A DNA stretch of 64,000 nucleotides from Microbulbifer sp. Q7 (GTDB lineage Bacteria > Pseudomonadota > Gammaproteobacteria > Pseudomonadales > Cellvibrionaceae): assembly GCF_001639145.1 (NCBI RefSeq), contig NZ_LROY01000002.1:1520501-1584500 (forward strand). Reading direction: 5' to 3'. Below, piece by piece: positions 1 to 64,000 of the stretch. Each line of letters starts with the position of its first letter. The first letter of the stretch is position 1. The notes beneath the pieces are model-generated. The model did not search any database, was not told the DNA's origin, and saw only the letters and a program-made list of their open reading frames with translations. Made by a program: the position numbers and the translations under genes.

Positions 1-501
1 TTCGATCCCCAGCGTGGCATTGAGGCAGGCGTCAAGTATCTGAGCTGGATCAGAGACCGCTTTGAGCCGGGAATCAGTTTAGAAGACCGTCTGTGGTTTT
101 CACTGGCCGCCTATAACGCGGGCATTGGCCATCTGTACGATGCCCAAAGGCTCGCACAGGAACTGCAACTCAATCCAGAGGTTTGGTTTGGCAACGTGGA
201 GATTGCGATGCTCAAGCTGTCAGAGCCACGCTACTTCAAGGGGGCGCGTTACGGTTACGTACGCGGCGCAGAGCCGGTCCAGTATGTGCGCAATATCAGT
301 CAGATCTACCGCGCCTACACAGACATCACCCCGGGGGAAATTGCCCTGCAAGCACGCTACCTACCTCCGTATGCGCACGCAACGAGCCCTCGAAACAACG
401 CGCATCCCAAGTACCCGCATACACCTTCGTGGAAAGGCATCCACGCACAACCGCAGCGGGTGCCAGGGTCAATAAATACGAACGCCCCCTGGCGACCTTA
501 A
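1..501 (+). CDS. MltF-like lytic transglycosylase, 3' end only
   Basis: The reading frame is open from base 1 and stops at 499-501; the 5' part lies outside the window. The visible 166 residues are the C-terminal half of an SLT (lysozyme-like) transglycosylase domain, with the AAYNAGIGHLYDAQRLA segment that follows the catalytic region in MltF-type murein lyases. They continue through the AMLKLSEPRYF and GYVRGAEPVQYV segments. The same segments recur almost unchanged in the next gene, so the two are tandem paralogues. After YRAYTDITPGE comes a tail of about 50 residues rich in Pro, Ala and Arg that resembles nothing I know. The product would cleave peptidoglycan from the outer-membrane face. 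The substrate-binding part cannot be judged here. Confidence 0.85.
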   Translation, partial: FDPQRGIEAGVKYLSWIRDRFEPGISLEDRLWFSLAAYNAGIGHLYDAQRLAQELQLNPEVWFGNVEIAMLKLSEPRYFKGARYGYVRGAEPVQYVRNISQIYRAYTDITPGEIALQARYLPPYAHATSPRNNAHPKYPHTPSWKGIHAQPQRVPGSINTNAPWRP

Positions 502-532
502 CATAGAGAATCCCCGGAATTTGGGAGTGACT

Positions 533-2992
533 ATGGAAAAAGGCTACTCGGCTCAGGCACACTCATTGAGCCACCAATGCATTATTCTTTGCGTGACTTG
601 CATCGCACTGTGGTTGAGCGCGTGCGACCGCGCCCGGACCACCTCAGACTCCCCCGTAGCTCCGCAAGCAGCCGAGCAAACAACCAACAAACCAACGAAT
701 TCAACAGAAGGTGACGCGGGGCGCTTTATCGATAAGGGTGACCTGAAAGCCATCCAGGATCGCGGCATGATCCGATTTGTCAGCCTGACCGGAGACAACC
801 AGCCAATACTCCCCCGCGAAGCCATCGTCAACCAGACACACCGGCAAATGGGCGAGGACTTTGCCAAGAGAATCGGTGTCGCCACACGCTGGCTTGTCGC
901 GCAGACCCCTGAACAAGCCTTACAGATGGTGAATGATGGCGAAGCGGATGTGGTGGCAGAAAACATGAGCATCACCCCGGAACGCCAAGCAATCGTGGCG
1001 TTCAGCATCCCAATTATGCAGACTTCCGACCTCCTGATTACCGGCAAAAACGGGCCGGATATCAGCAACATCGAAAACCTTCAGGGGACAGAATTCATCG
1101 TCCTCGCGGGTAGCTCTTACGCAACTCTGGCACACACGTTGGCTGCCGAGCACCCGCAAGCCGGGTTTTCGGTGCGGGAGGTGTACCTGACTCAGGAGCG
1201 AGACACCCTGTTTGATATGGTTGCCGAGTCTGACAATGCCGTTACCATTTTGCACAAGAACCTGGCCGACGAGACTCTCAAATATCGCGACGATCTGAAA
1301 GCAGGTGCAACCGTAGGTTCCCCGGAGAATATCGCGTGGGCCATTCGCAAGGATTCCACTCGACTGCAGAACCGCATCAATAGCTTTCTTACCCGAACAC
1401 TGGTCCACGCCATTCCAGAGCGAACATCCCATTGGTATGCGATAAAAAAGTCCGGCGTCATTCGTTTTGCCACCTATAACGGTCCTACCAGTTATTATCT
1501 GTGGAAGGGCGTTCTGCGTGGCTTTGACTACGAAATGGCAAAGGCGTTTGCGGACAAGCACAAGCTGCAGCTGCAGGTTGTGGTTGTTCCCAACGAGGAA
1601 AGTCTTGTGGACTGGGTAGTGGAAGGTCACGCTGATATCGCCGGCGCCTCCACCACCATCACCCAGGAACGGATTGAGCGCGGGGTAGCCTTCAGCTCGC
1701 CCTTTATCGAAACCACCGAAAAAATCATCAGTAATCGCAAGCTGCCCAAAATTGAAACCCTCGCCGACCTGAAAGGGCGTACCATCACCCTGCGCGCCTA
1801 CTCTTCCTTCATCCAGACCGCGCGCACGCTGCGCGAGCACGGTGTGGATGTCAATGTCCAGGTAGCTCCTGCGCAAATGTCGTTTGAGGAAATCCTGAAC
1901 AAGGTCGCGGAAGGCGAGTTTGAGGCCACCATCGAGGACGGTTACATCGCCGACATTCAGGCGGCTCTGCGTCCGGAGCTTGTGATTGGCCTGCAGGTGA
2001 GTGAGGGACGGCCACAGGGGTGGATGGTGAAACAGGGGCATGACGACCTGCTACGCCAGGTCAACCGCTTTCTCAAACGCTTTAGTCGCAGCGAGCAGTT
2101 CGACAAACTGCTGGAAGCCTATTTCAAGCCCGATAAACACCTGGTACAAAAAATTTCCGCGCGGGTTATCCCGGGCGAGGCGCTGTCGCCTTACGACAAG
2201 CTTGTGCAGGAGTCATCTTTGGAGCACAACTTTGACTGGCGGCTCATCGTGGCACAAATGTGGCAGGAAAGTAATTTCAACCCGAATGCGGTCTCCCCGG
2301 TGGGCGCCCAGGGGTTAATGCAGGTTATGCCGCGCACCGGTGAGGATATGGGTTATCCGCCACCATTATTTGACCCGGAGAAAAACATCAAGGCGGGCAT
2401 GAAATATATGGAGTGGGTGCGCAACCGCTTCAAGGACCCTCTTCCCGTGCGCGAGCAGCTCTGGTTCACACTCGCCTCGTACAATGCCGGGCTCGGCCAC
2501 CTGCTGGATGCCCAGCGCCTGGCGGAAAAGCTCGGCCTGAACCCCAATCGGTGGTTCGATAATGTCGAGGTGGCAATGCTCAAACTTTCGGAACCGCGCT
2601 ATTTCCAGAAGGCGCGCTACGGCTATGTGCGCGGCTCCGAGCCTGTCGCCTACGTACGTAAAATCAGTCGGCTTTACCAGGCCTACACCAATGTCGCCAC
2701 TGGTGATATTACCGCGAAAGCCGCTTCGCCCTGGAATACGGCATTACCGGGCATCATGGCGTCAATACAATCTTGCCGATATGCCGGCCCGACTCCATCA
2801 GTCGATGCGCGTCCGCCACGTCTTGCAGCGCAAAAGTGGCAGCCAACTGCGGACGAATTTTGCCCCCCTCGATCAGTGGCCAAATCTGCGACTCCAGTTC
2901 CCGGGCAATTGCCGCTTTCATCGCCAAAGATTGGGGGCGCAGGGTCGAACCGGTCAGTGTCAGGCGCTTCAGCATCACCGGTAGCATATTGA
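533..2992 (+). CDS. MltF-like lipoprotein transglycosylase with two solute-binding domains
   Basis: An 819-residue protein predicted to bind a small ligand and cleave murein at the outer membrane. The ATG at 533 is preferred over an in-frame TTG at 521 because GGGAG lies about 6 bases before it. Residues 1-31 form a lipoprotein signal with lipobox LSAC (Cys31). Two tandem SBP_bac_3-type domains follow (about 60-295 and 310-545). An SLT domain (about 565-720) carries the catalytic Glu in MWQESNFNPNAVSP and the GLMQVMP motif. E. coli MltF has only one binding domain. The last ~80 residues, from about 740, are read antisense to the 3' end of the neighbouring oxidoreductase gene and look like readthrough rather than a domain. 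Tandem paralogue of the preceding partial gene. Confidence 0.88.
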   Translation: MEKGYSAQAHSLSHQCIILCVTCIALWLSACDRARTTSDSPVAPQAAEQTTNKPTNSTEGDAGRFIDKGDLKAIQDRGMIRFVSLTGDNQPILPREAIVNQTHRQMGEDFAKRIGVATRWLVAQTPEQALQMVNDGEADVVAENMSITPERQAIVAFSIPIMQTSDLLITGKNGPDISNIENLQGTEFIVLAGSSYATLAHTLAAEHPQAGFSVREVYLTQERDTLFDMVAESDNAVTILHKNLADETLKYRDDLKAGATVGSPENIAWAIRKDSTRLQNRINSFLTRTLVHAIPERTSHWYAIKKSGVIRFATYNGPTSYYLWKGVLRGFDYEMAKAFADKHKLQLQVVVVPNEESLVDWVVEGHADIAGASTTITQERIERGVAFSSPFIETTEKIISNRKLPKIETLADLKGRTITLRAYSSFIQTARTLREHGVDVNVQVAPAQMSFEEILNKVAEGEFEATIEDGYIADIQAALRPELVIGLQVSEGRPQGWMVKQGHDDLLRQVNRFLKRFSRSEQFDKLLEAYFKPDKHLVQKISARVIPGEALSPYDKLVQESSLEHNFDWRLIVAQMWQESNFNPNAVSPVGAQGLMQVMPRTGEDMGYPPPLFDPEKNIKAGMKYMEWVRNRFKDPLPVREQLWFTLASYNAGLGHLLDAQRLAEKLGLNPNRWFDNVEVAMLKLSEPRYFQKARYGYVRGSEPVAYVRKISRLYQAYTNVATGDITAKAASPWNTALPGIMASIQSCRYAGPTPSVDARPPRLAAQKWQPTADEFCPPRSVAKSATPVPGQLPLSSPKIGGAGSNRSVSGASASPVAY

Positions 2993-3752
2993 CCTCCACC
3001 TTTGCGCCTGCGAGGAAGGCAATGTTAATGATGCGACCATCGCGGGCGGCGCACTGGATATTCCGATTCACGTAGTCGCCGCCCACCATATCCAGAATGA
3101 CGTCCGCTCCCCTGCCCTCGGTGGCTGCTTGGATTTCCTCTACAAAATCCTGCTCGCGGTAATTGATCGCCCGCTCAGCCCCCAAACGCTCACAGGCCGC
3201 GCACTTCTCAGCACTGCCCGCGGTAGCAAAAACCCGCGCTCCCAGATTCGCAGCGATTTGTATCGCACTGGTGCCAATGCCGGATGAGCCCCCATGTACC
3301 AGCAGAACCTCGCCCGCACGCAGTTCGGCACGCTGTACCAGATTGCTCCACACGGTGAAAAAGGTTTCCGGCAGCGCCGCCGCCTCGGTATCCGTCAGTC
3401 CGGAGGGCACTGGCAAGCATTGCCCCTCGGGGGCCAGTGCATATTCTGCATAGCCACCGCCATTGGTCAGTGCACAGACACGATCTCCGACGTTCCAGCG
3501 CTGTACACCCGGCCCAACCGCAACCACTTCACCGGCCACTTCCAGCCCGAGCACCGGTGAAGCGCCAGCCGGCGGCGGATAGAAACCCGCACGCTGTACG
3601 ATGTCCGGGCGATTGACGCCGGCGGCGGCGATCCGGATCAACACCTCGCCATCTCCGGGCACCGGTATTTCGCCCTCAGCGATGAACAGTGTTTCAGGCC
3701 CGCCGTGTTCCCACAAATCCACATATCGCATGGTTTTCTTTCTGCTATTCAT
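2754..3752 (-). CDS. NAD(P)H-quinone oxidoreductase, PIG3/zinc-free MDR family
   Basis: 332 residues in the length range of TP53I3/PIG3-like quinone oxidoreductases of the medium-chain dehydrogenase superfamily. The N-terminal GroES-like half has GVNRPDIVQRAGFYPPP and LGLEVAGEVVAVG. The NAD(P)-binding half has LLVHGGSSGIGTSAIQIA and GARVFATAGSAEKC. No zinc-ligand cluster is seen, as expected for the family. ATG at 3752 is preferred because GGGAGAG stands just before it; a GTG at 3764 and ATG at 3731 are alternatives. The 3' end overlaps the convergent transglycosylase gene by 239 bases. The electron acceptor is unknown. Confidence 0.88.
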   Translation of the reverse strand: MNSRKKTMRYVDLWEHGGPETLFIAEGEIPVPGDGEVLIRIAAAGVNRPDIVQRAGFYPPPAGASPVLGLEVAGEVVAVGPGVQRWNVGDRVCALTNGGGYAEYALAPEGQCLPVPSGLTDTEAAALPETFFTVWSNLVQRAELRAGEVLLVHGGSSGIGTSAIQIAANLGARVFATAGSAEKCAACERLGAERAINYREQDFVEEIQAATEGRGADVILDMVGGDYVNRNIQCAARDGRIINIAFLAGAKVEVNMLPVMLKRLTLTGSTLRPQSLAMKAAIARELESQIWPLIEGGKIRPQLAATFALQDVADAHRLMESGRHIGKIVLTP

Positions 3753-3802
3753 TCGCTCTCCCACTCCATTTCTGCAGGCAGACTGTAGCTAATTTTTATG
3801 GC

Positions 3803-3829
3803 AAAAAAAAAGCCCGGCAAAGCCGGGCT
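3803..3829 (-). terminator. Rho-independent terminator of the TonB receptor gene
   Basis: AGCCCGGC (3811-3818) and GCCGGGCT (3822-3829) form an 8-bp stem with an AAA loop. On the minus strand the stem is followed by a run of T (the A-run at 3803-3810). It starts 17 bases beyond the stop codon at 3847. Confidence 0.88.
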
Positions 3830-3846
3830 CTTCTACCAAAGGTCGC

Positions 3847-6147
3847 TTACAGATCGTAGGTCAATTCCACGCCCACAACGCGGCCTTTATTCAGCGGTGT
3901 AAAGCTCGCACCCGCACCACCCAAGGTAGGGGGCAACTGGGTATTGTTGCCTTCCGTCACTTCATCCAGCATGTTTTTGCCAAACAGCGCCAGACGATAG
4001 TTGCCGGAATCCGGTACAAAGCCAAAGCTCAGGTCCAGCATATCGGCCTCAGACAGCATACCGAGATTGTTGTCGGTATACGGCGCGGCGTCCCGGTGAT
4101 TGAAGTTAACGCGCGAGGTCAGCACCCCGAGGTTACCCAGCTGCAGGTCATGCACCACACCAACGCCGTAGGTCCAGGGCGCCAGGCGGGGGATATCCAG
4201 ACCGAGGTCTGTCGCATCAACCAGCCCGTCGCCGCTGATGTCCCCACGCACGCTGTCGTAGGCGCCATCCACGTAACCGACATTCGCGGTAAACAGCAGG
4301 TTATCACTGGCAACGACCATCGCCTCAAGCTCCGCGCCCTGAATGGTGGCGTCTGCGGTGTTGCGAATGTACTGCACTACCGAGAAAACCGGGTCCGCCA
4401 GGTTCTCTTCGCGCTGCATATCGTCGATGGTGTTATGGAACAGGGCCATATTGGTGCGTACCCGGCCATCGAACCACTCGGCCTTACCGCCGATCTCAAA
4501 GGTCGTCTGCTCTTCCTGATCGGTTGGGCCCGGCTGGTACAGCAGGCCGGTATTACGCATATTGTAACCACCGCTGCGGAAGCCCTTAGTCCAGTAGCTG
4601 TACAGCTGCGCATCATCGCTCAGGTTCCACTGCAGGCCCACTTTCGGAGTGAAGGCGCTCCAGGATTCACTGTCATTGAAGTCATAGAAGGCGCAACCAC
4701 TCTGGTCACACTGGGTATTGCCGACCACCACCGGGTTGATGGTAGCGACCTGCGCATCCTTGTCTTCCACCGAGTAGCGACCACCCAGAGTCAGCACCCA
4801 GGACTCGTTCAGGTCGATGTCCGCCTGCGCGAACACGCCCATAGCGGTGTGTTCCTGCTCACCACCACCGGTAATATCCAGACCATTCAGCGGCAACAGG
4901 CGGTTTTCATAATAGGACAGATCCTGGCTGAACCAGTAGAGCCCGGTGGTCACGGCGGTGGCACCAAAGCGTCCGGCGTAACGCAGCTCGTTACTGATCT
5001 GGCTCTGGTCAATGCTGGTGGCCGCGTGGAAGGCGGTGATCGGCAAAGAGTCGATATCGGCCAGACCTGTAGCGGCGTACTCGCGCCAGGCCAGAATGTT
5101 GGTGATGGTGCCATCACCGAAGGCGACATCCTGGTTGTACTCGGTAATGACCTGGGACCATTCGTCTTCCTGGAAGCCCTCTTCGTTCTGTGCCACCTGG
5201 AAAGAGTCGTCGCTGTTATCCCAGTCAGACACATCCACACCAAAGAGCGCATATAAAGGGAAGTTCGGCGCGAGCTCTCCGCGGTTCTGCGCCACCGCTC
5301 CTGCGGCATCCATACGGCCGTGCTCCATACGCACCAGCAGCTCGGAGGACTCGCTTAACGCAACGCTGAAACTCGGGCGAATAAACCAGGTATCGGAACC
5401 ACCGGCCTCATCGTTGCCGGTGTAAACATTTTCAAACCAGCCCTGGTCATTGTTGTAGTAGGCGGTAAGGCGGCCGTTGACGCGCTCGGAAATAGCACCG
5501 TTTACCGTTGCAGCGGCAACCGTATCGAGGTTGTCTGTCGTGGATAGCTTGAACTTGCTGGAGAATTCTTCCGTGGGGCGCGCCGTCTTGATCACCACCG
5601 CACCACCGGTCACATTGCGTCCAAACAGGAGCCCCTGGGGACCGCGCAGAACTTCAATGCCCTCGAGGTCGAACATATCGGTGACCACACCGGCGTTCAC
5701 CCCCATATACATACCGTCAACGAATACACCGACGGTGGGGTCAATGGAAGGAATCGAGCTGTTGACGCCCAACCCGCGCACGGTAAAGTTTGCGGTATTT
5801 TTTACGGTGCCGATATCTTCCAGCTGGACGTTCGGCATTTTGAAAGACAGGCTCTGCAGATCGCGTGTCTGCAAGGCTTCCAGCTGATCGCCGGAATAAG
5901 CAGTGGCCGCTACCGGCACCTCCTGCAGTTTTTCAGCGTCCGCGCGTTTCCGAGCGGTTACCTGAACTTCCTCCATCAGTGTACTGATAGAGCCTTCTCC
6001 AGCCGCTGCCTGTGCGCTGCCCACACCGCAGGCCAATGACATGGCCGCAAAGGAACAGGCCGAGGCCAGCACCAGGCTGCTGCGCTTGTTAGTCGCTGTA
6101 TTTGCACGAGGGAGCGTTACGTTAAACGCGTCAGATTGACTTCCCAT
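3847..6147 (-). CDS. TonB-dependent outer-membrane receptor
   Basis: 766 residues with a signal peptide ending near GSAQA, an EEVQVTARKR segment just before the plug as in TonB-box regions, a plug domain (LEGIEVLRGPQGLLFGRN and GGAVVIKT), and a 22-strand-type barrel ending in VVGVELTYDL with the terminal aromatic/hydrophobic signature. The family imports siderophores, cobalamin, carbohydrates or other large nutrients using TonB energy. The style of the N-terminus is common in marine and sphingomonad receptors, but the sequence does not reveal the substrate. ATG at 6147 is chosen because GGAGAG lies 7 bases upstream; an in-frame ATG at 6192 would add 15 residues before the signal peptide. It stands alone, with its own terminator and no adjacent regulator or ABC transporter. 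Confidence 0.9.
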   Translation of the reverse strand: MGSQSDAFNVTLPRANTATNKRSSLVLASACSFAAMSLACGVGSAQAAAGEGSISTLMEEVQVTARKRADAEKLQEVPVAATAYSGDQLEALQTRDLQSLSFKMPNVQLEDIGTVKNTANFTVRGLGVNSSIPSIDPTVGVFVDGMYMGVNAGVVTDMFDLEGIEVLRGPQGLLFGRNVTGGAVVIKTARPTEEFSSKFKLSTTDNLDTVAAATVNGAISERVNGRLTAYYNNDQGWFENVYTGNDEAGGSDTWFIRPSFSVALSESSELLVRMEHGRMDAAGAVAQNRGELAPNFPLYALFGVDVSDWDNSDDSFQVAQNEEGFQEDEWSQVITEYNQDVAFGDGTITNILAWREYAATGLADIDSLPITAFHAATSIDQSQISNELRYAGRFGATAVTTGLYWFSQDLSYYENRLLPLNGLDITGGGEQEHTAMGVFAQADIDLNESWVLTLGGRYSVEDKDAQVATINPVVVGNTQCDQSGCAFYDFNDSESWSAFTPKVGLQWNLSDDAQLYSYWTKGFRSGGYNMRNTGLLYQPGPTDQEEQTTFEIGGKAEWFDGRVRTNMALFHNTIDDMQREENLADPVFSVVQYIRNTADATIQGAELEAMVVASDNLLFTANVGYVDGAYDSVRGDISGDGLVDATDLGLDIPRLAPWTYGVGVVHDLQLGNLGVLTSRVNFNHRDAAPYTDNNLGMLSEADMLDLSFGFVPDSGNYRLALFGKNMLDEVTEGNNTQLPPTLGGAGASFTPLNKGRVVGVELTYDL

Positions 6148-6714
6148 GTTTTTCTCTCCATTGCACCGAGTTATTTTTATGTGTTTCTGCAACAGAACTT
6201 CCGCGGCCGGTCCCGCATATCACCGCTTACTATCGCGACCCGATCCGCAACCGCACTGTCATCTTGCCCACTCTTTGTTCGAGCAGGTCAGGGAAAGACT
6301 ACAAGAGGTTTTTACATTTAAAAAGCGAATTTTTCCCAGTGATTAATTCTATCAATCAACCAGCGTGCGAAACGTAATCACGAAATTCTTACATTGACGC
6401 GATGACCGGAGCGTCACAAAAAAGATCGGCAACGTTTGTTCCCTTATTCCACCCTCGCCCCGACGGTCATGTCGAACCTGCTTGCATTTGCTCCCTTCGG
6501 TAACATGCCCACCGGCGCACGCAATCCGCCAGGTGAATAGCCAGCATTCGCCCAGGGAATAGCCCGGGCACAATTATTCGGCATCAACAAGGCGTGAGGC
6601 ACCAGCGCGGCATCGGCAGGCCCCGAAAATGAAAGAAGAATAAAGGAAGAACTTGAAAATACGGGCAAGCGACACAGGACGCATCGCTTGCTGACGCCGA
6701 TTGTGCAGAAGTGC
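6148..6714. other. Intergenic region between TonB receptor and pdxH
   Basis: This stretch should hold the TonB receptor promoter. I see no convincing Fur box, no complete gene and no repeat apart from a hairpin at 6665-6691 close to the pdxH stop. Short frames read here have no recognisable product or ribosome-binding site. Confidence 0.5.
6665..6691 (-). terminator. Hairpin downstream of pdxH, possible terminator
   Basis: GCAAGCGA (6665-6672) pairs perfectly with TCGCTTGC (6684-6691) around an 11-base loop, 23 bases past the pdxH stop. Only a short T-rich stretch follows on the minus strand, so it would be a weak terminator. Confidence 0.45.
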
Positions 6715-7362
6715 TCAGGGGCTCAAGCGTTCGATTTGCCAGCCCCCGCCTTCCATTGCACGATAGACGAAGCGATCATGCAGCCGGGAAGCACGCCCCT
6801 GCCAGAACTCCACCGCGTGCGGCTCCACCCGGTAGCCACCCCAGAAATCCGGGCGGGGAACATCCTGGCCGTCAAACTTCTGTCGGAAAGATTCGAAGCT
6901 CTCCTCGAGCACCTGCCGGGAGACAATCGCATCACTCTGGTGGGATGCCCAGGCCGCGATCTGGCTGTCTCGCGGGCGGCTGCTGAAGTATTCATCCGCT
7001 TCGGCGTCACTCAACAACTCGGCAACGCCGCGCACAATCACCTGACGATCGAGGAAATGCCAGGGGAACAAAAGCGATACCTTGGGGTTGGCGGCAATGT
7101 CCCAGGCTTTCTGGCTTTTCAGGTTGGTATAAAAAACAAAGCCGCGCTCGTCGAAGCCCTTTAACAGCACAATCCGCTGAGAGGGCTGACCACTGGCATC
7201 GGCGGTACTCAGGCACATGGCACTCGGGTCAGAAAGTTCCGCCTTCACCACTTCGCCTAGCCACGCCTCAAACTGGACCACCGGGCTTTCCGCCAGGTCA
7301 CTGCGCTGGAGCCCGCCCTGCACATACTCTCTTCGCCACTGATCAATTTCCATCGCTGTCAT
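6715..7362 (-). CDS. pdxH: Pyridoxamine 5'-phosphate oxidase
   Basis: 215 residues, the usual PdxH length. It oxidises pyridoxamine or pyridoxine 5'-phosphate to pyridoxal 5'-phosphate using FMN and oxygen, the last step of PLP synthesis and salvage. Seen motifs are PSQRIVLLKGFDERGFVFYTN (FMN and phosphate contacts), SRPRDSQIAAWASHQS, and the C-terminal DFWGGYRVEPHAVEFWQGR through RLHDRFVYR, which is diagnostic. The ATG at 7353 (MEIDQW) is better spaced from AAGGA than the ATG at 7362, so the true protein may be 212 residues. Divergent from the ThDP decarboxylase. PLP is the cofactor of Kbl, TrpB and MetZ encoded elsewhere in the window. Confidence 0.96.
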   Translation of the reverse strand: MTAMEIDQWRREYVQGGLQRSDLAESPVVQFEAWLGEVVKAELSDPSAMCLSTADASGQPSQRIVLLKGFDERGFVFYTNLKSQKAWDIAANPKVSLLFPWHFLDRQVIVRGVAELLSDAEADEYFSSRPRDSQIAAWASHQSDAIVSRQVLEESFESFRQKFDGQDVPRPDFWGGYRVEPHAVEFWQGRASRLHDRFVYRAMEGGGWQIERLSP

Positions 7363-7592
7363 ATCCTTACCGCTGGTTCTTTAAAAAGGTTACCCGCAAG
7401 TTTACGCAGTTGCGTGCCAAATCCCAATTTGCGCAATTTTCCCCGCCGCAGTCCGTGACTACACTCAATTATCCGGCGTTTTCTGCAACGGAAACGCAGA
7501 CTCTGCGGGCACTTGCAGGGCCGTATTGCGCCCGTTAGTCTGCGACGCAATCCTGATAACAATCCATCTTTGAGTGAGCCGGGATATCCCCC

Positions 7593-9242
7593 ATGCAAGC
7601 GACTGACAATCACACAAAATCTCCACAGACCCCACGGGAAACCCAAAGCCCGTCTTGTGCCCAGGTGCTGATGCACCTGCTCCGTCAATACGGCGTTGAT
7701 ACGGTATTCGGTATCCCCGGCGTCCACACCATTGAACTGTACCGGGGACTACCGGGCAGCGGCTTGACCCATATCACTCCGCGCCACGAACAGGGCGCGG
7801 CGTTTATGGCAGACGGCTTCGCGCGTGCCACGGGCAAACCGGGCGTGTGTTTTCTGATCACCGGCCCCGGGGTAACCAACGCCGCTACTGCCATGGCCCA
7901 GGCTTACTCCGATTCCATCCCCATGCTGGTCATCAGCGCGGTGAATCGCCGCGAGGACCAGGGTATGGGACGCGGCCGGCTACACGAACTGCCGCGCCAG
8001 CAAGATGTCAGCCGCGGTTTCTGCATCTGGCAACATACCCTGACCAGCGCCGAACAATTGCCCGAAACCCTCGCCCGCGCATTTCAGCTGATGCGCGGCG
8101 GCCGGCCGGGGCCGGTACACATCGAAATTCCCATTGACCTGTTCCCCGCACCCATGCCGGGGCAGCTCGATGCATACCAGGCCGCACCCGCTCCCAGCCT
8201 TCCGGGCGCCGGAATTGAGGCGGTAGCCACGGCGACCAAGTGGTTAACGGAGGCAAAAAGCCCGGTGATCCTGCTCGGCGGCGGCGCCCAGCACTGCGCC
8301 AAGCCCGCAACCGAGCTGGCAGAAAAACTGGCAGCGCCGGTGTTTGAATCCCTCGCCGCCAAAGGCATCGTAGACGAGCAACATCCTCTGTGTGGCGGCG
8401 CCAACCTGAGCTTTGACTGTGTGCGCGAACGCGTAGAATCGGCGGATGTAGTGCTGGCGATTGCCACGGAACTCTCGGAAACCGACCGCAACCTGATGCG
8501 TGACAATTACCGCTTCAGCGGCAAACTGATCCGGGTCGACATCGACCCGGCGCAACTGGTGTGCAATGCGCAGCCGGATCTCGCAATCTGCGCGGATGCC
8601 GGGGCGACCTTGCAGGCGCTCGCAGCCGGTTTGCCCGACGCGGGCGAATCCCGCCGCCAGACGGCCGCTGCCGAAGTGGAGTCCCTGCGCCACGCCTGTC
8701 GCAGTGAGTGGTGGCCCGGCTCGGAGGGGCGCTTCCCCTGGGTGCTCGCACTGCGCGACGCCCTGCCCAAAGACGGCATTCTGGTAACCGATTCCACACA
8801 GCTGGCCTACAACACCAACCATGCGCTGCCATTGCACCAGCCGCGCAGCCACATCACCTGTACCACCGGCTACGGCACCCTGGGCTTTGCCCTGCCGGCC
8901 GCCATCGGTGCCGCCCTCGCCAGCCCGCGCCCGGTAATCGGGCTGATCGGCGACGGCGGGATCATGTTCACCCTGGGGGAACTGGCGGCGGCGGTAGAGC
9001 AGAAGCTGGCACTGCCCATACTGGTTTGGAACAACAGCGGCTACGGTGAAATTCGCGACTTTATGGATGAAGCCTCCGTTGAGCAGGAGGGGGTGAACTT
9101 GCATGCGCCAGACTTTGTAGCCCTCGCCAAGTCCTTCGGCGCCGAAGGATGCCGTATCGATCGCCCGGAGCAATTGTGCGCCGCCGTCGCTGAAGCATTC
9201 GAGCGCAAGGGACCAACGCTGATCGAAATTACCGCGCCTTGA
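7593..9242 (+). CDS. aruI: ThDP-dependent decarboxylase, probably 5-guanidino-2-oxopentanoate decarboxylase
   Basis: 549 residues in the acetolactate synthase/benzoylformate decarboxylase family. The N-terminal ThDP domain has GIPGVHTIELYRGLPG and the catalytic Glu in PRHEQGAAFMADGFARATG. A central domain carries LLGGGAQHC. The C-terminal cofactor domain has GDGGIMFTLGEL followed about 25 residues later by NNSGYGEI, the Mg/ThDP motif. The GIPGVHTIELYRGL style matches AruI, which decarboxylates 2-ketoarginine in the arginine transaminase pathway. An aldehyde dehydrogenase follows, as the resulting guanidinobutyraldehyde would require. No arginine:pyruvate transaminase (aruH) is present nearby. 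Function by family resemblance; another 2-oxoacid substrate is possible. The ribosome-binding site is weak. Confidence 0.7.
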   Translation: MQATDNHTKSPQTPRETQSPSCAQVLMHLLRQYGVDTVFGIPGVHTIELYRGLPGSGLTHITPRHEQGAAFMADGFARATGKPGVCFLITGPGVTNAATAMAQAYSDSIPMLVISAVNRREDQGMGRGRLHELPRQQDVSRGFCIWQHTLTSAEQLPETLARAFQLMRGGRPGPVHIEIPIDLFPAPMPGQLDAYQAAPAPSLPGAGIEAVATATKWLTEAKSPVILLGGGAQHCAKPATELAEKLAAPVFESLAAKGIVDEQHPLCGGANLSFDCVRERVESADVVLAIATELSETDRNLMRDNYRFSGKLIRVDIDPAQLVCNAQPDLAICADAGATLQALAAGLPDAGESRRQTAAAEVESLRHACRSEWWPGSEGRFPWVLALRDALPKDGILVTDSTQLAYNTNHALPLHQPRSHITCTTGYGTLGFALPAAIGAALASPRPVIGLIGDGGIMFTLGELAAAVEQKLALPILVWNNSGYGEIRDFMDEASVEQEGVNLHAPDFVALAKSFGAEGCRIDRPEQLCAAVAEAFERKGPTLIEITAP

Positions 9243-9298
9243 AAGCGCGGGGCCCCGGGCCCAAATAGAACCGAAGCCCAATTAATTCTTAAACACTG

Positions 9299-9329
9299 GG
9301 CCGATGCGGAAACTGAGACTGCATCGGCC
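9299..9329. other. Stem-loop between decarboxylase and aldehyde dehydrogenase genes
   Basis: GGCCGATGC (9299-9307) and GCATCGGCC (9321-9329) are perfect inverted repeats with a 13-base loop. No T-run follows, so it may be an mRNA-stabilising hairpin or partial attenuator rather than a terminator. Confidence 0.55.
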
Positions 9330-9337
9330 TCACCTGT

Positions 9338-9377
9338 ATCGAACCACATCGAACCACATCGAAACATATCGAAATAC
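9338..9377. repeat. Four tandem 10-bp repeats in the aldehyde dehydrogenase leader
   Basis: Two exact copies of ATCGAACCAC (9338-9347, 9348-9357) are followed by ATCGAAACAT and ATCGAAATAC. The period equals about one helical turn. The array ends 14 bases before the ATG at 9392. Confidence 0.75.
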
Positions 9378-9391
9378 TGGAAACCGACGCA

Positions 9392-10822
9392 ATGGACTTA
9401 TCGAAACTCAAGACGAAACAGCTCTACATCAATGGCCAGTGGTGTGATTCCAAAGGGGGCAGCCTGCATCCGGTAATCAACCCGGCCACCGAAGAGCCCC
9501 TGTGTGAGGTTATCCAGGGCACACTTGACGACGTAGACGACGCGGTGGCCGCGGCCAAGACCGCGTTCAAGGAATGGCGCCACAGCCGCGCCGCCAAACG
9601 TCAGGCGCTGATGCACGCCATTGCCGATGGTATGGAGGCGCGCAAGCAGGACCTGATCGCGGCGGTATCCCAGGCTCTGGGCTGCCCGCCACACATCACC
9701 GAATGGCTCCACATCGACGGTCCCATCTACGCCATGCGCTACTACGCTGACCGCGCCGCAGTGATGGAAGAAACCGAAAAAGCCGGGCATTCCGTGGTAC
9801 TGAAAGAACCGGTCGGTGTTTGCGGGTTTATCACCCCCTGGAACTACCCGCTGCACCAGTTCGTCGGCAAGGTGGCCCCGGCGCTGGCCGCCGGCTGCAC
9901 CATGATCCAGAAGCCGTCGGAAATCACCCCGCTGCAGGATTACGTGATGACGGAAATCATCGACGCGGCCGGCCTTCCGGCGGGCGTGTTCAACCTGGTT
10001 CCCGGTGCCGGGCCGATTGTGGGTGCCGCACTTTCCAGCCATGTGGATATCGATATGGTCTCCTTCACCGGCTCCACCCGCGCCGGTATCGAGGTGGCCA
10101 AATCCGCAGCGCCTACCGTCAAGCGCGTTACCCAGGAACTGGGTGGCAAGTCGCCATTCATCATCACGCCGGACGCCGACCTTGAGGCCGCGGTACGTTG
10201 GGGCTGTGAGGATGTGTTCGTCAACACCGGGCAAACCTGCACCGCACTGACCCGTATGCTGGTGCCCGTCGAACGCTACGAGGAAGCGGTGAAAATCGCT
10301 CAGCGCGTGGCCGAAGAGGTCGCCATGGGCACCGGCAGCGATGCCTCCATGGGCCCCCTGTCGTCCGCCCGCCAGCGCGACATCGTGCGCAGCTACATCG
10401 ACAAGGGTGTTGCCGAAGGCGCCCGTCTGGTCGCCGGTGGCAGCGAAACACCGGAAGGTTTCCCGCAAGGTTTCTACGTGAAACCCACGGTATTTGCCGA
10501 TGTCACCAATGACATGGCCATCGCCCGCGAGGAAATCTTTGGCCCGGTGACCTGTCTGATCCCCTACAAGGACATGGACGAAGCCATCGCCATCGCCAAC
10601 GACACCGAGTACGGCCTGTCCAGCGGCGTCTGGGCCAAGGATGCCGAGGCTGCCATGCCTGTGGTGCGCCGCATCGAAGCCGGGCTATGCTTCGTCAACG
10701 GCGGCGAGTTCAATTACGACGCGCCGTTCGGTGGCGTCAAGCGTTCTGGCAATGGCCGCGAATTTGGTGCGGCCGGCCTCGACGAGTTTATTGAACTGAA
10801 ATCCGTGCAACTTCCCGCATAA
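9392..10822 (+). CDS. NAD(P)-dependent aldehyde dehydrogenase
   Basis: 476 residues, full length for the ALDH superfamily. Seen are the [20 protein letters not shown] segment of the cofactor domain, the general base Glu in [13 protein letters not shown], the catalytic Cys in [12 protein letters not shown], and [15 protein letters not shown]. It oxidises an aldehyde to a carboxylate. The upstream gene, 149 bases away on the same strand, probably encodes 2-ketoarginine decarboxylase, so 4-guanidinobutyraldehyde is a reasonable substrate; this is inference from neighbourhood. It could equally be a broad-range betaine-aldehyde-like enzyme. Confidence 0.88.
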
Positions 10823-10830
10823 AACTTCAA

Positions 10831-10854
10831 CGCGCCGCCAGTCTTGGCGGCGCG
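10831..10854 (+). terminator. GC-rich hairpin after the aldehyde dehydrogenase gene
   Basis: CGCGCCGCC (10831-10839) pairs with GGCGGCGCG (10846-10854), 6-base loop, starting 8 bases past the stop codon. The stem is strong but there is no clear T-run. Confidence 0.6.
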
Positions 10855-11080
10855 GTTGACTGAGCGTTTCTGCATCGCTATCTTTGCCCCCGACATCAAG
10901 AGAGTGGCTGACGCCAACGCCAACCTGCCTACCGGGGCAAGGTGGTATCTCTTCACAGACAAGTACCAAGGTACTGCCTGTGTCGAGGATGGGGCTCTCG
11001 CTGAACCGAACAGGTTACAGCGTTGCAATCCTACCGGGATAAGATGGGTTTCCTGATACCCATCCCGCTTCCGCCGTCAG

Positions 11081-11101
11081 CCCTCCAGAATTTTTGGAGG
11101 G
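11081..11101 (+). promoter_or_regulatory. Hairpin that occludes the ribosome-binding site of the next gene
   Basis: CCCTCCA (11081-11087) is a perfect complement of TGGAGGG (11095-11101), and GGAGGG is the Shine-Dalgarno sequence of the ATG at 11105. A second hairpin lies just upstream (GATGGGT 11043-11049 with ACCCATC 11058-11064), and a palindrome AGTACC-AA-GGTACT lies at 10962-10975. The arrangement resembles a translational switch. I could not match the leader to a known riboswitch class. Confidence 0.55.
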
Positions 11102-11104
11102 AAC

Positions 11105-11320
11105 ATGTCCGAATACACGCTATCCAGCACCGACGTTATCGAAATCCAGATTGCCCCGCAGCGCAGTCGCACGGCAGTCCGGGCGGTAAAACGCAACGAT
11201 CGACAACTGTTGTGGCAATTGCTGTTCGACTCGACGGAAGATGCGCTGGCCTTCGCCACCCACTGCCGAGCCAGCGACGCACCAGTCACGGCGCACAAGG
11301 CCTGTGAGCTGGTGGGATAG
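11105..11320 (+). CDS. Small hypothetical protein, 71 aa
   Basis: I do not recognise this protein. It is supported by an unusually strong Shine-Dalgarno sequence (GGAGGG, 4-5 bases before ATG) and by codon use like its neighbours. It has no signal peptide or membrane segment. The middle contains WQLLFDSTEDALAFATHCR, which reads like one amphipathic helix, and the N-terminal half alternates hydrophobic and charged residues as in beta strands, so a small single-domain cytoplasmic protein is plausible. It sits between the aldehyde dehydrogenase gene and kbl, separated from kbl by a palindromic element. Confidence 0.6.
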   Translation: MSEYTLSSTDVIEIQIAPQRSRTAVRAVKRNDRQLLWQLLFDSTEDALAFATHCRASDAPVTAHKACELVG

Positions 11321-11408
11321 ACCAGCTGACTACATCGGCTGATCAGATCGTTACCGAATACTGGTCAGCCTACACTTGAGGCTGATTTACTCGCGGACTT
11401 TACGCGAA

Positions 11409-11522
11409 GGTTGCGATGCCGGGGGCAGCTTTGTGAGACCTTCTCCGCCATGGATGGCGGTGCAGAGCCCCCATGGATGGGTTAACGGCGTGTCTCACAA
11501 AGCTGCCCCCGGTTTCGCAACC
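11409..11522. repeat. Palindromic structured element 1 (leader of kbl)
   Basis: Two 31-base arms (11409-11439 and 11492-11522) are inverted repeats: 21 bp perfect next to the loop, a 2x2 mismatch, then 8 bp perfect (GGTTGCGA / TCGCAACC). The 52-base interior holds two small hairpins with the same TGGA loop, CCGCCA-TGGA-TGGCGG (11445-11460) and CCCA-TGGA-TGGG (11470-11481). It ends 61 bases before the kbl start. It shares plan and inner motifs with element 2 at 49339-49446. Confidence 0.85.
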
Positions 11523-11583
11523 GCCACGGAGTTCGGATAGAAGCCCTTCTGCCAAAAGCACTACAGGAGCCAATAACAGCGCC

Positions 11584-12783
11584 ATGTCCAAGCCCGAGCA
11601 ATTTTTCCAGCACTTGCGCGATGAACTGAAGCAGATCGAAGCCGACGGTCTCTACAAGCGCGAGCGCATCATTACCTCGCAGCAGAGTGCCGAGATCCAG
11701 GTCAATAACGATAGCCAGGTGCTCAACTTCTGCGCCAACAACTACCTCGGGCTCGCCAACCACCCCGACCTGATCCAGGCCGCCAAAGATGGCCTCGACC
11801 AGTACGGCTTCGGCATGGCCTCCGTGCGCTTTATTTGCGGCACCCAGGACATTCACAAAGCGCTGGAGTCTCGCCTGTCTGAATTTTTACAGACCGAAGA
11901 CACCATCCTTTACACCTCCTGTTTCGACGCCAACGGCGGCCTGTTCGAAACACTGCTCGGCCCGGACGATGCCATCATCTCCGATGCCCTCAACCACGCC
12001 TCCATTATCGACGGCGTGCGCCTGTGTAAAGCCAAGCGCTTCCGCTACGCCAACAACGACCTGGCCGATCTCGAAGCGCAGTTGCAGGCCGCCGACGCCG
12101 CCGGTGCAAAAACGAAACTGATCGCCACCGATGGCGTCTTCTCCATGGATGGCGTCATCGCCGATCTCAAGGGTATTTGCGACCTCGCGGATAAATACAA
12201 CGCCCTAGTCATGGTGGACGACTCCCACGCCGTCGGCTTCCTCGGCCAGCACGGCCGCGGCACCCACGAATACTGCGATGTGGTCGAGCGCGTCGACATC
12301 ATCACCGGCACCCTCGGCAAAGCCCTGGGCGGCGCCTCCGGTGGCTTCACCTCCGGCCGCAAGGAAATTATCGACCTGCTGCGCCAGCGCTCCCGCCCGT
12401 ACCTGTTTTCCAACTCCGTAGCGCCGGCCATTGTCACCGCCTCCCTGAAGGTGCTGGACATGCTGGTCGAAGGCGGCGAGTTGCGGGAACAACTACAGGA
12501 AAACTCCCAGTATTTCCGCGAGCGCATGACCGAAGCAGGCTTCACCCTCGCCGGTGCCGACCACGCCATCATTCCGGTGATGATCGGCGACGCGGCGCTG
12601 GCTCAGAAAATGGCGGACAAGATGCTGGAAAAAGGCATCTACGTGGTCGGCTTCTTCTACCCGGTGGTGCCCAAAGGCCAGGCCCGTATTCGCACCCAGA
12701 TGTCTGCGGCGCATACCCGCGAGCAGCTGGATCGCTGCATCAATGCCTTTATCGAAGTCGGCAAAGAACTCGAGATTATCTAA
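11584..12783 (+). CDS. kbl: 2-amino-3-ketobutyrate CoA ligase (glycine C-acetyltransferase)
   Basis: 399 residues, almost exactly E. coli Kbl length. This fold-type I PLP enzyme cleaves 2-amino-3-oxobutyrate with CoA to glycine and acetyl-CoA, the second step of threonine breakdown. Seen are [13 protein letters not shown], the PLP-stacking region [22 protein letters not shown], and the PLP lysine in [17 protein letters not shown] at 11584 is chosen; the frame stays open upstream to 11473, but that extension is a translation of the palindromic element. AGGAG lies rather far (about 15 bases) from the ATG. tdh follows after 9 bases. Confidence 0.97.
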
Positions 12784-12792
12784 GCGGTATCT

Positions 12793-13818
12793 ATGAAAGC
12801 ACTATCCAAGCTCAAGTCTGAACCCGGCATCTGGATGACCGATGTCGAGATTCCGGAACCCGGCCACAACGATCTGCTGATCAAGATCCGCAAGACCGCC
12901 ATCTGCGGCACCGATATGCACATCTACCACTGGGACGAGTGGTCGCAGAAGACCATTCCGGTACCCATGGTTGTGGGCCACGAGTACGTGGGCGAAGTGG
13001 TCGGCATGGGTCAGGAAGTGGCCGGATTCAAGGTAGGCGATCGCGTTTCCGGCGAAGGCCATATCACCTGTGGCCACTGCCGGAACTGCCGCGCCGGTCG
13101 CCGCCACCTGTGCCGCAATACCTACGGCGTCGGCGTGGATCGTCAGGGTGCGTTTGCCGAATACCTGGTGATCCCGGCGCTCAACGCCTTCAAGATCCCG
13201 GACAATATTTCCGATGAACTGGCCTCTATCTTTGACCCGTTTGGCAATGCGGTACACACCGCGCTGTCGTTCGATCTGGTCGGCGAAGATGTCCTGATTA
13301 CCGGTGCCGGCCCCATCGGCATTATGGCCGCCGCTGTGGCACGCCACGTGGGAGCGCGCCACGTGGTCATTACCGACATCAATGAATACCGCCTGGACCT
13401 GGCGAAGAAAATGGGCGCAACCCGCACCGTGAATGTCAGCAAGGAAAAGCTGAGCGACGTCATGAAGGACATCGGCATGACAGAAGGTTTTGATGTCGGC
13501 CTGGAGATGTCCGGCGTCGCCGTAGCCTTCCGGGATATGCTTTCGGCCATGAACCACGGCGGCAAGATTGCGATGCTGGGGATACCCCCGGGTGAAATGG
13601 CGATCGACTGGAGCCAGGTCATCTTCAAGGGCCTGATCCTGAAAGGCATTTACGGTCGGGAAATGTTTGAAACCTGGTACAAAATGGCGAGCCTGATTCA
13701 ATCTGGCCTCGATCTCTCCCCGATCATTACCCACCAGTTTTCTGTCGACGAATTCCAGACAGGTTTTGACACCATGGGCTCGGGCGAGTCCGGCAAAGTG
13801 ATCCTCAACTGGCAGTAA
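12793..13818 (+). CDS. tdh: L-threonine 3-dehydrogenase
   Basis: 341 residues, the same length as E. coli Tdh. A zinc-dependent medium-chain dehydrogenase that oxidises L-threonine to 2-amino-3-oxobutyrate with NAD. Catalytic-zinc residues are in [15 protein letters not shown] and VGHEYVGEV, the structural zinc cysteines in [15 protein letters not shown], and the NAD-binding glycines in [13 protein letters not shown]. It forms an operon with kbl, so threonine goes to glycine plus acetyl-CoA. Two hairpins follow, the second a clear terminator. Confidence 0.97.
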
Positions 13819-13831
13819 CCCCGTTACGTTA

Positions 13832-13863
13832 GACGGCAGGGGCAAAGAGAAGTCCCTGCCGTC
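13832..13863 (+). other. Stem-loop after tdh
   Basis: GACGGCAGGG (13832-13841) and CCCTGCCGTC (13854-13863) form a perfect 10-bp stem with a 12-base loop. No T-run follows; it precedes the true terminator by 20 bases and may protect the mRNA end. Confidence 0.6.
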
Positions 13864-13883
13864 AATTCAGCGCGCAGCTAAAT

Positions 13884-13909
13884 AGCCCTTGCATTCGAAG
13901 GGCTTTTTT
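13884..13909 (+). terminator. Rho-independent terminator of kbl-tdh
   Basis: AGCCCTT (13884-13890), 7-base loop, AAGGGCT (13898-13904), then a T-run. It lies just before the convergent pldA stop codon. Confidence 0.9.
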
Positions 13910-13913
13910 AATG

Positions 13914-14963
13914 CTAAAAAAATCCGGGAGCCAACTCAAAACCAACGCCCACAGTCCGCACACGCACGGAATAGTCGATCAGGCTTTCTCCGTATCCGTC
14001 AAAGTATTTCACAAAGCCGCGCACTCGGGTGGTGATGGGAAATTTCCAGTTGAGTTCCACCGCACCAAAGTTCTGCGAGTTCAGGTTGTTCCGCACTTTT
14101 ATCGACGAGGTGTAACCGCCAGAGCGGTACCCCCCAGACAATTCAAAATTCCCGAAATGCTTATCCAGTTCCGGCCCTCTTCCGGCATCTGGGTCAGTGG
14201 ATAGTCGGTACCAGGGCTTAATACCGACAAAATAGCCGCCTTTTTCAAAGGTAAAATCGACGAACACCCGGTTCCAGCCCCGCGAATAGGCTCCACTGCG
14301 CCCGTTGGACTGATGGCTGACACCGGCTTGAGAAACTACGTTCCGAAAACCCAAAACTTCCCAATCACTTGTCCAGGTTGCCAGTAATTCCACCTCGTGA
14401 TTTATCTCTCTGAATGGACCCGACTGGGCATACGCCTGCCAGAAGCTCCGATTGGTATAGGCGGCACTGACAAATGAATCCGGCCCAAGAAAACCGCTCC
14501 ACAGTGGCACCTGAAGTGACAGCTGAAATTGCACCTCGGCAGGTTCCACGGCCTGCATCCCGTAGCGGTTCTCTGCCACAAGCTGGTCTTCAGCAATATT
14601 CCGATAAGCGACAGGCAAAATATAATTTGCCCTGTGTGACGCCAGGGAAAATGGGTTATTCACCGCATCGCGCACGGCCTGAATGCGATCACTGACCAGT
14701 GGTTCAGAGTTCTTGTGCGCGAGTGATGCACCATCCGCATGGATAGGCAACGGCTCCAGATTTACCGATTGCCCTTCGTCGGACAGGCGACTTTCCGCTG
14801 ACTCGACTTGCGCAGCCGATACGCCTGCCTCACGTTGGCCAAGCTGCGATGCCCCGTTCGCAGGATTAGCCGCCAATACCTGTGACGCCAGCCCACCGCT
14901 CAACGCAATGACTGAAAATATCTGCAGTAATTCAGCAGCAAATTTCCGCCACACACAGGACAT
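13914..14963 (-). CDS. pldA: Outer-membrane phospholipase A
   Basis: 349 residues. A signal peptide (to about residue 31, ending VLAA) is followed by a low-complexity linker to about residue 80 and then a 12-strand-type barrel. The catalytic motif HQSNGRSGAYSRGWNR supplies the His-Ser pair and the Asn of the OMPLA triad. The enzyme removes acyl chains from phospholipids that have reached the outer leaflet of the outer membrane. GGGAG lies 9 bases before the ATG. The linker makes it longer than E. coli PldA. A DUF2279 envelope gene lies divergently upstream. Confidence 0.93.
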   Translation of the reverse strand: MSCVWRKFAAELLQIFSVIALSGGLASQVLAANPANGASQLGQREAGVSAAQVESAESRLSDEGQSVNLEPLPIHADGASLAHKNSEPLVSDRIQAVRDAVNNPFSLASHRANYILPVAYRNIAEDQLVAENRYGMQAVEPAEVQFQLSLQVPLWSGFLGPDSFVSAAYTNRSFWQAYAQSGPFREINHEVELLATWTSDWEVLGFRNVVSQAGVSHQSNGRSGAYSRGWNRVFVDFTFEKGGYFVGIKPWYRLSTDPDAGRGPELDKHFGNFELSGGYRSGGYTSSIKVRNNLNSQNFGAVELNWKFPITTRVRGFVKYFDGYGESLIDYSVRVRTVGVGFELAPGFF

Positions 14964-15373
14964 GTCCGCTACTCCCTGACAATTTTTGCTGAATTAGCTT
15001 AGTCCGATGGGTACTGGCCTGCAGGCACATTGATCAATAAGGCGAAATGAAGTGATCCGAGAGCGAAATCGTGTTCGCGTAAATTCACCCGCACGCCATC
15101 ACCCGCATATCATGGAGGGTAAAGATTGGATAGAGCTGCGCACGTCTGGTCAGCCAGCAAGCGCCCCAGACCGAGACCTCCAGGCTGCCCTCGCAGGTTG
15201 ACCGACTGCAGATTGCACTTTGCCAAATGATCCTGTACTTTCGCGACCGCAAAGAAACAGGTGCCATGCGGTGCGTCGCGACTCAGATTGAGGCGCAGGC
15301 CTGCCAAGCCTCCCCGGCAAAACACCCACCCCTCCTCTCTTTTTGCGCACCCCGAAAGTACAGGATTCGATTC
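14964..15373. other. Divergent intergenic region pldA / DUF2279
   Basis: About 410 bases that should hold both promoters. I see no tRNA, no strong hairpin and no frame with a good ribosome-binding site and recognisable product. A minus-strand frame at 15110-15379 is open but resembles no protein I know. Confidence 0.4.
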
Positions 15374-16237
15374 ATGCAATGCATTGCCGCTCTACACCGC
15401 CATCTGTTCGTGTTGGTACTTTTTTGGTCGCAGTCGGCCTTCGCCGAGTTCATCAATTGGGAAGACACTAAAAAATCACTGTTTGACGCGAAGTACGAAA
15501 TTGGCGCTGCCGCCGGCGGCATCACCTACCTCGGCGTAAAGGAATGGAACTGGGGAAGTGCATCGTTCAAGTTTAACAATGAAGGCTGGTTTGGCATGGA
15601 TACTGGCAGCGGTGGAGTAGACAAGCTCGGCCACATGTATTCCTCTTACCTGATGGCAGAGGCGATCAGTCATGGCCTTTCACGGCACAACGACCCGGAG
15701 TTTGCCGCCACCTACAGCGCACTTTGGGCCACCAGCCTTATGCTGTATGTGGAAGTCTTCGATGGATACTCTGCCGACCACGGATTCTCTTACGAAGATG
15801 TCATCCTGAACTCAACCGGCGTTGCATTTTCTTATTTGAGAACGCGCTACCCAAGAGTCAGGGAGCTGCTCGACTACCGGTTGGATTACCAACCTTCCGA
15901 GGGCATGCAGGGTTTCCACCCCGTCACCGACTATAGCGGCATGCGCTACCTCCTCGTGTTAAAGGCGGCAGGCGTGCCCGCGTTGCGCGATACGCCGCTC
16001 AAATACCTGGAATTTAATCTCGGTTATTCCGCACGGGGATTCAAGGCGTCGGATGCACCCTACATTCCCCAGCGTAACAGCGAACTATTCGTGGGGGTCA
16101 GTTTCAATCTGAATGAACTGCTGTTCAAGCCGTTCGCGGATCAACTGGGGCGAGCGGGAAAATTTGCGTCCACGGTAACGCGCTACTACCAGCCGCGGGG
16201 AAGCTATATTAAGACAACAGTGGACAAGCGGGGCTAG
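15374..16237 (+). CDS. DUF2279 (YfiM-like) envelope protein
   Basis: 287 residues. ATG at 15374 is chosen because CAGGA stands 8 bases before it and a signal peptide (LFVLVLFWSQSAFA) follows at once; the frame is open further upstream without signal features. The family hallmark VDKLGHMYSSYLMAEA is present (about residues 80-95), followed by YVEVFDGYSADHGFSYEDV. The C-terminal part (EFNLGYSARGF, SELFVGVSFNLNELL) reads like amphipathic strands of an outer-membrane protein. Function unknown. The family is often described as a lipoprotein, but no lipobox Cys is seen here. Confidence 0.8.
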   Translation: MQCIAALHRHLFVLVLFWSQSAFAEFINWEDTKKSLFDAKYEIGAAAGGITYLGVKEWNWGSASFKFNNEGWFGMDTGSGGVDKLGHMYSSYLMAEAISHGLSRHNDPEFAATYSALWATSLMLYVEVFDGYSADHGFSYEDVILNSTGVAFSYLRTRYPRVRELLDYRLDYQPSEGMQGFHPVTDYSGMRYLLVLKAAGVPALRDTPLKYLEFNLGYSARGFKASDAPYIPQRNSELFVGVSFNLNELLFKPFADQLGRAGKFASTVTRYYQPRGSYIKTTVDKRG

Positions 16238-16306
16238 CACCTCAATACGCTTGATGCCTAGAGCGTTTACGCCTGTCCACCTTATCGACCAAACTGGACA
16301 GAACCA

Positions 16307-16468
16307 ATGCTCAGAGTTATCGGTGTACTTATCCTCGCGTTGATCCTCCTGGGCCTGGCAGGCCACCTGTTCTATTCACGTAAGGGTGGGCCAGACACAG
16401 GCTACCATCATCCACCTGACTGGATGCAACCCGTGGCACGGGTTCAATCTAAAGCCCCAGTTTCCTGA
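16307..16468 (+). CDS. Possible 53-aa single-pass membrane protein
   Basis: ATG at 16307 opens a 53-codon frame: a hydrophobic stretch (VIGVLILALILLGLAGHLFY) then a short polar tail. It begins 69 bases after the DUF2279 stop and overlaps the 3' end of the convergent antiporter gene by 20 bases. The ribosome-binding site is poor. It may be real because a membrane-helix composition is unlikely by chance. Confidence 0.35.
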   Translation: MLRVIGVLILALILLGLAGHLFYSRKGGPDTGYHHPPDWMQPVARVQSKAPVS

Positions 16469-17693
16469 TCAGCCGGGTACTCGTAGTGCCCTGTACCAGC
16501 AGCGAAAACAATACGACGCCGAATACCATCGACTGCACCGTCCACCAGTAGGGCAACTCCGTTGGCAATGACAGCACCAGTGCCACCGCGATTACGCCGC
16601 GCAAGCCTCCCCAGCTCAACACTAGGCGCCAGCTCTGAGGAATGGGTGGGCCGATAAAACGCGCCAACGGCGCCAGCATAAACACCACCAACGCCCTGGC
16701 ACCGATAGCAGCCACAATCGCAACGATGATCGCCAGCCACTGATCGGTGAACATCTGGAAGGTGATTACCAGTCCCATGATCACGAAAATCAGCGCGTTG
16801 AAGAACAGACCCAGCCACTCCCAGGTTGGGGCAGCATGCGCCAGATACGTATCCTGCTGCTCTCGCAGACAGGCCCGTGCCACAATCGCACAGATCATCA
16901 CCGACAGTATTCCGGATACGCCAACAACGTGCTCGGCCAGATAAAAACTGCCAAACGCTGCCAGCACCAACACCATCAGTGCGGCGCCGGCGGAACCAAG
17001 AAACAAAATCACAATGGCTGTCAGTAAACCGCAGATGGTGCCCACGGCCAGCCCGCCAAAAAACACCGTGGCAAGGTACGCCGTAAACCCACCAATACCC
17101 GTTAACGCCTCGCCCGTCGCAACGGAACCCTCCATGACACTGTGGCTGGCAATACCAAGCACAAAGGAAAACAGCACAATCGCCACGGCATCGTTAAACA
17201 GGCTCTCACCTTCCACCAGCGTGAGTAATTCCTCGTTAGCACTACCGCTGCGGCGCAAGCGCGCCACCACAGAAACAGGATCGGTCGCGGAGAGAATAGC
17301 CGCAGTGAGAAAAGCGGCAACCCACGGGAAGCCGGTGGGATGATGAATACCGTAGTACACCAGTATCGCGGTAATCAGCGCGCAGATGAGCACACCAACA
17401 GTCGCCAATAGCAGTACCGGACCGAGCCAGCGCAGCAGAACATCCGGATCAATTTTCCACGCTGACCCGAAAATCAGCACGGGTAAAATGACAAAGAACA
17501 CCAGCTGGTGCAGGTTTTCGGCCCTCAAGCCGGTGTCGTAATTCAATACTGGCAACAGCATGCCCGCGAGCACACCGGCAATCAGACAGCCCAGGGTATT
17601 GTCCCGGTGGAGTACGCGCGCGATTCCCAACCCCACCACAGCGGCAAACGCCATGTAGAGCCCCTGCCCGACCAGTGTAACCACTCCCTCCAT
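16449..17693 (-). CDS. CPA1-family sodium/proton antiporter (NhaP type)
   Basis: 414 residues, about 12 membrane helices. Hallmarks are AAFLTAAILSATDPVSVVARLR and LVEGESLFNDAVAIVLF, whose Asn-Asp pair binds the cation in CPA1 exchangers. It ends almost directly after the last helix, so the long cytoplasmic C-terminal domain of some NhaP proteins is missing. It exchanges Na+ (or K+) for protons at the inner membrane. GGGAG lies 9 bases before the ATG. It follows the glutamate-synthase-like gene by 45 bases on the same strand, probably one transcript. Confidence 0.9.
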   Translation of the reverse strand: MEGVVTLVGQGLYMAFAAVVGLGIARVLHRDNTLGCLIAGVLAGMLLPVLNYDTGLRAENLHQLVFFVILPVLIFGSAWKIDPDVLLRWLGPVLLLATVGVLICALITAILVYYGIHHPTGFPWVAAFLTAAILSATDPVSVVARLRRSGSANEELLTLVEGESLFNDAVAIVLFSFVLGIASHSVMEGSVATGEALTGIGGFTAYLATVFFGGLAVGTICGLLTAIVILFLGSAGAALMVLVLAAFGSFYLAEHVVGVSGILSVMICAIVARACLREQQDTYLAHAAPTWEWLGLFFNALIFVIMGLVITFQMFTDQWLAIIVAIVAAIGARALVVFMLAPLARFIGPPIPQSWRLVLSWGGLRGVIAVALVLSLPTELPYWWTVQSMVFGVVLFSLLVQGTTSTRLIRKLGL

Positions 17694-17738
17694 GGTATTC
17701 GGCTCCCTTTCTTTTACCTGTCTGCTCGGACCTGCCTG

Positions 17739-19280
17739 CTAGCGGGTACGATCTGTACCGATCACGGTGCTGGGCCTGCCCTCTGGCGCAAGCGACGTAA
17801 TTGGCACCGGCACACCACGCTCATTAATCAACTCGACATGCGTTCGGCGCAACTGGCGAGGTTCGGGCACACCACAGGAGTGCGCGATAGTACCCACCTC
17901 ATAATTCAGGTTGCGGGCGTAGTGATACACCCGCTCTGCCTTGTCGATTGGGTCCAGGCCCTGCTGCAAATCCGGATTGTGCGTAGTCACCCCGGTCGGG
18001 CAGGTATTTTTGTTGCACTGCATGGCCTGAATACAGCCGAGTGCAAACATGAACCCACGCCCACAATTGATAAAGTCCGCCCCCATCGCCAATGCCCAGG
18101 CGACCATCGACGGGGTCAGCAGCTTGCCCGCACAGATAATTTTAATGCGATCGCGCAATCCGTACTCGGTAATCAGGTCCACTACCAGTGGCAGACTTCG
18201 GTTCAGCGGCAACCCCATATAATCCATCAGGCTCTGCGGCGCCGCGCCACTTCCGCCATCGGCGCTATCGATATTGATAAAGTCAGGTGCACTCTGGGCG
18301 CCCCGTCGCAAAATGGCTTCACAAAGTTCATGCAGCCAGTCACTGCTGCCGATCACGCATTTAAGGCCGGTGGGCTTGCCGCTGACATCCCGAATGTGGT
18401 TGATCATATCCAGCAGACTGTCTACATCCCGGATTTCCGGATGCCCATTGGGGCTGATGGAGTCTTCCCCCACCGGAATACCGCGTACCTGCGCGATCTC
18501 TGGCGTCACCTTGATGCCCGGCAGAATACCCCCCTTACCCGGCTTCGCCCCCTGGGACAGCTTCAGCTCAAACATTCTCACCTGCTCATGGGCGGCAATA
18601 TTGCGCAACTTTTTATCGCTCAGATTGCCCTCAGGGTCACGCACGCCATATTTCGCGGTCCCGATCTGAAACACGATGTCACAGCCGCCGACCAGGTGGT
18701 GCGACGACAACCCGCCCTCCCCCGTATTCAGCCAAATCCCTGCCTTGGCCGCGCCTTTGGACAGGGCTGTCACCGCAGGCACCGACAGGGCACCAAAACT
18801 CATGCCGGAGATATTAAAGATTGCGCGGGTTGAGTATGGCTTGCGCGCGACGCCCTCACCGAGCGTGACTTCACTCGGTGGCACCGCATCTTTGGCCAGG
18901 GTAGGAAACGGATGGTTGAGAAACAGAATGTCGCCCGGCTGATTCAGCGGCCGGGTGGAACCAAATGCGAGGGTAGAATCGACGTTTTTCGCGGCCCGGT
19001 ACACCCAGCTGCGCTGGGCGCGATTGAATGGCATCTCTTCCCGGTCCAGGGCAAAGAAATACTGGCGAAAGAACTCGCCCAGGTGCTCGAACTGATAGCG
19101 AAAACGCCCCAATACCGGGAAATTCCGCCGAATGGCCTGCTTTGACTGGCTGATGTCCGAGAGATACAGATACACCACATACAGCGCCAAAATCACCAGT
19201 GCAAAGGCAAACACCAGGGCAAAAACCTGCAATACGTTGATTGCAAATCCCTTGATTGCGGCGACGGCATCAAGATCCAT
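17739..19280 (-). CDS. FMN-binding glutamate synthase family protein, membrane-anchored
   Basis: 513 residues from the ATG at 19280, which has AAGGA 7 bases upstream; the frame is open further upstream but that would run into the divergent hemerythrin gene. Residues about 15-45 form a membrane helix (VLQVFALVFAFALVILALYVV). The rest is the FMN-binding GltB-like barrel: FNISGMSFGALSVPAVTALS, NTGEGGLSSHH, SADGGSGAAPQS. The cysteine pattern CIQAMQCNKNTCPTG fits the 3Fe-4S cluster of glutamate synthase. It lacks the glutaminase domain, so it is not a complete glutamate synthase. Its reaction is unknown. Confidence 0.88.
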   Translation of the reverse strand: MDLDAVAAIKGFAINVLQVFALVFAFALVILALYVVYLYLSDISQSKQAIRRNFPVLGRFRYQFEHLGEFFRQYFFALDREEMPFNRAQRSWVYRAAKNVDSTLAFGSTRPLNQPGDILFLNHPFPTLAKDAVPPSEVTLGEGVARKPYSTRAIFNISGMSFGALSVPAVTALSKGAAKAGIWLNTGEGGLSSHHLVGGCDIVFQIGTAKYGVRDPEGNLSDKKLRNIAAHEQVRMFELKLSQGAKPGKGGILPGIKVTPEIAQVRGIPVGEDSISPNGHPEIRDVDSLLDMINHIRDVSGKPTGLKCVIGSSDWLHELCEAILRRGAQSAPDFINIDSADGGSGAAPQSLMDYMGLPLNRSLPLVVDLITEYGLRDRIKIICAGKLLTPSMVAWALAMGADFINCGRGFMFALGCIQAMQCNKNTCPTGVTTHNPDLQQGLDPIDKAERVYHYARNLNYEVGTIAHSCGVPEPRQLRRTHVELINERGVPVPITSLAPEGRPSTVIGTDRTR

Positions 19281-19499
19281 ACGTTGTCCTTGTTTGGCCA
19301 GAGTGATGTAGTCCACCCTGATTATCGCGAGGAAGGAGTGCTCTGTCACTATACGCTCAGAGTGCGGCAAGCCCTGCCGGGGGTCACCGGAGTCAACCGC
19401 CGCCACTGCCATTGGCACAATTCCAGCTAAGCTAAAACCGACCTTATCAACACGGTAGGGCAGGTATTTTGCCTGCCGCACCAAGCCAGTGGAGACACC

Positions 19500-19940
19500 A
19501 TGGACATCTACCAGCGCCTCAAGAAAGATCACGAAAAGCAACGCTCTCTGCTCAGACAAATCGCAGAAACCAGTGGCGACAGCAGTGAACGCCAATCTCT
19601 CTGGCGAGAGCTGAGCAACGAAGCGGAGGCACACGCGGCGGCGGAAGAACAGACCCTCTACGCAGCACTCATCGAAAAACCGGATGGCCAGGAAAAGGCC
19701 CGCCACAGTATCGCGGAGCACAAAGAAGCGTCAGACATCATCGAGGAACTGGAAGAACTGGATATGGGCTCGGGGGGCTGGCTGCAGAAGTTCAAGAAAC
19801 TCCAGGAAAAACTCGAACACCACCTGGATGAGGAAGAGGAAGAAATCTTTGTACGGGCCCGGAAACTACTGGATCAGGATCTTGAGAAGCAGCTGGTCGA
19901 GGCGTTCGATACGCGTAAACAACAGGCCTTGTCCGGCTGA
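19500..19940 (+). CDS. Hemerythrin HHE-domain protein
   Basis: 146 residues, nearly all helical. Candidate di-iron ligands are the His in KKDHEK (near residue 11), His/Glu in NEAEAHAAAEEQTLY, the His in SIAEHKEASD, and HHLDEEEEEIF near residue 115. GGAGA stands 5 bases before the ATG. Such proteins bind oxygen or nitric oxide, or sense iron and redox state. It is divergent from the FMN/Fe-S protein gene, which fits a shared redox theme, but no direct link is shown. Confidence 0.9.
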   Translation: MDIYQRLKKDHEKQRSLLRQIAETSGDSSERQSLWRELSNEAEAHAAAEEQTLYAALIEKPDGQEKARHSIAEHKEASDIIEELEELDMGSGGWLQKFKKLQEKLEHHLDEEEEEIFVRARKLLDQDLEKQLVEAFDTRKQQALSG

Positions 19941-19978
19941 CCACCCAGGCTTGCCCCCGGCGCTGAGCGGACCATATA

Positions 19979-19994
19979 CTGTACAGATGTACAG
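19979..19994 (+). promoter_or_regulatory. LexA-type SOS box
   Basis: CTGTACAGATGTACAG matches the CTGT-N8-ACAG core of the gammaproteobacterial LexA operator exactly, and the preceding TA also fits the longer consensus. It ends 18 bases before the radical SAM ATG. The P. aeruginosa relative PA0069 is, to my knowledge, reported in the LexA regulon. Confidence 0.75.
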
Positions 19995-20012
19995 CCTTCA
20001 TTTGATCACAGC

Positions 20013-21101
20013 ATGAACGACGAATCCCAGCCGGCAGCCCCGCGGATCATCCGCGGGCGCGGTACCGCGAGCGCGATCGCCGGGCGCTTCGCCACCACCA
20101 CAACCACATTGGAGAGTGACGGCTGGTGTACTGAGCCAGAAACTGACCCGGTGCCACGTACGCAGGTGCTCGCTGAACACGCCAAAAGCATTATTGCCAC
20201 CAACCGCTCCCCGGACATCCCCTTTTCGCAGTCGATCAACCCGTATCGCGGCTGCGAGCACGGCTGCATCTACTGCTATGCAAGACCCGCCCATGCATAC
20301 ATGGACCTGTCACCCGGGCTCGACTTTGAAACCCGGCTGTTTTACAAGCCCAACGCGGCGGAGCTGCTGGAGCGGGCGCTGCGCAAAAGCAACTATGTAT
20401 GCAGCCCCATCGCGCTGGGTACCAATACCGATCCTTACCAACCACTGGAAAAAGACAAGCAGGTCACCCAGCAGATTTTGCAGGTGTTGCAGCGTTACCG
20501 CCACCCGGTGACGATCGTCACCAAAGGACAGCTGATTCAGCGCGACTTACCTATTCTGGCGGAAATGGCGCAGGACAATCTGGTGCACGCGGCGATCAGT
20601 GTCACCACACTGGAAAATGCGTTGAAGCGCAAGCTGGAACCACGCACCGCCGGCCCGGCGGCCCGCTTGCGCACGATCGAGGCTCTGGCCAGTGCCGGCA
20701 TTCCCACCGCAGTGATGGCCGCCCCCATGATTCCCGCGCTGAACGACGCCGAACTGGAGAAAATACTGCAAAGTGCCCACGGCGCGGGGGCAATACATGC
20801 TGCGTATATTCTGCTGCGACTGCCTTTTGAGGTGGCGCCGCTGTTCCGGCAATGGCTGCAGGAGCATTACCCGGAGCGTGCCGAGCACGTCATGAGCATC
20901 GTGCAGCAAAGCCGCGGCGGCAAGGACAATCAGAGTGAGTTCGAACAACGCCAGCGCGGTACCGGCGTATTCGCGCAGTTACTACAGCAGCGCTTTCGGG
21001 TAACCTGCCGCAAGCTCGGTCTCAATCAGCGCAAGCTCGACCTGGATTGCAGTCAGTTCACCCTGCCGCCGCGTTCTGGCGACCAACAGAGCCTTTTTTG
21101 A
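20013..21101 (+). CDS. PA0069-family radical SAM protein
   Basis: 362 residues. The radical SAM cluster motif is CEHGCIYCYARPAHAY (C-x3-C-x2-C), preceded by INPYRGC as in the spore-photoproduct-lyase-like subgroup. SAM-binding-like segments follow (GTNTDPYQPLE, TIVTKGQLI). The reaction is unknown. A LexA-type box directly upstream suggests induction by DNA damage, so a role in DNA or nucleotide repair is reasonable inference. A GIY-YIG gene follows after 15 bases, probably co-transcribed. Confidence 0.92.
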   Translation: MNDESQPAAPRIIRGRGTASAIAGRFATTTTTLESDGWCTEPETDPVPRTQVLAEHAKSIIATNRSPDIPFSQSINPYRGCEHGCIYCYARPAHAYMDLSPGLDFETRLFYKPNAAELLERALRKSNYVCSPIALGTNTDPYQPLEKDKQVTQQILQVLQRYRHPVTIVTKGQLIQRDLPILAEMAQDNLVHAAISVTTLENALKRKLEPRTAGPAARLRTIEALASAGIPTAVMAAPMIPALNDAELEKILQSAHGAGAIHAAYILLRLPFEVAPLFRQWLQEHYPERAEHVMSIVQQSRGGKDNQSEFEQRQRGTGVFAQLLQQRFRVTCRKLGLNQRKLDLDCSQFTLPPRSGDQQSLF

Positions 21102-21116
21102 CACTGGAAACACGTT

Positions 21117-21428
21117 TTGTCTGGCTGGTTTGTTTATCTAATCCGCACCAATAGTGGCAGTCTGTATACCGGTATCACCCGGGATGTGGCTCGCCGCTTC
21201 GAGGAGCACAACAGCGGTGGCCCGAAAGCCGCCAAGGCACTGCGCGGGCGCGGGCCGCTGGAGCTCGCCTTTCACTGTGCCATGCGCAGTAAATCCGACG
21301 CGTTAAAACTGGAAGTGGCAATCAAGCGCTGGCCCAAGCGCAGAAAAGAACAGCTGATTGCCAGCGGGCCAGCGTTCCTCACGAAGGTGTTAGGAGAGGA
21401 TTACCAGGGGATGGGCGAGCCGTCGTAA
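21117..21428 (+). CDS. GIY-YIG domain protein (UPF0213/YhbQ-like)
   Basis: 103 residues starting at TTG (21117); no ATG occurs near the N-terminus and the domain begins at once. GWFVYLIRTNSGSLYTGIT is the GIY-YIG core with the family's Tyr and Gly residues, followed by the conserved Arg in DVARRFEEHN. These small single-domain proteins resemble structure-specific nucleases such as E. coli YhbQ. It lies 15 bases after the LexA-boxed radical SAM gene. The 3' end overlaps the convergent SDR gene by 28 bases. Confidence 0.88.
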   Translation: MSGWFVYLIRTNSGSLYTGITRDVARRFEEHNSGGPKAAKALRGRGPLELAFHCAMRSKSDALKLEVAIKRWPKRRKEQLIASGPAFLTKVLGEDYQGMGEPS

Positions 21429-22096
21429 TTGTAAAAATGTCCCGAGTTGCGCTCGTCCGCCTCCAGCAGGACCTGCCGCAATCCCTTCACGCTGTCCTTT
21501 ACCGATATCAGTGCATTGGGGCCACCCATATCGGTTTTTACCCAACCAGGATGTAGCGCCAGCACCGTGATACCCTGATCGGCCAGGTCAATGGCGAGGC
21601 TTTTCACAACCTGATTTACCGCCGTCTTCGACGAGCGATACAGATACCCGCCACCGGAAGTGTTGTCCTCAATACTCCCCACCTTGCTGCTCAGCACCCC
21701 GATGACCTTCTGGCTGCCCGCCGCCAGATTGGGCAGAAAGGCTTCCACCAGTTTGCACGGAGCAATGGTGTTCGCCTCCAGCACCTTGAGCCACTCTTCG
21801 ACGTCCAGGCTACCCAGTGCCACGCCTTTGGGACCGTAGTACCCGGCATTACTGACCAGTACATCCACCGGGCAATCCCTCAAGGAATGTGCCAGATCGG
21901 CCAGCTGACCGTAGTCGGTTACGTCCAGAGGGTGAATTTCCAGGTTGTTATGGGCTTCCGCCAGCTCACTCAGCTCCCAGGCCGCGGATGGATTGCGGCA
22001 GGTGGCGATCACTTTCCAGCCATCTTTGGCAAACTGGCGGGCCATTTCCAGGCCAATACCCCGATTACAGCCGGTGATGAGAATCGTGCCAGACAT
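21401..22096 (-). CDS. Short-chain dehydrogenase/reductase
   Basis: 231 residues of classical SDR type. Cofactor motif TGCNRGIGLEMA, structural LVSNAGYYGP, catalytic Ser in GVLSSKVGS and the Tyr-x3-Lys in YLYRSSKTA. The N-terminal Arg pattern (ATCRNPS) suggests NADPH preference. It resembles the sniffer/carbonyl-reductase-like subgroup. AGGAGG precedes the ATG. The substrate is unknown. Confidence 0.9.
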   Translation of the reverse strand: MSGTILITGCNRGIGLEMARQFAKDGWKVIATCRNPSAAWELSELAEAHNNLEIHPLDVTDYGQLADLAHSLRDCPVDVLVSNAGYYGPKGVALGSLDVEEWLKVLEANTIAPCKLVEAFLPNLAAGSQKVIGVLSSKVGSIEDNTSGGGYLYRSSKTAVNQVVKSLAIDLADQGITVLALHPGWVKTDMGGPNALISVKDSVKGLRQVLLEADERNSGHFYNYDGSPIPW

Positions 22097-22151
22097 GTTT
22101 CCTCCTGTGGTGGTATTCTTGCGCGGTTTGATAATAGCAACTGCACACGTT

Positions 22152-22472
22152 ATGTATTACTCGCTTGGGGACCTGTTCTGGATTTTTATACTGGCGGCGG
22201 CCGCCTGGTACTTTTGGGCCGGCATGGCAGCCAAGGACCGGGTACGCCGGATCGTAAAAGATCACTGCGCAAAAACCGGCGTGCAGCTGCTGGACGACAC
22301 GGTGATGCTCAACCGCACACGCCTGAAACGCGATCGGCGCGGCCAGATTCGCTTGCGGCGCCAGTACGAGTTTGAGTTCACCTCGACCGGCGAGCGCCGC
22401 TACAGCGGCATCGCGGTATTGCACGGACAGCGGGTTACCCAAATCCAGCTTTCGCCCTTCCACCTGGACTGA
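22152..22472 (+). CDS. DUF3301 membrane-anchored protein
   Basis: 106 residues. One N-terminal membrane helix (LGDLFWIFILAAAAWYFW) is followed by a basic cytoplasmic part with RRQYEFEFTSTGERRYSG, the conserved end of DUF3301 proteins. ATG at 22152 starts directly at the helix. Function unknown; the family is common in gammaproteobacteria. Confidence 0.85.
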   Translation: MYYSLGDLFWIFILAAAAWYFWAGMAAKDRVRRIVKDHCAKTGVQLLDDTVMLNRTRLKRDRRGQIRLRRQYEFEFTSTGERRYSGIAVLHGQRVTQIQLSPFHLD

Positions 22473-22536
22473 ACCAGGCCAAAGACACAGAAGCACGGAT
22501 TAGCCCGGATTAGAAAAGTGCAGACCAGAGGAATTT

Positions 22537-22761
22537 ATGCAATCACTCCCCAAAGGTATCTATCGCCACTACAAGAACGGTAAGCAGTATCACCTGATGG
22601 AAATCGCCACGCACAGTGAAACCGGTGAACAACTGGCGATCTACCGGGCTCTGTATGATGATTTTGGGGTGTGGGCACGGCCCCTGGCAATGTTTGCAGA
22701 GCGTGTGGAAATAGACGGAGAAACCGTCCCACGCTTCGCGCTGGAAAAGCCATTGGGCTAA
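22537..22761 (+). CDS. DUF1653 protein
   Basis: 74 residues, full length for the family. GIYRHYKNGKQYHLMEIATH and YRALYDDFGVWARPLAMF are the recognisable DUF1653 core. AGAGGA lies 5 bases before the ATG. A small cytoplasmic beta-rich protein of unknown role. Confidence 0.9.
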   Translation: MQSLPKGIYRHYKNGKQYHLMEIATHSETGEQLAIYRALYDDFGVWARPLAMFAERVEIDGETVPRFALEKPLG

Positions 22762-22842
22762 CGGGCGGCCCACTAAAACAATAATCGTCACTCTCGGCCA
22801 CCGCGGCCAACCGCTGTGATTCGAATACAATAAGGACAACCG

Positions 22843-23910
22843 GTGAACAACAAGCAGATCCTGATTTACGGTGCCTACGGCTATACCGGCGAGCTGATCG
22901 CCCGCCAGGCGGTAGCCCAGGGGCTCAACCCCATCCTTGCCGGGCGCAGCGCCGCCAAGCTACAACCGCTCTCCAATGAACTCGGGTTACCCGCCATTGC
23001 GGTGAGCCTGGAGGACGAAGAGACCCTTGTGCGCACCCTGCAAGATGTGGCGGTGGTTATTCACTGCGCGGGTCCTTTCTCGGCCACCGCGGAACCGATG
23101 ATGCGCGCCTGTATTGCCAGCGGTACGCACTATCAGGACATTACCGGAGAAATGGCGGTGTACCGGCAGGCCCATGCCCTCGACGCGGAAGCCAAGGCCG
23201 CCAACGTGGTGCTCTGCCCCGGCACCGGTTTCGATGTCATCCCCACCGATTGCCTGGCGGCCGCCCTGCACAAGACCATGAACAGCGCCACACACCTGAC
23301 ACTGGGGTTCGACTCCGACTCCAGCTTCAGCCCCGGCACCGCCAAAACCTCCATCGAGAGCCTCGGCGTTGGCGGCGCCGTGCGCCGCAATGGCAAGATC
23401 GAAATCACCCCGCATGCCGCACTCACCCGCAAGATCAATTTCGGCCGCGGCGAAAAATTTGCGGTGGCGATACCCTGGGGCGACATTGCCACCGCCTACT
23501 ATTCCACCGAAATCCCCAATATCGAGGTGTATATCCCGATGAGCCCTCGCCGGGCCAAGAAAATGCAGAAGCTGAATGCATTCCGCTGGCTGCTGCGGAT
23601 GGGCTGGGTGCAAAACTGGCTCAAGGGCAAAGTGGAGAAAAGCGTGCGCGGACCCTCCACAGAACAGCGTGCCGGGCAACAGACCTGGGTGTGGGGCGAG
23701 GTACGCAATGATCGGCGCGGTGAACGCCGGGTGGGCCGGGTGGTGACCGCTAATGGCTATGACGTGACCGTGCACGGTTCTCTGGCGGTACTACAGTTCC
23801 TGCTCGGCTACGCCGGGGAAGGCGGTTACTTCACGCCCTCAAAACTCTGCGGCCACGAACTGGTGGAAAAACTGCCGGGCTCCGGGGCGATTGAGATCGG
23901 GATCGACTAA
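22843..23910 (+). CDS. Trans-acting enoyl reductase / saccharopine-dehydrogenase-like protein
   Basis: 355 residues beginning with GTG; AAGGA lies 6 bases before it. N-terminal Rossmann motif ILIYGAYGYTGELIARQA, then LAGRSAAKLQPL, VIHCAGPFSATAEPMMRAC and DITGEMAVYRQAH, typical of saccharopine-dehydrogenase-like NAD(P) proteins including the mycobacterial trans-acting enoyl reductases. The substrate is unknown; no polyketide synthase is nearby. Confidence 0.82.
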   Translation: MNNKQILIYGAYGYTGELIARQAVAQGLNPILAGRSAAKLQPLSNELGLPAIAVSLEDEETLVRTLQDVAVVIHCAGPFSATAEPMMRACIASGTHYQDITGEMAVYRQAHALDAEAKAANVVLCPGTGFDVIPTDCLAAALHKTMNSATHLTLGFDSDSSFSPGTAKTSIESLGVGGAVRRNGKIEITPHAALTRKINFGRGEKFAVAIPWGDIATAYYSTEIPNIEVYIPMSPRRAKKMQKLNAFRWLLRMGWVQNWLKGKVEKSVRGPSTEQRAGQQTWVWGEVRNDRRGERRVGRVVTANGYDVTVHGSLAVLQFLLGYAGEGGYFTPSKLCGHELVEKLPGSGAIEIGID

Positions 23911-24025
23911 GCAACCGGCGTATGGCGTGCCCGCGCGTGGTCGATGCCGATCCTCGCGGGCAGATTTCACAGACCTGACACAATTTGGTCAAGTTCACGC
24001 AACATCGGCTTCGTATTTTCACCCC

Positions 24026-24553
24026 ATGCGAAGCCTACCTGTCACATTGAAAACAGCCGACGTCTCCCTGGTTCTGCGGATGGCAGAGAGGGCGACACGG
24101 CCCGCCTCACGCAGGAACTACCTGCTGCTGTCCCGCTCTGCGGACGGGTGGCTCTATCTGGTTTCGCCGCTGCTGATTGCGCTGGCCAGCCCCCACCTGG
24201 CACTGCAATTCCTGTACAGCTGCGGCGCGGCCTTTGCCATTGAGCGCACGCTCTACTGGACCATCAAGAACACCACCCGGCGCAACCGCCCACCGGAAGC
24301 CATCCCGGGGCTGCGCTCCATCGTGGTGGCCAACGACCGCTTCAGCCTGCCGTCCGGCCATACCTCTGGTGCCTTTCTGTTTGTCACCCTGCTCAGCCAA
24401 TGCCTGAATCCTCTCTGGGCCCTGGGCTACTTCTGGGCGGCCGGCGTGGGGACCTCCAGGGTGGGGCTCGGTGTGCACTTCCCCACCGATGTCTGCGCCG
24501 GCGCGCTTCTAGGCACCTGTGTTGGGTTTGCGGCAAGTGGTGCACTGCTGTAA
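24026..24553 (+). CDS. PAP2-family phosphatase
   Basis: 175 residues from ATG 24026, several membrane helices. The three phosphatase motifs are present: KNTTRRNRPPE (K-x6-RP), LPSGHTSG (PSGH) and SRVGLGVHFPTDV (SR-x5-H-x3-D). Such enzymes dephosphorylate lipid phosphates such as undecaprenyl pyrophosphate or phosphatidic acid at the membrane. A glycosyltransferase gene follows after 26 bases, suggesting envelope or glycolipid work. The start codon has a weak ribosome-binding site. Confidence 0.87.
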   Translation: MRSLPVTLKTADVSLVLRMAERATRPASRRNYLLLSRSADGWLYLVSPLLIALASPHLALQFLYSCGAAFAIERTLYWTIKNTTRRNRPPEAIPGLRSIVVANDRFSLPSGHTSGAFLFVTLLSQCLNPLWALGYFWAAGVGTSRVGLGVHFPTDVCAGALLGTCVGFAASGALL

Positions 24554-24579
24554 CCCACCCGCGCAACCGGAGAAGCACT

Positions 24580-25704
24580 TTGAAAATACTTTACGGCGTT
24601 CAGGGCACCGGCAATGGTCACTTGTCCCGTGCGCGCGCCATGGCAGGAGCGTTTCAGCAATTCCCGGAACTGGACGTACAGTGGCTGTTCAGCGGCCGCG
24701 CGCAGGAAAGCTTTTTCGCGATGGAAGCCTTTGGTGATTACTGGTGGCGCGAGGGCCTCACCTTCGCCCACAAGGCCGGAAAAATCGACCAGTTAGCGAC
24801 CGTACGCCAGCTCAACCTGCCACGACTGCTGACCGATATTCGCACGTTACCGGTGGAGGACTTTGATCTGGTCATCAGTGACTTCGAGCCGGTAACCGCC
24901 TGGGCGGCAAAAAAACAAAAACGGCCCAGCCTGGGCCTGGGTCACCAGTACGCCTTCGACTTTTCCATCCCCACACCGCCGTTCGGCTGGGCCGCGCGCG
25001 CCATCATGAAGATGTTCGCACCGGTGCAGGTTGGCCTGGGCATGCATTGGCATCACTTCAGCCAGCCCATCCTGCCCCCCATCGCGCAAACCCACGAGGC
25101 AGCCGAACAGGCGGCTGACAACGATCAGGATTTCGTGCTGGTTTACCTGCCGTTTGAACATCACGCGGCCCTGCTGCACCAGTTGGCGCAGATTAAGCAG
25201 CGATTTATCGTTTACGGCCTGCCGGTCGACCTGCCAAAGGCGGATCACATCACCCTGAAGACGCCGTCGGTGGATGGCTTCCGTCGCGATCTCGCTGCGG
25301 CCAAGGCGGTGATCTGCAACAGCGGTTTTGAGCTGATCGCCGAGACGCTCACTTTGGGCAAGCCCATACTCACCCGTCCCTTGCAGGGCCAGTTCGAACA
25401 GGAAGCGAACGCCCTCGCCCTGCAGGAATTGCGATTGGCCAGGGTCGTCAAACATTTTGATGCCGTTACCATCAGCCGGTGGCTCGCAGAGCACCCGCGC
25501 GGCGTTCACATTAACTGGCCCGACGTCGCCACGGCCATCGCTGGATGGATCGCCGATGGGCGCCGCGACAGTCCGCAGCAACTGGCTCAGAGTCTTTGGG
25601 AAGGGGTTATGCCCGCATTGGCCACAGCGCAGCAGGGCACGCCACAACAAGCAGCGAAAGGGAAAAGCGGCATGCGAGATATCAAGGGAAGTGAAACCAG
25701 CTGA
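24580..25704 (+). CDS. MJ1255/VC2487-family glycosyltransferase
   Basis: 374 residues from TTG 24580, with GGAGA 6 bases upstream; the frame is open further upstream only inside the PAP2 gene. The N-terminus KILYGVQGTGNGHLSRARAM is the GT-B-like glycine-rich loop of this family, and the C-terminal ICNSGFELIAETLTLGKPIL is the nucleotide-sugar region of MurG/UGT-like enzymes. Acceptor and donor are unknown. Coupling with the PAP2 gene suggests a membrane lipid or exported glycan substrate. Confidence 0.85.
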   Translation: MKILYGVQGTGNGHLSRARAMAGAFQQFPELDVQWLFSGRAQESFFAMEAFGDYWWREGLTFAHKAGKIDQLATVRQLNLPRLLTDIRTLPVEDFDLVISDFEPVTAWAAKKQKRPSLGLGHQYAFDFSIPTPPFGWAARAIMKMFAPVQVGLGMHWHHFSQPILPPIAQTHEAAEQAADNDQDFVLVYLPFEHHAALLHQLAQIKQRFIVYGLPVDLPKADHITLKTPSVDGFRRDLAAAKAVICNSGFELIAETLTLGKPILTRPLQGQFEQEANALALQELRLARVVKHFDAVTISRWLAEHPRGVHINWPDVATAIAGWIADGRRDSPQQLAQSLWEGVMPALATAQQGTPQQAAKGKSGMRDIKGSETS

Positions 25705-25762
25705 CGGTGGCCTGAAGCGATTGCATGGGCTGCGCGTTCGGCGCGAGAGAAGAAGGAGCGCG

Positions 25763-27196
25763 TTACAGTCTGATGTGCAGGGTAAGCCCCGCGAGGCCTT
25801 CATCACCGCGCTCGTCGGGCGGCACAATACTGATCTCACCGTGGTAGCTCTCGACGATATCCACCACCACCGCGAGCCCGATGCCCTGCCCCTGTTGCTG
25901 CTGATCCGCACGCACCCCGCGCTGGACCACTTGCTGCCACTGGGTCTCGCTTAACCCGGGGCCATTATCCGCGACCAACACCTCAAGCCCGCGCTGGTCC
26001 GGGCGGTTAGCCGCATGGACCAGCAGCTTGCCGCCACCGTACTTGTAGCCGTTATCCAGCAGGTTGCCGAGCATTTCCATCAGGTCGCCCTCGTCGCCGT
26101 AAAACAACACCAAGTCGTCACACAATATTTCCGCGTCTACCGTCTTGCCCCGATATACCTTGTCCAGCGCCGTGAGGATCTTCTCAACCAGCGGCTGTAC
26201 CGGGACACCGCGCAGGATGGACTTTGGCGAGGTCGCCACCGCGCGCTTCAACTGATAGCTGATAATGCTGTCCATGCGCTGTACCTGCTCTGCCAGTGCG
26301 GCTTCGGCGGCCTGCGGGTCCCGGGCCACGTCGAGCCCCTTCAGGACCGCCAGCGGTGTCTTCAGGCTATGCGCCAGGTCGCCGAGGGTGTGCCGGGTTT
26401 TCTCCCGCTGGCGACGCTCGTTTTCAATCAGCAGGTTGAGGTTGTCGGTGAGCGGCACCAGTTCGCGCGGAAAATTCCCCTGCAGAGTATCCGCACCTCC
26501 CTGTTGCATTTTTTGCAGCGCACGGGTGACGCCGCGCAACGGCGCCAGCCCCCATTGCAGCACCAGTAGCTGCACCGCAATCAGTGCCAGCGCGCCGATA
26601 CCCAGCCAGCGCCACAGGGTGTCACTGAACTGCTTTACCTGCGCATACAGCGGTGCGGCGTCTTCAAGAATGACAAAGGTGAATTGCCGCTCGTTCTCCA
26701 GCCCCCAGGCAATGCCCTGGCGAAAACTGCTGTAGGGGGTATCGAGATCCGGCAAACGGACCTCCGCATAGACTTGCTGCCCTTGCCGCAGCGGCAGTGG
26801 TAGCGGTAACGCAGAAAAATTCGGCAGACTCAGTGCCGATTGCGAGCGCCAGATTACACGCCCACGGGCATCCATCACCGCGCCGATCAAGCCGGAGTCG
26901 GGCTGGTTAAAACGCTGCTCCGGTAGGTTCAGGGGCAGTTGCAGAGCATCCCCATCCGGCTCCGCTACCGCCAGCAGGGTGTACACATGCAACTGAAGTT
27001 CCCGCGCCTTGGCTTCGTCCAGGGAGGTTCGATAGGCCCGCTCGAGGACCCCGGACAGCACAACCAGAAACACCAGGAGTACCAGGGTCGCCATCAGGGA
27101 AAGACGGCCAGTGAGCGAATGCCACCAGCGACGAATCGCCAGCCACCATTGACCGGAGTGTGCGCGGGACAGCAACCGCTTAGCCCGCGGCAACAC
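25763..27196 (-). CDS. PhoQ-like sensor histidine kinase
   Basis: About 477 residues if it starts at GTG 27196, which overlaps the regulator's stop by 17 bases; TTG codons nearby and an ATG farther inside are alternatives. Two membrane helices (about 35-55 and 200-222) flank a periplasmic sensor. The phosphoacceptor box is LGDLAHSLKTPLAVLKG. The ATPase domain has the N box LLDNGYKYGGG, DNGPGL and GQGIGLAVVVDIVE. Gene order PepSY protein-regulator-kinase and the HAMP-to-H-box spacing resemble PhoPQ systems of marine gammaproteobacteria. The stimulus is not shown by the sequence. Confidence 0.87.
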   Translation of the reverse strand: MLPRAKRLLSRAHSGQWWLAIRRWWHSLTGRLSLMATLVLLVFLVVLSGVLERAYRTSLDEAKARELQLHVYTLLAVAEPDGDALQLPLNLPEQRFNQPDSGLIGAVMDARGRVIWRSQSALSLPNFSALPLPLPLRQGQQVYAEVRLPDLDTPYSSFRQGIAWGLENERQFTFVILEDAAPLYAQVKQFSDTLWRWLGIGALALIAVQLLVLQWGLAPLRGVTRALQKMQQGGADTLQGNFPRELVPLTDNLNLLIENERRQREKTRHTLGDLAHSLKTPLAVLKGLDVARDPQAAEAALAEQVQRMDSIISYQLKRAVATSPKSILRGVPVQPLVEKILTALDKVYRGKTVDAEILCDDLVLFYGDEGDLMEMLGNLLDNGYKYGGGKLLVHAANRPDQRGLEVLVADNGPGLSETQWQQVVQRGVRADQQQQGQGIGLAVVVDIVESYHGEISIVPPDERGDEGLAGLTLHIRL

Positions 27197-27857
27197 TGAA
27201 TCGATAGCCGCGCCCGCGCAGGGTTTCGATCGGCTTGGCGCCACCGGCAGCATCAATTTTTTTACGCAATCGGCCGATAAACACCTCAATCACGTTGCTG
27301 TCACGGTCACAGTCCTGTTCATAAATGTGCTCGGTGAGCGTGGTTTTGGATACCACCTCATCGGGATGCAACATCAGATATTCGAGGACTTTATATTCGA
27401 ACGATGTGAGTTCCAGCTCGCACCCCGATACCTTCACCCGCTGCGCACTGGTATCCATCTCGATGGGGCCGGCGTTGATGGTGGGCGAGGAAAAACCCGC
27501 GGAGCGACGCACCAGCGCATTCAGGCGCGCCAGCAGCTCTTCGGTGTGAAACGGCTTGGTCAGGTAGTCGTCGCCACCCGCTTCCAGGCCACGCACACGC
27601 TCCTGCCAGTGGCCACGGGCGGTCAAAATTAGGATGGGGAAATGGTGGGACTCCTTGCGCAGGGTTTCGATCACCTGGATACCGTCTACCTTCGGCAAAC
27701 CCAGATCCATCACCGCCACGTCGTACGGGAACTCACGCCCCAGATACAACGCCTCCTCGCCATCCGGCGCCTCGTCTACCGTGTAGCCCGCTTTGCGCAG
27801 GGAAGCCGCAAGCTGCTCCCGCAGGGCATGCTCGTCTTCAACCAACAGTGCGCGCAT
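27180..27857 (-). CDS. PhoP-like response regulator, OmpR family
   Basis: 225 residues from ATG 27857 with GAGGA 6-7 bases upstream. Receiver domain (residues 1-115): acidic pocket LLVEDEHALRE, phosphoacceptor Asp in VAVMDLGLPKVDG, Thr in ILTARGHWQ and Lys in DYLTKPFHTEELL. Winged-helix DNA-binding domain (about 125-222) with IEVFIGRLRKKID and ETLRGRGYRF. It is the partner of the overlapping kinase gene. Confidence 0.93.
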   Translation of the reverse strand: MRALLVEDEHALREQLAASLRKAGYTVDEAPDGEEALYLGREFPYDVAVMDLGLPKVDGIQVIETLRKESHHFPILILTARGHWQERVRGLEAGGDDYLTKPFHTEELLARLNALVRRSAGFSSPTINAGPIEMDTSAQRVKVSGCELELTSFEYKVLEYLMLHPDEVVSKTTLTEHIYEQDCDRDSNVIEVFIGRLRKKIDAAGGAKPIETLRGRGYRFSVAAG

Positions 27858-27905
27858 AAAATTTCCTCTACCTGTTATCGGTGGCCGGAACACTCAACCG
27901 GAGCA

Positions 27906-28265
27906 TCAACGGGAGATGCGGCCACTTTTCTTGTCTACGAACACCACATAGACCTGACTCTTGTCAGAAAGTCCCTTAACCCGGTACATGGCCCGGCCAT
28001 TGCGCTGCACTTCACTGATTGCCAGGATTTTTCCGCCGTAACGTTTCTTCACCAGGGCCGCCGCTTGATCGCGGGAAACACCGCGGTTCTGTACGCGCAT
28101 GCTGGCGAGGGGCTGCACATTCAGGTAACCCAACCCGCGCACGGAATTTTCCCCGGAAGTGCGATCCTCAGCACGCTGCCCCGCATGGAGCGGTGAGGCG
28201 AGCAGCGTGGCACACAGGCCAATCACCAAAACCATCGCAGCGGTTGGGGTAGCGGGAAATTTCAC
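27906..28265 (-). CDS. Secreted PepSY-domain protein
   Basis: 119 residues starting with GTG; AGGAG lies 7 bases upstream. Signal peptide to about residue 28 (LLASPLHAG), then a PepSY-like domain (SRDQAAALVKKRYGGKILAI through YRVKGLSDKSQVYVVFVD). It heads the operon with the regulator and kinase genes, 48 bases before the regulator start. PepSY proteins can inhibit proteases or modulate sensors, so a periplasmic input to this two-component system is plausible inference. Confidence 0.85.
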   Translation of the reverse strand: MKFPATPTAAMVLVIGLCATLLASPLHAGQRAEDRTSGENSVRGLGYLNVQPLASMRVQNRGVSRDQAAALVKKRYGGKILAISEVQRNGRAMYRVKGLSDKSQVYVVFVDKKSGRISR

Positions 28266-28301
28266 AATGCAGCTCCTGTTATCGTTGAATCGCCGGTGAT
28301 G

Positions 28302-28886
28302 TCAAAGAACCGGCGTGACGTCCACACGCACCCGAATTTTATCCCCGGGATGGCGGTCGGTGCGAATCAGATATTCCTGACCGTTATAGCGGTAGTTTAC
28401 GTCATATCCTACCAATTCCCGACGGGTACTGACTTCCTCAACCACCCGGCACTGCTGCTGGGTGCCGTACTGCACCGGCGCCGTTTGCTGGCTGATGGCG
28501 CTACCGATGGCCGCGCCAACCGCGGCCCCGGCGAGGGTACCCGCACCCTTGTTGCCGCGATGGTAGTGGCGGTGGCGCCCGTAGCCATGACGGTAGCCCC
28601 GGGCCGCATCGCGCCCCACCGCCGCGCCAATCAGGCCGCCGATAATGGCACCCGCCGGAGAGGGTCGCTGGTAGGTAACGGGCTGGTCCCAGCACTGGGT
28701 GCGCGGTTCCACTATCTGGATATCGTTATAAATGGGGGTAACGCCAGTGACAATGGCGTAGTCATAGCCGTCCTGCCCCTCGTAGTAGCCACTCGGACCG
28801 GCCACACCCTGCGCGCTGAACCCCACCAGGCTGGCGGTAAGGCCGGCGAAGGCCAGCTGCTGGAAAAACTTCTGCATCTTAACCAT
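28302..28886 (-). CDS. Exported glycine-zipper 2TM-domain protein
   Basis: 194 residues from ATG 28886 (GGGAG 8 bases upstream). Signal peptide through FSAQGVAG. The middle has two glycine-zipper helices, AGAIIGGLIGAAVGRDAARG and AGTLAGAAVGAAIGSAIS, separated by a His/Arg/Tyr-rich loop (RHGYGRHRHYHRG). The C-terminal part is beta-rich with YDVNYRYNGQEYLIR. The plan is that of SlyB/Rickettsia 17-kDa-like envelope proteins, but no lipobox is seen. It lies upstream of the PepSY-regulator-kinase operon on the same strand. SlyB is PhoP-regulated in enterics, so linkage is suggestive only. Confidence 0.83.
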   Translation of the reverse strand: MVKMQKFFQQLAFAGLTASLVGFSAQGVAGPSGYYEGQDGYDYAIVTGVTPIYNDIQIVEPRTQCWDQPVTYQRPSPAGAIIGGLIGAAVGRDAARGYRHGYGRHRHYHRGNKGAGTLAGAAVGAAIGSAISQQTAPVQYGTQQQCRVVEEVSTRRELVGYDVNYRYNGQEYLIRTDRHPGDKIRVRVDVTPVL

Positions 28887-29018
28887 GTTGTTTGCTCCCT
28901 GAGACCCGAAACTCGGCGCCTGTTGACCACCCAATTGAACCAATGAGAGCACTTTACGCCCAATTGGCTGAATCTATCCTGAACTTGCCAGGTCCCAGCG
29001 GTGAATCATCTCGCCGTT

Positions 29019-29534
29019 TCAGTCGGATACGCCCCGACGCTTGCGCCAGCGCTCGCGGAAGCGCTGGCGCTGGTCTGGGCTCATCTTGCGCCAGCGCTCA
29101 CGCAGGCGACGCTGGCGCTCCGGGGGAAGCTGCCGGAACCGCTCGCGCGCCTCACGGATCTTCTTGCGCTGTTCCGGCGGTAGCGCCTTGAAGCGGGTGT
29201 ACGCCTCGCGCAATGCGTCACGCTGCTCGGGACTGAGCCGCTGCCATTTGCCGAACTCCTGACGGGCGCGCTTGCGCTCCTCGGGGGTCATCGCCGCCCA
29301 GCGCTCTGCCCCTTCGCGCAGGCGAGTGCGCTGCTCTGGCGTAAACTGCTCCCAGCGCTGCTCGAAGCGCTGCAGCAGCTGGCGCTCACTGTCACTCAGA
29401 TCCTGCCAGCTTGGCGCATCGGCCCGCGCCACACTGGCAAGCGAGCACAACAACAGCAACACCGGGGCAATCCCCCGCGCCAACCAGGGCTGAAGAGCGC
29501 GTTTCAACCTGCGTTTTGCTGTGGCACTAATCAT
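29019..29534 (-). CDS. DUF3106 exported, arginine-rich protein
   Basis: 171 residues from ATG 29534, preceded by GAGGGTGAG. An N-terminal hydrophobic segment (GIAPVLLLLCSLASVARADA) acts as a signal peptide or anchor. The rest is a regular Arg/Glu/Gln-rich helix made of repeats such as LSPEQRDALREAYTRFKALP and LPPERQRRLRERWRKMSP, typical of DUF3106. It is strongly basic toward the C-terminus. Last gene of the sigma-factor operon, overlapping the acidic protein gene by 8 bases. Known DUF3106 genes commonly accompany ECF sigma/anti-sigma pairs. The role is unknown; it might bind the acidic partner (inference). Confidence 0.87.
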   Translation of the reverse strand: MISATAKRRLKRALQPWLARGIAPVLLLLCSLASVARADAPSWQDLSDSERQLLQRFEQRWEQFTPEQRTRLREGAERWAAMTPEERKRARQEFGKWQRLSPEQRDALREAYTRFKALPPEQRKKIREARERFRQLPPERQRRLRERWRKMSPDQRQRFRERWRKRRGVSD

Positions 29535-29796
29535 CTTGCTCACCCTCTTCACTTTGCGCATCCGTTTCGGTCTCCACCGCCGGTTGCGGGAGCACGTCTT
29601 CCGTCCAGGTATCTTCCACGTCACTGGGGGCGATAAACTCGCCGGTGTCATCGCTCCAGTCGGAAAGAAACATCAAGAACTCCTCATCCAGTGGCTCTTC
29701 GGCGATAGCGGAAGGCAGTACCAACAGCATCAGAGCCAGTGCTGTCCCGCGCAGTCTGGAGTCACGCCCCCCCGGGAGATCAGGATGAATAGCCAT
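29527..29796 (-). CDS. Small secreted acidic protein in the sigma operon
   Basis: 89 residues. GGAGGAG stands before the ATG. A signal peptide (LRGTALALMLLVLPSAIAEE) is followed by a mature part very rich in Asp and Glu (DEEFLMFLSDWSDD through TDAQSEEGEQDD). I know no family name. It overlaps the preceding gene by 17 bases and the following gene by 8, so its product level is probably tied to both. The segment EEFLMFLSDW resembles VEFYQWLAEE near the C-terminus of the putative anti-sigma protein. Confidence 0.72.
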   Translation of the reverse strand: MAIHPDLPGGRDSRLRGTALALMLLVLPSAIAEEPLDEEFLMFLSDWSDDTGEFIAPSDVEDTWTEDVLPQPAVETETDAQSEEGEQDD

Positions 29797-30205
29797 CCGG
29801 CGTCTCCTCCGCCAACCACTGGTAAAACTCCACGTCCTGGATCATTTCCAGCTCCGCTTCCTCGTCGAGAATCCAGGCGTCGGCCAACATGTCGACGGGC
29901 TTCGCCGGTTGCGTGAGGGTTCCCGGCCACACAACCACAATCGCGATGGTCACTACCGCGGCACTGGCCAGCCCCACCGGCAACCATGGCGCCATCCTTG
30001 GGCCGGTGCCGGTGCCGTTCGCATCCAGTGCGGCAGCGCGCGCACGCCGCAGACGAGACAGGGTTTCCCCATCCAGAGAAGCGTCGCGACGATCCATCGC
30101 GGCACGTGCGCCGGCCACCAGGTCGCGCTCGCCAGGGCTTCTCGTGCGGTTGTCGCTGGGTTTCGCCGAATCGCGACCGGGCGACGGATTCTTCGGGGGT
30201 GTCAT
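29780..30205 (-). CDS. Putative anti-sigma factor, single-pass (DUF3619-like)
   Basis: 141 residues: a cytoplasmic N-terminal part with RDASLDGETLSRLRRARAAAL, one membrane helix (LPVGLASAAVVTIAIVVVW), and a periplasmic acidic tail with EAELEMIQDVEFYQWLAEE. The start codon overlaps the sigma gene's stop (ATGA), and size, topology and position are those of an anti-sigma factor. No zinc-finger HxxxCxxC is present, so it is not a ZAS type. Call rests on context and topology. Confidence 0.72.
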   Translation of the reverse strand: MTPPKNPSPGRDSAKPSDNRTRSPGERDLVAGARAAMDRRDASLDGETLSRLRRARAAALDANGTGTGPRMAPWLPVGLASAAVVTIAIVVVWPGTLTQPAKPVDMLADAWILDEEAELEMIQDVEFYQWLAEETPDGYSS

Positions 30206-30726
30206 CGCACTTCCTCCAATTGCGTACGCAGGGCGGCAAGCGCCCGGGAAAGGTGGGTTTTTACACTACCAGCACTGCAGGACATGGCACTGGCAGTCTC
30301 TGCAACATCGAATCCTTCGACACAGCGCAGCATAAAAGCCTGCTGCTGCCGCGGTGGCAAACCGCTGACGGCCGACTCGATTTGCTCCAGTGCGTGCTGG
30401 GAAAACACCAGCTGCTCCGGCTGCGGCCCAGCCGTATCTTCCAGCACGCCCGGGTCAAAGCCATCATCCTCGTCGTCACCCACAAACTTCTCCCTCAGCA
30501 ACTGCCATCGGGAAACGGTCTTGTGACGACGATGCCAGTCGGTGATGCGATTATTGAGGATGGTAAAAAATAGCGGGCGCCATTGATCCCGCTGCTTGTG
30601 GCGGTAGCGACGCACCAGCGCGAACATCGCATCCTGCACGATATCCAGAGCGTCGTCACGGTTTCCCACCGCCATCGCGGCCATGGAAAAAGCGCGTTTT
30701 TCTACCGAAGCGAGAAACTGTTCCAT
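30202..30726 (-). CDS. ECF-type RNA polymerase sigma factor
   Basis: 174 residues. Region 2 (about 10-75) has DALDIVQDAMFALVRRY and WRPLFFTILNNRITDWHRR. A linker with an acidic stretch (GDDEDDGFDPG) precedes region 4 (about 118-168): LPPRQQQAFMLRCVEG and SAGSVKTHLSRALAALR, the DNA-binding helix-turn-helix. First gene of a four-gene coupled operon. The sigma factor probably controls its own operon; no promoter could be assigned with certainty. Confidence 0.92.
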   Translation of the reverse strand: MEQFLASVEKRAFSMAAMAVGNRDDALDIVQDAMFALVRRYRHKQRDQWRPLFFTILNNRITDWHRRHKTVSRWQLLREKFVGDDEDDGFDPGVLEDTAGPQPEQLVFSQHALEQIESAVSGLPPRQQQAFMLRCVEGFDVAETASAMSCSAGSVKTHLSRALAALRTQLEEVR

Positions 30727-30779
30727 GCAGTGAGTAGCAGCCCGTTGCGCAGGGTTCTTTTTATTGAGGGGGAAAACCC

Positions 30780-30803
30780 GCGGCTCCCCGATTCAGGAGC
30801 CGC
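30780..30803 (-). terminator. Terminator between the repeat-protein gene and the sigma operon
   Basis: GCGGCTCC (30780-30787) and GGAGCCGC (30796-30803), 8-base loop, starting 15 bases beyond the repeat-protein stop. On the minus strand GGGTTTTCC follows. It separates the two transcription units, at least partly. Confidence 0.65.
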
Positions 30804-30817
30804 ATTGGGATTTTGGG

Positions 30818-31264
30818 TTACTTGCGCAGCCGGTCACCGCGGCGGTCCATGCGACGATCGACCCCCTGACCTTTGCGGTCCAGGCGCTGATCAACACGAT
30901 CCCCCTTGCGATCCAGACGGCGGTCAATTTTATCGCCCTTGCGGTCCAGACGGCGGTCGATACGGTCGCCCTTGTTGTCGAGGTGGGCCGCGCGCTTGTC
31001 GTTGCCGCGCGCTTCCGCCCGCTCCGATGCACCGTCCAGGCGGCTATCAATGCGATCCCCCTTGTTGTCGAGGCGGCGATCTACACGATCTCCCTTTTTG
31101 TCCAAACGATTGTCAATGCGGTCCCCGCGGCGATCCATGCGGTTTTCAATCCGGTCGCCCTTGTTGTCCAAGTGCTGAGCGCGCTGCTCGCCATCGTCCG
31201 CCATTGCGGAAAAGGAGAACAGTGCAACGGCCAGAACAACAGCTTGGTTTTTGATCAATTTCAT
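30818..31264 (-). CDS. Secreted 11-residue-repeat protein
   Basis: 148 residues. Signal peptide to Ala22 (LAVALFSFSAMA). The rest is nine copies of an 11-residue unit with consensus LDRKGDRIDRR (residues 32-75 and 95-148), interrupted by LDGASERAEARGNDKRAAH at 76-94. Both blocks open with an R-A-x-H-LDNKGDRI phrase, so the array was itself duplicated. Nearly every residue is charged except the Leu/Ile/Val positions; an 11-residue period favours a long right-handed coiled helix. ATG at 31264 has AGGGA 8 bases upstream; an ATG at 31288 is less likely. No known function. Lies just upstream of the sigma operon. Confidence 0.82.
   Translation of the reverse strand: MKLIKNQAVVLAVALFSFSAMADDGEQRAQHLDNKGDRIENRMDRRGDRIDNRLDKKGDRVDRRLDNKGDRIDSRLDGASERAEARGNDKRAAHLDNKGDRIDRRLDRKGDKIDRRLDRKGDRVDQRLDRKGQGVDRRMDRRGDRLRK
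30821..31171. repeat. 33-bp tandem coding repeats
   Basis: The DNA behind the 11-residue protein repeats: four units, a 57-base spacer, then five units (the last one codon short). Units differ mostly at third positions, so the array is old enough to have diverged. Confidence 0.8.
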
Positions 31265-31370
31265 CGATGGATTCCCTGTTGTGGTCAATGATGGGCGAAT
31301 ACAACTCGCCAGCTCATTGATAAAAACGTGCGAAAACCGGATCGGTTGACATAAATTTTAAAAAAATCAC

Positions 31371-32744
31371 TCAGCTGGCTGTTGCTTCCTGAGGTTCGGG
31401 CTCCTTGGGCTCAGACCCAACCCAGTGTTGTGTCAGGGTACCCGCCGTCATGGCACCGTTCACATTGAGTGCCGTGCGCGCCATATCAATCAATGGCTCG
31501 ACAGAGATCAGAAGCGCAGCAATCTGCACTGGCAGCCCCATGGTAGGCAAAACCACCAGAGCAGCAAAAGTGGCCCCGCCGCCCACGCCAGCAATCCCAA
31601 AGGAGCTGATCACAATCACCGCAATCAGGGACGCCAGCCACACCGGGTCAAAAACATTGATACCCAACGGCACCGCCACCATCACCGCGAGCATTGCCGG
31701 ATAAATTCCGGCACATCCGTTCTGGCCAATCGTGGCCCCGAAGGAGGCGGAGAAGTTGGCAATGGCTGGCGAATTTTTCAGCTCATCGATCTGGGTTTCC
31801 ACGTTCAGGGGAATCGTGGCCGCGCTGGACCGGGAGCTGAAGGCGAACACCAGCACCGGCCAGACCTTGGCGAAATAGTGTATCGGGCTGATGCCGTTCA
31901 CCAGCAACAGTACCCCGTGCACCACAAACATCAGGGCGATGGCGACAAAAGAGGCGATGACAAAGTTGAACAGATTGAAAATATCCGCCCAACTGGATTT
32001 GGCAATCAGGGCAGTGACCAGCGCCATGACGCCATAGGGGGTGAAGGCCATAATCAGCCGCACCAGTTTCATCACCCAGGTCTGGGCAATGGACACAAAG
32101 TGCTCGATGGCCGCACCCTGCTCCGGGTTTTCACGACGCACCGCCAGCGCCGCCAGCCCCAGCAGCACCGCAAATATCACCACCGCAATCACCGAGGTAT
32201 CGCGCTGACCGGCGAGGTCCGCAAAAATGTTGCGCGGGATGAAGGAGGTCAGTATTTGCGGAATGCTCAGGTCGCTGACCCGCCCCATACGCTCATTCAA
32301 CACTTCTACCCGAGCCGCTTCCCGCGCGCCTTCCACAAGCCCCTCGGCAGAGAGCCCGAACAACCAGGCAATCATCACTCCAATCAAGGCGGCAATAGCC
32401 GTCGTCCCCAGCAGGACCGCCAGCACCGAGCCGCTGATCTTGCCCAGTGATCGGGTGTCACTGACTTTGACCACCGCACCAAGAATGGAGACCAGCACCA
32501 GGGGCATCACCAGCAGGTACAGTAAGTTGACGTAGCCTTCGCCAATCAGCCCCACCCAATCCAGAACCCAGGCCGTATTTACCCCCCAACCCTCGGCAAT
32601 GTGCATCACACCGCCCAACAGCAAACCCAGCAGCAGGCCGGCAAATACTGCCGGTGCCAGGGAGTTGCGGCTGCGATGCCAGCGAGCCAGGGGCCAGATC
32701 AGGAGCAGGTAAATGGCCAGTAGGAGTAGTGCACTCAATTGCAT
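31371..32744 (-). CDS. Sodium/dicarboxylate-type symporter, L-cystine transporter-like
   Basis: 457 residues, about eight membrane helices plus two re-entrant loops of the DAACS fold. Hairpin 1 has FAFSSRSSAATIPLNVETQ; the substrate/cation region has FGATIGQNGCAGIYPAMLA; hairpin 2 has SSFGIAGVGGGATFAALVV. These variants and the length are those of TcyP/YdjN cystine carriers rather than glutamate or C4-dicarboxylate carriers. It stands alone. The ribosome-binding site is weak. Exact substrate unproven. Confidence 0.82.
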   Translation of the reverse strand: MQLSALLLLAIYLLLIWPLARWHRSRNSLAPAVFAGLLLGLLLGGVMHIAEGWGVNTAWVLDWVGLIGEGYVNLLYLLVMPLVLVSILGAVVKVSDTRSLGKISGSVLAVLLGTTAIAALIGVMIAWLFGLSAEGLVEGAREAARVEVLNERMGRVSDLSIPQILTSFIPRNIFADLAGQRDTSVIAVVIFAVLLGLAALAVRRENPEQGAAIEHFVSIAQTWVMKLVRLIMAFTPYGVMALVTALIAKSSWADIFNLFNFVIASFVAIALMFVVHGVLLLVNGISPIHYFAKVWPVLVFAFSSRSSAATIPLNVETQIDELKNSPAIANFSASFGATIGQNGCAGIYPAMLAVMVAVPLGINVFDPVWLASLIAVIVISSFGIAGVGGGATFAALVVLPTMGLPVQIAALLISVEPLIDMARTALNVNGAMTAGTLTQHWVGSEPKEPEPQEATAS

Positions 32745-32952
32745 GCGTTAGGAGTCCCCAATTGCAAACTTTGCCGTAAAAAATTGCGCGCATGCTAACA
32801 GCTGGCGCGCGATTCCTTTAAAGACGCTTTGGTTATAGATATAGAAACAGCACAACACCCGGCGACTGCGCAATGCGGCTCACTCACAAAGACAGGGCTG
32901 AACGTGACGATACCAATTCGCTTAGAGTGAACAGCCTTACGGCTAGTGCTGG

Positions 32953-33453
32953 CTATTGAACAGCGCTGCGGATGGCCTGAATTGCCTCGGCAAGTGTCTC
33001 TGCCGTCTGTGGTCCCACCAAGGTGCCCTGCCACTGGCCGTTGGCGTCGATAATCAGCGTCGATGGCAACACCTGAGGCACCGGCTGCCCCCAGTGGTCG
33101 GCTGGCGCTCCGGCCAGCAGGGGAAACTCAATCCCAAACTGCTCGGCCTGCCGCCGCACCTGTTCCGCTGGCAAGCGATCGAAATTGATACCCAGCACCA
33201 GCACCTCCGATTTGTGCTCCCGGTAGAAGCGATTCAGCTCGGGGATTTCCTCGCGACAGGGCGCGCACCATTCCGCCCAATAATTCACCAGCAGTATTCT
33301 GCCTTCTGTAGGTACCGTGTCCCCTTCCAGGGATTGCAGGCCGCCGGCATGTTTTTCGCAACCACTGGCGAATAGCAGAATAAGCGATAGCAGCAGGTAC
33401 AGCTTGGGCTGATCAGGAATTCGCGGTACGGCTCGATGTCTTGGTTCCGGCAT
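32953..33453 (-). CDS. TlpA-like thioredoxin-fold lipoprotein
   Basis: 166 residues from ATG 33453, preceded by AAAGGA. Lipoprotein signal LLLSLILLFASGC with lipobox ASGC, then a thioredoxin fold with VNYWAEWCAPCREEIPELN (active site WCAPC) and the cis-Pro region VLPSTLIIDANG. It would reduce or exchange disulfides in the periplasm (TlpA/ResA-like). Its start lies 41 bases inside the yihY-like gene in another frame, so the two are translationally linked. Confidence 0.9.
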   Translation of the reverse strand: MPEPRHRAVPRIPDQPKLYLLLSLILLFASGCEKHAGGLQSLEGDTVPTEGRILLVNYWAEWCAPCREEIPELNRFYREHKSEVLVLGINFDRLPAEQVRRQAEQFGIEFPLLAGAPADHWGQPVPQVLPSTLIIDANGQWQGTLVGPQTAETLAEAIQAIRSAVQ

Positions 33454-34774
33454 TGCGGCTACGTCCTTTACTGGAAGACTTGTTATCGTTGTTATCGCTT
33501 TCCTGCTGCGGTGATTCCGCGGCCCCGTCCACGGGTTCCACCGACTTTTCCAGCATTTCCTTTGCCATGGACTCCCGGAAAAGATCGCCGAGGGATTTTG
33601 AGAGATGCTCATGGGAGAACTCTTTCGACTCCTGGAAGCGGGCATTCACTTCCCGGAACCAGGGGCGGGCATTCAGTTCCCGGTGGCCGCTCTCTGGCAC
33701 CGGCCCCGGGTGCAGCCAGTCGCGCAGCTGCTCCAGGGTGATCGAATCCAGATCCCGCACCAGCACATGTTCGGTGCGATCGGTTTGCGCGATGACGTTA
33801 TGCGACTGCAGGATTTCACGGATACGCCGCCACTGTGCAGGGCGGATACCCGCGCGGGAAATATCCTGATCACTGACCGATATCCCCTTCTGGTAGTTGC
33901 TGAAGAATTTCGCCATCAACACCAGTGTTGCCACCAGATCCGAATACTTTCGGCCCTGCGCGGCCGCGTGGTAAGCAGACAGAGTTCGCACCAGCACACA
34001 ACCGGCCAGTACAATCATCCACAGGGTGTAAAGCCAGATCAGGAAGAGCGGCACAAAGGCAAAAGCACCGTAGATGGCCTGTACCGAGCTGCGCGCAACA
34101 ATAGCGCCAAACAGATGCTTGGCCGCTTCAAACGCAATGGCGGTAATCACGCCCCCGGCAAACCCGTACCGCAGAGGTACACGACAGTTGGGCACCGCGA
34201 CAAACAGCAGGGTAAATGCCACCGCCGTAAATATGAATGGCAGGATCCGCAGAAATACCGGCAGCAGGCCCAGACTGTCGTTCTGGGCAAGGACTTTTTG
34301 TGAAAACAGATACGTGGTCGTCGCCATGCCCGCGCCCAGCAGGATCGGCCCCAGGCTGAGAATGGCCCAGTACAACAGGAAACTCGAAATGCCGGTGCGC
34401 CCCTTGGGGATATCCCAGATGGCGTTGAACGTCGTTTCAATATTTTTCAGCATAATGCCCGCGGTCAGCAGCAGTATGGCAATACCGACGCCGGTCAGAC
34501 GCTGGGCCTGTGACGAAAAATTACTGATGTATTCCTGTACCTCACGACCACTCTCCGGCACGAAGTGAGAAAAGATCTGCTGCTGGATTTTGCTCTCCAG
34601 GCCGGCAAAATCCGGGAACAGGGAGAGCATCGCGTAACTCACGGTTACCAGCGGCACAATCGCGAACAGCGTCATGTAAGTGAGGGCGGCCGCATTCTGA
34701 CGACAGTTCTTTTCGTTGAATACGGACCAGAGAGAGGCGAAAAAGCGACGCCAGCGGTGCACCATTTCAGTCAT
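33413..34774 (-). CDS. YihY/BrkB-family inner-membrane protein
   Basis: 453 residues from ATG 34774; ATG at 34867 would add 31 residues but relatives begin about 25 residues before NCRQNAAALTYMTLFAIVP, as this start does. Six membrane helices occupy residues about 25-290. A long C-terminal cytoplasmic extension contains a winged-helix-like segment (AGIRPAQWRRIREILQSHNVI) and a charged tail ending SKGRSRNAGTKTSSRTANS. Once labelled ribonuclease BN, the family has no settled function. Confidence 0.88.
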   Translation of the reverse strand: MTEMVHRWRRFFASLWSVFNEKNCRQNAAALTYMTLFAIVPLVTVSYAMLSLFPDFAGLESKIQQQIFSHFVPESGREVQEYISNFSSQAQRLTGVGIAILLLTAGIMLKNIETTFNAIWDIPKGRTGISSFLLYWAILSLGPILLGAGMATTTYLFSQKVLAQNDSLGLLPVFLRILPFIFTAVAFTLLFVAVPNCRVPLRYGFAGGVITAIAFEAAKHLFGAIVARSSVQAIYGAFAFVPLFLIWLYTLWMIVLAGCVLVRTLSAYHAAAQGRKYSDLVATLVLMAKFFSNYQKGISVSDQDISRAGIRPAQWRRIREILQSHNVIAQTDRTEHVLVRDLDSITLEQLRDWLHPGPVPESGHRELNARPWFREVNARFQESKEFSHEHLSKSLGDLFRESMAKEMLEKSVEPVDGAAESPQQESDNNDNKSSSKGRSRNAGTKTSSRTANS

Positions 34775-34957
34775 GGGTCTTCTCAGTTTGTTATATAGCC
34801 ACGTGTGCCGAACTCTATTCTGAATCCGAGCGCAAACGCCGTGCAATCTGTCTAAAAAGTACGCCATACCCCAGCGTAGACCAGGAATCAGACAGGCTCA
34901 TGGACGGCCAACAGTCACCTGTTAGAATACGCCAAACCTTAACAGGATACCCCTTCG

Positions 34958-36283
<1,326 letters not shown>

Positions 36284-36316
36284 TAACACAACAAGACCGT
36301 CAAAGGAGTTTCAGGT

Positions 36317-38185
36317 TTGAGCGAAGCAACCCACCAACGCGGCCCCATCCGCCGTTTTTTTGGCGCCATCGGCGGCGCCATCACCTGGCTGCGCCGGGTC
36401 GTTACCAACCTGCTGTTCCTGTTGATCCTGCTGTTTATCGGCATCGCCATCTTTGGCGGTGAAGAGCGCATCACGGTGCCACAGGGTGGCGCGCTAAAAG
36501 TTGCCCCCGCCGGATTTCTGGTGGATGAAGTCAGCCAGCCCAGCGGTGTGCCCGGTTTTCTTGGCGGTCCGTCAAGGCCGCAGGAAACCCGCGTCAAAGA
36601 CCTGGTCGAAGCCATCGACCGCGCGGCCAATGACAATCGTATCGGCGCACTGGTGCTCGAACTCGACTATCTGGCAGGCGCCAGCCTGAGCAAGCTTGAA
36701 GAAGTCGGCGAAGCCGTACAGCGCTTCAAGGCGACGGAAAAGCCGGTGTATGCCATTGGAGACAACTTCACCCAGGGGCAATACTTCCTCGCCAGTCACG
36801 CCGACAAGGTGTACATGAACCCAATGGGCTCATTGTTGATCACCGGGTTTGGCAGCTACCGCAATTACTACAAAAGCGCGCTCGACAAGCTGAAAATCAA
36901 CTTCCACGTATTCCGCGTCGGTGATTACAAGGACTTTATCGAGCCCTACACCCGCGATGATATGTCCCCAGCCTCGCGGGAAAACAACGCCCGCTGGCTG
37001 CACCAGCTGTGGACCGAATACACGGAGCAGGTAACCGGCCTGCGCAACCTGCCCCCCAATGCGATCGACAGCTACATTGCCGACCTGCCGGAAAACCTGC
37101 GCGCCCAGGGCGGCAGTTGGGCGGACGCGGCACTGGCCAATAAATTTGTCGACAAACTGCTCACCCGCCGCGCCGCGGTGGCGGAAGTACAGGAGCTGGT
37201 CGGTGTCAGTGACGCCGACAAGTCCCAGTACAAAGCAATTAATGCAATGGACTACTTGCGCCAAGCCAAGCTGACCGACCTGCCCGACCCGCGCCATCAA
37301 GCGGACAAAATCGGCTTGATCAGTGCCGCTGGCGCCATCATGGATGGCGAGGCTCCCGCCGGACAGATCGGCAGCGCCACCCTGGGTAAGCTGATTGCCG
37401 AGGCGCGGGAAAAAGAGGTCAAGGCGCTGGTGCTGCGGATCGACAGCCCCGGCGGCTCCGCCTTTGCTTCCGAAGCCATCCGCCAGGAACTGCTGGCCAC
37501 CCGTGAGGCCGGCATCCCCGTGGTCATTTCCATGGGCAGCGTGGCAGCCTCCGGCGGCTACTGGATTGCCGCAGGCGGCGACCGTATCTGGGCCTCGCCT
37601 TCCACCATCACCGGCTCGATCGGTGTATTTGGTGCCTTCCCAACCTTCGAGGATTCCCTTGAGCACCTGGGGATCTTCAACGATGGCGTGGGCACCACGG
37701 AACTGGCGGGCACCATGCGCCTGGATCGCGCGCTGCCGGAAGCTGCCGCCGATATCCTGCAGCAGGGTGTTGAGCACACTTACGCCCAGTTCCTGCAGCT
37801 GGTGGCGGGAGCCCGCAACAGCACCCCACAGGAAATCCATAAAATTGCCCAGGGCCAGGTATGGACCGGGCGCACCGCCCATAAACTGGGCCTGGTGGAT
37901 GAGCTGGGCAATCTCAAGGACGCCATCGCCGATGCCGCGCAGCTGGCAGAGCTGGAAAAATACGACGTGGTGGAAATCCAGCGCGAGCTGACCCCCAGTG
38001 AAAAACTCATGCGCGCACTGGCAGAAAACGTCGATGCCCGAATCGCCGCCAGCGTTGAGCAGAATCTTCCACTGGGCGCCTGGTTCAGTAGCCTGCAGCC
38101 GGCCCTGCAGCCCCTGGCTGAGCTGAAAAGCTTCCAGGATCCGCGCGCACTGTATGTGCGCTGCATGCATTGCATCGCACCCTGA
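36317..38185 (+). CDS. sppA: Signal peptide peptidase SppA, 67-kDa type
   Basis: 622 residues, close to E. coli SppA (618). Start is TTG 36317 with AAAGGAG about 10 bases upstream. One N-terminal membrane helix (LLFLLILLFIGIAIFG) anchors two ClpP-like repeats. The catalytic Lys is in FRVGDYKDFIEPY (N-terminal repeat) and the Ser nucleophile in MGSVAASGGYWIAA (C-terminal repeat), as in the E. coli Ser/Lys dyad. It degrades signal-peptide remnants at the periplasmic face. Last gene of the arsC-wrbA-DUF2069 run. Confidence 0.96.
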   Translation: MSEATHQRGPIRRFFGAIGGAITWLRRVVTNLLFLLILLFIGIAIFGGEERITVPQGGALKVAPAGFLVDEVSQPSGVPGFLGGPSRPQETRVKDLVEAIDRAANDNRIGALVLELDYLAGASLSKLEEVGEAVQRFKATEKPVYAIGDNFTQGQYFLASHADKVYMNPMGSLLITGFGSYRNYYKSALDKLKINFHVFRVGDYKDFIEPYTRDDMSPASRENNARWLHQLWTEYTEQVTGLRNLPPNAIDSYIADLPENLRAQGGSWADAALANKFVDKLLTRRAAVAEVQELVGVSDADKSQYKAINAMDYLRQAKLTDLPDPRHQADKIGLISAAGAIMDGEAPAGQIGSATLGKLIAEAREKEVKALVLRIDSPGGSAFASEAIRQELLATREAGIPVVISMGSVAASGGYWIAAGGDRIWASPSTITGSIGVFGAFPTFEDSLEHLGIFNDGVGTTELAGTMRLDRALPEAAADILQQGVEHTYAQFLQLVAGARNSTPQEIHKIAQGQVWTGRTAHKLGLVDELGNLKDAIADAAQLAELEKYDVVEIQRELTPSEKLMRALAENVDARIAASVEQNLPLGAWFSSLQPALQPLAELKSFQDPRALYVRCMHCIAP

Positions 38186-38540
38186 CCACAAAAGCTCCGC
38201 TGTACCCGATGGTGCAGCGGGGCGCCTACCCATCGCCTGTCCCCCCTCACCGCCGCGCCCACCAGCGAAACAGGCGCCCACAGACACCGCAACGCCCTCG
38301 CCGCACTGAATTTGTGCAACTAAAATTGCAGCGGGCAGTCGGCGAACCATTTTGATGCATTATTCGGTGGTTTCCCGCATCCGTTGACATGACCGGATGC
38401 ATTAGTTGCCAGCCAGCCGGCTACAAGCACCGCCATAGCTCACTTTTTTCCGTCTGGCACTATTTTTGGATTGTCATAGTAAAGCGCGGGTCTGACCGAC
38501 AGCCCATGAAGCGATAACTTGCACATCAGCCCGGAATCGA
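38186..38540. other. Intergenic region before the glucosylglycerate cassette
   Basis: About 355 bases. An imperfect hairpin follows sppA (GCTCCGCTG 38194-38202 with CAGCGGGGC 38215-38223) without a T-run. The distal half is more AT-rich and should hold the promoter of the cassette. No convincing operator was seen. Confidence 0.45.
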
Positions 38541-39419
38541 ATGACACAATTAAATGGCGAGGCGCACAGCGAAACAGACATCCAGTGGCTCATTGCCAGT
38601 GACCTCGACGGCACCCTGCTGGATCACTTCAGCTATTCTCACCAACCGGCCGACGCCACTCTGGCACTCCTGGAGTCAAACGCTGTCCCCGTCATCCTCA
38701 ACAGCAGTAAAACCCGCGACGAGATGCTCGCCCTACGGCAGGCCCTCAACAACCAGCATCCGTTTATCGTTGAAAACGGCTCGGCCATTTTTATCCCCCA
38801 GGGATACTTCCCGCAAAAGCCCGAACTGGCGCGGGAAGACGCCGGTTATTGGATTCTTGAGCCCGGTGCGCGACGTCAGGATATCCTCGCGTTTCTGGCC
38901 AAGGACGCACAAAAGAACAGTGCGCCCTACCTCAATTTCAATAGCGCCAGCACAGAAGAAATTGTTGCCGCCACCGGCCTGACCGATCACGAGGCACAAA
39001 GAGCCAACCAGCGCGATTATTCCGAGCCGTTGTTGTGGCAAGGGGATGAGCAGCAAAAGCTGGCGTTTACTGCCCGCGTCAATGCCGCGGGGTTTTCCAC
39101 CCTACAGGGCGGCCGCTTCCTGCACGTGCTCGGCCAGACCGACAAGGGGCGCGCCACCAACCTGCTAAAGAAAACCTACCAGAACTACACCCGGCGCGAA
39201 TGCCGGCTGATCGCCAGCGGCGATGGACCAAACGATCTCGACATGTTGAGCGTTGCCGATATCGCCATCATCGTCCGCTCTCCGGCGCATCCGCCACCGG
39301 ACCTGCCCCACCACCCATCCCTGCTCATCACGCGCGAGACCGGTCCTCAGGGGTGGGCGGACGCCATCGGAGAAATCTTCGCTGCCGGCTCGCCCTACCC
39401 CGCGCTGATGCGCAACTAA
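38541..39419 (+). CDS. Mannosyl/glucosyl-3-phosphoglycerate phosphatase (HAD-IIB)
   Basis: 292 residues. HAD motifs: nucleophile Asp in ASDLDGTLLDH, Ser/Thr in ILNSSKTRDE, Lys in LGQTDKGRATNLL, and GDGPNDLDMLSVAD. The cap and the FIVENGSAIFIP segment are those of the MPGP subgroup. With the following synthase gene it would remove phosphate from glucosyl-3-phosphoglycerate to give glucosylglycerate, a compatible solute. The substrate (glucosyl or mannosyl) is inferred from the neighbour. Confidence 0.87.
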   Translation: MTQLNGEAHSETDIQWLIASDLDGTLLDHFSYSHQPADATLALLESNAVPVILNSSKTRDEMLALRQALNNQHPFIVENGSAIFIPQGYFPQKPELAREDAGYWILEPGARRQDILAFLAKDAQKNSAPYLNFNSASTEEIVAATGLTDHEAQRANQRDYSEPLLWQGDEQQKLAFTARVNAAGFSTLQGGRFLHVLGQTDKGRATNLLKKTYQNYTRRECRLIASGDGPNDLDMLSVADIAIIVRSPAHPPPDLPHHPSLLITRETGPQGWADAIGEIFAAGSPYPALMRN

Positions 39420-39444
39420 CCAGACGTACAAAAGGAAGCAATCC

Positions 39445-40668
39445 GTGACCGACTTTTTTCAGAATGGCGACATCACGACCCTGCACAACCTTTCCAATCG
39501 CAGCCTGGAAGATATGGAAGCGGACCTGATGCGCTTTTCCAGGCAGCGCCCCATGTCCCTGCTGCTGCCCTCCCTGTATTCAGAACTGGAAGGCGAAGCC
39601 CTGCCCCGCATTCTCAAGATTCTTGCGGAAGTGCCCTATCTGTCGGAAATCGTGATCGGTCTCGACCGTGCAGATGAATCCCAGTACCGCGATGCCCTCA
39701 AACAGTTCAGCATCCTGCCGCAGCACGTGCGGGTATTGTGGAACGATGGCCCGCGCCTGCGTGAGCTGGACGCACAGCTGCAACGGGATGGCCTGGCGCC
39801 CATGGACGCGGGCAAGGGGCGCAATGTGTGGTATTGCCTCGGCTACATTCTTGCCTCCGGTCGCGGCGAAGCCATCGCCCTGCACGACTGTGACATCGTC
39901 ACTTACGATCGCATGATGCTGGCACGGCTGTTCTATCCGGTCGCCAATCCCCAGTTCAGCTACGAGTTCTGTAAAGGCTATTACTCCCGTGTGGCCAACG
40001 GAAAAATCAATGGCCGCGTTTGTCGGCTACTGGTCACGCCACTGATCCGCACCCTGAAAAAAATCTACGGGCATACCAAGTACCTGGAATACATGGACAG
40101 CTTCCGCTACTCCCTCGCCGGTGAGTTTTCCTTCCGCCGCGACGTGGTCAATGATCTGCGTATCCCCAGTGACTGGGGCCTGGAGATCGGCGTACTGTCA
40201 GAAATGTACCGCAATTACTCCACCAACCGACTGTGCCAGGTGGATATCGCCCACGCCTACGACCACAAACACCAGGATGTTTCCTTTGACGATGAGGACT
40301 GTGGCCTGTCGAAGATGTCCATCGATATTGCCAAGTCATTTTTCCGCAAGCTCGCCACCCAGGGCACCGTGTTTTCTTCGGAGACTTTCCGCAGTATCAA
40401 GGCCACCTACTTCCGCATCGCCCTCGACTTTGTCGAAACCTACCGCAACGATGCCATCATAAATGGCCTGAATTTTGATATTCATAAAGAGGAGCAGACC
40501 GTGGAGCTCTTCGCCAGCAATCTGGTCAAGGCGGGACAAGCTTTTCTCGACAACCCCATGGAAACCCCGTTTATTCCCAGCTGGAACCGGATCACCAGCG
40601 CCGAGCCAGGTTTCCTCGACCGACTGAAAAAGGCGGTCGAGGCGGATTACGAGGAGTACAACGGGTAA
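39445..40668 (+). CDS. Glucosyl-3-phosphoglycerate synthase-like GT81 glycosyltransferase
   Basis: 407 residues from GTG 39445, with AAAGGAAG upstream. GT-A fold: metal-binding DxD as HDCDIVTYDR, MDAGKGRNVWYCLGYILA before it, and LAGEFSFRRDVVNDLRIPSDWGLEIG as in GpgS enzymes. It transfers glucose from an NDP-glucose to 3-phosphoglycerate. Adjacent phosphatase (25 bases upstream) and phosphorylase genes (66 bases downstream) support this. A mannosyl donor is possible but less likely with the GH13_18-type partner. Confidence 0.85.
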   Translation: MTDFFQNGDITTLHNLSNRSLEDMEADLMRFSRQRPMSLLLPSLYSELEGEALPRILKILAEVPYLSEIVIGLDRADESQYRDALKQFSILPQHVRVLWNDGPRLRELDAQLQRDGLAPMDAGKGRNVWYCLGYILASGRGEAIALHDCDIVTYDRMMLARLFYPVANPQFSYEFCKGYYSRVANGKINGRVCRLLVTPLIRTLKKIYGHTKYLEYMDSFRYSLAGEFSFRRDVVNDLRIPSDWGLEIGVLSEMYRNYSTNRLCQVDIAHAYDHKHQDVSFDDEDCGLSKMSIDIAKSFFRKLATQGTVFSSETFRSIKATYFRIALDFVETYRNDAIINGLNFDIHKEEQTVELFASNLVKAGQAFLDNPMETPFIPSWNRITSAEPGFLDRLKKAVEADYEEYNG

Positions 40669-40734
40669 CTGCCCGGCCTGTTATCAGGTCCCAACTGACC
40701 AGACTCAATCACTGCAGGGAAACCGGGGGAGACC

Positions 40735-42489
40735 GTGAGCCATTCGAACGCGCCATTGCCAATCAAGGAGGTACTGCACCAGAAGGTGGTGGACCACCTG
40801 ACGTTTATCTACCCGGACCTGGAGATAGAGCCCATCGCCCAGGAACTGGTGCATACCATGCGGCTCGACGAAGATTGCCAGAGTCCCCTGGCCCACAAAA
40901 ATCTGTGGGACCAGACCGACATTGCGGTAATTACCTACGGCAACAGCATCATCAGTGACCATCAGCCGCCCCTGAAAACCCTGCACCATTTTCTACAGGC
41001 GCACTTCCCAATGCTGATCAATACGGTGCACATACTGCCGTTCTTCCCCTACACCAGTGACGATGGTTTCGCCGTTTCTGCCTACAAACAGGTGGATCCG
41101 CCACTGGGCGACTGGAGCGATATCCTGCGCATCAGTACCGACTTTCACCTGATGGCGGATCTGGTGATCAACCACTGCTCGTCACGGCACGAGTGGTTTG
41201 TGAACTATCAGGAGGGGCGCGAGCCCGGCGTTGGCTTCTTCGTGGAAGCAGATCCGAAGGAAGATCTCAGCGCGGTGGTTCGACCGCGGGTAACACCACT
41301 CCTGCGCCCCACCACCACCCCCCAGGGAACCAAGCACGTCTGGTGTACCTTCGGCCACGATCAGGTAGACCTGAACTTTGCAAACCCGAAGGTACTCGCG
41401 AAGATCGTCGATATTATTCGCCTGTATCTGGATATGGGTGTGCGTGTTTTTCGCCTGGATGCCGTGGCCTTTATCTGGAAAAAGCTCGGCACCAATTGCC
41501 TGAATCTGGAGGAGACCCATGAGATCGTGCGTCTGCTGCGCACGCTGATCGAGCACGCCGATCCCAATGCGGTGATCATTACCGAAACCAATATTCCCAA
41601 TCAGGAAAACCTGTCGTACTTCGGCAATGCCAATGAAGCCCACTGTATTTACAACTTTTCCCTGCCGCCGCTGCTGGTAAATACCCTGGTTACCGGTAAT
41701 TGCCGCTACCTGAAGAACTGGCTGATGGGTATGCCGCCGGCACAGAACGGCACCACCTATTTCAACTTCATCGCCTCGCACGACGGGATCGGCCTGCGGC
41801 CGGTAGAGGGTTTGCTGGATGACAGTGAACTGGAAGCGCTGATCCAGACCATGGAGAATTTCGGCGGCCAGATTTCCTGGCGCGCGCTGGATGACGGCAG
41901 CAACAAACCCTACGAAATCAATATTTCCCTGTTTGATGCCCTCAAGGGAACCATCGCGGGCGAAGATGATTGGCAACTAAGACGCTTCATCTGCGCCCAC
42001 GCCATCATGCTGGCTCTGGAAGGCCTGCCCGCGTTTTATCTGCACAGTCTGATGGGCACCACCAATGACTACGAGCGGATGAAAGAACACGGTCACAACC
42101 GCGCCATCAACCGCCGCCAGTGGCACGAGCAGGAACTGGATGATGTGTTGGCCGACCCCGACCGCCACCACCATCACGTGTTCCAGCATTTGCGCAAACT
42201 GATCCAACTGCGTCGCGAGCAGCCCGCGTTCCACCCCAACGCAACGCAGTTTACCCTGCACCTCGGTGACCAGGTCTTCGCCTTCTGGCGCCAGAGCCTG
42301 GATCGCCGGCAGAGTATTTTCTGCCTCAACAATATCTCCGACACGCCGCAGACCATCCACCTGAATGCGATTAACCTGATTGGTACGGATCAGTGGAAAG
42401 ATCTGATCAGCGAGGCGACCTTCGACGACATGCTGTCTACGGTTACCCTGGATCCCTACCAGACGCTGTGGATCAGTAACCGCTGGTAA
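40735..42489 (+). CDS. GH13_18 sugar phosphorylase, probably glucosylglycerate phosphorylase
   Basis: 584 residues from GTG 40735 (GGGGAG 5 bases upstream). A (beta/alpha)8 barrel of the sucrose-phosphorylase subfamily: [30 protein letters not shown], nucleophile Asp in [14 protein letters not shown], acid/base Glu in [10 protein letters not shown], and [10 protein letters not shown]. Subfamily members act on sucrose, sucrose 6'-phosphate, glucosylglycerol or glucosylglycerate. Placement directly after a GT81-type synthase points to glucosylglycerate, giving glucose 1-phosphate and glycerate. The cassette could thus both make and recycle the solute. Confidence 0.85.
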
Positions 42490-42507
42490 CCCCAGGGGGC
42501 GTGACAT

Positions 42508-43770
42508 TCACGGCTCGGGAGATTCGCTGGTTTCGGTATTGGGAATGTGCAGTTTGCGCAGGGCACCGCTCAGCCAGGCAAAGACAAAAGCCACCAGGCT
42601 AAAAATACCGGCCCACAACAGGGTGGTGAGCGGTGCGGAAAATTCACTGATGATCCCCGCCAACAGCGCACCGATTGCCGCGGAACCAAACAGCGAGAGC
42701 TGGTAAATGGAGATTACCCGGCTGCGCACTTGCTCAGGGGCAAGCAGCTGGATGATCGACCGGCCGAGTCCCGCGGAAGCCGCAGCCACCGCGCCCCAGC
42801 AGGCACACAGGAACATCAGCCCGAACGGCGTAGGGCCAAAGCTGATGGCAATCAACAGCGCCGCACTGTAGAGCAGACACATCAGTACACCACGCCCCGG
42901 TGTATCCCCCTGCCCTCGCCGCAGCATGGCCACCGTCGCAATCACGGTGCCCAGCACAAACGCAATCTGCAGGGTGGCGTAGTAGCTGGCACCGCGCCCG
43001 TAACTTTCCGCCATCAGCGGCAGCACCACCAGAAATACCCCGATATGCACCAGGCCATTGAACCCTACCAGCATTACCAGCTCGAGGATGGCGCGGCTGT
43101 TGCGCACTTCGGCAAACCCCTCCAGCAGCGCAGAAGGGAGTGTCAGGCGCGCTGTGGGCTTTGCCAAACGCAAGTGGCGCATGGAGAAGAAAAAGAGTGC
43201 GGCGATCAACAGCACCCCCACCTGAATCAGCAACAGTAACTCTGCGCCCCAGCTGTCAAATCGGCTCGCCAGTAGCATGCCGATGGCCTGGCCACCGTAC
43301 TGGGCCAGCATCATCCAGGTCACGGTGTGCTGTACCCGGGCTTCGCTGAGCCGGGTATTACTTTCCTCTGGGGAGCGGGCGCAGCGCTGCACCAGGTTGT
43401 CCCGTGCAGGCTGCAGGAAGGCGGTACAAATGCCGAGACTGACACCGTACAGAATCAACAGGCCGAGACTGGGCAGTTGGTAAAGCAAGTAATACGCGAG
43501 CGCAGCGTGACACAGACCGAGGCCCAGGCAAGACACGGCTGCCACCCGGGCGGAATCAAACCGGTCCGCCAGTGCACCGCCAAACAGTAGAAAAACCAGA
43601 TTGGGCAGCAGCACCGACGCCTGAACCCAGCCCAACTGCAATGCAGGCAACTCCATTAACGCCACGGCGATCCATGGCAGCAGGATCACCTGCAGGCCAG
43701 TGGCCAGGGAGGTGCCGCTGTAACCCAGCAAAAATGTTCGCAGGCGTGCCACCTGTGCGGGAAGTGCCAT
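42508..43770 (-). CDS. MFS transporter
   Basis: 420 residues with twelve predicted membrane helices, of the MFS_3/EntS-like type. The loop 2-3 signature reads GGALADRFDSARVA. TAFLQPARDNLVQRC and the second-half GRGASYYATLQIAF also fit. Export of a small molecule is likely; no siderophore genes are near. It follows tgpA on the same strand after 141 bases that contain a probable terminator, and is convergent with the phosphorylase gene. Confidence 0.85.
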   Translation of the reverse strand: MALPAQVARLRTFLLGYSGTSLATGLQVILLPWIAVALMELPALQLGWVQASVLLPNLVFLLFGGALADRFDSARVAAVSCLGLGLCHAALAYYLLYQLPSLGLLILYGVSLGICTAFLQPARDNLVQRCARSPEESNTRLSEARVQHTVTWMMLAQYGGQAIGMLLASRFDSWGAELLLLIQVGVLLIAALFFFSMRHLRLAKPTARLTLPSALLEGFAEVRNSRAILELVMLVGFNGLVHIGVFLVVLPLMAESYGRGASYYATLQIAFVLGTVIATVAMLRRGQGDTPGRGVLMCLLYSAALLIAISFGPTPFGLMFLCACWGAVAAASAGLGRSIIQLLAPEQVRSRVISIYQLSLFGSAAIGALLAGIISEFSAPLTTLLWAGIFSLVAFVFAWLSGALRKLHIPNTETSESPEP

Positions 43771-43865
43771 TTATTGAATCCGGAAAACCTGTTGCACTGC
43801 CACCGGAGGAGAAGTTCGGTCACCTCTCTGCCGGTGCAGCTGGCGGGACGAGCACCCGGCCCGTC

Positions 43866-43887
43866 AAAAAAAGGGCGACATTGTCCC
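43866..43887 (-). terminator. Probable terminator after tgpA-like gene
   Basis: On the minus strand GGGAC-AAT-GTCGCCC forms a short bulged stem followed directly by seven T (plus-strand A-run 43866-43872). 25 bases past the transglutaminase stop. Confidence 0.55.
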
Positions 43888-43911
43888 ACAGAATATGGTG
43901 TTTTGGGCCCG

Positions 43912-45972
43912 TCAGGCCGGCTTGCGGGGCTGGGCGGACAATCGCATCGGCCAGAAGCCGCGCACCAGTCGCCGCAGTTGTTTCTCGGCCAGCCCGTCGT
44001 CCGCATACGCCGCACGCTCGTACGCCGCGGTAATCCGCGCCGCCATCGATCCCAGCCGGGGCAACTCCCGCTCGATACGGTTAGCATAATCCCCCGGTGT
44101 TTCACCGGGGATACGCGGCAACCCGGCCCGCGCCATGCGTTGGCAGAAACGCAGATACAGCCGGCTCGCTGCGGGCAGCGCCGGCCCCCGGCTGGACAAT
44201 TTCAGCCAAACCAGCAACAGCAGTAGTGCACCCAGCACAGGGATGCCGATAAACATTGCCATGCGCAGTGGCGAGATCTCGCCCATCAGGCGCTGCAGAA
44301 TGCCTTGCTGGCGCTTGCTGTCAAAGCTGACTACCGTCTGGTACCAGCGGTAATTCACCATGTCCCACTGCAGCCGAAGGCGTGAAACAAACGCGATTTT
44401 GTGCAATGGCAGAAAGGCGTCCTGCATAAATTCTTCCGCTGCAGCACTCTGCAGGCCATCGCGGATACGTTCCGGTGCCACCGACGCGGTGGGGTCTACC
44501 CGCACCCAGCCGCGCTCCGGCAGCCAGATTTCCGCCCAGGCGTGGGCATCGTACTGGCGCACCAGCAGGTACTCCTGCTGTTCCACCCATTCCCCACCCT
44601 GATAGCCAGCCACTACCCGCGCGGGCACCCCGGCAGCGCGCATGGTAAAGACGTAGCTGCTGGCAAAATGCTCGCAGAAACCCTGACGGGTGGAAAACAG
44701 AAATTCATCCACTGTGTCCTGGCCCAGCGGGGGCGGCTTCAGGGTATAGGTGAAGCTCCGGTTGTACAGTGACAACAGCGCCTGGGAGATCGCCGCGCCA
44801 TCCAGCCCCTCTTCAAACCGGGCCCGCGCCCAGGCGCGCGCCCGCGGGTTTCCGGATGCGGGCAACTGCAGGTGGCGGCGCTGCTCCGAGGCACTCAGGC
44901 GCGCGCCATCGATCACGCTGTCCCGCGGCCAGGAGCGGACTTCATACGCCAACCGGCTCCCCACCGGCGTTCGGTACACCAGGGTGTCGTCACCGGTTTC
45001 CCGCACCCCGCGGGTCTCCGAGTCAGGACGGGCGAGCGCAAACAGCCATGGATTGTGGCTGGCCTCCTGGATCACCTGATAGCGATAGCGCGGGCCGACC
45101 GCCGGCAGCGCGCGTCCGGCGCTGTCCCCATGACCATCATCGCCAAAGGGACGCTGGTTGCTGCGGCCGCGGCCCCAGCGCGGATAGCCATCCGCCGCCC
45201 CCGGCTCGCTCCAGCGGCGACCATCAAAGTGCGTGTAAACCAACCCCCGCCAGTAGCGTTGCTCTGGCGGTGGCACTGCCCCATTGAAGGAGATCCGCAG
45301 GGCCGGCTTGTCTGATTTGGACAGTTCGCTGAAATCCCCCGGGCTCATCGAGTCGCTGATCCCGGTAGACGCGGCCTTGGTATTTTGCGGTACGGCCCAC
45401 AGGGGCCCCAGACGCGGCATCACCACAAACAGCACCAGCATGACCGGTATCGCCTGCGCCAGCAGCTTCACCGACAAACCAAGCGCCCTGCCCGGGCGTG
45501 CGCTGCGCCGCCCCAACTGGGCCACCAGTGCCGCGGTAATAATCACCACACACACAATGCCATATATTGCATAGGGGATGGTCTGCTCAAACACGAACAG
45601 GGTAGCGGCGAGAAAGTAGGCCAGCATAAGACTGAGCAGCGCATCCCGCCGGCTCACCAGCTCAATGTTTTTCAGCGTAAAGGACACCGCCAGCAGCGCC
45701 ACCATCGGTTCCAGCGCAAACCAGCGCCGGTACGTAAGCACCAACCCGGCAATCACAACCGCGACGGCCACCAGTTTGACCAGCCGCCCCGGCATCTCCC
45801 GACGACCGCGAAATACCTCGAGACGCCAGTACACCGCCACCGCCCAGGCACCCAGAAGCCAGACGGGAAGGTGAATCGAGTGTGGCAGCAATACCGCCAG
45901 CTGGGCGGCAAAAATCCACAGCAGGCTCTCCCGCGGCAGCAGTGCCTGAAGCTGGCTGGTGGATGCGCTCAC
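43912..45972 (-). CDS. TgpA-like DUF3488/transglutaminase membrane protein
   Basis: 686 residues from GTG 45972, overlapping the DUF58 stop (GTGA). N-terminal half with about six membrane helices (DUF3488), then a periplasmic transglutaminase-like domain with Cys in RQGFCEHFASSYVF, His in YDAHAWAEIWLP and Asp in WVRVDPTASV, then one more helix (about 570-592) and a C-terminal DUF4129-like cytoplasmic tail (GETPGDYANRIERELP). The P. aeruginosa counterpart TgpA is reported as important for viability. It would act on periplasmic proteins or peptidoglycan-linked peptides; the substrate is unknown. Confidence 0.92.
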   Translation of the reverse strand: MSASTSQLQALLPRESLLWIFAAQLAVLLPHSIHLPVWLLGAWAVAVYWRLEVFRGRREMPGRLVKLVAVAVVIAGLVLTYRRWFALEPMVALLAVSFTLKNIELVSRRDALLSLMLAYFLAATLFVFEQTIPYAIYGIVCVVIITAALVAQLGRRSARPGRALGLSVKLLAQAIPVMLVLFVVMPRLGPLWAVPQNTKAASTGISDSMSPGDFSELSKSDKPALRISFNGAVPPPEQRYWRGLVYTHFDGRRWSEPGAADGYPRWGRGRSNQRPFGDDGHGDSAGRALPAVGPRYRYQVIQEASHNPWLFALARPDSETRGVRETGDDTLVYRTPVGSRLAYEVRSWPRDSVIDGARLSASEQRRHLQLPASGNPRARAWARARFEEGLDGAAISQALLSLYNRSFTYTLKPPPLGQDTVDEFLFSTRQGFCEHFASSYVFTMRAAGVPARVVAGYQGGEWVEQQEYLLVRQYDAHAWAEIWLPERGWVRVDPTASVAPERIRDGLQSAAAEEFMQDAFLPLHKIAFVSRLRLQWDMVNYRWYQTVVSFDSKRQQGILQRLMGEISPLRMAMFIGIPVLGALLLLLVWLKLSSRGPALPAASRLYLRFCQRMARAGLPRIPGETPGDYANRIERELPRLGSMAARITAAYERAAYADDGLAEKQLRRLVRGFWPMRLSAQPRKPA

Positions 45973-47003
45973 TGGCTCACTCCCTGCACTGGAAACAGTG
46001 CCAGCATGCTCAGTACCTTGTGCTTATGCCCTGCACCCAGCCCCGGATCAATGGTGTGTCCGGGCAGCCTGAGGCCATAGGGCACCTGTGCCCGCTCGGC
46101 GTCGAGCACCCAGGCGCAGAGATTGCTGAGCCGGGCCTCCACATCGCGCCCACCCAGCAGGTCCCAGTCGAGCCACAGCCGGGCATCACTACCCGAGGCA
46201 TACTCCTTGCTGTAAAGATCCCGACCGCCGGCATACTGCTTCCACGCCACATGGCGCAGGGAATCACCAGGCTGGTAGGTTTTCAGACCGGCAAAATCAT
46301 CACCACCGGCGGTCAGTGTTTTCTGCTGATCCCCTTCTCCCACACTGGCGCCGAAAGGCAGCGGACCTGCAGGCTTGGGTTGGGGGTACACCAGAAATTC
46401 CACATCCAGGTCTACCCAGCTCCAGCAGCGAAACAGCCCCAGGGGAAAGCGGCTCTGTACGTGTATACGCGGCGCCTTGACGCGCCCCCGCTGCAACAGC
46501 GGGAGGTCCAGGCAGATTTCCTGCGCGTCAGTATCGAGCACGTCCACCTCAACGCCCTCTTCCGGCGGCCAAGCAAGCTGTACACGTTCGTGATATCGCT
46601 TGCCGGTTTTACTCAGATCAATTTTCGCCTGGCCATAGTCACCGGCATAGGCCGGTTGCGTATCACGCAGTTGCAGTTTCAGGCCCGACAGGTTGGCAAT
46701 AGTGTGCACTGGCAGGATCACCAGCAGCCCGACCAGCAGGAAGGCAAGTGCCAGCACCAGATTGTTCTCGTAATTGGTGCCCAGCAGCCATAACAGGAAA
46801 ATCACCAGCAGCAGCCCCATGCCTGCACCACTGGGCAGGATAAACAGCGTGCGGTGATCGAGGGTGAGGGATTGCGCCGGCGGCAAGCGCCGGTTGAGCC
46901 ATCGCAACCAGGGCGCGCGCAGCAACGGCTTTGCGCCTGCCGCGCCCGCCTGCTGCCGCGTCTGGGCGGATGATGGATTGCTGTGGATGGATTTTACCGA
47001 CAC
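45969..47003 (-). CDS. DUF58 membrane protein of the MoxR cluster
   Basis: About 344 residues from GTG 47003, which has GAGG 6 bases upstream; a TTG at 47021 overlapping the moxR stop is possible. Two membrane helices (about 55-100) precede a cytoplasmic domain with the DUF58 motif DDFAGLKTYQPGDSLRHVAW. DUF58 proteins are membrane partners of MoxR ATPases. Middle gene of MoxR-DUF58-TgpA. Confidence 0.9.
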   Translation of the reverse strand: MSVKSIHSNPSSAQTRQQAGAAGAKPLLRAPWLRWLNRRLPPAQSLTLDHRTLFILPSGAGMGLLLVIFLLWLLGTNYENNLVLALAFLLVGLLVILPVHTIANLSGLKLQLRDTQPAYAGDYGQAKIDLSKTGKRYHERVQLAWPPEEGVEVDVLDTDAQEICLDLPLLQRGRVKAPRIHVQSRFPLGLFRCWSWVDLDVEFLVYPQPKPAGPLPFGASVGEGDQQKTLTAGGDDFAGLKTYQPGDSLRHVAWKQYAGGRDLYSKEYASGSDARLWLDWDLLGGRDVEARLSNLCAWVLDAERAQVPYGLRLPGHTIDPGLGAGHKHKVLSMLALFPVQGVSQ

Positions 47004-47010
47004 GTCAGCC

Positions 47011-47964
47011 TCAGGCGGCAATGATGTCCACCTGGTGCATCATGCGCTCCACCAGCTGAGTGCCATCGGTTCCGTCACTCTGCAACCGGTGGCCGGCAAC
47101 CGACGGCAGTACCGCCTGCAGGTCTTCCGGCAGCACGTGGCTGCGGTTGTGGATCAGCGCCCAGGCACGGGCGGCGTGCAGCAAGGCCAGCGCACCGCGC
47201 GGTGACAGGCCGACACCACACTCGGGACTCTGGCGGGTGTGCAGCACCAGGCGCTCCAAATAGTCGAGCAGCGACTCGGAAGCCTTGACCTGCCCCACCA
47301 GTGACTGCAGCTTGCGCAGCCCCTCACCGCTGATACGGGGCTTGAGCTGCGCCAACTGCGCACGGGGGTCGACGCCCTGAAACAGCGCCCGCTCGGCTTC
47401 GCGGGTGGGATAACCGAGGCTGATACGCATGAGAAAGCGGTCGAGCTGGGATTCCGGCAACACAAAGGTGCCGGATTGCTGCAGCGGGTTCTGGGTGGCG
47501 ATCACAAAAAACGGCTCAGGCAGTGGGCGGGTTTCGCCATCAATACTGACCTGACGCTCCTCCATCGCCTCCAGCAACGCGCTCTGGGTTTTGGGGGAAC
47601 TGCGATTGATTTCATCGGCGAGCAGCAGCTGGCTGAAGACGGGCCCTTCATGGAAACGGAACTGGCCGGAGTCGCGCTCGAAGATGCTCACCCCGAGGAT
47701 GTCCGCGGGCAGCATATCGCTGGTGAACTGAACACGCTTGTAGCTGAGTCCGAGCACCTGCGCCAGGGCATGGGCCAGGGTGGTTTTACCCATACCCGGC
47801 AGATCTTCGATCAACAGATGACCACGCGCCAACAGACACGCCAGCGCTAGTTTTACCTGATGCTCTTTACCCAACAGGACTTTGCCGATATCGGCAACAA
47901 TGGCGGAGATGATTTTTTGCACGGCAAATCCATTACTGCTCGTTTTTTCTTCACTAGCTATCAA
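47011..47964 (-). CDS. MoxR-family AAA ATPase
   Basis: 317 residues from TTG 47964 (a GTG 14 codons in is an alternative). Walker A in LLIEDLPGMGKTTLAHAL, Walker B in LLADEINRSSPKTQ, sensor 1 in FFVIATQNPLQ and sensor 2 region in LSPRGALALLHAARAW. MoxR ATPases act as chaperones or assembly factors for metal-containing or membrane complexes together with the adjacent DUF58 and transglutaminase proteins. Confidence 0.94.
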   Translation of the reverse strand: MIASEEKTSSNGFAVQKIISAIVADIGKVLLGKEHQVKLALACLLARGHLLIEDLPGMGKTTLAHALAQVLGLSYKRVQFTSDMLPADILGVSIFERDSGQFRFHEGPVFSQLLLADEINRSSPKTQSALLEAMEERQVSIDGETRPLPEPFFVIATQNPLQQSGTFVLPESQLDRFLMRISLGYPTREAERALFQGVDPRAQLAQLKPRISGEGLRKLQSLVGQVKASESLLDYLERLVLHTRQSPECGVGLSPRGALALLHAARAWALIHNRSHVLPEDLQAVLPSVAGHRLQSDGTDGTQLVERMMHQVDIIAA

Positions 47965-48026
47965 TGATAGGCCCCGCCTCAGGCTGGGCCATACATCATG
48001 TCACATTCCGCGCCATTGTGACGGTT

Positions 48027-49211
48027 TTATGGGAGTGCAGACAAGCCTCGCGCCAGATCTGCTTTCAGGTCCTCCACGTGTTCCAACCCAACCGAAATCC
48101 GAATCAGGTTCTCGGTAATCCCCGCCTTGTGCTTGTCTTCCTCACTCAGGCGGCCGTGGGTGGTGGTCGCGGGATGCACAATGGTGCTTTTTGCGTCACC
48201 CAGATTGGCGGTCACCGAAAAGATATTGCACGCGTCGATCACCTTCCAGGCGGCCTCGCGCCCACCGGCCACGGTGAAGCTGAACACCGCACCAAAGCCA
48301 CTTTGCTGCGCGGCGGCAAGCTGGTGGTTGGGGTGGCTGGGCAGGCCTACATAGTTGACCTTCTCCACCTGTGGCTGCTCCTTGAGCCACCAGGCAATAT
48401 CCAGGGCGCTGGTACAGTGCGCGCGCATGCGCAGGTTGAGCGTTTCCAGTCCCTTGAGGAATACCCAGGCGTTAAACGGACTCATGCTCGGGCCACAGGT
48501 GCGCAGGAAGATGACCACTTCATCCATCACTTCCTTTTTGCCCACCACCACGCCGCCGACACAGCGCCCCTGGCCATCGAGAAACTTGGTGGCCGAGTGC
48601 ACCACGATATCCGCACCGAGTTCCAGTGGGCGTTGCAGGGCCGGCGTACAGAAACAATTGTCGACCACCAGCTGCGCGCCCGCGCTGTGGGCAAGATCGG
48701 CCATGGCGCGGATGTCCGCCACTTCGCACAGGGGGTTGGACGGTGTTTCCATAAACAGCAGTTTGGTATCGCCGTCCATCGCGTCTTTCCAGGCCTGGAA
48801 GTCCGTCAGCTCGACGAACGCAACCTTGACCCCGAACTTGACCATGTAACGGGTAAACAGCGCGGTGGTGGTACCAAACACACTGCGCGAGCAGACGACC
48901 TTGTCGCCGCTCTGCAGCATCGTCATGCACAGGCTGAGAATCGCAGCCATACCGCTGGACGTAGCGACGGCCGCCTCGCCTCCTTCCATCGCGGCGATGC
49001 GCTCTTCGAACATACGCACGGTGGGATTGGTGTAACGGGAGTAGACATTCCCGGGGGATTCCCCGGAAAAGCGCGCTGCGGCCTCGGCCGCTGAGGGAAA
49101 AACGTAACTGGACGTGGTGTAGATAGGCTCGGCGTGCTCGCCTTCCGCCGACCGGCTCTGGCCTGCCCTTACCGCCAGTGTTTCCAGTGCGTAGCCGTCG
49201 TCTTCAAACAT
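48027..49211 (-). CDS. metZ: O-succinylhomoserine sulfhydrylase
   Basis: 394 residues of the Cys/Met-metabolism PLP family. PLP lysine in VHSATKFLDGQGR, phosphate-binding SSGMAAILSLC, VDNCFCTPALQRPLELG, and SRYTNPTVRMFEERIAAMEG. Length and the HSATKFLDGQGRC context match MetZ of Pseudomonas, which forms homocysteine directly from O-succinylhomoserine and sulfide. Position next to purF is also as in Pseudomonas. The start ATG has a weak ribosome-binding site. Confidence 0.95.
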   Translation of the reverse strand: MFEDDGYALETLAVRAGQSRSAEGEHAEPIYTTSSYVFPSAAEAAARFSGESPGNVYSRYTNPTVRMFEERIAAMEGGEAAVATSSGMAAILSLCMTMLQSGDKVVCSRSVFGTTTALFTRYMVKFGVKVAFVELTDFQAWKDAMDGDTKLLFMETPSNPLCEVADIRAMADLAHSAGAQLVVDNCFCTPALQRPLELGADIVVHSATKFLDGQGRCVGGVVVGKKEVMDEVVIFLRTCGPSMSPFNAWVFLKGLETLNLRMRAHCTSALDIAWWLKEQPQVEKVNYVGLPSHPNHQLAAAQQSGFGAVFSFTVAGGREAAWKVIDACNIFSVTANLGDAKSTIVHPATTTHGRLSEEDKHKAGITENLIRISVGLEHVEDLKADLARGLSALP

Positions 49212-49338
49212 GGAGTAACCGTCCCGGGTTAGAAATAGTTGAGCCGGTAATCTTAACCTAAGAAGGCGGTTTTGACAGACCGAAAGCTCCTAGGCACGAA
49301 TCATGAAGCTTCGTAAATAGCTCGGTGGCGGCACCGCT

Positions 49339-49446
49339 ACCGATAGCAGTTTGCGGGACACGAGCTAGGCGCCCCCCGATAACCCATCCCTGGGGGCTCG
49401 GACGCGGCCGTCCAGGCCGCGTACGGTCCCGCAAACTGCTATCGGT
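49339..49446. repeat. Palindromic structured element 2
   Basis: Perfect 21-bp arms (49339-49359 and 49426-49446) around a 66-base interior. Inner hairpins: CCCA-TCCC-TGGG (49383-49394) and ACGCGGCC-GTCCA-GGCCGCGT (49402-49422). The inner arm end (CAGTTTGCGGGACACG) resembles element 1 read on the minus strand (CAGCTTTGTGAGACACG), and the CCCATCCxTGGGGGCTC hairpin is shared with it. Confidence 0.85.
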
Positions 49447-49555
49447 ATCGGCACCTTCATATTTAGCATCAAGACTTCGCTCCACCAACGAGTAGATGAA
49501 GAGAATAAAACTGATTACTTTGAAAGCTACGAAGCGCAGAGTTTAAAGCGAAGGG

Positions 49556-49675
49556 GGAGCGGCGGGGATCCTTTTTCAGAAGCGTCGGCGACAAGGACGT
49601 CGCCGACGCAGCCTACAGGGATGTATTCATGGGGGGGCGCCTAGCTCGGCTCTAAAAATGGATCCCCGGCGCTCC
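49556..49675. repeat. Palindromic structured element 3
   Basis: Arms 49556-49580 and 49651-49675 are inverted repeats with three mismatches over 25 bases, including an inner GGATCC pair. The interior contains an 11-bp perfect hairpin, GCGTCGGCGAC (49582-49592) with GTCGCCGACGC (49599-49609), and the block GGGGGGCGCCTAGCTCG (49632-49648), which is the exact reverse complement of 49361-49377 in element 2. It lies in opposite orientation to element 2. Confidence 0.83.
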
Positions 49676-49691
49676 GCCGCCCAGACAGACA

Positions 49692-49727
49692 CTACGTAGC
49701 TAAGAACAAGATGGTGCTACGTAGCTA
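49692..49727. repeat. 11-bp direct repeat pair CTACGTAGCTA
   Basis: Exact copies at 49692-49702 and 49717-49727, 25 bases apart start to start, each with a palindromic CTACGTAG core. Between element 3 and the purF terminator. Confidence 0.75.
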
Positions 49728-49758
49728 GATTGGTAGCGGCGCTTTCGCATTGGACCAC

Positions 49759-49786
49759 AAAAAATGGCCCACCATCGGGCGGGCCA
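49759..49786 (-). terminator. Rho-independent terminator of purF
   Basis: TGGCCCACC (49765-49773), loop ATCG, GGCGGGCCA (49778-49786): a 9-bp stem with one G-U pair. On the minus strand a T-run follows (plus-strand A-run 49759-49764). 30 bases beyond the purF stop. Confidence 0.88.
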
Positions 49787-49815
49787 CTTATAGGGGCAGA
49801 AGTCAGGAAAGAAAG

Positions 49816-51300
49816 TTACAGAGAGCTATCGTTGCCCTTGCCTTTCGCATTGTCATTGCGCGCTGCGTGCAGGCTGTCCAGGTATTCCTGAGTCACATCA
49901 CCGGTGATGTACTTGCCATCAAATACCGCACAATCAAACTCCTTGATCGCGCTGTTACCGTCGGCGGAGGAAACGATCAGTTCATCGAGATCCTGATAGA
50001 TCAGCCAGTCTGCACCGATCTCCTCACACACCTCTTCGGTAGTGCGGTTATGAGCAACCAGCTCAGTGGCCGAAGGCATATCAATACCGTACACATTCGG
50101 GTACTTCACCGCCGGCGCAGCAGAAGCGAAATACACCTTGTTGGCACCAGCCTCACGGGCCATCTGGATAATTTGCTTGCACGTAGTACCGCGCACAATC
50201 GAGTCATCCACCAGCAGCACATTCTTGCCGCGGAATTCCAGCTCAATCGGGTTCAGCTTCTGACGCACCGACTTCTTGCGCTGCTTCTGCCCAGGCATGA
50301 TGAAGGTACGGCCGATATAGCGGTTCTTCACCATACCTTCACGGAACTTCACCCCCAGACGGTGCGCCACCATCTGGCCCGCAGAACGGGAAGAATCGGG
50401 GATCGGAATGACCACGTCGATATCGTGGTCCGGGCGCTCGCGCAGAATTTTTTCCGCGAGGTGCTCGCCCTGGCGCAGACGCGCCTTGTGCACCGAAACA
50501 CCGTCCATGATGGAATCCGGACGGGCAAAATACACATGCTCGAAAATACACGGGCGCAGTTGCGGGTCTTCCGCGCACTGCTCGGAGTGCACGGTACCGT
50601 CCAGCTCGATATAAATGCATTCCCCCGGCGCCACGTCACGGACCAGGGTGTAACCCAGAACGTCCAGCGCAACGGACTCGGAAGCCACCATATATTCCGT
50701 GCCCTTGTCGGTCTCACGCTTGCCGTACACCAGCGGGCGGATGCCGTTGGGGTCGCGGAAGGCAACCACGCCGTAACCGACGATCATTGCCACACAGGCG
50801 TAACCGCCGCGCACCCGTTTATGTACAGCGCGCATCGCGGTGAAAATGTCTTCGGCCTTGGGCTGCAGCTTGTGCTGCTTGTGCAGCTCGTGGGCAAACA
50901 CATTCAACAGAACTTCGGAATCGGAGTCGGTGTTGATGTGGCGCAGGTCCTGCTGGAAGATGGCTTCCTTCACGTCATCGACATTGGTGAGGTTGCCATT
51001 GTGGGCCATGGCAATGCCGTAAGGGGAGTTTACATAGAAGGGCTGGGCCAGTGCCGGGCCGGAGCTGCCGGCGGTGGGGTAGCGCACATGGCCGATACCG
51101 AAATTACCCGTAAGACGCTGCATATGGCGCGCGCGAAACACGTCGCGCACCAGGCCATTGGCCTTTTGCTGATTCAGGCGGTCACCATCACAGGTGACGA
51201 TACCCGCGGCGTCCTGGCCCCGGTGCTGTAACAGGGTAAGCGCATCATACAACTGCAGATTGACGTCACTTTTGCCGACGATTCCAACGATGCCACACAT
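49816..51300 (-). CDS. purF: Amidophosphoribosyltransferase
   Basis: 494 residues. N-terminal Ntn glutaminase beginning [13 protein letters not shown], whose Cys becomes the catalytic N-terminus; [12 protein letters not shown] binds glutamine. The C-terminal phosphoribosyltransferase domain has [18 protein letters not shown], the PRPP loop. It makes phosphoribosylamine, the first committed step of purine synthesis. It follows cvpA with 68 bases between, the classic cvpA-purF order. Confidence 0.98.
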
Positions 51301-51368
51301 ACTTCAGATAACCCCAGTCATTTCGAAATGGTCATGGTGACCCTGCGCCGCGTCCCGCTGCCCAGCGA

Positions 51369-51866
51369 TCAGTCAAGTTGCCCTGCGAAGAAATCCTTGA
51401 TCGCGCCAGCCGCTTCGCGCGCACGATCTTCAAACTCGAGAAAATGCGGTATCAACGCCGATTCCTGCCACCAGCCATCCTCATTCACCGGCGCCAGCGC
51501 CGGGGCGAAGATCAGCAGCGCCATCACGATGATGCCGCCGCGGAACAATCCAAACACCATTCCCAATACCCGGTCCGTACCGGAAAGGCCTGTGGCCTCC
51601 ACGAACGCAGACAGGGTCATGTTCAGGCCGGCTCCCGCCAGCAGGGTAAAGATGAACAGGATGGAAAAGGCGGCTATGGCCTGCAGTGAAGGCGTATCGA
51701 CGAGGTTGGAGAGCAGTGGTGCCAGCTGATCGCGAAACATCATCGCCACAACGAATGCCGCCACCCAGGTGAGTAGCGACAGGACTTCGCGCACGAAGCC
51801 TCGGCTCAAGCCGATCAGCGTGGAGATGGCGACGATTGCCAGAATGGTCCAGTCAGCCCAGTTCAT
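51369..51866 (-). CDS. cvpA: CvpA-family inner-membrane protein
   Basis: 165 residues, four membrane helices. N-terminal WADWTILAIVAISTLIGLSRGFVREVLSLL is the family's conserved start and GTDRVLGMVFGLFRGG its second landmark. CvpA is needed for colicin V production in E. coli and more generally for envelope integrity. Directly upstream of purF as in most gammaproteobacteria. Confidence 0.95.
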   Translation of the reverse strand: MNWADWTILAIVAISTLIGLSRGFVREVLSLLTWVAAFVVAMMFRDQLAPLLSNLVDTPSLQAIAAFSILFIFTLLAGAGLNMTLSAFVEATGLSGTDRVLGMVFGLFRGGIIVMALLIFAPALAPVNEDGWWQESALIPHFLEFEDRAREAAGAIKDFFAGQLD

Positions 51867-51996
51867 TCAACCCTACCTGCTACGCGGCGGCTGCCGCGAA
51901 GAGCGCGCATTCTAACTTACCGACCGGAGCCCGTGAAGCAGTTCGCCCAATCCCATGCAAAGCAGGAATACTAAGGTGGGCACGAACCCAGTGGTA

Positions 51997-52701
51997 TCAG
52001 GCACGGTAGCGCAGAATCAGAGTCTCGGCCTTCAGCAGCTTATCCAGCTTCTGCTTGTCTGACTGAGCGTCCACACGGCTCAACTTGGGACCGACAAACA
52101 CCCGCACCAGGCGGCCCTTGGATGTATCGACGGCCCGGGTGTAAGCGCGAAAGCCCGCATCCATGAGCCTGGCGCGCATGCGCTCGGCACTGGCGGGCTC
52201 CCGATAAGCCCCAACCTGAATCACCCAGCCCTCGGGCAGGCCCTTGTCATCCAGCTGGGTTTCTTCCGCGGGCAATTGAACAGATGGGGCGGGTTCGACG
52301 GCGGGTTCCGCCTTGGGCTGCGGCTTGGCGGCTGCCACTGAGGGCGACGGCGTCGCCTGATCAGCTGCCGATGCAAGCGTTTCCGGCACGGGCGCTGGTG
52401 CCGCCTGCTCCACGAACTCCGGCTGGAACACCTCGTCGACCGGCGGAGCGGGCTCGATATCCTCCACCGGGCTGGGTTCGGCAATCGCGATGGGCTTGAT
52501 ATCCGGTGCCTGAGGAATCTGACTAGTCACGTCGATATAGCGTGCGCCCTCCCGATCAAACAGGCTCGGCAGGAATATCACCGCCAGCGCGGCCAACACC
52601 AGCGCACCGACAATACGCTGCTTGACCCCGTCGTTCAGCCGGCGGGAAGCGCGTGGGTTTTTCGAGGCGTAAGCGTCAGTATCACTGTCCCGGCTGGCCA
52701 T
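51997..52701 (-). CDS. dedD: SPOR-domain cell-division protein, DedD-like
   Basis: 234 residues from ATG 52701. One membrane helix (IVGALVLAALAVIFLPSLF, about residues 29-47), a long Pro/Ala/Glu-rich periplasmic linker (about 60-150), and a C-terminal SPOR domain (EGWVIQVGAYREPASAERMRARL to about 234) that binds denuded septal peptidoglycan. Its start lies within the 3' end of folC by 20 bases, so the two are coupled. Order folC-dedD-cvpA-purF is conserved. Confidence 0.92.
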   Translation of the reverse strand: MASRDSDTDAYASKNPRASRRLNDGVKQRIVGALVLAALAVIFLPSLFDREGARYIDVTSQIPQAPDIKPIAIAEPSPVEDIEPAPPVDEVFQPEFVEQAAPAPVPETLASAADQATPSPSVAAAKPQPKAEPAVEPAPSVQLPAEETQLDDKGLPEGWVIQVGAYREPASAERMRARLMDAGFRAYTRAVDTSKGRLVRVFVGPKLSRVDAQSDKQKLDKLLKAETLILRYRA

Positions 52702-53953
52702 CGTGTTGCTCTCTTGTAAGCTGCAGTACTGCTGCAACGGTAAAGAAAGAACCGAATACAAGCAACCTGTCGCTCGCCCCCAACTGCCCCAGGGCCCGCT
52801 CCAGCTGCGCGGCCACCGGCACAACGGGCCCTGCAACCTGCTCTTCGGGCACCTCGGCCGCATGCAATCCCGCCACAAGCTGCTCGACGTCTGCCGCACG
52901 AGGGTTATCCGGCAACAGCGCCGGATACCACCGGTCAACAACCGGCTTGAGGGGCGCCGCGAGCCCCGCCAGGTCTTTATCTGCCATCACCGCAACCAGC
53001 GCATGGGTGTGTCCCGCCACCGAATGGCGTGCCAGCCAGTCCGCCAGGTATTCCGCGGCCGCCGGGTTATGCCCCACGTCCAGCAGCAGATCGTGGCCCC
53101 GCCAGTGAATCTGCTGACAGCGCCCGGGCATCTGCAGCCCCTTGAGAATTTCGCAGACAGACTCCACCCCGGGCAGAGCCCCCGCCAGGGCCAGTGCCGT
53201 TACCGCCGCCGCCACACTGGCCGGGGGCAACTGCAGTTCGGGCATGCCAAATACCAGCCGCGGCTCGGCATCCAGGCGATACTCGCCATCGTGCAGGGAA
53301 AAATCCCGGTCAATAAAGTAACTGTCACAACCGAGCTTGCCGGAAACATCGATGACCGACGCCGGCGGCCAGGGATCCGCACACACGAACGTCTTGCCCG
53401 CGCGCAAAATGCCCGCCTTCTCGCGACCGATCACTTCCCGGTCACTGCCCAGCCAGGCCTCGTGGTCCACCGCCACGCTGGTGATCATGGCGATATCCGG
53501 GTCCACGATATTGACCGCATCCAGGCGTCCACCGAGGCCCACCTCCAGCAGCGCAAACTCCACGTCCGCCTGTTTGAACAGCCAGAATGCCGCCAGTGTG
53601 GTGAACTCGAAATAAGTCAGGCTGATCTCGCCCCGCGCCTGCTCCACCGCCTCGAACGCACGCACAAGCAGCGCGTCATCCACCTCCGCCCCATCAATCC
53701 GGATGCGCTCATTGAAACGCAGCAAGTGCGGAGAGCTATACGCCCCCACCGAGTGATCTCCGGCACACAGCAGCGCCTCCATGGTACGCACACAACTGCC
53801 TTTGCCGTTGGTGCCCGCCACGGTCACGATGCGCCGCGCGGGTGTGCGCACATCGAGGGCATCGGCTACGGAAGCCACTCGCTCCAGGCCGAGTTCGATT
53901 TCTGTGGGGTGTAACTGCTCCAGACGGGAGAGCCAGGACTGAAGATCACGCAT
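52682..53953 (-). CDS. folC: Folylpolyglutamate synthase / dihydrofolate synthase
   Basis: 423 residues of the Mur-ligase superfamily. P-loop VTVAGTNGKGSCVRTMEALL, GLGGRLDAVNIVDPD, the second ATP/Mg region ITSVAVDHEAWLG, and the C-terminal LLDVGHNPAAAEYLA. It adds glutamate to dihydropteroate and to reduced folates. Overlaps the dedD start by 20 bases. Confidence 0.97.
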   Translation of the reverse strand: MRDLQSWLSRLEQLHPTEIELGLERVASVADALDVRTPARRIVTVAGTNGKGSCVRTMEALLCAGDHSVGAYSSPHLLRFNERIRIDGAEVDDALLVRAFEAVEQARGEISLTYFEFTTLAAFWLFKQADVEFALLEVGLGGRLDAVNIVDPDIAMITSVAVDHEAWLGSDREVIGREKAGILRAGKTFVCADPWPPASVIDVSGKLGCDSYFIDRDFSLHDGEYRLDAEPRLVFGMPELQLPPASVAAAVTALALAGALPGVESVCEILKGLQMPGRCQQIHWRGHDLLLDVGHNPAAAEYLADWLARHSVAGHTHALVAVMADKDLAGLAAPLKPVVDRWYPALLPDNPRAADVEQLVAGLHAAEVPEEQVAGPVVPVAAQLERALGQLGASDRLLVFGSFFTVAAVLQLTREQHDGQPGQ

Positions 53954-54045
53954 GAAGTCACCGCCGATTAATCAGGTGAGGGAAATTTTAGTCGTGAACA
54001 AAAAGAAGGGGAACAAAGAGGTGCGGACGCATGCGAGCAAAATGC

Positions 54046-54073
54046 AGCCCCACCACAGGAACATGGCGGGGCT
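54046..54073 (-). terminator. Possible terminator after accD
   Basis: AGCCCCACC (54046-54054) pairs with GGCGGGGCT (54065-54073), one G-U, 10-base loop; on the minus strand GCATTTTG follows. 22 bases beyond the accD stop. Confidence 0.55.
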
Positions 54074-54094
54074 ACAGAGTGCATCAGGAGAGCA

Positions 54095-54949
54095 TTAGTT
54101 GTTGGACAGTTTGCCCAACAGGCGCCCAACCGTATTCCGCATATCCTTGCGCGGAATGATCATATCGATAGCGCCGTGCTCCAGCAGGAACTCCGCACGC
54201 TGGAAACCTTTTGGCAGCTTCTGGCGAATGGTCTGCTCGATAATATTCGGGCCGGCAAATCCGGCACGCGCGCCCGGCTCTGCCGCGTTGATATCGCCCA
54301 GCAACGCCAGCGACGCAGAAACCCCACCGTACACCGGATCTGTCATGATCGAGATATAAGGCACACCGGCCATGCGCATCTTCTCCAGCACCGCAGAAGT
54401 CTTTGCCATCTGCATGAGCGAGATCAGTGCTTCCTGCATGCGCGCACCGCCGGTGGCGGAGAAGCACACCAGAGGAATGCGCTCTTCCAACGCGCGCTGC
54501 GCGGCACGGGTGAACTTTTCACCCACCACGTAGCCCATGGAGCCACCGTGGAACGCGAACTCAAACGCCACTGCCACCACCGGCTTGCCTTCCAGCAGGC
54601 CCTGCATGGCCACCAGGGCATCTTTCTCGCCAGTGGCCTTCTGCGCCTGGGTGAGACGATCCTTGTACTTCTTTACATCTTTGAACTTGAGGCGGTCAAC
54701 CGGCTCCACATCGGTGGCCAGTTCTTCGCGCTGCTCCGTATCCAGGAACATATCCAGCCGGCGGCGGGCACCGATACGGAAATGGTGCTCACACTTGGGG
54801 CACACATCCAGATTGCGCTCCAGCTCGGGCAGATAAAGGGTGGAATCGCACTTCACGCACTTTTTCCATACCCCTTCCGGTACCTTGCTGGAACCGGCGC
54901 GACGCTCGGTGCGAATCACCGAGGGGACAATTTTTTCTAACCAGCTCAT
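54095..54949 (-). CDS. accD: Acetyl-CoA carboxylase carboxyltransferase beta subunit
   Basis: 284 residues from ATG 54949, which starts [10 protein letters not shown] as in other AccD proteins and has GGAAA 5 bases upstream. Zinc ribbon [16 protein letters not shown] through CPKC (C-x2-C and C-x2-C), then the crotonase-like carboxyltransferase core with [20 protein letters not shown] and [13 protein letters not shown]. With AccA it moves the carboxyl group from biotin to acetyl-CoA, the first step of fatty acid synthesis. Confidence 0.97.
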
Positions 54950-55109
54950 TCTGTTTCCAAAATCCGATAATCTGAGGCTTGCTTGAGTCTTCACCTGCCG
55001 GGCCACTACCCGCTACTTGGGAGCCAAGGGTATATGACCGGCAATTCTAAAACCGCGAATTAAACCACTTTCAAAAACATTGCTCTTGGCCAGATAAGCC
55101 GCAAAATCA

Positions 55110-55128
55110 GGCGTTCTGGCCAAACGCC
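55110..55128 (-). terminator. Possible terminator after trpA
   Basis: GGCGTT (55110-55115) and AACGCC (55123-55128) with a 7-base loop; TGATTTTG follows on the minus strand. 11 bases past the trpA stop. Confidence 0.5.
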
Positions 55129-55138
55129 CGATGGCCCG

Positions 55139-55951
55139 TCAGCTATCCAGCGCGCTGCGCATTTCAGACACCAGGGTGCCAATGCGATCTTTCGCGGCAG
55201 CGCCATCATTGGACTCGGCTACCGCCGAGACCAGTACGCTGCCCACCACCGCGCCATCGCCATCGGCACTCACCGCTTTGGCGGAAGCGCCATCCTTGAT
55301 ACCAAAACCCACGCACAGCGGCAGTTCGGTATGGCGACGGATGCGGGCCAGGTTTTCGCGGACCGAATCCAGATCGAGATTCCCGGCACCGGTGACTCCT
55401 TTCAGGGATACATAGTAGACAAAGCCACTGGCCAACTCGGTAATCTGCCGGATTCGCTCGTCACTGGTGGTGGGGGTCAGCAGGAAGATGTTGCGCAGAT
55501 TCCGCGCATTCAACAGTTCACTCAGCGGGCCCGCCTCCTCGGCCGGCAAATCGACCGTCAGCGCACCGTCGGCACCCGCCTCTTTCAGGTTATCGGCAAA
55601 GGCCTCGGCACCCATTTTTTCGATGGGGTTGGCATAGCCCATCAGGATCACCGGGGTATCGGCATCCTGGCTGCGAAATTCCTTCACCAGTGCCAGGCAT
55701 TTACGCAGGGAGCACTTGTTCGCCAGCGCGCGCTCATGCCCTTTCTGAATCACCGGGCCCTCAGCCATGGGGTCGGAAAACGGCACCCCCAGCTCGATCA
55801 GGTCGGAACCACTGGCCACCAGCTGGTGCATCAGGCCCACGGTGTTTTCCAGGCCGCCGTCACCGGCAACGATGTAGGTTACCAGAGCCTTGCGCCCCTC
55901 ACTGCGCAGCTCGGCAAAGCGGCGATCAATTCTATTCTGTGCTTCGGTCAC
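55139..55951 (-). CDS. trpA: Tryptophan synthase alpha subunit
   Basis: 270 residues from GTG 55951 with GGGAGAG upstream. TIM barrel with catalytic Glu in DLIELGVPFSDPMAEGPVIQ and Asp in DGALTVDLPAEEAG; phosphate-binding GFGIKDGASAKAV. It cleaves indole-3-glycerol phosphate to indole, which is passed to TrpB. Eleven bases downstream of trpB. Confidence 0.98.
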   Translation of the reverse strand: MTEAQNRIDRRFAELRSEGRKALVTYIVAGDGGLENTVGLMHQLVASGSDLIELGVPFSDPMAEGPVIQKGHERALANKCSLRKCLALVKEFRSQDADTPVILMGYANPIEKMGAEAFADNLKEAGADGALTVDLPAEEAGPLSELLNARNLRNIFLLTPTTSDERIRQITELASGFVYYVSLKGVTGAGNLDLDSVRENLARIRRHTELPLCVGFGIKDGASAKAVSADGDGAVVGSVLVSAVAESNDGAAAKDRIGTLVSEMRSALDS

Positions 55952-55962
55952 CGTGTCTCTCC

Positions 55963-57183
55963 CTACACTTCAATGCCGTCGATGGCGGCCACAGTGAATA
56001 TATCTTTATCGCCGCGACCGGAAAGGTTCACAACAATGTTCTGGTCCGGTGCCATGGTTGCCGCCAGCTTCATGGCATAGGCGACCGCATGACTGGACTC
56101 CAGCGCCGGGATAATACCCTCAGCGCGCGTCAGGGTGCGGAAAGCGGTCAGCGCCTCCTGGTCATTGGCGGTGACATAGTCCACGCGGCCGATATCGTGC
56201 AACCAGGCGTGCTCAGGGCCCACCCCCGGATAGTCCAGGCCCGCAGATACGGAATGGGTCTCGATAATCTGGCCGTCCTCGTCTTCCATCAGGTAGGTGC
56301 GGTTGCCGTGCAGCACACCCGGCACACCGTCGTTCAGCGGGGCGGCGTGACGCCCGGTTTCCAGCCCATCACCACCGGCCTCGACGCCGTACATTTTCAC
56401 CGAGGCATCACCGAGGAATGCGTGGAACAGGCCGATGGCATTGGAGCCGCCACCCACGCAGGCCACCAGCGCATCCGGCAACTGTCCAAACTGTTCCAGG
56501 CTCTGGCGGCGCGCCTCGCGGCCAATGATTGAATTAAAGTCGCGCACCAGCTGCGGGTAGGGGTGCGGGCCGGCAACGGTGCCGATAATGTAAAAGGTGT
56601 CGTCTACGTTGGTGACCCAGTCGCGCATGGCTTCGTTCATGGCGTCTTTAAGAGTCTTGGAGCCCGATTCCACCGGGATTACTTCCGCACCCAGCAGTTT
56701 CATCCGGTACACGTTGGGGGACTGGCGCTTTACGTCCTCCGCCCCCATGTATACGGCACACTCCAACCCGAGGCGTGCGGCCACGGTCGCCGTGGCTACA
56801 CCGTGCTGGCCGGCACCGGTCTCGGCAATCACCCGGCGCTTACCGCTGTGCTTGGCCAGCAGCGCTTGCCCCACGGTGTTATTCACCTTATGCGCGCCGG
56901 TGTGATTGAGGTCCTCACGCTTGAGCCAGATGCGTGCACCGCCGGCTTGCGCCGTTAACCGCTCCGCCAGGTACAGCGGAGATGGACGCCCGACATAGTG
57001 CGCCAGGTCGTAATCGAAGGCAGCCTGAAACTCCGGGTCGTTTTTCAGGCGCTGGTACATTTCCTGTAATTCGTCCAGGGCGCTGATCAGTGTTTCCGAT
57101 ACAAAGCGTCCACCGAATTCGCCAAAGTGCCCACGATCATCGGGAAAGGCAGCGTAATCAATGGGGGATGTGGGTTTACTCAC
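55963..57183 (-). CDS. trpB: Tryptophan synthase beta subunit
   Basis: 406 residues from GTG 57183 with AAGGAG 7 bases upstream. PLP lysine in [16 protein letters not shown], phosphate loop [16 protein letters not shown], and [16 protein letters not shown]. It condenses indole with serine. Three bases after trpF, giving a trpFBA operon. Confidence 0.98.
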
Positions 57184-57186
57184 AGC

Positions 57187-57840
57187 TCAAACTCCTTGGG
57201 TCAATTCTGTAGGACTGGCACCACTGGGCTCAGCGGCGCGTACTGCGCGGATAAATTCACGGACTTTTGCGGCATCTTTGCGGCCGGGGGCGGCTTCCAC
57301 GCCGCCGCTGACGTCTACCGCGTCGGGCTGCGCCTCGGAAATCGCCGCGGCCACATTGTGCGGGTTGAGGCCACCGGCGAGGATGATCTGACGTTCACTG
57401 CCTTTCGGAACTCGCTGCCAGTCAAAGGTATCGCCGGTACCGCCGGGAACGCCCTTGCGGTAGGCATCCAGTAAAATACCGCGGGCATCCGGGAAAGCGG
57501 CCATGGCTTCTACCGGATTCAACGCCGGCTTCATCCGCAGCGCCTTGATATAAGGGCGACGAAACTGACGGCAGTAAGGCGCATTTTCACCGCCGTGGAA
57601 CTGCAGCAGGTTGAGTGGCACCAGGTCGAGTACCGCTTCGACCTGTTGCGGATGGGCATCCACGAATAGTCCGGTAAGCACGACAAACGGCGATACCGCG
57701 CGCGCGATCTCTGCCGCCTGCTCAGGGGTGACATTACGCGGGCTCGGCGGATAGAACACCAGGCCGAGCGCATCGGCCCCGGCTGCAACGGCCAAGCGAG
57801 CATCTTCAACACTGGTAATTCCGCAAATCTTTACGCGCAT
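57187..57840 (-). CDS. trpF: Phosphoribosylanthranilate isomerase
   Basis: 217 residues. N-terminal RVKICGITSVEDARLAVAAG with the catalytic Cys, LLQFHGGENAPYC, and C-terminal ILAGGLNPHNVAAAI with DVSGGVEAAPGRKD. It is a free-standing TrpF rather than fused to TrpC. First gene of trpFBA; no leader peptide or attenuator was seen in the 190 bases before it. Confidence 0.97.
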   Translation of the reverse strand: MRVKICGITSVEDARLAVAAGADALGLVFYPPSPRNVTPEQAAEIARAVSPFVVLTGLFVDAHPQQVEAVLDLVPLNLLQFHGGENAPYCRQFRRPYIKALRMKPALNPVEAMAAFPDARGILLDAYRKGVPGGTGDTFDWQRVPKGSERQIILAGGLNPHNVAAAISEAQPDAVDVSGGVEAAPGRKDAAKVREFIRAVRAAEPSGASPTELTQGV

Positions 57841-58031
57841 GATCCATATACCGCTGAGACTGCCAAACAGATCTGTTCCCGAAACCGCCCTGCCCTGACA
57901 AGAAATCGCTCCCCGGACAATCGCAGAGAGGATGCCGCGGGCGCAGTCAGCAGAGAAATTTCGGAGAGCACGCGATACTAGCAGATCAGGGGATTCGACG
58001 AAACGCAGACGTCATCAGTCGCTCGCAGTGA

Positions 58032-58922
58032 TCAGGCGGGGTCCCTGCCAATGGTGCCCAACGGCAGAGGCACCAGCAATGGGCCGGGCGCCCGCCTGGG
58101 CAGGGTATATTCGTCCGGATACTGCACATTCACCAGGTACAGGCCATGGGGTGGCGCCGTCACCCCGGCAGCGGTTCGATCCCGCGCCGCAAGCACCTCG
58201 CGCACCCAATCAGGCGCGCGGTCACCGCGCCCCACCGCCATCAGTACACCGGCGATGTTACGCACCATGTGGTGCAGGAACGCGGTCGCACTGATTTCGA
58301 GCACAATCAGCTCTCCCACCTTGCCAATGTCCAGCCGTGTGAGCCTTCGTACGGGCGAGCGCGCCTGGCACTGGGCCGCGCGGAAACTGCTGAAATCGTG
58401 CTCACCAATGAGGTGTTGCGCACCCTCGCGCATGGCCGCCATATCCTGCGTGCGCTCTGTCCAGGTGACTTCGGTGGCGGCCTGGGCTGTGCGAGTCGGC
58501 GCACTGTGGATCAGGTAGCGATAGGTACGGTTGCGCGCGGAAAAGCGCGCATGGAACTGCGCCGGCACTTCCTGCGCCCAGTGTACCCGCACATCGAACG
58601 GCATCTGGGTGTTCACACCCTGTATCCACGCCTTGGTGGGACGCTGGACGCTTGTATCAAAGTGCACCACCTGGCCGGTGGCGTGTACCCCGGCATCGGT
58701 GCGCCCGGCACACACCAGGGTTACCGGCTCCGCGGCCACGGTGGAAATGGCTTTTTCCAGGGTTTCCTGCACCGTCAGCGGGTCATGTTTCTGCTTCTGG
58801 AAACCGCGCAGGCGGGTACCGCAGTACTCCACACCAAGCGCAATGCGCCGCAGCCCCTCGGGCAAACGTTCTCCCGGGGGGACTTCACCGTTTGGCTTGT
58901 ACTGATAAGTTGTGCTGGTCAT
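58032..58922 (-). CDS. truA: tRNA pseudouridine(38-40) synthase
   Basis: 296 residues from ATG 58922. IALGVEYCGTRLRGFQKQ opens the fold; the catalytic Asp is in LVCAGRTDAGVHATGQVVHF, with RTYRYLIHSA and FLHHMVRNIAGVLMAVG further on. It modifies the anticodon arm of many tRNAs. Somewhat longer than E. coli TruA at both ends. Preceded by the fimV terminator, so it probably has its own promoter. Confidence 0.96.
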   Translation of the reverse strand: MTSTTYQYKPNGEVPPGERLPEGLRRIALGVEYCGTRLRGFQKQKHDPLTVQETLEKAISTVAAEPVTLVCAGRTDAGVHATGQVVHFDTSVQRPTKAWIQGVNTQMPFDVRVHWAQEVPAQFHARFSARNRTYRYLIHSAPTRTAQAATEVTWTERTQDMAAMREGAQHLIGEHDFSSFRAAQCQARSPVRRLTRLDIGKVGELIVLEISATAFLHHMVRNIAGVLMAVGRGDRAPDWVREVLAARDRTAAGVTAPPHGLYLVNVQYPDEYTLPRRAPGPLLVPLPLGTIGRDPA

Positions 58923-58973
58923 GCGCCGGAATTTTACACCTCGATCAAAAAAGAGCGACTCCCATAAAAGAAA

Positions 58974-58994
58974 GACCCCGCACAAGGCGGGGTC
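58974..58994 (-). terminator. Rho-independent terminator of fimV
   Basis: GACCCCGC (58974-58981), 5-base loop, GCGGGGTC (58987-58994); on the minus strand TTTCTTTTA follows. 37 bases past the fimV stop. Confidence 0.88.
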
Positions 58995-59031
58995 AAAGTG
59001 TTGTCGCTGTAGATAGCGTGGAAAATCGGTA

Positions 59032-62000
59032 TCAGCTCATGCGTGCCAGCATGTCTTTGGCGCGCTGCTGATGCTCGCCCGCCGCCTCTTCGACGACTTC
59101 GCCGAGGATTTCGCGAGCGCCTTCTTTATCGCCCATATCCAGGTAAGCCTGTGCCAGCTCAAGTTTGGTGCTGACTTCGTCGCTGCCTTCCAGCAGGTTC
59201 AGCTCCGAGTCCAGATCGCTCTCCAGGTTGAAACTCAGGTCACTGAGTTCCGCCTCGTCGGCCGCTGGCTGGGTACCAGACTGCGCCGGCTGGGCTACAG
59301 ATTCTTCGGCAACCGCAATATCCAGGTCGCTGTCCAGCTCACTCTCCAGTCCGAATTCGGCTGACGAAGAGCCAGCCTGACTGGCCGCGCCAGAGGACAG
59401 ATCATCACCATCGAGATCCAGATCACCCAAATCGATGGAATCCAGATCCAGGCTGCCGAGATCGTCGCCGAAGCTCTCTAGATCATCGAGGGATTCTTCA
59501 CTCTGGGCGTCGTTACCAGAATCGGCCAGAGACAGCTCGCCCTCGTCCTCCATCGGCGTCAGGTCCAGGTCAAACTCCAGACCACCCTCTTCCACCGCCT
59601 GCGCAGTAGCACTCTGGGCGCTCACATCGATGGATGCAGACTGCCCCAGTGCGGCTGCACCGGCTTCCTCTACTGGCTCACTCGCGGAATCGATACTGAA
59701 ATCGGAATCCAGGTCCAGGCTGTCGAGGCTATCAAGGTCCAGCTCGCCGTCTGCGACCAGGTCATCGAGATCAAAATTGTCTTCACTGCCTGAGCCCGCC
59801 GAGTCCAGTGCTGGCTCTTCCGCACCGCCGGCCAGGTCCAGATCAAAAGAGATTTCCTCTTCGGCGCCAGCCGCAGCCGGCTCAGCAGACGTATCTTCCA
59901 GGGACAGATCGCTATCCAGGCTCTCGCCCAGATCATCGCCAAGGTCGAGATCCAGGGAGAACTCGTCCTCAGAGCCAACAGCCTCTTCCGCGCTGCGATC
60001 ATCGTCCAGGTCCAGGGACAGGTCGTCCAGCAGGCCAAAATCGTCATCACTGGCGGACTCGGACGTGGTAGCACTGTTGTTGCTGCCCGAGAACTCATCC
60101 AGATCGTCGAAGCTCGCAGTGGCATCGAAATCCGCGCCCATGTCATCGAGCTGCGCCGCTTCCAGGGACTCACTGGAGAAATCATTTTCCGGCGCGCTGA
60201 AGGCCCCGATGCCGGCAATGGTTTCACGCAGGCGTGCGGCCCGGTCTGCTGCCGGGCCATCGCTATAGCTCAGCAACTGACGGTAATGCGCATCAAACTG
60301 CTCGCCATTTTGCTGGTTCGCATACACTTCCAGCAGCATCAGGCGCGCATCGATATTTTCCGGTGCCGCCTTCAGGCCCGCCAGCAGCTTTGCCTCGGCC
60401 TCCTGATACTGGTCCAGAGAGAGGTGAATCTCGGCTTCGGCCACCGGGTCGTCGGTTTCCACTTCTCCCAGCTGATCCAGATCGAAGGTCTCATTGGCCT
60501 CCATCTCTTCAACCGCGGAGAGATTATCCTCTTCTCCCGCCAGTTCCGGCGCATCCGCCAGCGCGCGCTCGGCCGCCATTTCAGCCTCTACCTGGCGGAT
60601 AGCTTCCTCTTCTTCTTTGCGGCGACGCCAGCTCATGAAGCCAAACAGGCCCACCAGCAGGGCTCCCGCACCAATACCAATCGGCACGATGTTGTCCATG
60701 ACGCGCTCGACCAGCGTGGGCTCTGGGCGGGTCTGCACCACCACGCGGTTGCGTGAAGCGTCTTCCTCAACCTCTGGCTCCGCCTCAGTCACTGCGACAG
60801 GAGCAACTTCAGCAACCGGCTCCGCCTCCACACTCTCTTCTGCGGATACACCGCTCTGGGTTTCTTCGCCAGACAATGTAACCGGCTCTTCCCCGAGTTC
60901 CTCGTCCAGCGCGGCTTCGTCGGCAAAAACGCTCTCGTCTACGGCCGTTTCCGTCGCATCGGCAGTCTGCTCTGCTGCCGCCTGCACCGCCTGCAATTCG
61001 TCATTGGACACCTCGACGAGGCGCTCCATGGTATCGATCTGCTCGTTCAGCTCGCCCAAACGGTCCTGCAGTTCCGCATTTTCCAGGCGGGATTTGTCGA
61101 GCTCTTCCTCGGTTACCGCCAGCTCGCCTTCGAGCAACTCGCTATCACCGGTACCACTGCCGGAGCCCGACAGTACGGATTCGTTGTCTCCAGGTGCCGC
61201 AAGGGACACGCGCCCTTCGAGGGTATCGCTGGCAACGGTTTCTTCTACGGTTGCCCGGCCATCCAGCGGTGCTCCGGTTACGTCCGTTTCGGCAGCCCCG
61301 ATGCGCTCGCGCCACGCATCATTCTGCGTAGCCACCTGCGAGACCGCCTCGGTCAGGGACAGATTGCGCACTTCATCTGCGGTTGGCAGACGCAGCACTG
61401 CACCCTTCTTAAGCAGGTTGATATTGTTGTTGATGAACGCCTCGGGGTTGAGGCGTTGGATCGCCAGCATGGTCTGCTGTACGGAAACATCGCGAGTTTC
61501 GCGGCTGTCGCGGGCGATTTCCCACAGTGTCTTGTTGGCTTCTACCGGACCGTAAACACGGCTGCCACTGTCGGTAACCGTCTCGCGCTGCAGTTCAACC
61601 GGCTCTTCTGCGGGCGCCTCGTACACGGTTTCCTGAGGCTCGGAGACTGGCGTCTCTTCGGGCGCCTGCTCCGGCATCGGTTCTGGAAGCTCTTCCGCCA
61701 CCTCGACGGCCGGTGACTCCGGCGCCTGCACCGGAGCCTGGACGGGCTCAGGTGCACGCTGAACGGTAGGCTGCAGCGGCTGTTGCACCGGCGCATCGCG
61801 GCGTACCTGCTGGCGTTCACGCTCGGCAGCGCGCACCGGCTGGGATGCGGTATTGGTGGAGAAGGCGGGCAGATCCATCAGCAGGGTATATTCCCGCAGC
61901 AATCGGCCGCTGGGCCAGCGGGTCTCTACCAGGAAATTCAGGAAAGGTTCGCGAATCGGATTGCGGCTGGAAATTCGGACAACGGGTTTGCCGCTGGAAT

Positions 62001-62256
62001 AATCCACGTCAAAGCGCAAGTCGTCGAGAAGGTAGGCACGGTCTACACCCGCGCGCTCGAAGTCCTCGGTGCTGGCCAAACGGACCTTGATTTCACTTTC
62101 GCCAAGGCCGCGAGTCTGCAGCAGATTGATTTCCGCATTGAGAGGTTGGTTCAGGGTGGAGTTCAGTTTGATCTCCCCCAGACCGAGCGCCAGAGCCCCA
62201 TTGCCACCCAGTGCGCTGACCAGTCCTACCGCTAGTGCCAGCTTTTGCACACGCAT
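59032..62256 (-). CDS. fimV: FimV-like polar hub protein
   Basis: 1074 residues; AAAGGGAA precedes the ATG. Signal peptide, then the FimV periplasmic N-terminal domain (GLGEIKLNSTLNQPLNAEI, about 25-140), a Pro/Glu linker, a LysM-like segment (NKTLWEIARDSRETR to about 300), a coiled coil (about 380-425), one membrane helix (IVPIGIGAGALLVGLFGFMSW), and a very acidic cytoplasmic region of SLDLD-type repeats. The C-terminal FimV motif LELAQAYLDMGDKEGAREIL closes it. In Pseudomonas FimV organises type IV pilus assembly, cAMP signalling and the cell pole. Next to usg/asd and truA as usual. Confidence 0.95.
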   Translation of the reverse strand: MRVQKLALAVGLVSALGGNGALALGLGEIKLNSTLNQPLNAEINLLQTRGLGESEIKVRLASTEDFERAGVDRAYLLDDLRFDVDYSSGKPVVRISSRNPIREPFLNFLVETRWPSGRLLREYTLLMDLPAFSTNTASQPVRAAERERQQVRRDAPVQQPLQPTVQRAPEPVQAPVQAPESPAVEVAEELPEPMPEQAPEETPVSEPQETVYEAPAEEPVELQRETVTDSGSRVYGPVEANKTLWEIARDSRETRDVSVQQTMLAIQRLNPEAFINNNINLLKKGAVLRLPTADEVRNLSLTEAVSQVATQNDAWRERIGAAETDVTGAPLDGRATVEETVASDTLEGRVSLAAPGDNESVLSGSGSGTGDSELLEGELAVTEEELDKSRLENAELQDRLGELNEQIDTMERLVEVSNDELQAVQAAAEQTADATETAVDESVFADEAALDEELGEEPVTLSGEETQSGVSAEESVEAEPVAEVAPVAVTEAEPEVEEDASRNRVVVQTRPEPTLVERVMDNIVPIGIGAGALLVGLFGFMSWRRRKEEEEAIRQVEAEMAAERALADAPELAGEEDNLSAVEEMEANETFDLDQLGEVETDDPVAEAEIHLSLDQYQEAEAKLLAGLKAAPENIDARLMLLEVYANQQNGEQFDAHYRQLLSYSDGPAADRAARLRETIAGIGAFSAPENDFSSESLEAAQLDDMGADFDATASFDDLDEFSGSNNSATTSESASDDDFGLLDDLSLDLDDDRSAEEAVGSEDEFSLDLDLGDDLGESLDSDLSLEDTSAEPAAAGAEEEISFDLDLAGGAEEPALDSAGSGSEDNFDLDDLVADGELDLDSLDSLDLDSDFSIDSASEPVEEAGAAALGQSASIDVSAQSATAQAVEEGGLEFDLDLTPMEDEGELSLADSGNDAQSEESLDDLESFGDDLGSLDLDSIDLGDLDLDGDDLSSGAASQAGSSSAEFGLESELDSDLDIAVAEESVAQPAQSGTQPAADEAELSDLSFNLESDLDSELNLLEGSDEVSTKLELAQAYLDMGDKEGAREILGEVVEEAAGEHQQRAKDMLARMS

Positions 62257-62556
62257 ATCCGATTCCCTTTATTGTTAGAATCACACCGCCACCTGCAAAC
62301 AAGCGCCCTATGGGCTTACAGGTGCCGGGGCTGTGCAGCCATCAAACCGCACAATAATTGTTCAAAAGAACCAGTGCTCAGACACCAGGCTCCACTCTCC
62401 AGCGACACTCCCTCACGAAAGAACCGCTCCCCGAAAAAGACTAGACCCCTCGGATTTCTCCCAACTTTGCTTGCCATTGCCCCCCAAGGCAATGACGCCA
62501 CCCGCACCGGGCGAAGTTAAGAAGAAACCTTCAGAAAGGCCGCTAAGTATTAAATA

Positions 62557-63561
62557 TCAATGGGTTTTTAGCAACAAGTGGACAATCTGTACACAGTTAA
62601 TTGCCACATCTTTGCGCAAATTGTCGGATGCCGCACAAAAAATAACCTGCCGCGGACTAACCAGGCCTGTGCGCAACCTTCCCAGCAGCGTGCTCTCGCT
62701 ACCAACCGCATCCTGTGCCGACGGGCGCTCACGCATCTCAAGACGCGCACCATTACTCAGCAAGCCACGCACCGTATCCAGCGGCTGGTCGCTATTCAAG
62801 TACACACTCAGGTTTGCCAGCTGGCCGTGAAATACGGAGGCGGTGTTGATGGTGGCATCCAGTGCGACCCCCTCCCCCAGCAGACGCCGCAGCTCCAGCA
62901 CCAGTGCCAGCTCACTGAAACTGTGGCCACTTTCCAGCAATGCCTCGGCGGAGCTCAGGTGATTGAACGCGAGGCGCTGGCCAGTTGCCTCATCCACGTC
63001 TGGCTCCTGGCCATTAAATAAACGCGCAGTTTGCGCGGCAGCAGCATCTACGCTGCTTTTGCCCAACGCGGATACCGGCTGATTCAGCACCACTTCCACC
63101 GACTGCAGCTGGGACTTCAGCGGATACAGGGCTTCCGCGATCATGGCCGCACCGGCACCGGGCACAGCCACAACCTTGCGATCCTGCTCGTCTCGCTCGT
63201 TGAGCAGCGCTGTGTTCAGCAAAGGGTGGATCAACGCCACACTTTCGTCGCCACGGGTAATACCCGCCGCATCCACCACCCAGGCGCCCGCCTGCTCAGC
63301 CTGAGCCAGAGCGGCCGTTGCCAGCTCACCGCCGGTCAACAGCAGCACCACCTGATCCGGGGTAAACACAAAATCCTTCAGTGGAGTCACCGCCACGCTG
63401 CGGTTGGCGAACACTTGCGGGTCTACGTCCGCCTCGTCCTCGATCACCAGTTTGAGCTGGCCCGGGGTCACGGTCTTGCGCTCTTCCAGGGTCTCCAGCA
63501 GCGCATCAAACGGCGCACTGCCAACACCAACGATCACCAGTTCCCGGGTGGATTCAGTCAT
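62557..63561 (-). CDS. usg: Usg-type aspartate-semialdehyde dehydrogenase homologue (probably non-catalytic)
   Basis: 334 residues, same overall length and fold as Asd but strongly diverged. Where Asd has its catalytic Cys (an N-C-[ST] motif) this protein reads VAVPGAGAAMIAEALYPLK, with no Cys. The C-terminal half keeps the domain pattern (NTASVFHGQLANLSVYL). The only Cys residues sit in the last 30 residues. It lies directly downstream of asd, as in Pseudomonas and enterics (usg-1). Role unknown. Confidence 0.88.
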   Translation of the reverse strand: MTESTRELVIVGVGSAPFDALLETLEERKTVTPGQLKLVIEDEADVDPQVFANRSVAVTPLKDFVFTPDQVVLLLTGGELATAALAQAEQAGAWVVDAAGITRGDESVALIHPLLNTALLNERDEQDRKVVAVPGAGAAMIAEALYPLKSQLQSVEVVLNQPVSALGKSSVDAAAAQTARLFNGQEPDVDEATGQRLAFNHLSSAEALLESGHSFSELALVLELRRLLGEGVALDATINTASVFHGQLANLSVYLNSDQPLDTVRGLLSNGARLEMRERPSAQDAVGSESTLLGRLRTGLVSPRQVIFCAASDNLRKDVAINCVQIVHLLLKTH

Positions 63562-63675
63562 ACTTGGGCTCTTTTGTATTTGCGAGGGGTTTCGGCTGCT
63601 TTTCAGCCAGGTCGACCACTAAAGCGGCAACCTGAAATTGCGGGGGGATTATACTCACGGAGAGTCGAGGGGGAA

Positions 63676-63697
63676 GCCGCCCCGGAACCGGGGCGGC
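63676..63697 (-). terminator. GC-rich hairpin between asd and usg
   Basis: GCCGCCCCGG (63676-63685) and CCGGGGCGGC (63688-63697) are perfect inverted repeats. 16 bases past the asd stop on the minus strand; the following T-run is poor. Confidence 0.6.
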
Positions 63698-63713
63698 GAA
63701 ATGTGCTAAAAAC

Positions 63714-64000
63714 TTACAGTTTTCCGAGCAGGATCAGCAGTACACGGCGCAGTGGCTCGGCAGCACCCCACAGCAGCTGGTCACCGACGGTGAAGGCATT
63801 CAGGTATTCACCGCCCATACTCAGCTTGCGCAGACGGCCAACCGGGATATCCAGCTTGCCGGTGACCGCGGTCGGGGTCAGTTCTTTCAGGGTTACTTCG
63901 CGGTCGTTGGGCACCACTTTCACCCAATCGTTGGCGGAGCCGATGATTTTCTCGATCTCTGCCAGCGGTAGGTCTTTTTTCAACTTCACGGTAAACGCCT
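63714..64000 (-). CDS. asd: Aspartate-semialdehyde dehydrogenase, C-terminal part
   Basis: The frame is open to the window edge; only the last ~95 residues are seen. [26 protein letters not shown] and [23 protein letters not shown] are the conserved end of the E. coli/Pseudomonas-type Asd, which reduces aspartyl phosphate in the lysine, threonine and methionine pathway. The catalytic region lies outside the window. Confidence 0.93.

Follow-up and report, generated by a model that had tools for sequence, protein, structure and literature searches.

Small RNAs of the Csr/Rsm type are encoded by one to a few genes per genome. The high-affinity site of RsmE is an ANGGAX hexaloop seated directly on a stem (PMC4005645), and for the CsrA protein of Escherichia coli a SELEX consensus, RUACARGGAUGU, as well as the form (A/U)CANGGANG(U/A), is given in the literature (PMC6692469). 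RsmU (sRX061) of Xanthomonas campestris is an RsmA-binding 3′UTR RNA that starts 25 bp past a stop codon (PMC7694677). Among dispersed extragenic palindromes, REPs are 20-40 bp long and carry GTAG or CGTC tags, of which GTAG is tied to RAYTs and CGTC is apparently without a dedicated transposase; long terminal-repeat families adjoining RAYT genes are already described in the same source (PMC3733652).

The window analysed here, a stretch of 64,000 nucleotides from Microbulbifer sp. Q7, contains two oppositely oriented palindromic elements between metZ and purF. This article describes the family to which they belong, a description of which was not found in the literature searched, mostly without subscription papers.

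The metZ-purF elements and their genomic family

Across the 3.95 Mb of the genome, the family is found at 115 separate places, taking together two lists of 114 each that differ by one place. Both were obtained with R1, a covariance model built from 47 of 54 aligned copies, three of 57 extracted copies having been dropped beforehand; one list is a genome search counted after removal of antisense shadows and one partial match, and the other is a rerun of R1 on 68 fetched loci. Plain DNA searches with the two window elements gave 27 and 41 matches. The features of these elements and of a third copy in the window are as follows.

49324..49461, minus strand as sense (CAGGGATG): element copy 1, type II, with optional insert, between metZ and purF (R1 match G000:C2:1569824-1569961:-, 104.1 bits)
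49426..49451, minus: 5′ arm of the copy 1 outer stem, an inverted repeat 96% complementary to 49334-49359
49334..49359, minus: 3′ arm of the copy 1 outer stem, pairing with 49426-49451
49410..49415, minus: copy 1 hairpin B apex CUGGAC, which has GGA and is not a canonical ANGGAX
49386..49391, minus: copy 1 hairpin A hexaloop AGGGAU, with a C-G closing pair
49361..49377, minus: copy 1 optional insert (the 17-base block discussed below)
49547..49684, plus strand as sense: element copy 2, type I, with optional insert (R1 match G000:C2:1570047-1570184:+, 102.3 bits)
49553-49580 and 49651-49678, plus: copy 2 inverted-repeat arms, 86% complementary
49593..49598, plus: copy 2 hairpin B hexaloop AAGGAC, with a C-G closing pair
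49617..49622, plus: copy 2 hairpin A hexaloop AGGGAU, within CUACAGGGAUGU
49632..49648, plus: copy 2 optional insert
11403..11528, plus: third copy, type II, without insert, loops AUGGAU and AUGGAU (R1 match G000:C2:1531903-1532028:+, 110.5 bits)

Two inverted-repeat elements are therefore present as the initial annotation had proposed, with arms 96% (copy 1) and 86% (copy 2) complementary and both recovered by the covariance model. They are not chance palindromes, because they belong to a family of 115 genomic places and because of their fold z-scores, which range from -5.8 to -13.8 in the six copies computed and from -5.8 to -9.5 in the two window copies. The 17-base identity is exact (49361-49377 is the reverse complement of 49632-49648, the block occurring twice in the window), but the block is not the conserved interior that it had been taken for: it is optional, an insert with exact sequence in 14 of the 114 copies and related sequence in 20. 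An ATCCCTG phrase described as lying beside a hairpin is present, but is itself the hairpin loop, reading CAGGGAT on the strand that matters. The outer arms of the window copies (type II and type I), called unrelated, are not so across the family. The two copies fall in two subfamilies, with 65 type I and 49 type II copies among 114 by a simple motif rule, and the arms of these have both common and variable positions.

Two further features of the gap were read by eye. A small palindrome, CTACGTAG(CTA) x2, lies at 49691-49728 between copy 2 and purF, and a terminator-like hairpin with a T run is found on the minus strand at 49760-49786, directly after purF and upstream of both elements.

The family fold is a long outer stem leading to a three-way junction with two hairpins, each tipped by GGA. 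The unit is about 125 nt long, with an outer stem of about 30 bp, and its sense strand reads in the order GCGAAGG, an arm of about 28, hairpin B, then hairpin A bearing a TTYAC bulge, the second arm, and CCGCCAC. Pairing is kept in 96.5% of cells of a 114-row alignment, and 36 of 39 pairs (28 of 30 in the outer stem) show change on both sides; the covariation score is 0.753, as against 0.209 in shuffled and 0.07-0.12 in slid alignments, and 0 of 500 shuffles reach the observed value. This alignment was fitted to R1 and hence leans towards the model, and an alignment-free count from both ends agrees with it. Other genomic copies and arms that covary between copies, the absence of either of which the initial annotation had named as refuting its proposal, were thus both found. 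Two outer-stem positions are irregular in a fixed manner, z=13 (U·G 40, A·G 27) and z=14 (G·U 43). Across 29 listed loci the outer stems vary between genera and are nearly always self-complementary around a constant core, L257 being an exception by eye.

Copies also occur as pairs. All 24 two-copy clusters in the genome are inverted, and 21 of them have one layout, in which the 5′ (GAAGG) ends of the sense strands face each other. The same facing layout was seen in 15 of 19 pairs in the near relative G042, in 33 of 40 neighbouring pairs from 75 of 80 named-genome loci (four Bacillus- or Klebsiella-titled records and L398 omitted), and in 21 of 24 in a third set. In Xanthomonas, two loci (L394:2400-3460 and L364:760-1580) hold arrays of alternating minus and plus copies, that of L394 comprising three pairs, repeated every 303 bp or so.

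Five of the 114 copies are lengthened to 155-180 nt by inserts, and that of L186 adds two further AUGGAU loops. Core inserts of about 50 nt were observed in L136:2001-2179, L406:4394-4451 and the G042 locus L350; they are near-identical in L136 and L350, both from Microbulbifer, and by eye also in L406, from a gammaproteobacterial MAG. On one strand these inserts read as two GGA-loop hairpins; apparently, a smaller module of GGA hairpins sits inside the larger one.

Strand asymmetry and GGA-tipped hairpins

With the two fixed irregular positions excluded, the outer stems contain 94 G·U and 19 A·C wobbles (p=4e-13 if cells are independent, related copies being treated as independent); copy by copy, G·U is in excess in 60 of 114, A·C in 7, and 47 are tied. 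Since equal mutation on both strands predicts equal numbers of the two, one strand, that of CAGGGATG, is maintained as a single-stranded fold. This strand asymmetry and the twin GGA hairpins are additions to the initial annotation. The CAGGGATG strand lies on the G-rich strand of its locus in 45 of 114 copies, a weak leading-strand bias (p=0.03, uncorrected).

Of the 114 copies, 111 carry ANGGAX hexaloops seated on three or more base pairs (two in 60, three in one, one in 50), such that three copies have no canonical hexaloop and 53 have fewer than two; the controls gave 1 of 114 on the opposite strand and 30 of 2280 among shuffled cores. In these loops N is G, T or A and X is T or C. The stems of hairpin B are very different between copies and its GGA apex is constant, and in 37 core sequences from four families the invariant columns include the A, the GG and the A of the hairpin A ANGGA, with N free. 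All of the 42 loci from wider searches (41 from other genomes, several of them of the same genus, and L264 of this genome, the better strand of each being scored) have at least one hexaloop, with two in 36, three in one and one in five. Loop-less relatives may be missed in both sets, since the models used to find the copies include the loops and so favour copies that have them. Apart from its first base, the CUACAGGGAUGU of copy 2 matches the E. coli CsrA SELEX consensus.

The genome has one csrA match (C2:339189-339344). In the class sample, csrA was found in 313 of 369 genomes, comprising 66 of 71 element-bearing and 247 of 298 element-free genomes, a weak association (p=0.04) in which the overlap was compared by eye from two lists with the own genome included. 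Four of the five element-bearing genomes without a csrA match are 67-88% complete; the fifth, G606, is 98% complete (270 contigs), and its elements without a csrA match call for caution in a CsrA reading.

Gene context, distribution and turnover

Copies of the element, in either orientation, are found a short way past stop codons. Genes were called with a home-made codon-score caller; 4 of the 114 copies overlap a gene so called, and the 88 occupied gaps are tandem in 71 cases, convergent in 11 and divergent in 6, compared with 22, 3 and 15 of the 40 gaps at the same loci that are unoccupied and 150 bp or longer. Orientation is random among single copies in tandem gaps (sense in 32 of 57, p=0.43). 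Copies antisense to the upstream gene have a hexaloop in 48 of 49 cases and a G·U to A·C ratio of 42 to 11, the figures for sense copies being 63 of 65 and 52 to 8. A function confined to sense copies in 3′UTRs is supported neither by the orientation counts nor by constraint, which is equal on antisense copies. That the latter are as well kept argues against a pure 3′UTR function and for transcripts of their own or a fold that takes part in dispersal. Read-through RNA alone would not explain them, although, with turnover this quick, recently misplaced copies would not yet have decayed. Words such as ACGAAGT or TACGAAG flank some of the 114 copies on the same strand on both sides, 32 at -19/-18 and 17 at +9 to +11, and could either belong to the unit itself or be a target repeat.

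R1 matches were obtained in 27 of 38 genomes of a genus and order sample (own included). Matches per Microbulbifer genome range from none (G007, 80% complete) or one (G003, G004) up to at least 93, counts that include antisense shadows; as R1 derives from the own genome, diverged copies elsewhere may escape it. Element-poor Microbulbifer species have common copies with similar flanks (L107, L108, L109, L111 and L113), perhaps an old fixed copy, and the gene adjoining the copy at L111 is presumably TldD-like. A core model, R2, matched 155 of 390 genomes and 68 of 142 genera in a sample of the order, and 71 of 369 genomes and 63 of 272 genera in one of the class, own genome included in each. Among the matches listed for an exact core pattern among named genomes are Microbulbifer, Marinobacter, Xanthomonas, Stenotrophomonas, Pseudomonas, Halopseudomonas, Alcanivorax, Haliea, Lysobacter, Shewanella and others. 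Core matches in records of Bacillus subtilis and of Klebsiella pneumoniae (MAG) at L377, L396, L403 and L413 probably come from contaminating contigs.

The sites themselves turn over between genomes. In the purF-metZ region of 30 Microbulbifer genomes there are 21 R1 matches, 8 of them antisense shadows; copies lie in the gap at seven loci (L222-L225, L230, L232 and L250), with a match at the locus edge in L234, a copy cut by the contig end in L226 and remnants in some others. As to the empty-site comparison suggested earlier for this gap, many species have gaps without a copy, but their flanks are too diverged for the junctions to be read. In G042 (median flank identity 96.4%), a copy is present in the matched gap at 73 of 91 clusters. 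The 52 single-copy sites fall into two halves, 26 differing at 0-9 positions (20 of these at 0-4) and 26 at 14-38, with none between; three of the former also differ by an insert of 16-56 nt, and an alternative cut-off (95% identity, 90% coverage) gives 20 near-identical sites and 32 that are not. Where the element differs strongly (26 sites), the 50 bases closest to it in the flanks differ as well, at 12-35 positions. Of the 51 sites at which G042 has exactly one copy, 3 show that copy in the opposite orientation, and L174/L347 shows an apparent inverted core.

At 18 sites with at most three mismatches, a class chosen for low divergence, there are 0.8 differences per element and 3.5% in the 500-bp flanks. 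Little-diverged sites provide 615 stem pairs, of which 596 show no change and 5 a change on both sides; in the other 14 one side is altered, giving another standard pair in 8 cases and a mismatch in 6. Change at a single site is mostly wholesale replacement and rarely stepwise compensation. Mobility or fast turnover follows from presence and absence and from replacement at shared sites, and both halves of the earlier suggestion, that the structure is selected or that a folded unit is mobile, are supported, the former by covariation.

Competing readings and relation to known systems

Searches for known relatives gave little. At the Rfam gathering score there was no match in the window and only a tRNA in six named copy-bearing loci, and the Csr/Rsm families of Rfam gave none up to E=1 in 14 loci. 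Three sub-threshold matches to Ysr224 (E 0.03-0.16, on the strand opposite CAGGGATG) were judged to be chance. The foot of the element has neither a GTAG nor a CGTC tag and is mostly GCGAAGG...CCGCCAC. Identity as a known Rsm sRNA or as a REP fails the tests made.

The initial annotation had remarked on the absence of a transposase, and none linked to the elements was found in this genome. Active Y1_Tnp members read PNHxH, the catalytic HUH stretch. The single Y1_Tnp match of this genome (29 bits, cut-off 23) is a RAYT-like gene, L194:6247-7200 (G000:C1, approximately 804.2-805.2 kb), that reads PNMIQ, has no R1 match within 45 kb, and lies in what we take to be a T6SS cluster; from its sequence, it is perhaps a domesticated, catalytically dead transposase. 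A RAYT link was rejected for this genome, the sole match being without the HUH residues and distant from the copies. Y1_Tnp matches of similar size and score recur across many Microbulbifer genomes. An autonomous form, in which two copies would enclose a gene, was also discarded: the two genes in L372 look host-like and L408 has no clear gene, L406 having been assessed by reading only. One 111-base query from another genus had no match in plasmids or phages, and one exact 24-base core pattern had none in viral contigs.

In our best reading, to which we give an even chance, these are old, widespread, mobile and strand-specific non-coding gammaproteobacterial elements whose RNA binds CsrA. The hairpin core would be a binding platform for a CsrA/RsmA dimer; RNA from a copy would bind and titrate CsrA, or tether the transcript that carries it to CsrA, and the copies would move or be exchanged between intergenic sites. 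That the family works like an Rsm sRNA is the likeliest single reading, equally apt to be right or wrong. RsmU, as an RsmA-binding RNA of 3′UTR origin, is a precedent. Several points count against this reading: conservation of the TTYAC bulge and of GGCGTG goes beyond what CsrA requires; a terminator-like hairpin lies ahead of the elements in the purF gap; single copies are oriented at random to genes, and antisense ones are equally well kept; 53 of the 114 copies fall short of two canonical hexaloops; five element-bearing genomes gave no csrA match; and at little-diverged sites one-sided stem changes (14) exceed two-sided ones (5).

Rather unlikely, in our judgement, is that the fold serves DNA mobility, the element being a REP- or IS200-like single-stranded DNA unit whose GGA loops are read by a trans-acting transposase or recombinase, with RNA binding incidental. 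Such a unit would account for random orientation to genes and equally constrained antisense copies, for site turnover, empty sites within the genus and match numbers from none or one to at least 93 per genome, and for the conserved inverted pairing here (21/24), in G042 (15/19) and elsewhere (33/40 and 21/24). Recognition of some REPs requires stem irregularities, and the fixed irregularity at z=13-14 is REP-like in this respect. Long terminal-repeat families beside RAYT genes are in print (PMC3733652). Its difficulties are the lack of a linked transposase or of a plausibly active Y1_Tnp gene in this genome, the presence of Y1 genes also in element-poor genomes (G003, G004, G009 and G010), the untagged foot, and the lack of plasmid, phage or viral-contig matches to one query each. 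Constant loops combined with free stems and a free N would also be odd for a DNA enzyme, and fit the needs of CsrA. A part in mRNA-end protection or processing, or in bidirectional termination, as for REP-like 3′-end elements, is improbable: placement just past stop codons in either direction and scarcity in divergent gaps (6/88, against 15/40 unoccupied) suit it, but it needs neither the strand-specific wobble nor two conserved GGA loops, and no T run follows the stem among the copies listed. We consider it very improbable that the palindromes merely maintain themselves, hairpin-templated repair copying arm to arm and exchange between copies spreading arms with no selected function. Joint changes of both arm sides, in the purF gap relative to G042 and in L167/L354 (four double changes), would be expected on that account, as would the three opposite orientations among 51 shared sites and the inverted core of L174/L347. 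It leaves unexplained the bias of G·U over A·C and the loops conserved across the class, is strained by strand asymmetry, and does not explain elements that differ by just 0-4 mismatches at 20 of the 52 shared sites or the excess of one-sided (14) over two-sided (5) changes at little-diverged sites.

Returning to CsrA binding, we propose tentatively, thinking it somewhat more probably wrong than right, that a mobile class with no known transposase and with twin putative CsrA hairpins, seeded by the hundreds across gammaproteobacteria, constitutes a distributed pool of CsrA sites. If so, a pool of about 115 copies with one to two canonical sites each could buffer or rewire the Csr network across dozens of transcripts, its outer stems diversifying by genus with the core retained, and a global regulator would have a large, fast-turning set of sites that is absent from Rfam. 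Selection on one strand of a palindromic repeat would then be explained, and the great difference in pool size within one genus, from one match (G003, G004) to about 115 copies here, would offer a natural sponge-dosage series for the Csr network. Even without CsrA, a family that occurs in 68 of the order's 142 sampled genera, and whose loops stay constant as its stems compensate, merits a name and a mechanism.

Known systems each have a part of these properties. MITEs are likewise small, non-coding, multi-copy and intergenic with variable occupancy, but have conserved terminal repeats, whereas the outer arms here vary between copies. REP, REPIN and BIME sequences are similarly dispersed extragenic palindromes of many copies, with an imperfect stem and inverted pairs; the present elements differ in their length of about 125 nt, three-way junction and two conserved hairpins, and in the lack of a tag and of a cognate RAYT in this genome. 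RsmU has GGA motifs, binds RsmA and lies in a 3′UTR just past a stop codon, but is a single locus reported only from Xanthomonas (PMC7694677), and it is by this description that it is set apart here. With CsrB/C and RsmX/Y/Z the family has in common several ANGGA hairpins on one RNA strand, an arrangement suiting a CsrA dimer, and it is distinguished from these Csr/Rsm sRNAs by its approximately 115 dispersed copies, each with a long closing stem.
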